Source: an uncultured Bacilli bacterium
GTDB taxonomy: Bacteria > Bacillota_I > Bacilli_A > RF39 > UBA660
Direction of reading: 5' to 3'
DNA length: 35,817 nucleotides
NCBI GenBank assembly: GCA_947629265.1
Contig: CANRCZ010000013.1
Location: 1-35,817 of the forward strand
In this document: positions 1 through 35,817 of the stretch, one piece after another
How positions within the stretch are numbered: the stretch's first letter is position 1
How the letters are laid out: every line of letters starts with the position of its first letter
Position numbers and translations under genes: made by a program
Notes under the pieces: generated by a model
Seen by the model: only the letters and a program-made list of their open reading frames with translations
Told to the model about the DNA's origin: nothing
Databases searched by the model: none

Positions 1-91
1 CAAAGAGATATTATACAACATAAGTTTGGTGACATTTTAATTAATGATATGGTGACATTTCTAAAAAGGATTAACAATTTATCATAAAAAA

Positions 92-120
92 TTGACTAAG
101 CAACTTTTTTATGGTATTAT
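92..120 (+). promoter_or_regulatory. Promoter of the module A antisense RNA
   Basis: The -35 box TTGACT (92-97) is followed by 17 bases and the -10 box TATTAT (115-120). The same arrangement recurs at 538-566 and 864-892. Confidence 0.75.
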
Positions 121-126
121 GTGTGT

Positions 127-355
127 ATGGAAGAGATTCCATAAGATAGAAAAGAGGTACACTTGATATTCACATGTTAGGTGTTGTTTTTAAGAACTAA
201 AGTTAAGGCGTAGACGATTAGTGCAAAGCAATTACTAATTCCAATGGAATTTATCATTTCTATAATTTTTAAAATCATAGAAATCACCTCTTTTTTTATC
301 ATCAAATGATGAATAGATTAGAGTAAAACACCGTTTTAAGTTGATTCGGTGTTTT
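127..355 (+). ncRNA. Putative antisense RNA of module A
   Basis: Transcription from the promoter at 92-120 would start near 127 and end at the AAAACACCG/CGGTGTTTT hairpin (325-355), which is followed by TTTTCT. The RNA would be antisense to the whole peptide gene at 177-278. In the other two copies the terminator comes before the peptide gene, so module A looks like a recombined copy. The exact ends are estimates. Confidence 0.5.
177..278 (-). CDS. Putative 33-residue hydrophobic type I toxin peptide
   Basis: An ATG with a good ribosome binding site (AGAGGTG, 6 bases upstream) opens a 33-residue frame. The peptide starts MILKIIEMINSIGIS, continues with a hydrophobic stretch containing FALIVYALTLVL and ends in the polar KNNT. 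Size, single hydrophobic segment and polar C-terminus resemble Fst and holin-like (TxpA/Hol_Tox) toxins. Identity with a named family is not established. The FALIVYALTL core recurs in the frameshifted copy at 1024-1126, which supports a real conserved coding sequence. A hairpin (TCATCA/TGATGA) lies just upstream of the ribosome binding site and could limit translation. I see no promoter for this copy on its own strand. Confidence 0.6.
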   Translation of the reverse strand: MILKIIEMINSIGISNCFALIVYALTLVLKNNT

Positions 356-365
356 CTCGTTTAAG

Positions 366-454
366 CTAGTCCTTATCTTTAAGGACTATGATAGTGCATA
401 GCACAATAAATGTGGTGCAATTACTAATTATGCATAAAATCATATAAAAATCAT
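366..454 (-). pseudogene. Decayed toxin-peptide copy (module A, right side)
   Basis: The minus strand begins ATGATTTTTATATGA-like sequence and keeps ATTAGTAATTGCA and the AAGATAAGGACTAG end. These match the start, middle and end of the peptide genes at 177-278 and 1024-1126, but in-frame stops interrupt it. Part of the old 3' end forms the perfect hairpin AGTCCTTA/TAAGGACT (368-387). Confidence 0.45.
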
Positions 455-537
455 GATAGTTTAAAAAAATAAAATATTCTTTTTTAATTAATTACTATCA
501 AAAAGTTGCACAAAAAGAAGAAATTCATCATAAAAAA

Positions 538-566
538 TTGACTAAGTAACTTTTTTATGTTACTAT
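538..566 (+). promoter_or_regulatory. Promoter of the module B antisense RNA
   Basis: TTGACT (538-543), a 17-base spacer and TACTAT (561-566). Near-identical to the promoter at 864-892. Confidence 0.75.
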
Positions 567-571
567 GTATA

Positions 572-690
572 CAGATGGAAGAAATTTCATAAAATAAAAA
601 AGAGATACACTTGATATTACCGTGTTAGGTGTTTTCTCTAATCTGGTTTATTGTAGAAAACACCGTTTCAAATTGATTCGGTGTTTTCAT
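572..690 (+). ncRNA. Putative antitoxin-like RNA of module B
   Basis: The predicted transcript starts near 572 and ends after the hairpin 657-687. It contains GGTGTTTTCT (629-638), which can pair with AGAAAACACC (655-664). That pairing competes with the terminator pairing AAAACACCG (657-665) with CGGTGTTTT (679-687), so two mutually exclusive folds are possible. Confidence 0.5.
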
Positions 691-695
691 TTAAG

Positions 696-784
696 TTAGT
701 CCTTATCTTTAAGGACTATGATAATGCAAAGCATAATAAATGCGGTGCAATTACTAATTATGTATAAAATTATATAAAAATCAT
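696..784 (-). pseudogene. Decayed toxin-peptide copy (module B)
   Basis: Same length and layout as the decayed copy at 366-454. It retains ATTAGTAATTGC and an end reading AAGATAAGGACTAA, with stops in the frame from the first ATG. A residual in-frame tail, MLCIIVLKDKD, ends at the old stop codon. Confidence 0.45.
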
Positions 785-863
785 AATAGTTAAAAAAAAT
801 AAAATATTCTTTTTTAATTACTACTAAAAAGTTGTATAAAAAGAATAAATTCATCATAAAAAA

Positions 864-892
864 TTGACTAAGTAACTTTTTTATGTTACTAT
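864..892 (+). promoter_or_regulatory. Promoter of the module C antitoxin-like RNA
   Basis: TTGACT (864-869), a 17-base spacer and TACTAT (887-892). Confidence 0.75.
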
Positions 893-897
893 GTATA

Positions 898-1018
898 CAG
901 ATGGAAGAAATTCCATAAAATAAAAAAGAGATACATTTGATATTAGCATGTTAGGTGTTTTCTCTAATCTAATGTTTTTACGGAAAACACCGTTTCAAAG
1001 CTGATTCGGTGTTTTCGT
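898..1018 (+). ncRNA. Putative antitoxin-like RNA of module C
   Basis: Predicted RNA of about 120 bases, starting near 898 and ending after hairpin 984-1015, which is followed by a short T-rich stretch. It converges on the peptide transcript from the promoter at 1205-1233. Its leader motif GTTAGGTGTTTT (from 950) recurs as an inverted copy at the start of the opposing transcript (1162-1183), so both RNAs carry the same 5' motif. Confidence 0.5.
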
Positions 1019-1023
1019 GTGGG

Positions 1024-1126
1024 TTAGTCCTTATTCCTTAGGGATAAGGTTAAGGCATAAACAATTAGTGCAAAAGCACATAAAAGTTCCAACCTTAAAC
1101 CCCCTTTCTATAATTTTTAAAATCAT
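1024..1126 (-). pseudogene. Toxin-peptide gene of module C with a one-base frameshift in a G run
   Basis: The minus strand has a strong ribosome binding site (AGAGGTG) and an ATG at 1126. As written the frame runs 31 residues to a stop at 1031. The conserved core FALIVYALTL lies in the other frame and ends at 1024. Removing one G from the GGGGG run just after codon 7 restores a 33-residue peptide of exactly the same length as the one at 177-278, ending LSLRNKD. Alternatively a TTG at 1092, with AAAGGGGG seven bases upstream, could start a 22-residue hydrophobic peptide directly. Phase variation, decay and sequencing error are all possible. Confidence 0.5.
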
Positions 1127-1204
1127 AGAAATCACCTCTTTTCTATCATCAAAAGATGAATAGATTAGAGTAAAACACCTAACTATCGTATGTATCTTAT
1201 TTGT

Positions 1205-1233
1205 AATATACAATATATCGTTAGATAAGTCAA
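1205..1233 (-). promoter_or_regulatory. Promoter for the module C peptide transcript
   Basis: On the minus strand TTGACT (1233-1228), a 17-base spacer and TATATT (1210-1205). It points at the peptide gene at 1126-1024, opposite to the promoter at 864-892. Confidence 0.65.
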
Positions 1234-1387
1234 TACTTGAGAAAAAATTTAATAATATTTTATTAAATATAATATAAAATATATGGTTGATAGCATTATA
1301 AATTAATGCTTTTTTTATTAAATTACATATTAAACTAGCATTTATAACTATTAAATGTTATAATAAATGACAATTTGGAGGGTTACT

Positions 1388-2167
1388 ATGGATAAAAATG
1401 AAAGAAAAATATTAAAATCTGAAATAAACGATAGACAAATTTTAAATATCGAAGAAATAAGTTTAATGTTTAAATACTTTTTACAATGTTTTTTAAAAAA
1501 TTTAGCTGTAAACAATTATAATAAAATCAATGCTGGTGAAGCTATAACAACATGGAATGAATTTAAAAAGATAATAAAAGAAGAAAAAAACTTTTATAAA
1601 TTTATGTTAAAATATCAAAAAGAAATCGATTTTAATAGTGCTTATCACTTTATCGATATGTTAGATTATATCAATGAAAAAACAGTCAGATACTTTATTG
1701 AAATTTTTGACTGTATCGAAGATGCTAGCGAAAGAAATACTAACTTTAAAAGAAAGTACTATAAAAGAAATTTTGATACATTAATTCAAACAAATACTTA
1801 TAAAATATACGCTACAGGATTATTACTTAAATTAGATGATATCAAGCAATTTTTTAACTTTCCACCATCATTTTGGCAGTATATTGATGATAAAATAATT
1901 TTTATCGATAGTGAAAAAGAACAAGATAACTCGATATACGGTGTTTTGATGAAATTTGATGATAATTCCTTATTAAAAGATATCAAGATTATCGTTCCTT
2001 ATATTATCGATTTAGATACAGCATTAATCAATGTTCACGAAATAAAACATGCATATGATCTATACCAATTATTAGGTAGTAAAGTAGAAGATGAAATGTC
2101 TTTAGAACTAACCGCTAAAGAGGAAGAAGAAAAGTTTGTTAAAAATTATGTTATGAGCAGATTATAA
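1388..2167 (+). CDS. Hypothetical protein with an HEIKH zincin-like motif
   Basis: A 259-residue soluble protein. I start it at the ATG at 1388, which has GGAGGG five bases upstream, rather than at an upstream ATG without a site. I do not recognise the family. Near the C-terminus it has HEIKH (about residues 217-221) followed by AYD. About 25 residues later comes an acidic cluster EEEEKF, which could give the third ligand. This spacing resembles ImmA/IrrE-type and related HExxH metalloproteases, so a zinc peptidase is possible but unproven. The rest is rich in Lys, Phe and Tyr with no signal peptide or membrane segment. It stands alone, with a TATAAT-like box near 1357. Confidence 0.7.
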   Translation: MDKNERKILKSEINDRQILNIEEISLMFKYFLQCFLKNLAVNNYNKINAGEAITTWNEFKKIIKEEKNFYKFMLKYQKEIDFNSAYHFIDMLDYINEKTVRYFIEIFDCIEDASERNTNFKRKYYKRNFDTLIQTNTYKIYATGLLLKLDDIKQFFNFPPSFWQYIDDKIIFIDSEKEQDNSIYGVLMKFDDNSLLKDIKIIVPYIIDLDTALINVHEIKHAYDLYQLLGSKVEDEMSLELTAKEEEEKFVKNYVMSRL

Positions 2168-2215
2168 AACAAATGTAAAGAGAATGTCTTTTAAATGTTA
2201 AATAGCTATTACTTA

Positions 2216-2244
2216 TTTACTTATATATAAAAAATTTATATAAT
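2216..2244 (+). promoter_or_regulatory. Likely promoter for the membrane protein at 2308
   Basis: TTTACT (2216-2221), a 17-base spacer and TATAAT (2239-2244). Transcription would start close to the AGGAGG at 2251. Confidence 0.45.
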
Positions 2245-2250
2245 CCTTTT

Positions 2251-2307
2251 AGGAGGAGTTAATCGATCTATAAAACTTTCTATAAGATCGATTATATAAA
2301 TACAAAT
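2251..2307 (+). promoter_or_regulatory. Distant Shine-Dalgarno with an intervening hairpin
   Basis: A consensus AGGAGG (2251-2256) is 51 bases from the only plausible start codon (2308). Between them is a stable hairpin with a stem of about 10 bp (AATCGATCT, 2261-2269, with AGATCGATT, 2285-2293). No start codon lies in frame nearer the site; the frame is closed by TAA at 2260. Folding shortens the effective gap to about 16 bases. Bridging hairpins of this kind are known for phage T4 gene 38. A regulatory role is inferred. Confidence 0.45.
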
Positions 2308-3057
2308 ATGAATAAAAAAATACCTTTAATAATTAGTATCATCATCGGTTTATTATTAGTATATTTTAGTTACAAAGGACTTAATCTATTTTATTATAAC
2401 GTCGATAGAATAACTACCCAAGACTTTGAAACATTTGTAAAACAATTTAATATTAGTAATACGCTTACTATTAAACATAAAGATTTACCATCAAACGACT
2501 ACTTTACCTATAAAAATATTAAAATTAGAAACGATTTTAAAAATTATGTACAATTATCATCTTCAACACAAAATACCTCACCAAAATTAATTTTAAAAGA
2601 TGAAAAAACAAAGACGACTAAAGCTTTTTGGATGGGAGAAGCTGATACTTTTGTTTATATGCTTAAAACCGATAAAACGATGTTTGGAACTGGTGATAAA
2701 AGAATTACTAGTGTGAATTTAAAAGATATGTTAGAAAAGAATAATATTGATAATGATATCGAATTATTTAACTATTTAGCGAAACAAAAATATGTAAAAA
2801 ATAATATCTTTACTAGTGTTAAAAAAATGAAAGAGGATTACGCTATTCAATTTATGATTTCAGTTATTATGCCAACGATGGATAGTATTACCTTAATAGA
2901 TGGTGATTTAACAGGTTACATATTTAATTTACCAAACAATATGAAAGAGGTTAGTATTTTAAAAAATGATAAAAGATATTGTTTTGTCTTTATGAATAAA
3001 ACCGATATGACAGATGAATATTTAAAGAATATTTTAAGTACTATTGTAATCGATTAA
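2308..3057 (+). CDS. Membrane-anchored hypothetical protein
   Basis: A 249-residue protein starting MNKKIPLIISIIIGLLLVYF: a short positive N-terminus and one strongly hydrophobic segment (about residues 5-23). There is no Cys for lipidation and no clear cleavage site, so it is probably anchored by its N-terminus with the rest outside. The outer part is polar, Lys/Asp rich and carries no motif I recognise. The start codon is unusual because its best ribosome binding site is separated from it by a hairpin. A terminator follows at 3057-3087. Confidence 0.7.
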   Translation: MNKKIPLIISIIIGLLLVYFSYKGLNLFYYNVDRITTQDFETFVKQFNISNTLTIKHKDLPSNDYFTYKNIKIRNDFKNYVQLSSSTQNTSPKLILKDEKTKTTKAFWMGEADTFVYMLKTDKTMFGTGDKRITSVNLKDMLEKNNIDNDIELFNYLAKQKYVKNNIFTSVKKMKEDYAIQFMISVIMPTMDSITLIDGDLTGYIFNLPNNMKEVSILKNDKRYCFVFMNKTDMTDEYLKNILSTIVID

Positions 3058-3087
3058 ACAATATAACTTAGGTTATGTTGTTTTTAT
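3057..3087 (+). terminator. Intrinsic terminator
   Basis: Inverted repeat ACAATATAAC / GTTATGTTGT with a TTAG loop, followed by TTTTTAT. Confidence 0.65.
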
Positions 3088-3263
3088 CGTTGGTATTCCC
3101 TTAAAATTTTAAATAAAGTATGTTACAAAATACTACAAAATTTTATAATTTATGTGGTATAATAACTAGCATATTTAGTTTTAATTTATAAAGAAACTTT
3201 AAATTGATAGATAAAAATATTTTAATAAAAAAGATTTATAACAATTAGAAAGTAGGATTAAAG

Positions 3264-3650
3264 TTGAAAGTAATAACGATTAAACAACCTTGGGCAACGT
3301 TGATAGCTAAAGGGTATAAAGAATATGAATTTAGAACTTGGAAAACTAAATATCGTGGTGATATATTGATCCATGCTGGCAAAGCAATTGATAAAGAAGC
3401 AATGGAGAGATTCAAATATTTAAATTTAGAATATCCGCTTGGTAAAATAATTGCCAAAGCAACTATTACCGATTGTATATGTGTTGATGAAAAATTCGCT
3501 CAAGATTTATATGAAAAAGATCCGGTTGTCTATAAAGTGGCTAAAGACTATATTGATAATGGATATGGTTTTAAACTAGAAAATGTTGAAGAGATAAATC
3601 CTATTGAAATAAATGGAAAATTAAGTCTATGGGACTATGATTATAAATAA
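3264..3650 (+). CDS. ASCH domain protein
   Basis: A 128-residue protein that is a single ASCH domain, a PUA-like fold predicted to bind RNA or modified nucleotides. The N-terminus has the family pattern TIKQPWATLIAKGYKEYEFR, then RGDILIHAGK. The start is a TTG at 3264, the only start that keeps the conserved TIKQPWA segment; a weak AGGA site lies upstream. It stands alone in the accessory left end, next to decayed fragments and dinD. Some small ASCH proteins are nucleases or accompany RNA-related stress systems. The substrate cannot be deduced here. Confidence 0.85.
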   Translation: MKVITIKQPWATLIAKGYKEYEFRTWKTKYRGDILIHAGKAIDKEAMERFKYLNLEYPLGKIIAKATITDCICVDEKFAQDLYEKDPVVYKVAKDYIDNGYGFKLENVEEINPIEINGKLSLWDYDYK

Positions 3651-3711
3651 TATGAATTAAAAAGAAGATTAGAAAATGAAATCTTTAAAAAAGATGAAAA
3701 ATTTTAATAAA

Positions 3712-3842
3712 ATGGTGGTAAAATTTTTGAAAAAGTAATAGATAAAGTAGTCATATCAGCAAAAAATAGTATTTCAAATAGGGAAGATTGGGTTGTTGAA
3801 ATCAACAAGCCAATAAAAACTGGTAAGGGGAAAATTCAATAA
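3712..3842 (+). pseudogene. DinD-like fragment
   Basis: In one frame it encodes IFEKVIDKVVISAKNS, then VVEINKPIKTGKGK and a stop at 3840. This matches the DinD region that reads VEVNKPIKTGKGKK in the neighbouring gene at 4134 and typical DinD proteins. The start and the rest of the gene are missing. Confidence 0.6.
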
Positions 3843-4005
3843 CTTATAAAAATGCAAAAATATTAGTATCAAAATTAAGGAGTGAAGATTAGTGATGGAA
3901 GAATATTTAGAATTTGCAAAGTATAAATGATGATATAATAACAATGGGAAATTACATAATAAAATCGTTAATACAATTAAAAAATATATTATTGAGGAGT
4001 AGATT

Positions 4006-4071
4006 ATGGATAAATATATAATAGTTACAACATTATGTGATAAAGAGGAAATAGTAAATAAAATAATATAA
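4006..4071 (+). pseudogene. Truncated start of a CutA1-like gene
   Basis: ATG after a GAGGAG site opens MDKYIIVTTLCDKEEIVNKI, which resembles the first beta strand and helix of divalent-cation tolerance proteins (CutA1). It stops after 21 codons and no continuation is visible in other frames. Confidence 0.4.
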
Positions 4072-4133
4072 AGTAATGATAAGAAAATAAGACATTAAAC
4101 CATATATAAGGTTAAAAGAAAGGGAGTGATTTT

Positions 4134-4949
4134 ATGGTGAATAAAAAAGAAAATAAAATAGTGAATAAAGTTTTAAATGATAAATATACTGACAGCATTT
4201 TTGAAAACATAAAACATTTAGATGAATATGGAAATGAATATTGGTATGCTAGGGAACTTTCAAAGGCATTAGAATATAGTGATTGGCGCAACTTTTTAAA
4301 AGTTTTAAATAAAGCAAAAGTTGCTTGTAAAAACTCAGGATTGAATGCAGATGAACAACTCGTTGAGGTCAACAAGCCAATAAAAACTGGTAAAGGAAAA
4401 AAAGAAATAATTAAAGATTATAAACTATCGAGATACATATGCTATCTAATAGTACAAAATGCTGATCCAAGTAAAGATGTAGTTGCCTTAGGACAAACTT
4501 ACTTTGCTATTCAAACAAGAAAACAAGAAATTACGGAACAAGAATATGAATCTTTATCAGACGATGAAAAAAGGTTTTATCAAAGAAAGTTAACTAGGCA
4601 AGGTAATTATACACTCCAAAAAGTAGCTTCATCTGCTGGTGTTAAAAATATGGCAGAATTTCATAATGCAGGATATAGAGGATTATATAATGGAGAAACA
4701 GCTGATGATATTTTTAAAAGAAAAAAATTGCGTTATAGAGAAGATATACTAGATAACATGAATGAAGATGAATTAGTGGCTAATCTATTTAGAATAAATC
4801 AAACGAAACAAAGATTAATTAAAGATAATGTCCAAGGTGAAAATAATGCCAAGGCTGTTCATTACGAGGTTGGTAAAAAGGTAAGAAAAGCTATTCAAGA
4901 TATTGGCGGAATGATGCCGAAGAAATGCCGACACCTAAGAAAAGTTTAA
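4134..4949 (+). CDS. dinD: DNA damage-inducible protein D (DinD), C-terminus frameshifted
   Basis: DinD is an SOS-linked protein; in E. coli it inhibits RecA filament activity. The 271 residues carry the family's characteristic blocks: GNEYWYARELSKALEYSDWR, KLSRYICYLIVQNADP, ALGQTYFAIQTRKQE, NAGYRGLYNGETADDIFKRK and LRYREDILDNM. A one-base loss near 4918 (CCGAAGAA for CCGGAAGAA) shifts the end. In the restored frame the protein would continue EEMPTPKKSLKELEREKKQL to a TAA at 5024-5026, as in intact relatives. About 35 native C-terminal residues are therefore lost and replaced by KCRHLRKV. The site GAAAGGGAG precedes the ATG. A related fragment lies upstream at 3712-3842. Confidence 0.85.
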   Translation: MVNKKENKIVNKVLNDKYTDSIFENIKHLDEYGNEYWYARELSKALEYSDWRNFLKVLNKAKVACKNSGLNADEQLVEVNKPIKTGKGKKEIIKDYKLSRYICYLIVQNADPSKDVVALGQTYFAIQTRKQEITEQEYESLSDDEKRFYQRKLTRQGNYTLQKVASSAGVKNMAEFHNAGYRGLYNGETADDIFKRKKLRYREDILDNMNEDELVANLFRINQTKQRLIKDNVQGENNAKAVHYEVGKKVRKAIQDIGGMMPKKCRHLRKV

Positions 4950-5042
4950 AAGAACTTGAAAGAGAAAAGAAACAATTAGAAAATATAGAACAAGAAAAAC
5001 TTGAAAATGATAAAATACTAAAATAAAAGGAAAGTGATCCAA

Positions 5043-5906
5043 ATGAACGACAATAAAACAAATATAAATTATTATCCTGGTCATATGGCTAAAACAAAAA
5101 GACTAATAAAAGAAAATCTAAACTTTATCGATGTCGTATATGAGGTTATCGACTCACGTATGCCATACTCATCTAAAATAAGCGATATCGATAATATCAT
5201 CAAAGATAAAACCAAAATTTTAGTAATGACCAAATATGATCTATGCGATAAAGTTGAAACCGATAAATGGATTAAATATTATGAAAATCAGGGCTATAAA
5301 GTTATCAAATGTAACCTATTAAACGATAACATAAAATCCCTTATCAATCTAACCTTAAACATAACCGATATCAACGAAAAAAGAAAATTAAAAGGTATGA
5401 AAGAAAGAAAAATAAGAGTCCTTATTATCGGTATTCCAAACGTAGGTAAATCCACCTTAACCAATAAACTAGTATCCAAAAAAGTAGCGAAAGTCGGTAA
5501 TACCCCAGGAGTAACTAAAAATTTAAACTGGATTAGAATAAATAACGATATCGAATTATTAGATACCCCAGGAATACTTTGGCCTAAAATCGAAGAAGAA
5601 CAAGTCGGCCTTAATTTAGCCAGTTTAACCGCTATTAAAGAAGAGGTTCTACCTTTAGAAGATGTTATAAACTATATCATAACAACACTATATAAATACT
5701 ATCCCAACATCTTAAAAGAAAGGTACGGAGTCGATAATATCGATGACTTTATAGAGGTGCTAGATATAATCGGTAAAAAACGTGGTTGCTTACAAAAAGG
5801 AAATATCGTCGATTACGATAAAGTATACAGTATAATTCTAAAAGATATCAAAGATGGTATCATCAAAAATATAACATTCGATCGATATGACGAATTAAAA
5901 GGTTAA
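5043..5906 (+). CDS. rbgA: Ribosome biogenesis GTPase RbgA (YlqF)
   Basis: Circularly permuted GTPase needed for late 50S subunit assembly. It has the N-terminal YYPGHMAK (about 10-17), G4 TKYD (63-66), G1 GIPNVGKS (130-137) and G3 DTPG (174-177), in the permuted order typical of the YlqF/YawG family. It is followed by the C-terminal RNA-binding helical part. The 287-residue length fits the family. I choose ATG 5043, with AGGAAAG about nine bases upstream, over GTG 5034, which sits inside that site. It is followed after one base by mrnC, so the two are probably co-transcribed. Confidence 0.95.
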   Translation: MNDNKTNINYYPGHMAKTKRLIKENLNFIDVVYEVIDSRMPYSSKISDIDNIIKDKTKILVMTKYDLCDKVETDKWIKYYENQGYKVIKCNLLNDNIKSLINLTLNITDINEKRKLKGMKERKIRVLIIGIPNVGKSTLTNKLVSKKVAKVGNTPGVTKNLNWIRINNDIELLDTPGILWPKIEEEQVGLNLASLTAIKEEVLPLEDVINYIITTLYKYYPNILKERYGVDNIDDFIEVLDIIGKKRGCLQKGNIVDYDKVYSIILKDIKDGIIKNITFDRYDELKG

Positions 5907-5907
5907 A

Positions 5908-6270
5908 ATGGATATAAACGTTTTAACACTAGCCTATATCGGTGATAGTGTCTATGAATTATACATAAGAAAATACCTAATCGATCAAGGAATTACTAAA
6001 GTTAACAATCTTCAAAAAGAAGCGATTAAATACGTAAGTGCCAAAGGACAAGCTAAATATTTAAAAGAATTAGTAGAAGATAATTTCTTAAACCAAGAAG
6101 AATTAGATATTTACTACCGAACTCGTAACCATAAAAGCCATAAAAATAAAACCACCGATATAATTACCTATAAACACGCTAGTGGTCTAGAAGCTGTTAT
6201 CGGTTACCTTTACTTACAAAAAAAATACGATCGTATTAAACAAATAATGGATAAAATAATAAGCAACTGA
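5908..6270 (+). CDS. mrnC: Mini-ribonuclease 3 (23S rRNA maturation)
   Basis: A 120-residue RNase III domain without a dsRNA-binding domain; it trims 23S rRNA precursor ends as a dimer. The family signature YIGDSVYELYIRKYL (about 10-24) holds the catalytic Asp. YYRTRNHKSHKNK and SGLEAVIGYLYL follow, the last giving the second acidic site. It abuts rbgA and ends in TGA, so TGA is a stop in this organism. In Bacillus subtilis mrnC also lies just upstream of rlmB and sigH, and that order is kept here apart from an acetyltransferase gene. Confidence 0.95.
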   Translation: MDINVLTLAYIGDSVYELYIRKYLIDQGITKVNNLQKEAIKYVSAKGQAKYLKELVEDNFLNQEELDIYYRTRNHKSHKNKTTDIITYKHASGLEAVIGYLYLQKKYDRIKQIMDKIISN

Positions 6271-6316
6271 TATTTTAAATTAATGCTACTTTTGATATAA
6301 TAAGAATGGAGGTAAT

Positions 6317-6787
6317 ATGCAAACGATAATTTTAGATAATTTTGTTTTAGAAAAACTAGATTTAACTAATAACCAACATTTAAATTTAATCTCAGCCTTT
6401 GATAGAGATGAAACAGTAAAAAAATATTTATATCCATATAAAAAATCATTCTATGATCTAGTCAGTAAAGGCGTATCAGGTAGTGATATCTTTCATAATT
6501 TTTATGTCATACGTAAAGATAACAAAATAGTCGGTTATATCCAAATCGAAGCACCAGGTGAAACCTACTTAAGAGCTGCTTTATTAAAAGAAGAACGTCA
6601 AAAAGGTATCATCAGCGAACTTTTAAAAGAATTATCTAAATATTTATTAACGAACTATAAAGAGGTTAACAGTATCAACGCTATCATTAGAAACACTAAT
6701 CTAGCTAGTATAAACGCCGTTAAAAAAGCTGGCTTTATAAATAGTGATAGCGATAATGAATTTGAAACCTATACCAAAACAAGATAA
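6317..6787 (+). CDS. GNAT family N-acetyltransferase
   Basis: A 156-residue GNAT-fold protein. The middle has YVIRKDNKIVGYIQIEAPG (strands 2-4), then a shortened acetyl-CoA loop around EERQKGIISELLKELSKYLL, then NTNLASINAVKKAGF, a typical last-helix motif of RimI/RimJ-like enzymes. The acceptor is unknown. AATGGAGGTAAT gives a strong ribosome binding site. The gene sits between mrnC and rlmB, a position with no acetyltransferase in Bacillus subtilis. Its end is 10 bases before the rlmB start. Confidence 0.85.
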   Translation: MQTIILDNFVLEKLDLTNNQHLNLISAFDRDETVKKYLYPYKKSFYDLVSKGVSGSDIFHNFYVIRKDNKIVGYIQIEAPGETYLRAALLKEERQKGIISELLKELSKYLLTNYKEVNSINAIIRNTNLASINAVKKAGFINSDSDNEFETYTKTR

Positions 6788-6797
6788 GGGTGATAAT

Positions 6798-7469
6798 ATG
6801 TACATATATGGTAGAAACGTTGCAAAAGAATATAGCGACGATGTTTTAGAGGTATATATAAGTGATAATTTTAAAGATCATGATTTAATTAACAAATATC
6901 AAAATAAAATAATAAGATTACCTAAATATAAGATGGATAAAATGGTCGATGGAAATCATCAAGGTATTATCCTAAAAGTTAAAGATTACGAATATGCATC
7001 ATTAGATGAACTGATCGAAGATGATAGTTTAATCGTTATTTTAGACCATATCGAAGATCCTCATAACTTTGGAGCGATCATTAGAACCTGTGAAGCCGCT
7101 AAAGTTACCGGTATTATAATTCCTAAAGATAGGAGCGTATCAGTTAATGGTACCGTTTCAAAGGTCAGCGTTGGAACTGTTAGGAATGTTAAAATTGCTA
7201 TGGTTACCAACTTAGTTAACACTATCAACGAATTAAAAAAGCAAGGCTTTTGGATCGTTGGAACCGATATGGATGGGACCGATTTTAGAGATATAAACTA
7301 TGATGGTAAAACCGCTATTATCATCGGTAATGAAGCTAAAGGTATGTCTAGATTAGTTAAAGAACAATGTGATTTTATAGCTAGTATCAAGATGAAAGGA
7401 ACCGTAAATAGTTTAAATGCATCAGTAGCAGCTGGTATCGTTATTTTTGAGGCTACAAAAGGAAGATAA
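6798..7469 (+). CDS. rlmB: 23S rRNA (guanosine-2'-O-)-methyltransferase RlmB / TrmH family
   Basis: SPOUT (trefoil-knot) methyltransferase expected to methylate G2251 of 23S rRNA. The short N-terminal substrate-binding part starts MYIYGRNVAKE. The three SPOUT motifs are all present: ILDHIEDPHNFGAIIRTCEA, then AIIIGNEAKGMSRLVKEQCD, then VNSLNASVAAGI. Start chosen at 6798, preceded by AAGGGTGATAAT, since an upstream in-frame ATG lies inside the GNAT gene. The 223 residues are slightly short of the usual 240-250. It is followed after two bases by the sigma factor gene. Confidence 0.93.
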   Translation: MYIYGRNVAKEYSDDVLEVYISDNFKDHDLINKYQNKIIRLPKYKMDKMVDGNHQGIILKVKDYEYASLDELIEDDSLIVILDHIEDPHNFGAIIRTCEAAKVTGIIIPKDRSVSVNGTVSKVSVGTVRNVKIAMVTNLVNTINELKKQGFWIVGTDMDGTDFRDINYDGKTAIIIGNEAKGMSRLVKEQCDFIASIKMKGTVNSLNASVAAGIVIFEATKGR

Positions 7470-7471
7470 AA

Positions 7472-8086
7472 ATGAATTATGAAGATTACAATGATTACGA
7501 ACTTTTAAATTATGTTTTAGAAAATAACGAAGATGCTAGCAAGGTGCTATATCAAAAATATGAACCTATCATTAAAAACTTAGCTGGTAAAATGTACGTA
7601 AGTTGTAAAAACTATGGAATAGAACTAAGTGACTTGATTCAGGAAGGAATGATCGGATTAGCCAAAGCTATCGATACCTTTAATGATGATAAAGAAACAA
7701 CTTTTTACACTTACGCTATAACATGTATCAAAAGAAATATGGATGATCTAAGAAAAAATAGTAGTCGATTAAAGCATCAAGCTTTAAATAGTTCAATACC
7801 TATCGAAATGGAAAATGCTGATGGGGAAGAGATCAATCTAGAAAATTTCTTAAACTCTAATACCAATAACCCAGAGTCGATGCTATTAACGAAAGAAACC
7901 GAAAAGATGCTGATCGATAAAATTTCTAAAAAATTAACACCTTTTGAAAAAGAGGTCTTTCAGTTAAAATATAAACATTACGACTATAAAGAAATCGCTG
8001 AAATTTTAAATAAAACCCCTAAACAAGTAGATAATACCTTACAGAGAATAAAAATTAAACTTAGTAATATAATAAAAGAAAAATAA
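7472..8086 (+). CDS. sigH: Sigma-70 family RNA polymerase sigma factor (SigH-like)
   Basis: A 204-residue sigma factor. Region 2 is DLIQEGMIGLAKAIDTFNDD with FYTYAITCIKRNM. Region 4 is LTPFEKEVFQLKYKHYDYKE followed by the helix-turn-helix around IAEILNKTPKQVDNTLQRIK. Length and position after mrnC and rlmB match Bacillus sigH (sigma-30), which controls stationary-phase and competence genes. In a reduced non-sporulating genome the regulon is unknown. The gene starts two bases after the rlmB stop. No anti-sigma gene is visible. Confidence 0.88.
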   Translation: MNYEDYNDYELLNYVLENNEDASKVLYQKYEPIIKNLAGKMYVSCKNYGIELSDLIQEGMIGLAKAIDTFNDDKETTFYTYAITCIKRNMDDLRKNSSRLKHQALNSSIPIEMENADGEEINLENFLNSNTNNPESMLLTKETEKMLIDKISKKLTPFEKEVFQLKYKHYDYKEIAEILNKTPKQVDNTLQRIKIKLSNIIKEK

Positions 8087-8114
8087 AAAAATTAAAAAAA
8101 GTATAAAATAGTGT

Positions 8115-8142
8115 TTGTTTTTTGAAAAAACTATGCTATAAT
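8115..8142 (+). promoter_or_regulatory. Promoter of the coiled-coil gene pair
   Basis: TTGTTT (8115-8120), a 16-base spacer and TATAAT (8137-8142). A small hairpin, AAATAGTA/TACTATTT with a GCAG loop (8154-8173), follows in the leader. Confidence 0.5.
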
Positions 8143-8205
8143 TGTTGTAATATAAATAGTAGCAGTACTATTTTTATGTGAAGAATAAAAAGGAGATGTT
8201 TTGTT

Positions 8206-9378
8206 ATGGAAAACGAACAAATTGTACCAAATGGTAATATTGTAACTAATAGTATTAACGAATTTAATGGAGTTGACGATGCTGATGATTTCTTCTACAA
8301 AGAGGGCGAAGAAAATACGAATAACGATTTAACGACAGCTGTCGAGGTCGATCCTAAAATTTTTGAAAATGTCACACCTAGTGAACCATTAGCGGATAAT
8401 AATGTAAGCACTAGTGAAAGTTTGTCTGGAATTGAACCTATTATTGAGCCTATTAATTTTGATAATTTGAATGCTAATATCGATAATGCAAGTAGCGGTA
8501 ACGTATCTGATAGTGAAAGTACAAACATTACTGAAGATATAGGAACTGAGAATATAGGCGTAGAAAATATAGGTACTGATAATATAGTTACTGATATCGA
8601 TCCTTTTAAAATGCCAAATGATGAAGCAACGCTTGAAAATCCAGTTGGTGAGGATATAAGCAGTAGCGATATCGATAAAATGATATCTAACGCTGACGAA
8701 AATCCAAAACCACTAGACGATAGTTACGTTTTAGCTAATTTCGACGTTTTATTCGACAGTCTATATAACGACGTAAACGGAGCTAATAACTTTATCTCTG
8801 ATTTGATCGAACAAAAGAAAAACGTTAACGTTAACGAAGCTAACGTATCAGATATGAAAAACAAACTAGAAAAAGAAAAAGAAGAATTCGATAAATTTGT
8901 TGAGACACAAAAGAAAGCTATCGAATTAGAAAAGGCTCAATGTAATGAATACGTAAAAAATCAACGTATCCGTCTACAAAACGAAGAAGAACAATTCAAT
9001 AACGACTGTGAAGCAACTCGTGCTGAATTAAAATTAGAAGAGGAAAAAATTAAAATCGCTAATGAAAAACTAGACAATGAAAGATCACAATTTGAAAAAA
9101 CTCGTGAAATCGAAGAAGAAAAAATTCGTACAGATCGCAATAACTTAAATACTGAAAAAGAACAATTTGAAAAAGAAAAAGAAATAGCATTAGAAAGAAT
9201 TAAACAAGGACAAAAAGAGTTACAATCCCAAAAAGAACAGTTTGCTAAAACTAAAGAATTAGAAGAGAAAAAATTAGAATTAGAGAGTAAAAACTTATCA
9301 CAAAGTTGTGCTCGCTTTAAAGAATTAGTTTCTCAATTTAATTCTGGGTTCCAACAATTACCTGATAACAGAAATTAG
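8206..9378 (+). CDS. Long coiled-coil protein with an acidic N-terminal tail, function unknown
   Basis: A 390-residue protein without signal peptide or membrane segment. Residues 1-165 are low-complexity, acidic and Asn/Ser/Thr rich, probably disordered, with short repeats around ENIGVENIGTDNIVTD. A short possibly folded part follows (YVLANFDVLFDSLYNDVNGA). From about residue 210 it is a continuous coiled coil rich in Glu, Lys and Gln. Three tandem 25-residue repeats (about 295-369) each begin QF(E/A)K. The end reads FKELVSQF. The downstream neighbour has the same plan and a matching FNELVSDF end, so the two are paralogues. A scaffolding or cytoskeletal role is conceivable. AAGGAGATG is the ribosome binding site. 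Confidence 0.8.
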   Translation: MENEQIVPNGNIVTNSINEFNGVDDADDFFYKEGEENTNNDLTTAVEVDPKIFENVTPSEPLADNNVSTSESLSGIEPIIEPINFDNLNANIDNASSGNVSDSESTNITEDIGTENIGVENIGTDNIVTDIDPFKMPNDEATLENPVGEDISSSDIDKMISNADENPKPLDDSYVLANFDVLFDSLYNDVNGANNFISDLIEQKKNVNVNEANVSDMKNKLEKEKEEFDKFVETQKKAIELEKAQCNEYVKNQRIRLQNEEEQFNNDCEATRAELKLEEEKIKIANEKLDNERSQFEKTREIEEEKIRTDRNNLNTEKEQFEKEKEIALERIKQGQKELQSQKEQFAKTKELEEKKLELESKNLSQSCARFKELVSQFNSGFQQLPDNRN

Positions 9379-9389
9379 AGGTAATTAAG

Positions 9390-10409
9390 TTGAAAAAAGT
9401 TAATATGGTACCTAAAAAGAAAGAATTGAGAAGAACTAACAATAGCTATGATTTGTTACAGACCGATCCTATCGATATTAGTAGTATCGAAACGACCGAC
9501 GATATCTTTAATCAGACATTAGATCTATCTAACGTAACCAACGAATACGATAATTCCAAAGATAAACAAGATGACTACGAGTCATTAGATGAAGAGGTTA
9601 CCGAAGAAGAACAGACTGATTACGAAGATGATGAAGAAGAGATTGAAGAACCTGAAGAGGTAGAAGAATCTGATACTGCTGAACCAGCTAAAAACGATAT
9701 CGACACCATGTTCGCTATCGCAAGCAATACCGTCATGGAAGCTAAAAATATTTTTAGCAAAAATCATGAGGTAAAAAGACAGATCGATGAAAAAATTAAA
9801 GAGTTGGATCAGTTAAAACAAGATCATGAAGCTAAAAAGCAAGCTGATTTTAAAAAGATAAAAGCTTATAAAGAAGAGGTTTATAATAAACTAAAATTAA
9901 AAAAAGATGAAATCGAAAAACAAATAGCGAAATTAAAAGATTCACAAACAGAATTAGAAAAAGCTAAAAGAGAATTCGAAGAATATAAAAAGCATGAAAT
10001 GGATCAAATTCGTCTAATCAAAGCTAAACAAAAGAAGATTATCGATGAAAAGAAAAACGAATTGGATGCCAAAGAACATGATATTAACATGCAAAGAGAA
10101 ATGATCGAAGAAGATAAAAGACAATTAGAATTAGATCGTATAAAATACGATGCTGATAAAAATGAATTATCTAATAATCTATTAAAATTCAATGAATTAG
10201 TAAGCGATTTTACTATAAATATCGATAAATTTAACGATGAAGAAAATCATAAAGATGACTTTACTGATAACGCTAAAGAAGATATTAATGAAACCGAAGA
10301 GGCTTTAGTAGAACCACAAGAAAATCAAGAAGAACAAGATAACAACTTAGAAGAACAAACACAAGAACTTGCAACCGATGAAGAATTATATCCAGAGGGA
10401 GAACTATAA
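9390..10409 (+). CDS. Second coiled-coil protein, paralogue of the upstream gene
   Basis: A 339-residue protein starting at TTG 9390, with AGAGGT seven bases upstream and 11 bases after the previous stop. The N-terminal 115 residues are highly acidic. Residues 125-260 form an uninterrupted coiled coil (for example KAKREFEEYKKHEMDQIRLI), ending in LLKFNELVSDFTINIDKF. This last part mirrors the FKELVSQF end of the upstream protein. A second acidic tail (Glu/Gln rich) closes the protein. No catalytic motif is visible. The tight spacing suggests that the pair is made together and may form a hetero-oligomer. Function unknown. Confidence 0.8.
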   Translation: MKKVNMVPKKKELRRTNNSYDLLQTDPIDISSIETTDDIFNQTLDLSNVTNEYDNSKDKQDDYESLDEEVTEEEQTDYEDDEEEIEEPEEVEESDTAEPAKNDIDTMFAIASNTVMEAKNIFSKNHEVKRQIDEKIKELDQLKQDHEAKKQADFKKIKAYKEEVYNKLKLKKDEIEKQIAKLKDSQTELEKAKREFEEYKKHEMDQIRLIKAKQKKIIDEKKNELDAKEHDINMQREMIEEDKRQLELDRIKYDADKNELSNNLLKFNELVSDFTINIDKFNDEENHKDDFTDNAKEDINETEEALVEPQENQEEQDNNLEEQTQELATDEELYPEGEL

Positions 10410-10417
10410 TTTTTATA

Positions 10418-10460
10418 AAGGATTGTACCTGTAAATTTTGTAAAGGACAATCTTTTTTCA
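10418..10460 (+). terminator. Intrinsic terminator after the coiled-coil pair
   Basis: GGATTGT(A)CC pairs with GGACAATC across a short A/T-rich loop and is followed by TTTTTT. Confidence 0.7.
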
Positions 10461-10483
10461 TCAAGTTGTAACAAGATAAATAA

Positions 10484-10512
10484 TTGACATTAAATTTTAG
10501 TTATGTTAATAT
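10484..10512 (+). promoter_or_regulatory. Promoter of the aspS-gatCAB operon
   Basis: TTGACA (10484-10489), a 17-base spacer and TAATAT (10507-10512), directly upstream of the T-box leader. Confidence 0.75.
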
Positions 10513-10518
10513 ATATTT

Positions 10519-10765
10519 AGTCAAAAATGTTGATCTGGAAAAGTAATATTAAGATTTATTAAGAGAGAGTCCTAGTTGGTGAAAAGGGATAATAATATTA
10601 ATACGAAAGAACACCAGGGAGTTCTTCTTCTGAAATAGTAGTAGGAAGAAGCGCGATATTGATGCGTTATTCAAAAGAGTGATCATAATAATATGATAAT
10701 ATGGGTGGTACCACGGATTAACAGTTATTCGTCCCTTTGGGATTGATAACTGTTTTAATTTTAGG
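10519..10765 (+). promoter_or_regulatory. T-box riboswitch, probably sensing tRNA-Asn
   Basis: The T-box core GGGTGGTACCACG (10703-10715) is followed by an intrinsic terminator (AACAGTTAT/ATAACTGTT, 10720-10752, then TTTTAATTTT). Stem I features are present: the AGTA box (10542-10545), the AG bulge AGAGAG (10562-10569) and the GTTGGTGAAAA apical sequence. On the 3' side GAAAGAACACCAGGGAG places AAC (10610-10612) in the usual specifier position, which would read tRNA-Asn. By family knowledge, uncharged tRNA binding stabilises the antiterminator and turns on the operon. The T-box call is firm; the AAC reading is moderate. Confidence 0.93.
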
Positions 10766-10776
10766 AGGGAAAAATT

Positions 10777-12540
10777 ATGAAAATAAATAAATATAGAACA
10801 AACACATGTGGTGAACTTACTATTAATGACTTAGAAAAAACTGTTGTATTATCAGGTTTTGTAGCAACTATAAGAGACCATGGTGGTGTCATGTTTATAG
10901 ATTTAAGAGATAGTTTTGGTGTAACTCAAGTGGTAATTCATGATGAAGAAATGTTAAAAAATGTCAGCAAAGAAACCGTTATAAAAGTAACTGGTAAAGT
11001 TATAAGAAGAGATGAAGAGACAATTAACCCTAAATTACCAACAGGGGAAATTGAAATACTATGTGATGACTTAGAAATATTATCAAGTAAAGCTCAAGCA
11101 TTGCCATTTGAAATAGATACTCATCAAGAGATAAACGAAGACGTAAGATTAAAATATCGTTACTTAGATATGCGAACTAAAAAAATAAAAGATAACATAA
11201 AACTAAGAAGCGATGTGCTTCACTACATGAGAAATAAAATGTACGATTTAGGATTTACAGAGGTACAAACACCAATCCTTACCGCCTCATCACCAGAGGG
11301 CGCTAGAGATTTTGTCGTACCATCAAGAAAATTTAAAGGAAAATTTTATGCCTTACCTCAAGCTCCTCAAATATATAAAGAGCTGTTGATGGTCGGTGGT
11401 GTCGATAAATATTTTCAAGTTGCTCCATGTTTCCGTGATGAAGATTCAAGAAAAGACAGAACCTTAGAATTCTATCAATTAGATTTAGAGATGAGCTATG
11501 TCACTGAAGAAGACGTTCTAGAAATAGGCGAAGAAATCTTTTACGATGTATTTACTAAATTCAGTGATAAAAAAGTTTCACCTCGACCTTTTAGAAGAAT
11601 TTCATATAAAGATGCTATGGATAACTATGGAACTGATAAACCTGATTTAAGAAATCCTTTAATCATTAAAGATGCATCAAAAACCTTAAGTGAAACGACC
11701 TTTAATCCATTTAAAAACAGTGTCATTAAAGTGATCGTCGTCGATGATATTGGAACTAAACCAAACAGTTGGTTCAATGAAATTGTCGATTATGCTTCTA
11801 GTATCGGTATGCCAGGTATCGGTTATGTAACCCTTATGGAAGATGGTAGTTTAAAAGGTCCTATCGATAAATTTTTAAGTGACAAAGAAAGAAAAGCTTT
11901 AATCGAAGACTTTAATATGAAAACAAACAGTGTCATGTTCTTTATAGCAAATAAAAAATTAGCGGTCGCTAGAAGATTTGCAGGTCTTATTAGAGATGAA
12001 TTAGGATCTAAATTAAACATTATCGATCCTAATAAATTAGAACTTTGTATCATCAACGATTTTCCAATGTTTGAATACGATGATAAAACAAAAAAATACG
12101 AATTCTGTCATAATCCTTTTTCATTACCTCACGATGGTATTAAAAGTTATGAACAAGAAAACATTGAAGACATTTTAGCATATCAATACGACTTTGTATG
12201 TAACGGTAACGAAATGGCTTCAGGAGCGATTAGAAATACCGATTTAGAATCCTTAACCAAAGGTTTTGAAATAGTAGGGTATAGTAAAGAAGAGGTCGAA
12301 AAAAGATTTAGTAGTTTATTTACAGCCTTTAAATACGGTGTTCCACCACATGGAGGAATGGCGCCAGGTATCGATAGAATTTTAATGCTTATCAAAGATG
12401 AACCAAATTTAAGAGAGGTTCAAGCTTTCCCAGTAAGTTCATCAGGTATGGATCAAATGATGGGTTCACCAAGTATCTTAGATGATGAACAATTAGAAGA
12501 ACTTGGAATAGAAATTGTAAAGGAGGATCAATATGAATAA
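10777..12540 (+). CDS. aspS: Aspartate-tRNA ligase, probably non-discriminating (Asp/Asn)
   Basis: Class II synthetase of bacterial type (587 residues), with an N-terminal OB anticodon-binding domain, catalytic core and inserted GAD domain. Motif 2 is CFRDEDSRKDRTLEFYQLD and motif 3 is GMAPGIDRILMLI (about 528-539). In the anticodon-binding loop it reads RDHGG (about 33-37). The His here is the marker of non-discriminating AspRS, which also loads tRNA-Asn; discriminating enzymes usually have Leu. It leads an operon with gatCAB under a T-box whose specifier appears to be AAC. AGGAGGG lies eight bases before the ATG. Its last codons overlap gatC. Confidence 0.97.
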   Translation: MKINKYRTNTCGELTINDLEKTVVLSGFVATIRDHGGVMFIDLRDSFGVTQVVIHDEEMLKNVSKETVIKVTGKVIRRDEETINPKLPTGEIEILCDDLEILSSKAQALPFEIDTHQEINEDVRLKYRYLDMRTKKIKDNIKLRSDVLHYMRNKMYDLGFTEVQTPILTASSPEGARDFVVPSRKFKGKFYALPQAPQIYKELLMVGGVDKYFQVAPCFRDEDSRKDRTLEFYQLDLEMSYVTEEDVLEIGEEIFYDVFTKFSDKKVSPRPFRRISYKDAMDNYGTDKPDLRNPLIIKDASKTLSETTFNPFKNSVIKVIVVDDIGTKPNSWFNEIVDYASSIGMPGIGYVTLMEDGSLKGPIDKFLSDKERKALIEDFNMKTNSVMFFIANKKLAVARRFAGLIRDELGSKLNIIDPNKLELCIINDFPMFEYDDKTKKYEFCHNPFSLPHDGIKSYEQENIEDILAYQYDFVCNGNEMASGAIRNTDLESLTKGFEIVGYSKEEVEKRFSSLFTAFKYGVPPHGGMAPGIDRILMLIKDEPNLREVQAFPVSSSGMDQMMGSPSILDDEQLEELGIEIVKEDQYE

Positions 12541-12832
12541 AAAATTTACAAAAGAAATGGTCGATGACTATGCTGATAAATTGTTGATCGGTTTAACTGA
12601 CGAAGAAAATAAAATGGTTTTAGATGAATTTGAAATCATCGATGAAACAATTAATACCATCAATGAAATCGAGGGTATAAAAGATGTTGAACCTATGACA
12701 CATACATTAGATGACTTTGCATACGAATTAAGAGAAGATATCGTTGAAACGTCTTGTGATATCGATGATATATTATCTAACTGTGATTTACATAACGATA
12801 GAGAAATAGAAGTACCAAAGGTGGTGGGTTAA
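12533..12832 (+). CDS. gatC: Asp-tRNA(Asn)/Glu-tRNA(Gln) amidotransferase subunit C
   Basis: A 99-residue small subunit that wraps around the GatA-GatB interface and stabilises the complex. The N-terminal helix region ADKLLIGLTDEENKMVLDEF and the middle IKDVEPMTH match GatC (usual LTxEE and V.PM.H patterns). The start overlaps the aspS end by eight bases and uses the GGAGGAT inside aspS, which suggests translational coupling. Confidence 0.92.
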   Translation: MNKKFTKEMVDDYADKLLIGLTDEENKMVLDEFEIIDETINTINEIEGIKDVEPMTHTLDDFAYELREDIVETSCDIDDILSNCDLHNDREIEVPKVVG

Positions 12833-12834
12833 TA

Positions 12835-14298
12835 ATGAAATGGATGAATAAAAGTATTGAAGAATTACATGATCTATTAGTAGATAAAAAAGTAACAAGC
12901 AAAGAACTAATCGAAGAATCGTTAAAATTATCTCACGAATTACAAGATAAATGTAATGCTTTTGTTACGATCTTAGATGATGCTAAAGAAACTGAGGTAA
13001 CAGATAACTTATTATCCGGTATTCCATATGGATTAAAAGATAATTATTCAACTAAAGGTATCCTATCAACCGGATCTAGCAACACCCTTAAAGATTACGT
13101 ACCATTTTTTGATGCAACAGCGGTTTCTAATTTAAAAGCAGCTGGTGCTGTTTGTGTAAATAAGACAGTTATGGACGAGTTTGGTATGGGTGGAACAGGT
13201 ACGACAGGACATACTGGTATTGTAAGAAATCCATGGGATCAAACTAGAATGTGTGCCGGTTCATCAGCTGGTTCAGCAGCCGCCGTAGCGTATGGTGTTT
13301 ATCCATGTGCAACTGGATCTGATACTGGTGATTCTATTAGAAAACCAGCCGCTTACTGTGGTATAGTAGGTTATAAACCAACTTACGGAATGATATCAAG
13401 ATACGGATTATTTCCATTCGCTTCTAGTCTAGATCACTGTGGTGTTTTAACCCGTAATGTTAAAGATGCAGCGATCGTCGTCGATAATATGAAAGGTATC
13501 GATAAAAACGATATGACTACTTGGGATTCTAGTAACATTAATTTATATGGTTCACTAAATGGTGAGGTAAAAGGTAAAAAACTATGTTACATTAAAGAAA
13601 TATGTGATATAGATAATTATGAAAATCCAAACGAAGAATTAAAACAACATTTAAGTAATTTTATGAAGACGATTGAAAAAGCTAAAGAACTTGGTATCGA
13701 GGTAGTAGAGGAAAGTATCGATCAAACTTTGCTTAACGCCCTAGCAGCTGTTTACGTTGTAATATCATGTGCTGAAGCGACCTCTAATATGTCTAATTTA
13801 ACCGGTATTATCTTTGGACCAAGAGGTGAGGGTGATAACTATATCGATATGATGAAAGATCATCGAACTAAAGGTTTTTCACCACTTATTAAAAGAAGAT
13901 TTGTCATCGGTTCATACGTTCTTCAATCAGAAAATCAAGAAAGATATTTTAGAAATGCTCAAAGAGTAAGACGTCTATTAGTCGATAAATGGAAAGAACT
14001 ATTTAAAAAATACGATGCAGTTATTCTTCCAGTTGGAAGCGGTCCAGCTAAAAAGTTAGATGGTTCTAAAGATATTTTAAGTAAGGAAACAAAAGTGTTA
14101 GAAGAACACTTACAAATCGGTAATTTTGGTGGTTTTCCATCAATTACTATTCCAAATGGTTTTATAGATGGTATGCCAGTAGCTTGTAATATAACTGGTA
14201 ACTGTTATGATGATAGTAACGTTCTTAATATTGCCTACGCTCTAGAAAGTACAATGCCATATAAAAACCAAATCGCAGGAGGTGAAAAGAATGAGTAA
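12835..14298 (+). CDS. gatA: Asp-tRNA(Asn)/Glu-tRNA(Gln) amidotransferase subunit A
   Basis: Amidase-signature glutaminase subunit (487 residues) that frees ammonia from Gln or Asn for GatB. The catalytic triad is in place: Lys in GLKDNY (K68), Ser in AGSSAGSA (S143) and nucleophile Ser in GSDTGDSIRKPA (S167). The residue before the nucleophile is Asp166 where the family nearly always has Gly (DTGGS). That change may alter the active site or simply be lineage-specific. It starts two bases after gatC and overlaps gatB by eight bases. Confidence 0.96.
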   Translation: MKWMNKSIEELHDLLVDKKVTSKELIEESLKLSHELQDKCNAFVTILDDAKETEVTDNLLSGIPYGLKDNYSTKGILSTGSSNTLKDYVPFFDATAVSNLKAAGAVCVNKTVMDEFGMGGTGTTGHTGIVRNPWDQTRMCAGSSAGSAAAVAYGVYPCATGSDTGDSIRKPAAYCGIVGYKPTYGMISRYGLFPFASSLDHCGVLTRNVKDAAIVVDNMKGIDKNDMTTWDSSNINLYGSLNGEVKGKKLCYIKEICDIDNYENPNEELKQHLSNFMKTIEKAKELGIEVVEESIDQTLLNALAAVYVVISCAEATSNMSNLTGIIFGPRGEGDNYIDMMKDHRTKGFSPLIKRRFVIGSYVLQSENQERYFRNAQRVRRLLVDKWKELFKKYDAVILPVGSGPAKKLDGSKDILSKETKVLEEHLQIGNFGGFPSITIPNGFIDGMPVACNITGNCYDDSNVLNIAYALESTMPYKNQIAGGEKNE

Positions 14299-15757
14299 AT
14301 ATAAAGCATTAATCGGTTTAGAGATGCACTGTGAAATAAGTGAAACTAATACTAAAGCTTTCTCATCAGCCGCTAACGCTTATTCATCGCTTCCAAATAG
14401 CAACATAAGACCGCTTGATATGGGTTTTCCAGGAACGCTACCTGTAGTTAATAAAGAAGCTGTTAAAATGGCTTTAATGACTAGTATCGTATTAAATTGT
14501 TCACAACCAAAATACATGTATTTTGAAAGAAAAAATTATTATTATCCTGATATGCCTAAGAATTATCAAATAACGCAAGAAACAAAACCAATACCTGTTG
14601 GTATTTACGGTAAAGTTACCTTTGAATGTAATGGTGAAGATAAGACAATCAGAATTAATAATATCCATTTAGAAGAAGATGCAGCATCCCTAGACCATTT
14701 ATTTGATACATCTGTTATCAATTATAATCGAGCTGGAGTACCACTTTTAGAATTAGTAACCGAACCTGATTTTCATTCCGCTGAAGAAGCTGTAGCTTTT
14801 CTAGAACATATGAGGAGTGTCTACCGTTATTTAGACATATCCGAAGCTGATAGCAAAAAAGGTCAAGTAAGATGCGATGTCAACGTTTCAATAATGGATG
14901 AAGATTTAGATGAAAACGATCCAAACAACTGGGGTACTAAAATCGAAATCAAAAACGTCAATTCTTTTGGTGGCGTTAAAGATGCTATTAATTATGAAAT
15001 TAAAAGACAAACAAAATTAAAAGAAACAAATAAATACGATGAAATGGAACAACAAACTAGAAGATGGGATGAAGAAACAGGTACGACTATATACATGCGT
15101 TCAAAAGTAAATGCTATCGATTATAAATACTTTGTTGATCCAAATATTCCTAAATTTAAAATAACTGATGAATGGTTAGAAGAGATAAGAAAAAGTATAC
15201 CAATGTTAGCATATGATCGAAAGAAAAAATATATCGAAGAATACAACTTAAGTAGTTACGATGCTGGTATCTTAGTTAAAGAAAAAGCTATCAGTGATTA
15301 CTTTGAAGAATGTGTAAAGATTAAAACTGATATAAAACAAGCTGCTAACTGGATAAATGGTATGATATTAAGCTATCTAAATGCTAATGAAATGTCGATT
15401 AAAGATTTCTTTATGACACCAGAAATGTTAAAAGAATTAATCGAATTAATCGATTCTAAAGCGATATCTAGTAAACAAGGTAAAGATGTTTTCGCTAAAT
15501 GTTTAAGCGATCAAAAAACACCAAAACAAGTCGTAAAAGATGAGGGTATGATGCAGATAACCGATGAAGCAGCCATTATGGAAATTATAAAAGAGGTTAT
15601 CGATGAAAATATGGATCAAGCTAAAACATATAATCCTCAATATCCAAAAATACTTGATTATTTCATCGGTCAAGTTATGAAAAAAAGTAGGGGAAAAGCT
15701 AATCCAGCCGTCGCTAATAAATTAATGAAAGAAGAGCTTGAAAAACTTGTAAGTTAA
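14291..15757 (+). CDS. gatB: Asp-tRNA(Asn)/Glu-tRNA(Gln) amidotransferase subunit B
   Basis: Transamidase subunit (489 residues) that activates the misacylated tRNA with ATP and transfers ammonia. It begins KYKALIGLEMHCEI, the GatB family start. Typical blocks follow: YYYPDMPKNYQITQ, HLEEDAASL, AGVPLLELVTEPD and VRCDVNVSI. The C-terminal helical tail domain (GatB/YqeY type) ends RGKANPAVANKLMKEEL. ATG 14291 is preceded by AGGAGGTG at the correct distance; the GTG at 14282 is inside that site. It is the last gene of the operon and a terminator follows. Confidence 0.97.
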   Translation: MSKYKALIGLEMHCEISETNTKAFSSAANAYSSLPNSNIRPLDMGFPGTLPVVNKEAVKMALMTSIVLNCSQPKYMYFERKNYYYPDMPKNYQITQETKPIPVGIYGKVTFECNGEDKTIRINNIHLEEDAASLDHLFDTSVINYNRAGVPLLELVTEPDFHSAEEAVAFLEHMRSVYRYLDISEADSKKGQVRCDVNVSIMDEDLDENDPNNWGTKIEIKNVNSFGGVKDAINYEIKRQTKLKETNKYDEMEQQTRRWDEETGTTIYMRSKVNAIDYKYFVDPNIPKFKITDEWLEEIRKSIPMLAYDRKKKYIEEYNLSSYDAGILVKEKAISDYFEECVKIKTDIKQAANWINGMILSYLNANEMSIKDFFMTPEMLKELIELIDSKAISSKQGKDVFAKCLSDQKTPKQVVKDEGMMQITDEAAIMEIIKEVIDENMDQAKTYNPQYPKILDYFIGQVMKKSRGKANPAVANKLMKEELEKLVS

Positions 15758-15785
15758 AAGATTTCTACGGAAATCTTTTTTTAAG
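15757..15785 (+). terminator. Terminator of the aspS-gatCAB operon
   Basis: AAAAGATTT/AAATCTTTT hairpin with a CTACGG loop, followed by a T run. Confidence 0.75.
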
Positions 15786-15838
15786 TACCTTATTTTGAAA
15801 TTTTTTAATTATAATGATAAAAAAATTTAATTTATGTA

Positions 15839-15868
15839 TTGTGAAAATATACCATATAATGTTATAAT
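15839..15868 (+). promoter_or_regulatory. Promoter of an orphan small RNA
   Basis: TTGTGA (15839-15844), an 18-base spacer and TATAAT (15863-15868), in the gatB/acyltransferase gap. Confidence 0.5.
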
Positions 15869-15874
15869 TAATAT

Positions 15875-15980
15875 GCAATCTTAAGATTGCATTGTAACAT
15901 TTAACTTTGCTGTGTATGTCACCCACAGCAAATATTTATTTTGGAAATAGTTTCTATTATAGAACTATTTTTATTTTGCA
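15875..15980 (+). ncRNA. Orphan structured small RNA
   Basis: No reading frame of note. Three hairpins follow the promoter: the perfect palindrome GCAATCTTAAGATTGC (15875-15890); a 9-bp stem TTTGCTGTG/CACAGCAAA (15906-15932); and a terminator-like stem AAATAGTTTCTA/TAGAACTATTT (15945-15971) ending in TTTATTTT. I recognise no known riboswitch or RNA family. It could be a free small RNA of about 100 bases or a leader of the acyltransferase gene with attenuation. Confidence 0.55.
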
Positions 15981-16037
15981 ATAAATGTTATAATATCTAG
16001 TAGATAAATATTAATTTGAATTAAGAAGTGATTTAAT

Positions 16038-17267
16038 ATGAAATATAGAAATGAAATAGTGATTACTTTAATAATGACTATATTAGTATTGTTTTTAAGA
16101 TGGATGAATATATTACAAATAGAAAATAATTTAGGTAAGCCATTGATAACGGTATGTTTAATTATAATTTGTAGTCTTATTTCTATATTATTTCAAAACG
16201 ATATAGATAAAAATCACAATAAATATAATCTTAATTACAAAAATATAGATATATTAAAGTATATATGTGCCATTTTAATTATTATTTTACATTTGCGGCC
16301 TTTTCAAAATTTTTCAGATGAATTAGATCTTGCGTTTAATAATATAATAACCAGAATATGTGTTCCCATGTTTTTTCTAATAACTGGCTATTTTGTAGCT
16401 AAAAAAGAAAAAGATAGTCCGAACTATATAAAGAATTACATTAAAAAAATAATACCTTTATATTTAGTATGGAGTGCCATATATATACCTGTGATTGTAG
16501 GATATGCATTATCAAATATATCAACAATAAATAGTTATTTGTCTAGTATAGCAATACCTTTATATTTTTTTATACCATTTATTTTAATCATTATACCTAT
16601 TGTTTTAATAATTGCTCTTATTTATACGGGTGTTTATTATCACTTATGGTATTTTCCGGCGTTAATTTGCTCCTTAATTGTGTTATCCAAATGGAAGAAA
16701 AAATTTAATATCAAAATTTTACTAGCAATTTCATTTATTTTATTGCTATTTGGTGCTACTGAAACATATTACGGAGTATTGCCTTTTAATATACAACGAT
16801 TAATATCGTTTTATTACAATATATTTTTTACTACTAGGAATTTTTTGTTTTTTGGTTTGTTTTATGTGGTACTTGGATATTTTATGGGTTTAAAAAAAGA
16901 TCTTTATTCAAAATATTGTTTCGAAAAATTAGTTGTTTGTATTTTCTTTTTAATATTTGAAGCAGTTATATTACATGATATGCATAGATTAAATAGTAAC
17001 ATATTATTATCATGTGTACCTTTGACATATTATTTATTTATATCTACTATTTATTTAAGCAATAATTTAAAAATGAGTTTTCAATTTAGAGACTTATCAA
17101 AATATTATTATTTTATACATCCAATGATTATCTTTGTTATTTCAATATTATTTAAAAAAATTAGTAATTATCCAGACATTAATATTTTAGTAGTATTGAT
17201 AATAACGCATATTATCTCAATAATAATTATTAAATTAAAGGAAAAAAATAAAAAGTTAATTATTTAA
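16038..17267 (+). CDS. Acyltransferase 3 family membrane protein
   Basis: A 409-residue integral membrane protein with about 11 hydrophobic segments. After two extra N-terminal segments comes the acyltransferase-3 (OafA/YrhL) core: NIDILKYICAILIIILHLRP (His in the first core segment), RICVPMFFLITGYFVAKKE and KIIPLYLVWSAIYIP, then YHLWYFPALI. These enzymes move acyl groups onto surface sugars or other extracellular acceptors. The acceptor is unknown. Codon use differs from the housekeeping blocks (ATA and GATATA instead of ATC and GATATCG), suggesting acquisition. It is monocistronic, with TATAAT near 15988. Confidence 0.85.
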   Translation: MKYRNEIVITLIMTILVLFLRWMNILQIENNLGKPLITVCLIIICSLISILFQNDIDKNHNKYNLNYKNIDILKYICAILIIILHLRPFQNFSDELDLAFNNIITRICVPMFFLITGYFVAKKEKDSPNYIKNYIKKIIPLYLVWSAIYIPVIVGYALSNISTINSYLSSIAIPLYFFIPFILIIIPIVLIIALIYTGVYYHLWYFPALICSLIVLSKWKKKFNIKILLAISFILLLFGATETYYGVLPFNIQRLISFYYNIFFTTRNFLFFGLFYVVLGYFMGLKKDLYSKYCFEKLVVCIFFLIFEAVILHDMHRLNSNILLSCVPLTYYLFISTIYLSNNLKMSFQFRDLSKYYYFIHPMIIFVISILFKKISNYPDINILVVLIITHIISIIIIKLKEKNKKLII

Positions 17268-17294
17268 CAATTTACAATTTATATGAGTAAAAAA

Positions 17295-17384
17295 AGAAAT
17301 GTTAGGATATTTTTACATTATGTTAATTGAATTTGATAGTTTATCATAGCAAAATATATTAATTTGTTAATTGGAGGTAATTGT
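17295..17384 (+). repeat. 90-bp leader repeat, copy 1
   Basis: Almost identical to 18414-18505. It starts AGAAATGTTAGGATATTTTT and runs up to the start codon of the next gene, including its ribosome binding site. In one frame it reads EMLGYFYIMLIEFDSLS and stops, so it looks like the copied tail of a gene plus the following intergenic region. Confidence 0.8.
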
Positions 17385-17696
17385 ATGAAAACAAATAAAA
17401 CTTTATCTATTGCTATAATAGTAGTAAACGTTATGGGGCTTTTATGTTTAATCTATTTTGCTATTTTATATTTAACACATGATACCTTTATTTATAATCC
17501 TGATGCCATGTTACCAATCGAAACTTGGGATAGAGCAGGTATGACTTTAACTATAGGTTTTATACCTTTGTTGATAGCTAATATATTTGCATTTTTGTAT
17601 ATATTAAAAGATAAAATTAAAAAGTCATTAAGACTATTATTCTTTATTCCAAGTTTAATATGTTTAGTTTTAGTTATAAGTTATTGGTTTATATGA
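17385..17696 (+). CDS. Small integral membrane protein, function unknown
   Basis: A 103-residue protein with three hydrophobic segments (about 8-30, 52-74 and 82-102). A polar loop between the first two contains YNPDAMLPIETWDRAG. I recognise no family. ATG 17385 has GGAGGT eight bases upstream. The gene begins directly after copy 1 of the 90-bp repeat, just as the XRE gene begins after copy 2. A short out-of-frame remnant (FIQENSLEEIAKNKYADDYD) follows before the TfoX gene. Confidence 0.65.
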   Translation: MKTNKTLSIAIIVVNVMGLLCLIYFAILYLTHDTFIYNPDAMLPIETWDRAGMTLTIGFIPLLIANIFAFLYILKDKIKKSLRLLFFIPSLICLVLVISYWFI

Positions 17697-17813
17697 AAGT
17701 AATAGTTATTTAGAGGTAAATACTTGCTTTATTCAGGAAAACTCATTGGAAGAAATAGCAAAAAATAAATATGCAGATGACTACGATAAAGAAGATAAAT
17801 TAAATGTAAGATA
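17670..17813 (+). pseudogene. Small coding remnant
   Basis: One frame reads LYESNSYLEVNTCFIQENS, then LEEIAKNKYADDYDKED and a stop. It has codon structure but no start of its own and overlaps the end of the preceding gene. Probably the C-terminal leftover of a deleted gene. Confidence 0.3.
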
Positions 17814-17841
17814 AATAGTAATTTGAAAGTGAGTTGATATA

Positions 17842-18141
17842 ATGGCTACAACAAAAGAGTATAAAGATTTTGTATTAGAACAATTAAATTTATTAGATAA
17901 CATTACTTGTAAACCAATGATGGGAGAATATTTACTTTATTACAATAATATTTTATTTGGTGGTATATATGATGATAGATTACTTGTTAAAATAGTTGAT
18001 ACAAATAAAAAGTATGATATGAATGAACAGACACCTTATGAAAGTGCTAAACCTATGTATTTAGTTGATGATATAGATAATAAAGAATTCTTAAAAGAAA
18101 TTGTTATTGAAACTTGTAAAGGCTTACCAATAAAAAAGTAA
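17842..18141 (+). CDS. TfoX N-terminal domain family protein
   Basis: A 99-residue protein that is a single TfoX-N domain. It starts MATTKEYKDFVLEQLNLL and has the family block CKPMMGEYLLYYNNILFGGI, then DDRLLVKIV and MYLVDDIDNKEFL. The domain is named after the Haemophilus competence regulator TfoX/Sxy; short stand-alone Firmicute versions have no proven role. It lies just upstream of a DUF3781 gene, a pairing also seen in other Firmicutes. Ribosome binding site AAAGTGAG. Confidence 0.88.
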   Translation: MATTKEYKDFVLEQLNLLDNITCKPMMGEYLLYYNNILFGGIYDDRLLVKIVDTNKKYDMNEQTPYESAKPMYLVDDIDNKEFLKEIVIETCKGLPIKK

Positions 18142-18156
18142 AGAGGTTTAGATTAT

Positions 18157-18401
18157 ATGAATAAAGAAATATTATTATCAAATATTGATAAAATTCATAC
18201 TACTGAAATGGGTATTGATAGAATCAAAAAAATCTAAAATTAGATACAAATGCTGTAGTAGAGTATTGTAAAAATAAAGTTTTAGATAAAAATTGTAATA
18301 TATATAAACAAGGAAAGAATTGGTATTGTGAAATTGAAAATATAATAATAACTATTAACTCATATAGCTATACAATTATAACAGCACATACCAAAAGATA
18401 A
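18157..18401 (+). pseudogene. DUF3781 family protein, frameshifted in a poly-A run
   Basis: The first frame starts MNKEILLSNIDKIHTTEMGI and stops after RIKKI. The AAAAAAA run at 18226-18232 is one base short. With one more A the frame continues NLKLDTNAVVEYCKNKV, GKNWYCEIENIIITINSYSY and TIITAHTKR, which is the whole DUF3781 domain. Decay, slippage at the A run or a sequencing error can explain it. The family's function is unknown. It lies 15 bases after the TfoX-N gene. Confidence 0.75.
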
Positions 18402-18413
18402 ATTACAATTTTT

Positions 18414-18505
18414 AGAAATGTTAGGATATTTTTACATTATGTTAATTGAATTTGATAGTTTATCATAGCAACATATATTAAAATGTTATTGGATGGTGAT
18501 TGTAT
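18414..18505 (+). repeat. 90-bp leader repeat, copy 2
   Basis: Second copy of the sequence at 17295-17384, fused out of frame to the end of the DUF3781 gene and ending at the XRE gene start. Confidence 0.8.
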
Positions 18506-18844
18506 ATGACTATAGGTGAAAAGATTATTGAAAAAAGAAAAAAATTAAACTATTCACAAGAAAAACTTTCTGATATTTTAGGAATAACAAGACAAACATT
18601 ATCCAATTGGGAAAGTAATATAACTAGTCCTGATTTAAGACAATCAAAAAAGTTGTGTGAAATTTTTGAGATATCTATGGATGAACTTGTAGGTAATGAT
18701 ATTAATAGCATATTGATAAAAAGGACCTCTTATCTTGAAAAAAATTTTCATGGAATACATGATTTGTTAAAATTAACTATAATAGTTGTTGGGAGTTTTA
18801 TGTTAATAGTTATACTACTTTTATTGTTTTTATATTTTGGATAA
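18506..18844 (+). CDS. XRE-family transcriptional regulator with C-terminal membrane anchor
   Basis: A 112-residue protein. Residues 1-65 are a Cro/CI-type helix-turn-helix domain, with the core LSDILGITRQTLSNWESNIT and the dimer-side ISMDELVG. After a short linker one hydrophobic segment (about 86-110, IIVVGSFMLIVILLLLFLYF) ends the protein, so the DNA-binding part is probably tethered to the membrane. The start is ATG 18506 after GGATGGTGAT. A 42-residue membrane peptide gene follows within 14 bases and is probably its partner, as in other small XRE-plus-membrane-peptide pairs. Confidence 0.85.
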   Translation: MTIGEKIIEKRKKLNYSQEKLSDILGITRQTLSNWESNITSPDLRQSKKLCEIFEISMDELVGNDINSILIKRTSYLEKNFHGIHDLLKLTIIVVGSFMLIVILLLLFLYFG

Positions 18845-18858
18845 GGAGGGCAAGAAAA

Positions 18859-18987
18859 ATGTTAAATCCATTAGTGTTATTCTTATACTTAATTATTGCT
18901 GTCATCGTTTCAGTAGTATTGTATTTTATTATTAAGTTGGCAGTTAAATCGGCAATAAATGAAATAAATAATGAAAAAAAATGCTAA
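18859..18987 (+). CDS. 42-residue membrane peptide next to the XRE regulator
   Basis: ATG with GGAGGG upstream opens a peptide starting MLNPLVLFLYLIIAVIVSVV, continuing to a single membrane span of about 25 residues and a charged tail (NEINNEKKC). It resembles small DUF6019-like peptides that accompany XRE regulators in Firmicutes; the assignment is from memory of the pattern. Its position suggests a function with the membrane-tethered regulator. Confidence 0.65.
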   Translation: MLNPLVLFLYLIIAVIVSVVLYFIIKLAVKSAINEINNEKKC

Positions 18988-19021
18988 TATTTTAGGAAAT
19001 TAATTATAGTGTGTATAAGTA

Positions 19022-19050
19022 AGATTATCAAAAAATTGATAGTCTTTTTG
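19022..19050 (+). terminator. Terminator of the XRE/peptide unit
   Basis: GATTATCA/TGATAGTC hairpin followed by TTTTT. Confidence 0.65.
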
Positions 19051-19053
19051 GAT

Positions 19054-19084
19054 AATAAAAAAAAGCTAAGTAAAACTTAGCTAA
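19054..19084 (-). terminator. Terminator of the HIT gene
   Basis: AGCTAAGT/ACTTAGCT hairpin; on the minus strand it is followed by a run of eight T. Confidence 0.75.
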
Positions 19085-19087
19085 TAA

Positions 19088-19453
19088 TCAATCTTTAATT
19101 TTATTATAGATATCTTCAACTTTTAATAGTTCTTGATTATCTTTATAATATGGTTTTAAATGTAGGTGAAAATGTTTAATTTCTTGTATATCACCATTAT
19201 TTTGAATTAAGGTTAACCCATCAATATTTAATTTTTCTTCCAATAATTTTTTCATTTTTTTAGCAGTTTCCATAATATGATTTAATGTATCTAAATCAAT
19301 GTCATCCAAATCTTTAAAATGTTTCTTAGGTACAATTAGAGAATGACCATTACTATCAGGGTTAACATCTAAAAATACCTTTACAATATCATCTTCATAT
19401 ATTGTATAAGAATTAATACTACCTTGAGCAATTTTACAAAATAAACAATCCAT
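19088..19453 (-). CDS. HIT family nucleotide hydrolase
   Basis: A 121-residue histidine-triad protein that hydrolyses nucleoside 5'-monophosphate derivatives such as AMP-lysine type adducts. It starts CLFCKIAQGSINSYTIYEDD and has NPDSNGHSLIVPKKHFKDLD in the middle. The catalytic triad HFHLHLKP has His at residues 94, 96 and 98. The two N-terminal Cys (CxxC) may hold zinc, as in Hinge-type bacterial HIT proteins. It is the only minus-strand gene between the island and the suf operon, with a good promoter (19504-19476) and AGGAGGT. Confidence 0.93.
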   Translation of the reverse strand: MDCLFCKIAQGSINSYTIYEDDIVKVFLDVNPDSNGHSLIVPKKHFKDLDDIDLDTLNHIMETAKKMKKLLEEKLNIDGLTLIQNNGDIQEIKHFHLHLKPYYKDNQELLKVEDIYNKIKD

Positions 19454-19475
19454 ATCTTTTACCTCCTATAATAAA

Positions 19476-19504
19476 ATTATAACAAAAAATTGAGCTTAAC
19501 TCAA
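19476..19504 (-). promoter_or_regulatory. Promoter of the HIT gene with an overlapping palindrome
   Basis: Minus strand TTGAGT (19504-19499), a 17-base spacer and TATAAT (19481-19476). The -35 box lies inside the inverted repeat ATTGAG-CTTAA-CTCAAT (19489-19505), which could be an operator. Confidence 0.55.
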
Positions 19505-19611
19505 TTTAATCGTGAATATCTGCGAATATTCTATCTATATATTGATAAAATTGTTAAAAAATATACAAAAATTAAATAAAAAATGATAAAATGGTTAATG
19601 GAGATGATTAA

Positions 19612-20358
19612 ATGCATACATTAAAAATAGAGCATTTAGATGTTAGTATAAATGATAAAAAAATATTAAAAGATTTTAATTTAACAATAAATAGTGGTGA
19701 AATCCATGCTATCATGGGACCAAACGGTATAGGAAAAAGTACCTTAACTAAAGTCATCATGGGGAGTAGTGACTATAAAGTAGAAAAAGGAAAAATCACC
19801 TATGATAATAAAGATATCTTAAGCTTAAAAACCGATGAGAGAGCTAGAATGGGTTTATTTCTAGCAATGCAGTCACCAAGTGAAATAGAGGGTGTATCTA
19901 ATGCCGACTTTCTAAAGACAGCCGTATCATCAAAAGAAGATAACTTTAAACTACTACCATTTATTAAAGAACTAGAAGCTAACTACAACAATCTAAATAT
20001 GGATAAACAGATGATCCATCGCTCCTTAAATGTCGGCTATAGCGGTGGTGAAAAAAAGAAAAACGAGATAATTCAGCTAAAGATGCTAAAACCTAGTTTC
20101 ATCATGCTAGACGAAATCGATTCCGGCCTTGATGTCGATAGTTTAAAACTAGTTGGCGAGCAAATAATGGATTACTATAAAAAAAATGATAGCGCTATCT
20201 TATTAATTACTCACTATCAAAGACTACTTGATTATATCAAACCCGATTACGTACATATAATAAGTGAGGGAACAGTAATTAAAAGTGGCGATAGCACCTT
20301 AGTTCAATTAATCGAAGAAAAAGGATACGACTATTTCAAGGATGGTACTAATGAATAA
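19612..20358 (+). CDS. sufC: Fe-S cluster assembly ATPase SufC
   Basis: ABC-type ATPase (248 residues) of the SUF iron-sulphur cluster assembly system; it drives the SufB/D scaffold. Walker A is GPNGIGKST (36-44), the Q-loop region is FLAMQSPSEIEGV, the signature is YSGGEKKKNEI (143-153, with the extra Lys typical of SufC), Walker B is SFIMLDEIDSGLD and the H-loop is LLITHYQR. It is the first of three tightly linked genes (sufC, sufB/D-like, sufS). Its end overlaps the next gene by eight bases. Preceded by GGAGATGATTAA. Confidence 0.95.
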   Translation: MHTLKIEHLDVSINDKKILKDFNLTINSGEIHAIMGPNGIGKSTLTKVIMGSSDYKVEKGKITYDNKDILSLKTDERARMGLFLAMQSPSEIEGVSNADFLKTAVSSKEDNFKLLPFIKELEANYNNLNMDKQMIHRSLNVGYSGGEKKKNEIIQLKMLKPSFIMLDEIDSGLDVDSLKLVGEQIMDYYKKNDSAILLITHYQRLLDYIKPDYVHIISEGTVIKSGDSTLVQLIEEKGYDYFKDGTNE

Positions 20359-21127
20359 GATAGTTGTTAAAAATGACCAAATAGAACTACTAGAAACTGA
20401 CGATTTAATTGTCGTTTCACTAGCTGGCGATGAATTAAATCAGGCCGTAACAAATTTAAACATTAAAATAAAACAGAATACGACTATCGATATCGACTAT
20501 GATAACAATACCAAATTGAATGTTAAAATAGAGGTATTAGAAAATGTCGAAGCAGTTATCAACGAAATAAAAAAAGAAGAAAATACCAAAGTTCAAAATA
20601 AATATTATCTAGAAAAAAATAGTACCTTAACCATCAATAAATTTTGTGATAGCTTAAAAACTAACGAACTAGATATCATATGCTTAAAAGGCGAAAAAGC
20701 TTCGATAAATTATAATTTTAAAGTTATAAGCAAAGATACGAATATTTATAACATAATGGTTTATCATTTTAATCATAACACTAATTCCAATATCATCAAT
20801 AAAGGCGTCTCTATTTTAAATGGTGATTTGACATTCAACGTAACAAGTATCGTCTATAAAGGTATCAAAGGATGTAACGTAAGTCAAAATAACCGTATCA
20901 TCAACACAAACGATAACCTATCAAGAATTAATCCCGTTTTGTTAATCGATGAAGAAGACGTATCCGCTAATCACTCAGCCTATATCGGAAAATTCAAAGA
21001 AGACGATATTTTCTATCTACAAAGTAGAGGAATAACTAAAGAAGATGCTATCAACCTTTTAATAAGAGGTTTCTTACATGACAACAACGAAGAAGTAAAT
21101 AAAATAATAGATGAGTACTGGGGGTGA
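20351..21127 (+). CDS. Short SufB/SufD-family scaffold protein
   Basis: A 258-residue protein; SufB is usually about 465 and SufD about 400. The C-terminal part carries the SufB/D core: RINPVLLIDEEDVSANHSAY, with the conserved His, then IFYLQSRGITKEDAINLLIR. The N-terminal half is a compact beta-rich stretch with no recognisable N-terminal helical domain. The canonical complex needs both SufB and SufD, but only this one protein is encoded between sufC and sufS. It may form a homodimeric scaffold, or its partner may be elsewhere. Start at ATG 20351, with AAGGATGG upstream, overlapping sufC. Confidence 0.85.
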   Translation: MNKIVVKNDQIELLETDDLIVVSLAGDELNQAVTNLNIKIKQNTTIDIDYDNNTKLNVKIEVLENVEAVINEIKKEENTKVQNKYYLEKNSTLTINKFCDSLKTNELDIICLKGEKASINYNFKVISKDTNIYNIMVYHFNHNTNSNIINKGVSILNGDLTFNVTSIVYKGIKGCNVSQNNRIINTNDNLSRINPVLLIDEEDVSANHSAYIGKFKEDDIFYLQSRGITKEDAINLLIRGFLHDNNEEVNKIIDEYWG

Positions 21128-21131
21128 ATAA

Positions 21132-22325
21132 ATGTTTCGCGATGATTTTAATATTTTAAAAGATGACCTTATCTATTTTGATAGTGGGGCTACAACTTTA
21201 AAACCAAAAGTTCTTTCAGCTTCTACTATAGAGTACTATGATAAATATTCCGCTAATGCCCATAGAGGTGACTATAAACTAAGTTACTATGTCGATAAAA
21301 AAATCGATGAGACTAGAGATTTAATTAAAGAACTAATTAATGCCAAAAGTAAAAAAGAGATTATCTTTACTAACAATGCAACCGATTCCTTAAACAAAAT
21401 TATTTTTGGATACTATAAAAACATTTTAAAAAAAGACGACGAAGTTATTCTAACTAAAAGTGAACACGCTTCTAACTTGTTACCTTGGTTTGAATTAAAA
21501 GATGAAATAGGTATAAAAATAAAATATATCGACCTTACTGACGACTATAAAGTTACCTTAGATAATTTAAAAAAATGTGTAACATCTAACACAAAAGTTG
21601 TCAGTCTAGCTCACGTTACTAACGTTATCGGCGACGTCAGACCAATTAAAGAAATAAGCGATTACGTTCATAAATACAATATCGATTTAGTAGTAGATGG
21701 AGCTCAATCTGTACCTCATTTAAAAGTAGACGTTCAAGAATTAGATATCGACTTTCTAGCTTTCTCAGCGCATAAAATGTATGGTCCTACTGGTATTGGC
21801 ATATTATACGGTAAAGAAAAACTATTAAATAACATTAAACCTATCATCTTCGGTGGGGGAATGAATGCTAGTTTTACTAGTGATGGCGTTAGAATATATA
21901 GTGACATACCAACATTACTAGAAGCCGGTACCCCTAATATAGCTGGTATCTTCGGCTTTAATGGGGTTTTAAAATATTTAGATAAAATAGGTATCGACAC
22001 CATTCATAATTATGAAAGTGAACTTAAAGATTACGCTATTAAAAGACTTAAAGAAATAGATAAGATAATCATCTATAATGAAACTAGCGAGGGAGCTGTC
22101 ATAGCTATCAACTATGAAAACGTCTTCGCTCAGGATTTAGCCGTCTACCTAGATAAGTATAATATTTGTGTTCGAGCTGGTAATCACTGCGCTAAAATAT
22201 TAAAAGAAGAACTAGGTATTAAAAATACCGTTAGAATAAGTTTTGGCATGTATAATACCAAAGAAGAAATCGATAAACTTATCGATGTTCTTAAAAATCC
22301 TAATTTAATGAACGAAATAATATAA
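21132..22325 (+). CDS. sufS: Cysteine desulfurase SufS
   Basis: PLP-dependent enzyme (397 residues) that takes sulphur from Cys for the SUF scaffold. The PLP Lys is in FSAHKMYGPTG (K215), the cofactor aromatic partner region is EHASNLLPW and the persulfide Cys is in RAGNHCAK (C353). The C-terminal RISFGMYNTKEEID is typical of type II SufS enzymes. It follows the scaffold gene by four bases. No sufU or sufE gene lies next to it. A terminator follows. Confidence 0.95.
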   Translation: MFRDDFNILKDDLIYFDSGATTLKPKVLSASTIEYYDKYSANAHRGDYKLSYYVDKKIDETRDLIKELINAKSKKEIIFTNNATDSLNKIIFGYYKNILKKDDEVILTKSEHASNLLPWFELKDEIGIKIKYIDLTDDYKVTLDNLKKCVTSNTKVVSLAHVTNVIGDVRPIKEISDYVHKYNIDLVVDGAQSVPHLKVDVQELDIDFLAFSAHKMYGPTGIGILYGKEKLLNNIKPIIFGGGMNASFTSDGVRIYSDIPTLLEAGTPNIAGIFGFNGVLKYLDKIGIDTIHNYESELKDYAIKRLKEIDKIIIYNETSEGAVIAINYENVFAQDLAVYLDKYNICVRAGNHCAKILKEELGIKNTVRISFGMYNTKEEIDKLIDVLKNPNLMNEII

Positions 22326-22347
22326 GAGCTTTAAAAGCTCTTTTGCT
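22326..22347 (+). terminator. Terminator of the suf operon
   Basis: AGAGCTTTAAAAGCTCTTTTG: palindromic stem GAGCTTT/AAAGCTC followed by TTTT. Confidence 0.65.
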
Positions 22348-22393
22348 TGTATTTAAGTATATAAAATGTTAAAATAAAACATAAGGTGATAGT

Positions 22394-24187
22394 GTGAAAC
22401 AAGAAAATATCAGAAACTTTTCTATTATAGCTCATATAGACCACGGTAAAAGTACTTTAGCGGACCGTATTTTAGAAGCGACAGGTGCTATAACCGATAG
22501 AGAAAAACAGGACCAAATGCTAGATAGTATGGACCTAGAAAGAGAAAGAGGTATAACGATTAAACTTAATACCGTAAGTTTAAAATATAAATTTAGAGGG
22601 GACGAATATACTTTAAATTTAATCGATACACCAGGTCATGTCGATTTTTCTTATGAGGTATCTAGGAGTTTAGCTGCTTGTGAGGGAGCGATACTAGTTG
22701 TCGATGCTGCTCAAGGTATCGAAGCTCAGACGCTCGCTAATCTATATTTAGCCTTAGATAATAATTTAAAAATTATCCCTGTTATCAATAAAATCGATTT
22801 ACCTAATGCCGATATAGAGAAAGTTACTAATGAACTAGTTGATACTTTAGGTTTTGACAAAGAAGAGATTATTTTAACGAGTGCTAAATTAGGAACGGGT
22901 ATTGATGAACTATTAGAAGCTATTGTCGATCGTATACCAGCACCTAGTCAAAAAAATCATCAATTACAAGCTTTAATCTTCGATAGTTTCTTCGATATAT
23001 ATCGCGGTATCGTTATCTTAATTAGAGTAGTAAATGGCAAAGTTAAAATTAAAGATAAAATTAAAATGAAAGCAACTAATGCTGTTTATGAGGTTACAGA
23101 ACTTGGTATTCATAATCCTCATGAGGTAAAAAAACAGGAATTATCTGCTGGTGAGGTAGGTTATTTATGTGCATCTATCAAATCGATATCCGATGTAAAA
23201 GTCGGTGATACTATTATCATGGATGGGGAAGATACACCTTCTTTAGAGGGGTATAAACCGATGAAACCGATGGTCTTTTGTGGACTTTACCCAACTGAAT
23301 CCAGCAAATTCCCAGAACTTAGAGAAGCTTTAGAAAAATTAAAACTTAATGATGCTTCTTTAGAATTTACTCCTGAAACATCAACATCGTTAGGTTTTGG
23401 TTTTCGGTGTGGTTTTTTAGGATTATTACATATGGATATAATTGAAGAGCGGGTAACTAGAGAATTTGGCATCGATTTAATTGCAACTAGTCCATCGGTT
23501 ATCTACGATGTTATTTTAACCGATAAAACCCATCTTTATATCGATAGTCCATCTAAATTACCTGATAGAACCCTTATAAGCGATATTAAGGAACCTTATA
23601 TTACGACTAATATTTTTGTACCGAGCGAATATATAGGTCCGATAATGGAGTTATGTCAAGATAAAAGAGGAAACTACGTCAATATGGAATATTTAAGTAG
23701 TGAACGTGTCAATATTCACTACGATATTCCTCTTTCAGAAATTGTCTACGATTTCTTTGATAGATTAAAATCTTGTACGAAAGGTTACGCTTCCTTTGAT
23801 TACGAACTATCAGGTTATAAAAGTAGCGACTTAGTTAAAATGGACGTCTTATTAAATGGTGAGGTTGTCGATGCTTTAAGTTTAATCGTCCACCGTAGTG
23901 AAGCTTATAGTCGAGGTAAATCTATCGTCGAAAACTTAAAAAAATTAATACCTAGACAACAGTTTGAGGTACCTATTCAAGCAGCTATCGGTTCTAAGAT
24001 TATCGCTAGAGAGACGATTAAAGCCGTAAGAAAAAATGTTCTAGCGAAATGCTATGGTGGTGACGTTTCAAGAAAAAGAAAGTTACTAGAAAAACAAAAA
24101 GAGGGTAAGAAAAGAATGAAGATGGTAGGTAGTGTTGAAATACCACAGGAAGCTTTCTTATCAGTTCTTAAGATGGATAAAGAATAA
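22394..24187 (+). CDS. lepA: Elongation factor 4 (back-translocase LepA)
   Basis: Ribosome-associated GTPase (597 residues). G1 is AHIDHGKST (about 14-22), G2 is RERGITI, G3 DTPGH and G4 NKID. The elongation-factor domains II, III and V follow, then the LepA-specific C-terminal domain, with blocks such as CGLYP and the conserved end [20 protein letters not shown]. The start is GTG, with AAGGTGATA upstream. It lies between the suf operon and a convergent gene and is expected to be a single-gene unit. Confidence 0.97.
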
Positions 24188-24215
24188 AAAAAGTATGGTT
24201 ATACTTTTTTTAGTT
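24188..24215. terminator. Shared (bidirectional) terminator between lepA and the minus-strand gene
   Basis: AAAAAAAGTATGGTTATACTTTTTTT: the stem AAGTAT/ATACTT is flanked by A and T runs on both strands. Confidence 0.75.
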
Positions 24216-24698
24216 AAGAGGGACTTTTTCAATTAAAAGTCTCTTTTTTATAAGATCATCGATAGTAACTTTTTTGGATGTAATAGCGTCTTTTAAAGTT
24301 ATTTCTTCGTTACTTTCAAATTTTATCTTGATCGTATTTGACTCATAACATGGTAGGATATATTGGTATTCATCATCTCGATATATCTCTTCGCCAACAT
24401 TTCGACAAGTCTCATCATCGTATACGATCGTAAAGTCATTTTTACCGTTATCGTGTTCTTTAAAAAGCGAAATAACTTCCCATCTTTTCATCGAATTTCT
24501 ATCGTATTTAACGACCTTATGGAGTAGTGATAAATATTCCGTAACCGTGCCATCATAATATTCATAAGTAGTCGTCTTTAAAATGATGATAGGCTTTTTT
24601 TCAAAGTATGATAAATATTTTGAACTTATCAGTGATACTAGTACTAGAATAACCAATATTTCTAGGGTAATAACAATTCCCTTTTTAAATTTTTTCAT
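24210..24698 (-). CDS. Membrane-anchored hypothetical protein
   Basis: A 162-residue protein starting MKKFKKGIVITLEILVILVL: a positive N-terminus and one hydrophobic segment (about 8-26), then a polar domain. The domain has two Cys (ETCRN and LPCYES) about 20 residues apart that could form a disulfide if the domain is outside. I choose ATG 24698 because AAAGGAT lies at the right distance; an upstream ATG at 24719 would add seven residues. No family recognised. It converges on lepA. Confidence 0.65.
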   Translation of the reverse strand: MKKFKKGIVITLEILVILVLVSLISSKYLSYFEKKPIIILKTTTYEYYDGTVTEYLSLLHKVVKYDRNSMKRWEVISLFKEHDNGKNDFTIVYDDETCRNVGEEIYRDDEYQYILPCYESNTIKIKFESNEEITLKDAITSKKVTIDDLIKKRLLIEKVPLN

Positions 24699-24822
24699 AT
24701 CTTTATCCTTTCTTAACATATTATCTATACATCATCATCTATTAAAATTGTATCGATAATTTTATAATATTACAAGCTAAAATGTCAAAAAAATTAAAAA
24801 AATGTCAAAGAGGCATAAATTA

Positions 24823-24852
24823 TTGAAATATCATCCAAATTTTTGATATAAT
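24823..24852 (+). promoter_or_regulatory. Promoter of ppdK
   Basis: TTGAAA (24823-24828), an 18-base spacer and TATAAT (24847-24852). Two copies of AATGTCAAA lie just upstream (near 24781 and 24801) and might bind a regulator. Confidence 0.6.
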
Positions 24853-24879
24853 TTAATAGTAAACAAAGGAGGCTTAAAT

Positions 24880-27516
24880 ATGACAAAATACGTTTACTTA
24901 TTTAAAGAAGGTAACGCTAGTATGAGAAACCTATTAGGTGGTAAAGGTGCCAATTTAGCTGAAATGACTAATATCGGTCTACCAGTACCTCAAGGTTTTA
25001 CTATCACTACTGAAGCTTGTACTAAGTACTATGAAGATGGAAGAGAAATAAATGATGAGATTAAATCACAAATTGATGAACACATCATTAAAATGGAAGA
25101 GATTACCGGTAAAAAATTCGGTGATAAAGAAAATCCTCTTTTAGTTTCAGTTAGAAGCGGTGCTAGAGCTAGTATGCCAGGTATGATGGATACTATCTTA
25201 AATCTTGGTTTAAATGAAGAGGTTGTAGAGGTTTTAGCGACTAAATCAAATAATCCAAGATGGGCATGGGACTGTTATCGAAGATTTATTCAAATGTACT
25301 CAGATGTTGTTATGGAGGTAGGAAAAAAATACTTTGAACAATTAATCGATGAAATGAAAGATAAAAAAGGTGTTAAACAAGACGTTGAACTAGATGCTGA
25401 TGATCTAAAGGAATTAGCTAGACAATTTAAAGAAGAATACAAAAACAAGATTGGTAGTGATTTCCCAGATGACCCTAAAGAACAATTGATGGGTGCTATT
25501 AAGGCTGTATTCAGATCATGGGATAATCCAAGAGCTAACGTCTATCGAAGAGATAACGATATTCCTTATTCTTGGGGAACGGCTGTTAACGTTCAATCGA
25601 TGGCCTTTGGTAACATGGGTGATGACTGTGGTACCGGTGTAGCCTTTACTCGTGACCCAGCTACTGGTGAAAAAGGTCTATTTGGTGAATTTTTAACTAA
25701 TGCTCAAGGTGAAGATGTCGTTGCTGGTGTTCGTACGCCAATGAAGATTACTGAGATGGCTGATAAGTTCCCAGAAGCATTTAAAGAGTTCCAAAATGTT
25801 TGTAAAACTTTAGAGGAACATTATAGAGATATGCAAGATATGGAATTTACTGTTGAGCATGGAAAACTTTATATGTTACAAACGAGAAATGGTAAAAGAA
25901 CAGCTAAGGCGGCTTTAAAAATAGCTTGTGATTTAGTTGATGAGGGTATGCGTACGGAAGAAGAAGCTGTAGCTATGATAGACCCTAGAAACTTAGATAC
26001 TTTACTCCATCCACAATTTGATGATGAGGCATTAAAGGCTGCTAAACCTATCGGTAAAGGTCTTGGAGCTTCTCCAGGGGCTGCTTGTGGTAAGGTTGTC
26101 TTTACAGCTGCTGATGCTGAAGCTCAAGGAATCGGTGGTAAAGGTGACAAGGTTGTCTTAGTTAGATTAGAGACATCACCAGAAGATATTACCGGTATGA
26201 AAGCTAGTCAAGGTATCTTAACTGTTCGTGGTGGTATGACTAGCCATGCAGCTGTCGTAGCTCGTGGTATGGGTACTTGTTGTGTATCTGGTTGTGGCGA
26301 TATCGTCATGAACGAAGCCGATAAAACTTTCACTTTAGGTGGTAAGACTTATCATGAGGGCGATATCATTTCTATCGATGGTACAACTGGTAACATTTAC
26401 GATGGTGAAATTAAGACAGTCGATGCTAAAATCGCTGGTGAATTCGGTCGTGTTATGAGTTGGGCTGACAAGTATCGTAAGTTAGGTGTTAGAACTAATG
26501 CTGATAATCCAAGAGATACTAAGAAAGCTCTAGAATTAGGTGCTGAGGGAATTGGATTATGTCGTACTGAGCACATGTTCTTTGAAGAAGATAGAATTCC
26601 AGCTATTAGAAAGATGATTTTATCTGAAACAGTTGAAGATAGAGAAAAAGCTTTAGAAACCCTTATTCCATTTCAAAAAGGTGATTTTAAAGCTATGTAT
26701 AAGGAATTAAAAGGTCTACCTATGACAGTACGTTATTTAGACCCACCATTACATGAATTCTTACCTAAAGAGGAAGCTGACATTGCTAGTTTAGCTAAGG
26801 ATATGGGTGTAACAGTTGAACATTTGAAAGCTAAGTGTGACGAATTACATGAATTCAACCCAATGATGGGACACCGTGGTTGTCGTTTAGCGGTTACTTA
26901 TCCTGAGATAGCTAGAATGCAAACTAGAGCTTTAATGGAAGCTGCTATCGAGGTTAAAGAGGAAGATGGATACGACATCGTACCAGAAATTATGATACCA
27001 CTTGTTGGTGAGGTTAAAGAGTTAAAATTTGTAAAAGATGTCGTAATTGAGACAGCTGAGTTAGTAAAGAAAGAAAAGAATTCTGATATGGAATATCATA
27101 TTGGAACGATGATTGAAATACCTCGTGCTGCTATAACAGCTGATGAGATTGCTAAAGAGGCTGAATTCTTCTCATTTGGAACTAACGATTTAACACAAAT
27201 GACATTTGGTTTCTCAAGAGACGATGCCGGTAAGTTCTTAGGTTCTTATTATGAAAATAAAATTTATGAGCAAGATCCATTTGCTAAGTTAGATCAAACA
27301 GGTGTAGGACAACTTGTTAAGATGGCTGCTGAAAAAGGTAAAGCTACAAGACCTAATATTAAGTTAGGAATATGTGGTGAACATGGAGGAGACCCAAGCT
27401 CTGTTGAATTTTGTCATAATATAGGTCTTACTTATGTATCTTGTTCTCCATTTAGAGTTCCAATTGCTAGATTAGCTGCTGCTCAAGCTGCAATCAAAGA
27501 GGGAATGAATAAGTAA
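24880..27516 (+). CDS. ppdK: Pyruvate, phosphate dikinase
   Basis: Enzyme of 878 residues that interconverts pyruvate, ATP and phosphate with PEP, AMP and PPi; it is common in anaerobes and reduced gut bacteria as a PPi-linked glycolysis or gluconeogenesis step. N-terminal ATP-grasp domain (FKEGNASMRNLLGGKGANLA, VSVRSGARASMPGMMDTILN). Central phosphohistidine domain with TVRGGMTSHAAVVARGMG, holding the catalytic His and regulatory Thr. C-terminal PEP/pyruvate TIM barrel with IGLCRTEHMFF and GICGEHGGDPSSVEFC. AAGGAGG precedes the ATG. Codons are richer in preferred forms than its neighbours, as expected for high expression. It stands alone with its own terminator. Confidence 0.98.
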   Translation: MTKYVYLFKEGNASMRNLLGGKGANLAEMTNIGLPVPQGFTITTEACTKYYEDGREINDEIKSQIDEHIIKMEEITGKKFGDKENPLLVSVRSGARASMPGMMDTILNLGLNEEVVEVLATKSNNPRWAWDCYRRFIQMYSDVVMEVGKKYFEQLIDEMKDKKGVKQDVELDADDLKELARQFKEEYKNKIGSDFPDDPKEQLMGAIKAVFRSWDNPRANVYRRDNDIPYSWGTAVNVQSMAFGNMGDDCGTGVAFTRDPATGEKGLFGEFLTNAQGEDVVAGVRTPMKITEMADKFPEAFKEFQNVCKTLEEHYRDMQDMEFTVEHGKLYMLQTRNGKRTAKAALKIACDLVDEGMRTEEEAVAMIDPRNLDTLLHPQFDDEALKAAKPIGKGLGASPGAACGKVVFTAADAEAQGIGGKGDKVVLVRLETSPEDITGMKASQGILTVRGGMTSHAAVVARGMGTCCVSGCGDIVMNEADKTFTLGGKTYHEGDIISIDGTTGNIYDGEIKTVDAKIAGEFGRVMSWADKYRKLGVRTNADNPRDTKKALELGAEGIGLCRTEHMFFEEDRIPAIRKMILSETVEDREKALETLIPFQKGDFKAMYKELKGLPMTVRYLDPPLHEFLPKEEADIASLAKDMGVTVEHLKAKCDELHEFNPMMGHRGCRLAVTYPEIARMQTRALMEAAIEVKEEDGYDIVPEIMIPLVGEVKELKFVKDVVIETAELVKKEKNSDMEYHIGTMIEIPRAAITADEIAKEAEFFSFGTNDLTQMTFGFSRDDAGKFLGSYYENKIYEQDPFAKLDQTGVGQLVKMAAEKGKATRPNIKLGICGEHGGDPSSVEFCHNIGLTYVSCSPFRVPIARLAAAQAAIKEGMNK

Positions 27517-27517
27517 T
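27492..27517 (+). repeat. 26-bp direct repeat, copy 1 (end of ppdK)
   Basis: The last codons and stop region of ppdK recur at 28132-28157 with one mismatch, separated by about 614 bases that hold the terminator and two small-RNA units. Confidence 0.8.
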
Positions 27518-27525
27518 AAAAGATT

Positions 27526-27560
27526 AAGGCTAAGATTTAAAAATCTTAGTCTTTTCTTGT
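27526..27560 (+). terminator. Terminator of ppdK
   Basis: CTAAGATTT/AAATCTTAG stem followed by TCTTTTCTTG. A near copy stands at 28650-28684. Confidence 0.8.
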
Positions 27561-27875
27561 TAAAATTTATATTTTTCCGACAATTTAAGAAGATTAAAAA
27601 AAGGGATAAATGATTTTTTAATTCAATCTAAATAAATTATGATAATGGTGTTTTAGTTTTTGGTCTTAAAAAATATTTAATGTAAATATATATGAATATT
27701 CTAAATAGTTTATAGCAACAAATATAATGACTTAAATGTTGTGTAAATTTTAATAGTAAATAATTGATTTTTTGTAATAGGTTATATAATCGTCAAATAT
27801 ATTGAAACTTGAATTTACTTTTTCATTTCACAAATTAAGCAAAAGTCAAAAATAATAAAAAAGTCATAAAAATTA

Positions 27876-27905
27876 TTGACTTAATTTATATAAGTATGGT
27901 ATATT
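27876..27905 (+). promoter_or_regulatory. Promoter of orphan small RNA 1
   Basis: TTGACT (27876-27881), an 18-base spacer and TATATT (27900-27905). Confidence 0.6.
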
Positions 27906-27910
27906 ATAAA

Positions 27911-27984
27911 TCGGGTAGTGCCTAGGAAACTTTTGAAGCTCTAGGTCATTCAGAGCCTAGTTTTAATAGCTAGGTTTTATTTTT
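27911..27984 (+). ncRNA. Orphan small RNA 1
   Basis: About 74 bases with no coding frame. It carries four related segments, GCCTAGG, CTCTAGG, GCCTAG and GCTAGG, so several alternative stems are possible. The last, CCTAG/CTAGG (27956-27974), is followed by TTTTATTTTT and would end transcription. I recognise no family. It could be a small RNA or a regulated terminator. Confidence 0.55.
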
Positions 27985-28005
27985 CTAATCATTAAAATGA
28001 GTAGT

Positions 28006-28034
28006 TTGACATAGATATAATTTTGTGATATATT
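28006..28034 (+). promoter_or_regulatory. Promoter of orphan small RNA 2
   Basis: TTGACA (28006-28011), a 17-base spacer and TATATT (28029-28034). Confidence 0.65.
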
Positions 28035-28039
28035 ATCTA

Positions 28040-28102
28040 TGCAAGGAAAAAATGTTAAATCATTTTTGCAAGGGGTCTATTTTAAGATAGAGCCCTATTT
28101 TT
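28040..28102 (+). ncRNA. Orphan small RNA 2
   Basis: A first stem, TGCA..AAAAATG with CATTTTTGCA, is followed by a terminator stem GGGGTCTAT/ATAGAGCCC (28072-28093, one mismatch) and TATTTTT. About 63 bases long. It lies in tandem with small RNA 1 but the two sequences are different. Confidence 0.55.
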
Positions 28103-28131
28103 CTGCAATAAATTTTAGTAATATAAGTCAA

Positions 28132-28157
28132 AATCAAAGATGGAATGAATAAGTAAT
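28132..28157 (+). repeat. 26-bp direct repeat, copy 2 (displaced ppdK tail)
   Basis: Copy of the ppdK end at 27492-27517, with GGGAATG changed to TGGAATG. It is not part of any frame here. Confidence 0.8.
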
Positions 28158-28282
28158 TATTAACGATACAATAAAAGTATAAAAATAATAATTATTTTAA
28201 AGTTTTTGAATATAGTATTAATGTATACTATTTGACATTTTCATAAAAATATAGTACATTTATATTGCACTTGAGAAAGTGT

Positions 28283-28389
28283 GAAAATGTTTTTCGCTTC
28301 TGGATGGTGCGAATAATAAATGATTTCAGGCGACAATGTTTTTCGCTTCCAGGTGGTGCGAATAATAAATGATCCTGGTTGAAAATGTA
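28283..28389 (+). repeat. 49-bp tandem repeat, two copies and a partial third
   Basis: Units at 28283-28331 and 28332-28380 share ATGTTTTTCGCTTC, then GGTGCGAATAATAAATGAT. A third starts GAAAATGTA and is lost. The cores are more GC-rich than their surroundings. A promoter-like TTGACA (28232-28237), 17 bases, TACATT (28255-28260) lies upstream. Confidence 0.75.
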
Positions 28390-28602
28390 GAAAAATTTCA
28401 TCGTAAGATGGAGTTTTCTTTTGTTTTATGGTATACTTTTTATGGAGTTGCTGTTGATGGAGTCCCACTAAGAGTTCCAACAGATTTGCAAAACGAAATT
28501 AAAAGTTTATTCAAAAATATGATAGAGTTAAAAAAGAGAGGCACAAATTTATTTTTCACAGATATAGACAAACTAAAAGAAAAAATGTTAGAAGAAATAT
28601 AG
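28369..28602 (+). pseudogene. Fragment of an unknown gene
   Basis: A frame of up to 77 codons starting inside the last 49-bp repeat without a ribosome binding site. The second half (VAVDGVPLRVPTDLQNEIKS, ending KLKEKMLEEI) looks like a real protein C-terminus. The first part looks like fused sequence. Probably the remaining end of a deleted gene. Confidence 0.35.
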
Positions 28603-28649
28603 TAAATTGAAATTAAGTAACTAAAAAAATAATTATATAAATTCAAATT

Positions 28650-28684
28650 AGACTAAGATTTTAAAAATCTTGGTCTTTTCTTGA
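28650..28684 (+). terminator. Second copy of the ppdK-type terminator
   Basis: GACTAAGATTTT/AAAATCTTGGTC stem followed by TTTTCTTG, nearly the same as 27526-27560. Confidence 0.7.
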
Positions 28685-28750
28685 CAAAATCACTTTATTC
28701 TAATATAATACTAGCCAATATTTTTATATATGTAAGTTGAGGTGGTCAAA

Positions 28751-30310
28751 ATGGATATAAAGTATTATGAAGAATTAATAAAAAATATGAACAATGCAGA
28801 AAAAGAAGCAATTGATGAAGAAAAAGAATCAATCGATGAAGAAACGGTTTGGAATTATATAAAGGTAATAGAATCCGGCGGAGAATTTTTCTCTGGTTCT
28901 GATAAGGCTAGGAGTTTTCTTGATTATATTTCATTAAATGATAAACAATTAGAATTTATTATGAATAAGGACTCAATTTCATTACATAAAATGTTATGTT
29001 ATTCTAAACCTTTATATTTAGGTAATAATGAAAGATATAATAAGATTTATTTTCCTATCAATAACTTTCCAATAATAAGAATAATGGATTATTGTTTAAA
29101 ACATGGTTATTTTGAACATTTTAGTGTTTGTACAGAAAGATTAGAAGCTTGGGCAATGGACGCTTACTGGAATGCTCGTCATGATTTGATAGAAGAAACT
29201 ATAAATAATTATCGTAATAATCCAGATTTCTTCTTTATGTTTGATAATGTAAAAGCATCTATTGTTAAAAAATACATAACTTTAAGTGATATACCTAACT
29301 TAACTTATAGAACCGCTAAAATGTTAATATCAAAAAATATACTTCCAGAATATTTTATAAATACAGATGAATTCCTTAGTGTATTTAAGACTTTCACTTT
29401 TGAGGAACAAATATACATAACCGAATTATTAGTTGGATATGAGTTTGATTCAGCAATTATTACTAAATTACATTCATTATTTAATAAAGAAGATATAGAA
29501 AAAATAGAAGATAGAAAAGAATGGGAATTATTATTAAATATCTTTGAAATATCACCTTATTATTTAACAAGAATAACCGACCAAATTAAACGTTCATCAT
29601 ATTTTAAAAAATTTAATGTTGAAAAAAGTGAATTTTGGTTATTTGTGACTGAATTATTAACTGGTGACGGATTAAAACATATCGATAGGATAGATGACAA
29701 TTTATACGCAAAACTAATGGATCTTTATCAAAAGTGTTATAACTATGCTACTGAATCTATTGTTTCTTCATTATATCCTTTAAGTGAATTAAAAGACGAT
29801 ATTACATATATAGATAAAGATAAATATAATCTTTTATGTCGTGTTCAAACCCTTTTTGATTTAGACGATTTAGATGAATCATTTAGAAAAAGAACATTCT
29901 GTGGATTTAGTGTTTTAAATCAAGATAATTTTTCACACTATCCAGGAGGGCTTGTGTATGGTTATTATTCTAAATTAACACCAGATATGATTGCACATAT
30001 CTTCCCAACTGATTCACTAAGTGCTTCATGGGCTTTATATAAAAAAGATTTATCATTGAAAATCAATATGTTGTTAGATATAGATGATTTGAATGCAATG
30101 ACGTATGAAAATAAAACTTACAATCAATTATGTATAAGAACTAAAACTAATGATAACGAAATACTAAGAGAAGATGCCATTATTTGCTTTGATAATGTAG
30201 ATGATTATGCCTTATGGTATCAAGAAAAACATAATAGCAAAATTTTAGTATTAAGAAGAAATGAAAATACTATTGAGTATAATGAAGACATTTATTCTGA
30301 TCTTCAATAA
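28751..30310 (+). CDS. Large hypothetical protein, function unknown
   Basis: A 519-residue soluble protein. I start at ATG 28751, with GAGGTGG seven bases upstream; an upstream GTG would add three residues. The N-terminus is acidic and helical (KEAIDEEKESIDEE). The middle is helical with many aromatic residues and several ankyrin-like short helices (HKMLCYSKPLYLGNN, IMDYCLKHGYF), though no clear repeat. The last 110 residues form a more compact alpha/beta segment with REDAIICFDNVDD and SKILVLRRN. That end resembles a module recurring in large proteins of gut Bacilli, by general impression only. No catalytic motif is evident. Confidence 0.7.
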   Translation: MDIKYYEELIKNMNNAEKEAIDEEKESIDEETVWNYIKVIESGGEFFSGSDKARSFLDYISLNDKQLEFIMNKDSISLHKMLCYSKPLYLGNNERYNKIYFPINNFPIIRIMDYCLKHGYFEHFSVCTERLEAWAMDAYWNARHDLIEETINNYRNNPDFFFMFDNVKASIVKKYITLSDIPNLTYRTAKMLISKNILPEYFINTDEFLSVFKTFTFEEQIYITELLVGYEFDSAIITKLHSLFNKEDIEKIEDRKEWELLLNIFEISPYYLTRITDQIKRSSYFKKFNVEKSEFWLFVTELLTGDGLKHIDRIDDNLYAKLMDLYQKCYNYATESIVSSLYPLSELKDDITYIDKDKYNLLCRVQTLFDLDDLDESFRKRTFCGFSVLNQDNFSHYPGGLVYGYYSKLTPDMIAHIFPTDSLSASWALYKKDLSLKINMLLDIDDLNAMTYENKTYNQLCIRTKTNDNEILREDAIICFDNVDDYALWYQEKHNSKILVLRRNENTIEYNEDIYSDLQ

Positions 30311-30337
30311 ATTATTTGATAAATTTTATAATAGGGT

Positions 30338-30373
30338 ATAAAAAAAACTAACAAAATCAGTTAGTTTTTTTAG
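30338..30373. terminator. Bidirectional terminator between the ORFan and trxB
   Basis: AAAAAAACTAAC/GTTAGTTTTTTT hairpin with A and T runs on both sides; it can serve both convergent genes. Confidence 0.8.
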
Positions 30374-30374
30374 A

Positions 30375-31271
30375 TTAATCTTTAGGCATTTCCTTAATTG
30401 CTAGAGAAGCTGCTATACTACCATCACTAACAGCTGTTGTAAGTTGTCTTAAATATTTTACTCTAGTATCACCAGCTACATATATCATAGGTGTTTTAGT
30501 ATGCACACCATCACTAGAAATAATATATCCCTTATCGTTTAAATCAACAACATTTTTAAACATTTCGTTTTTAGGTTCTTGACCTATGGCAATAAATAAT
30601 CCATCCACATCTAAATTTGTAGTATTATCTAAATTATCTTTAATCGTTATTTTATTAAGCTTATCCGTTCCCTCTAATGAGGTAATAGTTGAATTTAAAA
30701 TTATTTCAACATTTTCTTTAGCTTGTAATTCTTCTAGATATTTTTGTTCACCTTTAAACTCACTATTTCGATGGATTAAATATACTTTACTAGCTAGTGA
30801 AGATAAATATATTGCATCTTCAAAAGCTGTATTACCACCACCATTGACAGCGACAATTTTATCCTTATAGAAATTACCATCACAAGTAGCACAATAAGAT
30901 ACACCTTTACCAACAAATTCGCGTTCATTTTTAATATTTAATTTTCGATTAACAGAACCAGTTGCAATGATTATCGCCTTAGCTTTATATTTATTTTTAT
31001 TCGTTATAACTGTTTTATCATCTTCAATTTTAACAGCTGTTTCAAATTTAACCTCAGCACCTTGTTTTAAAGCTTGATTATATAAATTGGTAGCGAAATC
31101 AAAACCGGATATTACCTCAATACCAGGGTAATTTTCGATTTTGCTAGCATTAATAATTTGACCACCATAACATTTAGCCTCTAATACTAAGACTTTTTTG
31201 TTCGCTCTTCTTGCATATAGAGCACTAGTAAGTCCAGCTGGACCAGCACCAATTATAATTATATCGTACAT
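30375..31271 (-). CDS. trxB: Thioredoxin reductase-like FAD enzyme
   Basis: Low-molecular-weight thioredoxin reductase fold (298 residues). FAD-binding GAGPAGLTSALYARR (8-22), redox-active CATC (127-130), pyridine-nucleotide Rossmann motif NGGGNTAFEDA and final FAD site YVAGDTRVKYLRQLTTAVSD. The usual NADPH-phosphate motif HRRxxxR is replaced by HRNSEFK (167-173), which suggests altered cofactor preference. Thioredoxin itself is not nearby. Overlapping hydrophobic start MYDIIIIGAGPAG is typical. It is transcribed alone on the minus strand. Confidence 0.93.
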   Translation of the reverse strand: MYDIIIIGAGPAGLTSALYARRANKKVLVLEAKCYGGQIINASKIENYPGIEVISGFDFATNLYNQALKQGAEVKFETAVKIEDDKTVITNKNKYKAKAIIIATGSVNRKLNIKNEREFVGKGVSYCATCDGNFYKDKIVAVNGGGNTAFEDAIYLSSLASKVYLIHRNSEFKGEQKYLEELQAKENVEIILNSTITSLEGTDKLNKITIKDNLDNTTNLDVDGLFIAIGQEPKNEMFKNVVDLNDKGYIISSDGVHTKTPMIYVAGDTRVKYLRQLTTAVSDGSIAASLAIKEMPKD

Positions 31272-31540
31272 TTAATCACCTACTTTAATAATTTTACAAT
31301 ATTTTTATTCATAATGCTATATTTTATTCCAAACTTTTTTAATTGTAAAATTTTATTATATTTTTATTCAATTTTTTGAATGAATATTTGATAATATATT
31401 TTTTATACATAATTTAGTTACTGAAATTTTAATATCAATTTAAAAAGAAAAGGGGGTTTAAAAAAATAAAAAAATGTGAATATATTATTTGTATTCTACA
31501 TTTTTTATTTTTTTTATCATTATGATAGTAGTGATAAATA
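31272..31540. other. Intergenic stretch without recognised features
   Basis: Very AT-rich, with poly-T and poly-A tracts. It contains the upstream region of trxB and the downstream end of the Ham1 gene. No hairpin or reading frame that I trust. Confidence 0.6.
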
Positions 31541-32152
31541 TTAAATTTTTTTAACTAATTTTTTATTGTCTTTATAATTTAGTTTATACCACTCGATAAA
31601 TTCATCAGTTGCATTTGTATGATTATCAGGTCTATTATTTCTTTCTTCATCCGTCATTTCAGCTAGCGTTTTATGACAGTTATTCGGTATAAATACAAAC
31701 CATAAATTTGATTTAGCTCTTTTTATTTGCTCACCCTTTATTTCATATGAAAGACTACCTTTGCTCACTCCAAAAAATTGAAAATAGTCATTACCATCAA
31801 AGAATGTTAGACAATCTAGAAAATAACAATTTCTATTTTTAACATTTTTCATCGTTTCTAATAATTCTTCAACATTAGAAGCAACACCGCTTCTTTTAAC
31901 AAAGGCACCAGGATATCCAGGATTGTTAGGGTAGTCTTCTATATAAAAACCAGAGTCTGCTACAAATACTGGAGTACCTAACATATCATAAGCTTGTCGA
32001 GCTTTTTCTTTTGATATGAATTTTATATCATTGACATTAGGTTCAACTAGATCACATTTAAAATAATCTATTTCAATACCAGCTTTTTCAAATTTTTCTT
32101 TTACAGATATATATTTACCATAATTACCAGTTATATAAGTTAAGTTTTCCAT
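31541..32152 (-). CDS. Ham1/RdgB-family non-canonical NTP pyrophosphatase
   Basis: A 203-residue ITPase-like protein. The family removes deaminated or otherwise odd nucleoside triphosphates (ITP, XTP) by releasing pyrophosphate. Substrate-binding TGNYGK (8-13), catalytic ADSGFYIEDYPNNPGYPGAF (65-84) and C-terminal NHTNATDEF are present. It diverges from the housekeeping RdgB pattern (EDSGL with a following SARY) and has an unusual middle. Its ATG is one base after the stop of the SIS gene, so the two are translationally coupled; a role tied to a sugar-nucleotide or modified nucleotide handled by the SIS protein is plausible. Confidence 0.85.
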   Translation of the reverse strand: MENLTYITGNYGKYISVKEKFEKAGIEIDYFKCDLVEPNVNDIKFISKEKARQAYDMLGTPVFVADSGFYIEDYPNNPGYPGAFVKRSGVASNVEELLETMKNVKNRNCYFLDCLTFFDGNDYFQFFGVSKGSLSYEIKGEQIKRAKSNLWFVFIPNNCHKTLAEMTDEERNNRPDNHTNATDEFIEWYKLNYKDNKKLVKKI

Positions 32153-32153
32153 A

Positions 32154-33251
32154 TTACATTTCTCCTTTATATTTATATAATCTTTTTACTACATTTGGGT
32201 TATATTCAGGCATCGTTAAATCGATTTCTTTATCATCGGCTATTTTTTTAGATAAATAATACATTTGTAATGCTAAATAATATTCTTTCCAAAATAAACT
32301 TTCATCTTCATCTAAAGTGTTAAATAAGAAAATATTATCATACTCTTGTTTTAAAATTGATAATAATTCATCATCTAATCCTTTCATTTGATGCGCTAAA
32401 TAGATAATAGGACTTGTTTGATTTTGAAATATTAAATTGCTTCTACCATGACAAAATGAACCTTTATCATGAGTAACAACACTAGATGTTCCTGTTTCTA
32501 TCATATTAGACTCTAAAATAGCAGAGGAACAAGCTGTATCGTAACCTGACATTATTTGGATTAAATTTGTATCTTTAAAATTAAAATCAAGATTATCAAT
32601 TTTTGTTCTACTTTTTTCAATTAATTGTTTTAATTTATCATTTATTTTTATTAAATCTTTTGGATAAAATTCAACTTTTTTAGGTTCAACTTTTTGAGTT
32701 TCTTTCAATATACTTAATTCTAAAATCATCAACATTGGAGCAAGGGTAGGAATTATTGAAACAAAACTTTTTTCTCTTTCCTCATATTTGCCACAGCTCC
32801 AATGAATAGTATCAAATAGTGGTACGTATTCACTTTTAAAATAACCTGGTGTAAGTTTGTAATCCTCCTCCTGTTCTTCATATTCACTGGTAATTAAGTA
32901 ACTGTTACCATGAAAACTCCTTAACATTTCTAATAATCCATTGGATTTGCCACTACTTGATAGTGCAATTAGACTTTTAAACTGATTAATATTTTTTTTA
33001 TAGAAATAATCTCTTGGCTCGATTACCTCGCATATTGTTCCTCTAGATTCTAAAAACATTTTAAGGTAATAGGCGGCAGCTTTAGAGCCTCCAGTAGCGA
33101 CAATCAATGTAGGAACGTCTCTAAATAAATAATCTGCTTGTCTACTAAACTGAAAGATCGTACATTGATATGGATCATTTACTTGCATTAGCCTTTCTTC
33201 TAATTTAGAAAAATTAATTTCTGCATTTTCGGTATTTACGTGTTTCATCAT
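32154..33251 (-). CDS. Double-SIS-domain protein (sugar isomerase-like)
   Basis: A 365-residue protein with two SIS domains, as in the isomerase half of GlmS and in AgaS/FrlB. Domain 1 has VATGGSKAAAYYLKMFLESR (51-70) and ALSSSGKSNGLLEMLRS, equivalent to the SxSGxT phosphosugar loop. Domain 2 has SGYDTACSSAILESNMIETG and GSFCHGR (264-270), equivalent to FxHGP of GlmS. The loops differ from metabolic enzymes, so the substrate is uncertain. AAAGGAGAG precedes the ATG. It follows a WYL regulator by 55 bases and precedes Ham1 with no gap, giving a three-gene minus-strand operon. Confidence 0.83.
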   Translation of the reverse strand: MMKHVNTENAEINFSKLEERLMQVNDPYQCTIFQFSRQADYLFRDVPTLIVATGGSKAAAYYLKMFLESRGTICEVIEPRDYFYKKNINQFKSLIALSSSGKSNGLLEMLRSFHGNSYLITSEYEEQEEDYKLTPGYFKSEYVPLFDTIHWSCGKYEEREKSFVSIIPTLAPMLMILELSILKETQKVEPKKVEFYPKDLIKINDKLKQLIEKSRTKIDNLDFNFKDTNLIQIMSGYDTACSSAILESNMIETGTSSVVTHDKGSFCHGRSNLIFQNQTSPIIYLAHQMKGLDDELLSILKQEYDNIFLFNTLDEDESLFWKEYYLALQMYYLSKKIADDKEIDLTMPEYNPNVVKRLYKYKGEM

Positions 33252-33306
33252 AAAAAATCTCTCCTTTACTAGTTATAGAATAACAGAAGAAGAGGCAATA
33301 TTTATG

Positions 33307-33786
33307 TCAGTTATAAAAATTTTCTAACATTTTGATCGATTTAATTCTATTTATATAAAAATGTCTTATTTCTTCTTTCACTTCACAGTAGGCGGCAACG
33401 CCCCATTCATTACCTAAAACGATTAAATCATATGGGTGAATAGTTCTTTTTGATAGTTCTTTTAAATCTTTAGAATAGTATTCTATAAAACATTTTCTTT
33501 TTTCCTTTATAGCCCGATTTATTAAGTTAAAGAAATCTTTATTTTTAAGATTGATAGTATTTGGTGTAATAAATCTTTTAGGAACATTAATATTTTGATT
33601 TAAAACATATCCGCCATAAGGACCTTTAATAGTATCGATATAAATACCAGCTTTTTCTAGTTCATCTTTATAAACACGTACCATTCTAGGTGATATTTCA
33701 AGTTTGACGGCTAATTCATGAATACTGTATTTTCGACCTGAACTTAAATATTCAAGCATGGTAAGAACGTTGCTGATTTTAGACAT
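33307..33786 (-). CDS. HTH plus WYL-domain transcriptional regulator
   Basis: A 159-residue protein. Residues 1-60 form a winged helix (YSIHELAVKLEISPRMVRVY, then DELEKAGIYIDTIKGPYGGY). Residues 85-155 form a compact WYL domain (RKCFIEYYSKD, then HPYDLIVLGNEWGVAAYCEV, then RHFYINRIKSIKML), which in the family senses nucleic-acid or nucleotide ligands. The usual third WCX extension is missing. WYL regulators often control phage-defence or stress genes. Its promoter contains a palindrome over the -10 box, consistent with self-repression. It heads the SIS-Ham1 operon and is divergent from the gene at 33899. Confidence 0.88.
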   Translation of the reverse strand: MSKISNVLTMLEYLSSGRKYSIHELAVKLEISPRMVRVYKDELEKAGIYIDTIKGPYGGYVLNQNINVPKRFITPNTINLKNKDFFNLINRAIKEKRKCFIEYYSKDLKELSKRTIHPYDLIVLGNEWGVAAYCEVKEEIRHFYINRIKSIKMLENFYN

Positions 33787-33805
33787 ATTACACCTCCAGA
33801 ATAAT

Positions 33806-33838
33806 GTATATTATATACGAAATAAAAAAATTTATCAA
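33806..33838 (-). promoter_or_regulatory. Promoter and candidate operator of the WYL operon
   Basis: Minus strand TTGATA (33838-33833), a 17-base spacer and TATAAT (33815-33810). The 13-bp palindrome GTATATTATATAC (33806-33818) covers the -10 box and is a natural candidate site for the regulator. Confidence 0.55.
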
Positions 33839-33850
33839 TGATTTAAAATT

Positions 33851-33878
33851 TTGATAATAATTAAAATTGTGCTATAAT
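33851..33878 (+). promoter_or_regulatory. Promoter of the gene at 33899
   Basis: TTGATA (33851-33856), a 16-base spacer and TATAAT (33873-33878), divergent from the WYL promoter. Confidence 0.6.
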
Positions 33879-33898
33879 AATTTGCAGGAGGTTTTATT

Positions 33899-34516
33899 AT
33901 GATTAAAAAAAGAGAAAATATAGACGAAACAATGATGAAAAAATTTATTGAGTCATGTGTTGAAAAAGAAAAATATAGAACAGAAAAAATTAAAGATATG
34001 ATGACTAATCCAGATTATTTTGAATGGCTTAACGAATTCACTCAAGATAAAAAAGGTTTTTCTGATGATACTTGGTTATATTTTCCAAATGAAATAAAGG
34101 ATTCTGATAAAGAAAATGTGGAAGAGTTACATTTATTCTATGATGGAATTGATAAATACGCTAGCGCTAATTATATTTATCCAGTAGATTGTGAATATGG
34201 TAATTTCTATAAAATTAGATTAGATGAAATAGGTTTTGAAATTGGTGTTTTAAGTGGTCAAGGAGTAGTATTTTTCTGTAAGAAAGTTCCAGTAGAAAAT
34301 GAACAAGAATTTATTGACTTTAATGATATCATGACTGGTAAAAAACAAGAAGAGGTTGACCGAATTGATGCAAGTTTAGATTTCTTATCAGAGATGGTTT
34401 TAGCTACTTATGAAAGTGGTGTACCAATTGAAGCAATAGCTAATAAGTTAGATAGTGTAGTAAAAGAATTAGCAGTCAAAGATGAAGATAAAGCTAAAAC
34501 ATTGATAAAAAAATAA
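33899..34516 (+). CDS. Hypothetical protein, divergent from the WYL operon
   Basis: A 205-residue soluble, acidic protein with CAGGAGG as ribosome binding site. N-terminal helices (KKFIESCVEKEKYRTEKIKD) are followed by a beta-rich middle (YPVDCEYGNFYKIRLDEIGF, then EIGVLSGQGVVFFCKK) and a helical C-terminus. I recognise no domain. It shares the control region with the WYL operon, so the same regulator may affect it. Confidence 0.68.
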   Translation: MIKKRENIDETMMKKFIESCVEKEKYRTEKIKDMMTNPDYFEWLNEFTQDKKGFSDDTWLYFPNEIKDSDKENVEELHLFYDGIDKYASANYIYPVDCEYGNFYKIRLDEIGFEIGVLSGQGVVFFCKKVPVENEQEFIDFNDIMTGKKQEEVDRIDASLDFLSEMVLATYESGVPIEAIANKLDSVVKELAVKDEDKAKTLIKK

Positions 34517-34654
34517 AATACAATGTTTTGTTATAATTAATTTTTAAGTAAAAAACTAAGATTACTTGGTTTTTTAATTTTTAATTAAAAGTGGTTAAAA
34601 GTATTCCATTTTAATTAAAAAAACTGTATGATAATATTTAAGGAGAGATTATTA

Positions 34655-35599
34655 ATGAAAAAAATTGATACTAATGGATTTAATAAAACATTAGAACATA
34701 GTTATAGAATTAAAAGGGAACATGAAATAGCAGAATTTAAAGAGGCAATTAAAGAAAGGGGAATTCTTCCTATTTTAAGAGAAGAAAAACTCTTTATTTA
34801 TAAGATATCTAAAACAGAAATTCTTTCAGAATTAATCACTGCTTATAAAGATAACATGTCTGAGACATATAACGTAGTAGTTTTAAATGATGAAAAATTC
34901 AAATCAGATCTTTGTAAATCAAGTTATTTGCCTTTTTTTAGAAATATGCTTAATTATAGACCATCGACACCTGAAGAAATTTGGGAAAAATTTAATTTGA
35001 ATAACGAACAAAGTAGAAAAGATTTTATCGAACAAAATGCTAGGGAGATTGAAATTCAGATTACTATGTCTGACCTAACATATTTAAAAGGTTACAGAAA
35101 AGAAAAGATTGGGGAAATTGTAAAGAGAATATCACATGATTATGTTACTTGTATATTTAAAAGAGATTCAAAATTGTCAGCTATAATTGATTTTATAGGT
35201 ACCAAAAATTATTTTGATCTTGATTTTATTGCTTCTAAAGCAGTTGAATTTTTATCTTCAAATAGGGTAGCTTTCGCTAGCGGTTCTACTATTCTTAAGG
35301 ATGAACGAATGGCTATTGATAGAATGCCGTTTACAGATAAAGAAAAGTCTATGTCTGAGGATGAAAAACTTATAATTCTTAAGGATATAAAAGATGCTTT
35401 TAATATAGAGTGTGTATACTGTGAAGAGGTTGATAAAATATCCGATAGTCAACTTGAAAGCATGTTAGGAACTAGTTCTAGAGAAAATGTTATAGATTTT
35501 TCAAAACATAATACGGATATATTAGATAATAGTGATTTTTCACCTATATATAATGAAATTATGTCTAATGTTTCTAAAACTTTGAAGAAACAAAAATAG
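34655..35599 (+). CDS. Hypothetical protein next to tRNA-Cys
   Basis: A 314-residue soluble protein. I start at ATG 34655, with AAGGAGAG at the right distance; an earlier ATG at 34628 lies before that site. Mostly helical with a charged N-terminus (KREHEIAEFKEAIKERGILP) and a segment LTYLKGYRKEKIGEIVKRIS in the middle. The end is polar. I recognise no family or catalytic motif. It lies 138 bases downstream of the gene at 33899, on the same strand, but has its own leader. Confidence 0.65.
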   Translation: MKKIDTNGFNKTLEHSYRIKREHEIAEFKEAIKERGILPILREEKLFIYKISKTEILSELITAYKDNMSETYNVVVLNDEKFKSDLCKSSYLPFFRNMLNYRPSTPEEIWEKFNLNNEQSRKDFIEQNAREIEIQITMSDLTYLKGYRKEKIGEIVKRISHDYVTCIFKRDSKLSAIIDFIGTKNYFDLDFIASKAVEFLSSNRVAFASGSTILKDERMAIDRMPFTDKEKSMSEDEKLIILKDIKDAFNIECVYCEEVDKISDSQLESMLGTSSRENVIDFSKHNTDILDNSDFSPIYNEIMSNVSKTLKKQK

Positions 35600-35677
35600 T
35601 ATAGATGATATTATTGTTCAAAATACATTAATATCTTTTTTTATGCATGATATAACTTGATTTTAACAAGTAAAATA

Positions 35678-35707
35678 ATAAAAAACTAACATTTTTGTTA
35701 GTTTTAT
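35678..35707. terminator. Terminator between the ORFan and tRNA-Cys
   Basis: AAAAACTAACA/TGTTAGTTTT hairpin with a short TTT loop. It can serve the plus-strand gene and, with the A run on the left, the tRNA on the minus strand. Confidence 0.7.
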
Positions 35708-35743
35708 TAATCCCGAAATAAATTTTCGAGAAATAATCAAATT

Positions 35744-35817
35744 TGGAGGGCCTAGTCGGATTTGAACCAACGATCAGGGAGTTGCAGTCCCACGCCTTAC
35801 CACTTGGCTATAGACCC
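35744..35817 (-). tRNA. tRNA-Cys (anticodon GCA)
   Basis: The minus strand folds as a complete tRNA. The acceptor is GGGTCTA with TAGGCCC. The D-arm region is AGCCAAGTGGTAAGGC. The anticodon stem GGGA/TCCC carries the loop CTGCAAC, anticodon GCA. The T-arm contains GTTCGAATC. The discriminator is T, as expected for Cys, and CCA is encoded. It touches the right edge of the window. Confidence 0.95.

Follow-up and report, generated by a model that had tools for sequence, protein, structure and literature searches.

A recurrent and modular WYL-SIS-Ham1 operon of uncultured Bacilli as a candidate WYL-switched metabolite-repair system

An operon in which the gene for a WYL-domain transcription regulator is followed by genes for a predicted double-SIS phosphosugar isomerase/deglycase-like enzyme and a predicted nucleoside triphosphate pyrophosphatase of the Ham1/RdgB fold is real, recurrent and apparently undescribed. 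We analyzed it in a window of 35,817 nucleotides, the whole of contig CANRCZ010000013.1 from an uncultured Bacilli bacterium. The full gene order was present in 49 non-identical loci, every one of them from uncultured gut Bacilli, a recurrence that is far beyond chance, and the trio is not a fixed or obligatory set, since relatives of its regulator head operons with other gene combinations. The explanation that we favor, at close to an even chance and on the strength of sequence comparisons and structure models, is that the genes form a modular metabolite-repair operon switched by its WYL protein.

All three genes lie on the minus strand in the order WYL, SIS, Ham1, and the open reading frames proposed for them in an earlier note on this DNA were confirmed. 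The WYL gene (33307..33786) encodes a 159-residue protein that contains both an HTH_11 domain (PF08279, E=2e-7) and a WYL domain (PF13280, E=2e-16), the combination expected of a WYL regulator, and ends right after the latter, leaving no WCX. The SIS gene (32154..33251) encodes 365 residues; its match to Pfam SIS (PF01380) is sub-threshold (18.3 bits; cut-off 25), and its double-SIS identity comes from an AlphaFold model (pLDDT 87) and Foldseek. The Ham1 gene (31541..32152) encodes 203 residues with a predicted non-canonical base pocket, and its match to PF01725 (E=1e-19; 71.3 bits, cut-off 22.5) places it in the superfamily. The domain identities given in the earlier note were therefore borne out, as was the single base that it placed between the SIS stop codon (TAA, 32156-32154) and the Ham1 ATG (32152-32150). 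The SIS-Ham1 gap is 0-2 bases in most trio loci. In the window, the last SIS codons double as a probable Ham1 ribosome-binding site (AAGGAG, 32162..32167, read from the sequence), from which translational coupling of SIS and Ham1 may follow. Transcription of all three genes together, as also claimed, holds for SIS and Ham1 as far as spacing shows, but WYL and SIS are separated by a conserved promoter-like element, suggesting that SIS and Ham1 have a start of their own. The WYL gene has a candidate sigma-70-like promoter (TTGATA-17-TATAAT, 33810..33838, minus strand; 11 of 12 matches in a consensus scan). The source assembly comprises 1.22 Mb in 44 contigs and is 91% complete. Long open reading frames near the operon (28742-30310, 33899-34516 and 34628-35599) had no trusted Pfam or NCBIfam match, and a tRNA-Cys gene (35744-35817) ends exactly at the contig end, where the assembly may have broken at a repeat or an integration site.

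A neighborhood survey for the trio, which the earlier note had proposed as a check, showed the set to be kept together in the 49 loci, and a literature search for a WYL-SIS-Ham1 operon found no paper describing it; the idea of a candidate undescribed system accordingly stands. Scanning 85,000 species genomes yielded 80 loci, nearly all labeled as uncultured Bacilli, Bacillales, Tenericutes or Erysipelotrichaceae and many derived from gut metagenomes. One record labeled Candidatus Saccharibacteria (L127) has a Bacilli-type trio, its bin being probably mislabeled or mixed. Presence across the order is patchy: an SIS profile search found relatives in 64 of 288 genomes, as a rule one copy each, and in a sample of 392 genomes from the phylum its matches were confined to the family to which the window belongs. 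In almost every related locus the operon begins with a WYL orthologue, and no metabolic pathway gene was seen consistently adjoining the window-type trio. Searches of phages, plasmids and viral contigs found no homologue, for which reason mobile carriage by phages or plasmids was rejected.

The element between WYL and SIS is a putative promoter/operator at the 3' end of the WYL gene (33277..33308, minus strand). In the window it is composed of GAC (33308-33306), AAATATTGCC (33303-33294), eight further bases, TG (33285-33284) and TATTCT (33282-33277), and its core may also be given as GAC-ATATTGCC. The same element, with the consensus GAC-N3/4-ATAYTNCC-N8-TGnTA, occurred at 92 of 98 WYL-effector junctions, whichever effector gene comes next, and the CC-to-TG spacing was 8 in all 65 loci where a -10 box fits (CC-N8-TGnTAnnnT). 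It lies at about -24 to -38 relative to this -10 box, which is of the extended type, and a normally spaced -35 is absent. The window's own genome contains a single site (33303..33281), where the chance expectation is 0.02 per window, and a motif search of that genome found no further regulon members. A weight matrix located 128 sites adjoining WYL 3' ends in 3.7 Mb (both strands counted) together with 16 other matches, the strongest of which precede SIS or Ham1 with WYL cut off, displaced or missing. Loci L070, L107 and L174 are examples, with the element kept ahead of SIS despite a displaced or absent WYL gene. A looser motif applied to 291 genomes recovered mostly known loci plus matches without WYL, and a backwards control pattern matched too. 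Taken together, these sequence patterns suggest that the element is likely the target of the WYL protein. Its binding there and the direction of control are what we infer from sequence, and a repressor role, as in CapW, is possible. Autoregulation of WYL via the element was rejected, as the element was not found upstream of WYL genes.

To our knowledge, few WYL domains have an identified ligand, which for PafBC and DriD is single-stranded DNA, and for most WYL regulators no signal is known. Like PafBC and DriD, the operon regulator is an HTH-WYL protein; it differs from them in being a single short chain that lacks WCX and in its putative local control of one operon. PafBC is a WYL activator switched by single-stranded DNA, and its promoters carry a -26 motif (PMC11804915) that the operon element, known here from sequence, resembles in position only. 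A WYL regulator also controls CBASS, BrxR controls BREX, and CapW is a WYL repressor (PMC9122588). As in the CapW and BrxR loci, the WYL gene of the operon adjoins genes probably under its control. Unlike those regulators, it encodes no WCX, its element lies downstream of the regulator gene, and no defense locus follows.

Foldseek matched the SIS model, which has two SIS domains in one chain, to 2aml, the GlmS isomerase domain, FrlB and NagB-II. A putative catalytic pair, Glu252 and His268 (16-residue spacing; codons 32448..32498, minus strand), is invariant across all 143 copies that contain the HGR loop; it aligns with E233/H249 of FrlB in a profile alignment that is weak over full length, and E489/H505 of GlmS are equally spaced. 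By sequence alone, the SIS profile matches single FrlB or GlmS sequences weakly. The SSSGKS and FCHGR loops, taken to be altered in the earlier note, are present but canonical: they match the phosphate and catalytic loops of GlmS and FrlB, and the phosphate-loop serines S56 and S98 are kept. A conserved general acid and base have been reported for FraB and FrlB (PMC9609667). In relatives of the operon, PfkB kinases that mostly keep the GAGD motif lie beside SIS or are fused to it, and these align with FrlD (hhalign probability 92%). The operon thus shares with FrlD/FrlB and FraB the double-SIS fold, the Glu/His spacing and, in relatives, the PfkB-fold kinase; it differs from them in having no transporter, in its WYL protein, which replaces a Frl-type regulator, and in the presence of Ham1, and its SIS protein is ~12% identical to FrlB in a structural alignment. 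The simplest reading of model and sequence is that SIS is a phosphosugar isomerase/deglycase.

For Ham1, the best Foldseek matches of the AlphaFold model (pLDDT 89) were archaeal ITPases (E=1e-15), with KomB of the Kongming system among the next. Each of the 63 copies has N10, K13, E37, K50 and D66, and the counterparts of the RdgB catalytic and triphosphate residues N10, K13, K53 and D69 are all kept, the codon of the catalytic Asp66 (RdgB Asp69) lying at 31955..31957 on the minus strand. In ITPases, the FGYDP and SHR motifs read the 6-oxopurine base. A residue census of the 63 copies found these motifs replaced by SxLWxVF and RxDxxTSA, and the protein scores 86 bits against the TIGR00042 RdgB/ITPase equivalog, whose cut-off is 145. 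KomB, by comparison, has His-Thr-Gly at the Asp66 position in a HMMER alignment. Since the catalytic residues are kept, the base-reading motifs replaced and the Asp lost from KomB, Ham1 seems to be an enzyme that prefers another base, and a dead sensor of the KomB type was rejected. It therefore shares with the RdgB/ITPA house-cleaning pyrophosphatases their fold and their catalytic, metal and triphosphate residues, but not their base motifs; also in contrast to them, it is not housekeeping in this lineage and is probably under WYL control.

Relatives of the trio show other arrangements, namely WYL-Ham1, WYL-SIS, WYL-SIS-PfkB and WYL-HAD-HAD/PRTase-PfkB:SIS, the latter three all within the trio's own family. 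At least 8 genomes have a Ham1 of the same clade immediately after WYL, with SIS absent; in one such locus (L212) a short SIS-start-like leader persists ahead of Ham1, suggesting that SIS was deleted. Both WYL-Ham1 and WYL-SIS lie under the same promoter-like element. The sister operons with the PfkB:SIS fusion (L012, L074, L075, L077, L078, L082-L085, L089-L092, L094, L095) encode a HAD/PRTase-like protein of ~775 residues with no trusted Pfam match, and in many of them CPxC and CxC motifs occur in the PfkB part; the labels HAD and PRTase come from motifs read by eye plus one weak HAD match, and we found no tie of the HAD and HAD/PRTase-like proteins to a known function. In L220 and L222, Ham1 proteins of a second clade are encoded together with a related WYL gene and with the same promoter element, and the genes that come next specify a PRTase-like protein, a radical SAM protein and a P-loop kinase, with a YhhQ-like transporter also present in L220; these two operons look like nucleobase salvage.

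Pairwise comparison of the 49 trios showed that divergence of WYL tracks that of SIS (rho 0.89), whereas Ham1 and SIS are almost uncorrelated (rho 0.23). The WYL sensor domain correlated with SIS at rho 0.87 (partial 0.80 given HTH), compared to 0.19 (partial -0.15) with Ham1. SIS adjoins both other genes, so adjacency alone cannot account for co-variation that is confined to WYL and SIS. At the DNA level, window-like loci resemble L064 or L169 in the HTH-coding part, diverge through the WYL-domain/SIS block, and become similar again ~40 bases ahead of the SIS stop, a likeness that extends through Ham1. The co-variation of the WYL domain with SIS and not with Ham1 argues that the WYL signal belongs to SIS chemistry; most likely, judging from these sequences, what the WYL domain detects is a compound linked to the reaction of SIS, with Ham1 an addition that can be exchanged.

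Exchange of modules and presence in 64 of 288 genomes also fit a role in defense or conflict, and we counted them against metabolite repair. They keep open an anti-phage system in which WYL would respond to infection or damaged DNA and Ham1, alone or together with SIS, would deplete or sense an unusual (deoxy)nucleotide, as in Kongming. Precedent for this comes from the WYL regulators of CBASS and BREX described above and from Kongming itself, which uses dITP, KomB and an NADase (PMC12948488, PMC12774641) and is the only case found in this analysis of a Ham1-fold protein in defense; both Foldseek and HMM comparisons match Ham1 to KomB, the Ham1-fold dITP sensor. The likeness is that of a Ham1-fold protein in a nucleotide-linked accessory operon. 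Nevertheless, the operon consists of WYL, SIS and Ham1 only, with neither the KomA deaminase nor the SIR2 NADase KomC; no SIR2, TIR or other toxic effector domain is encoded, SIS is not a known effector, and Ham1 keeps the Asp that KomB lacks in the alignment. PADLOC matches on the trio are confined to the WYL/HTH part, those among the 118 neighbors, scanned on their own, are scattered and mostly generic with no defense island, and the phages, plasmids and viral contigs searched hold no homologue. The phage response raised in the earlier note, which had suggested a survey for defense islands, thus found no support, and we regard an anti-phage system as unlikely, at roughly one chance in five in our judgment. 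Somewhat less probable still is that gut Bacilli possess a nucleotide-based system for stress or immunity with swappable modules, in which WYL would sense an SIS-tied phosphosugar or nucleotide in place of single-stranded DNA, the promoter would be PafBC-like, and exchangeable Ham1 proteins would act against modified, possibly phage, NTPs.

We give similarly low credence to one linear pathway in which Ham1 and SIS carry out successive steps in the removal or salvage of one sugar-modified nucleotide. The one-base SIS/Ham1 gap with its probable translational coupling would suit such a pathway, as would the kinases, HAD phosphatases and PRTase-like protein that accompany SIS in relatives. However, Ham1 and SIS are each found alone behind the same WYL gene and element, making a single pathway through all three unlikely, and the near lack of correlation between SIS and Ham1 divergence points the same way. 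Of the nucleotide clean-up proposed in the earlier note, the part that fits is an intact Ham1 chemistry with a non-ITPase pocket; SIS and Ham1 as one linear pathway does not. Improbable to a further degree is an ordinary ITPase that replaces housekeeping RdgB beside an accidentally adjacent sugar isomerase: Ham1 is the only PF01725 protein found in its own genome, but its base-recognition motifs are gone, several trio genomes carry a second Ham1, a profile search found none in 163 of 243 family genomes, and the 49 loci with conserved adjacency refute a chance SIS/Ham1 pairing.

For the favored metabolite-repair operon, the activities, substrates and ligand that we infer for its proteins can be combined as follows. 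The WYL protein would bind the conserved element where its own gene ends, just upstream of the extended -10 promoter, and a ligand in the WYL domain would alter transcription of the next gene or genes. SIS would isomerize or split a phosphorylated sugar conjugate, which in relatives the neighboring or fused PfkB may produce, as FrlD does for FrlB. Ham1 would convert an abnormal NTP to NMP and PPi, probably no longer with specificity for ITP or XTP, and the two enzymes would work in parallel on products to which one and the same stress gives rise.

The operon brings together, in compact form, three short genes, a defined promoter-like element and natural variants in which SIS and Ham1 are added, dropped or swapped. 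Co-variation of the WYL sensor with SIS points to a testable class of WYL ligand, and through the Ham1 branch a new kind of abnormal nucleotide, one that cells need to remove, may come to light.
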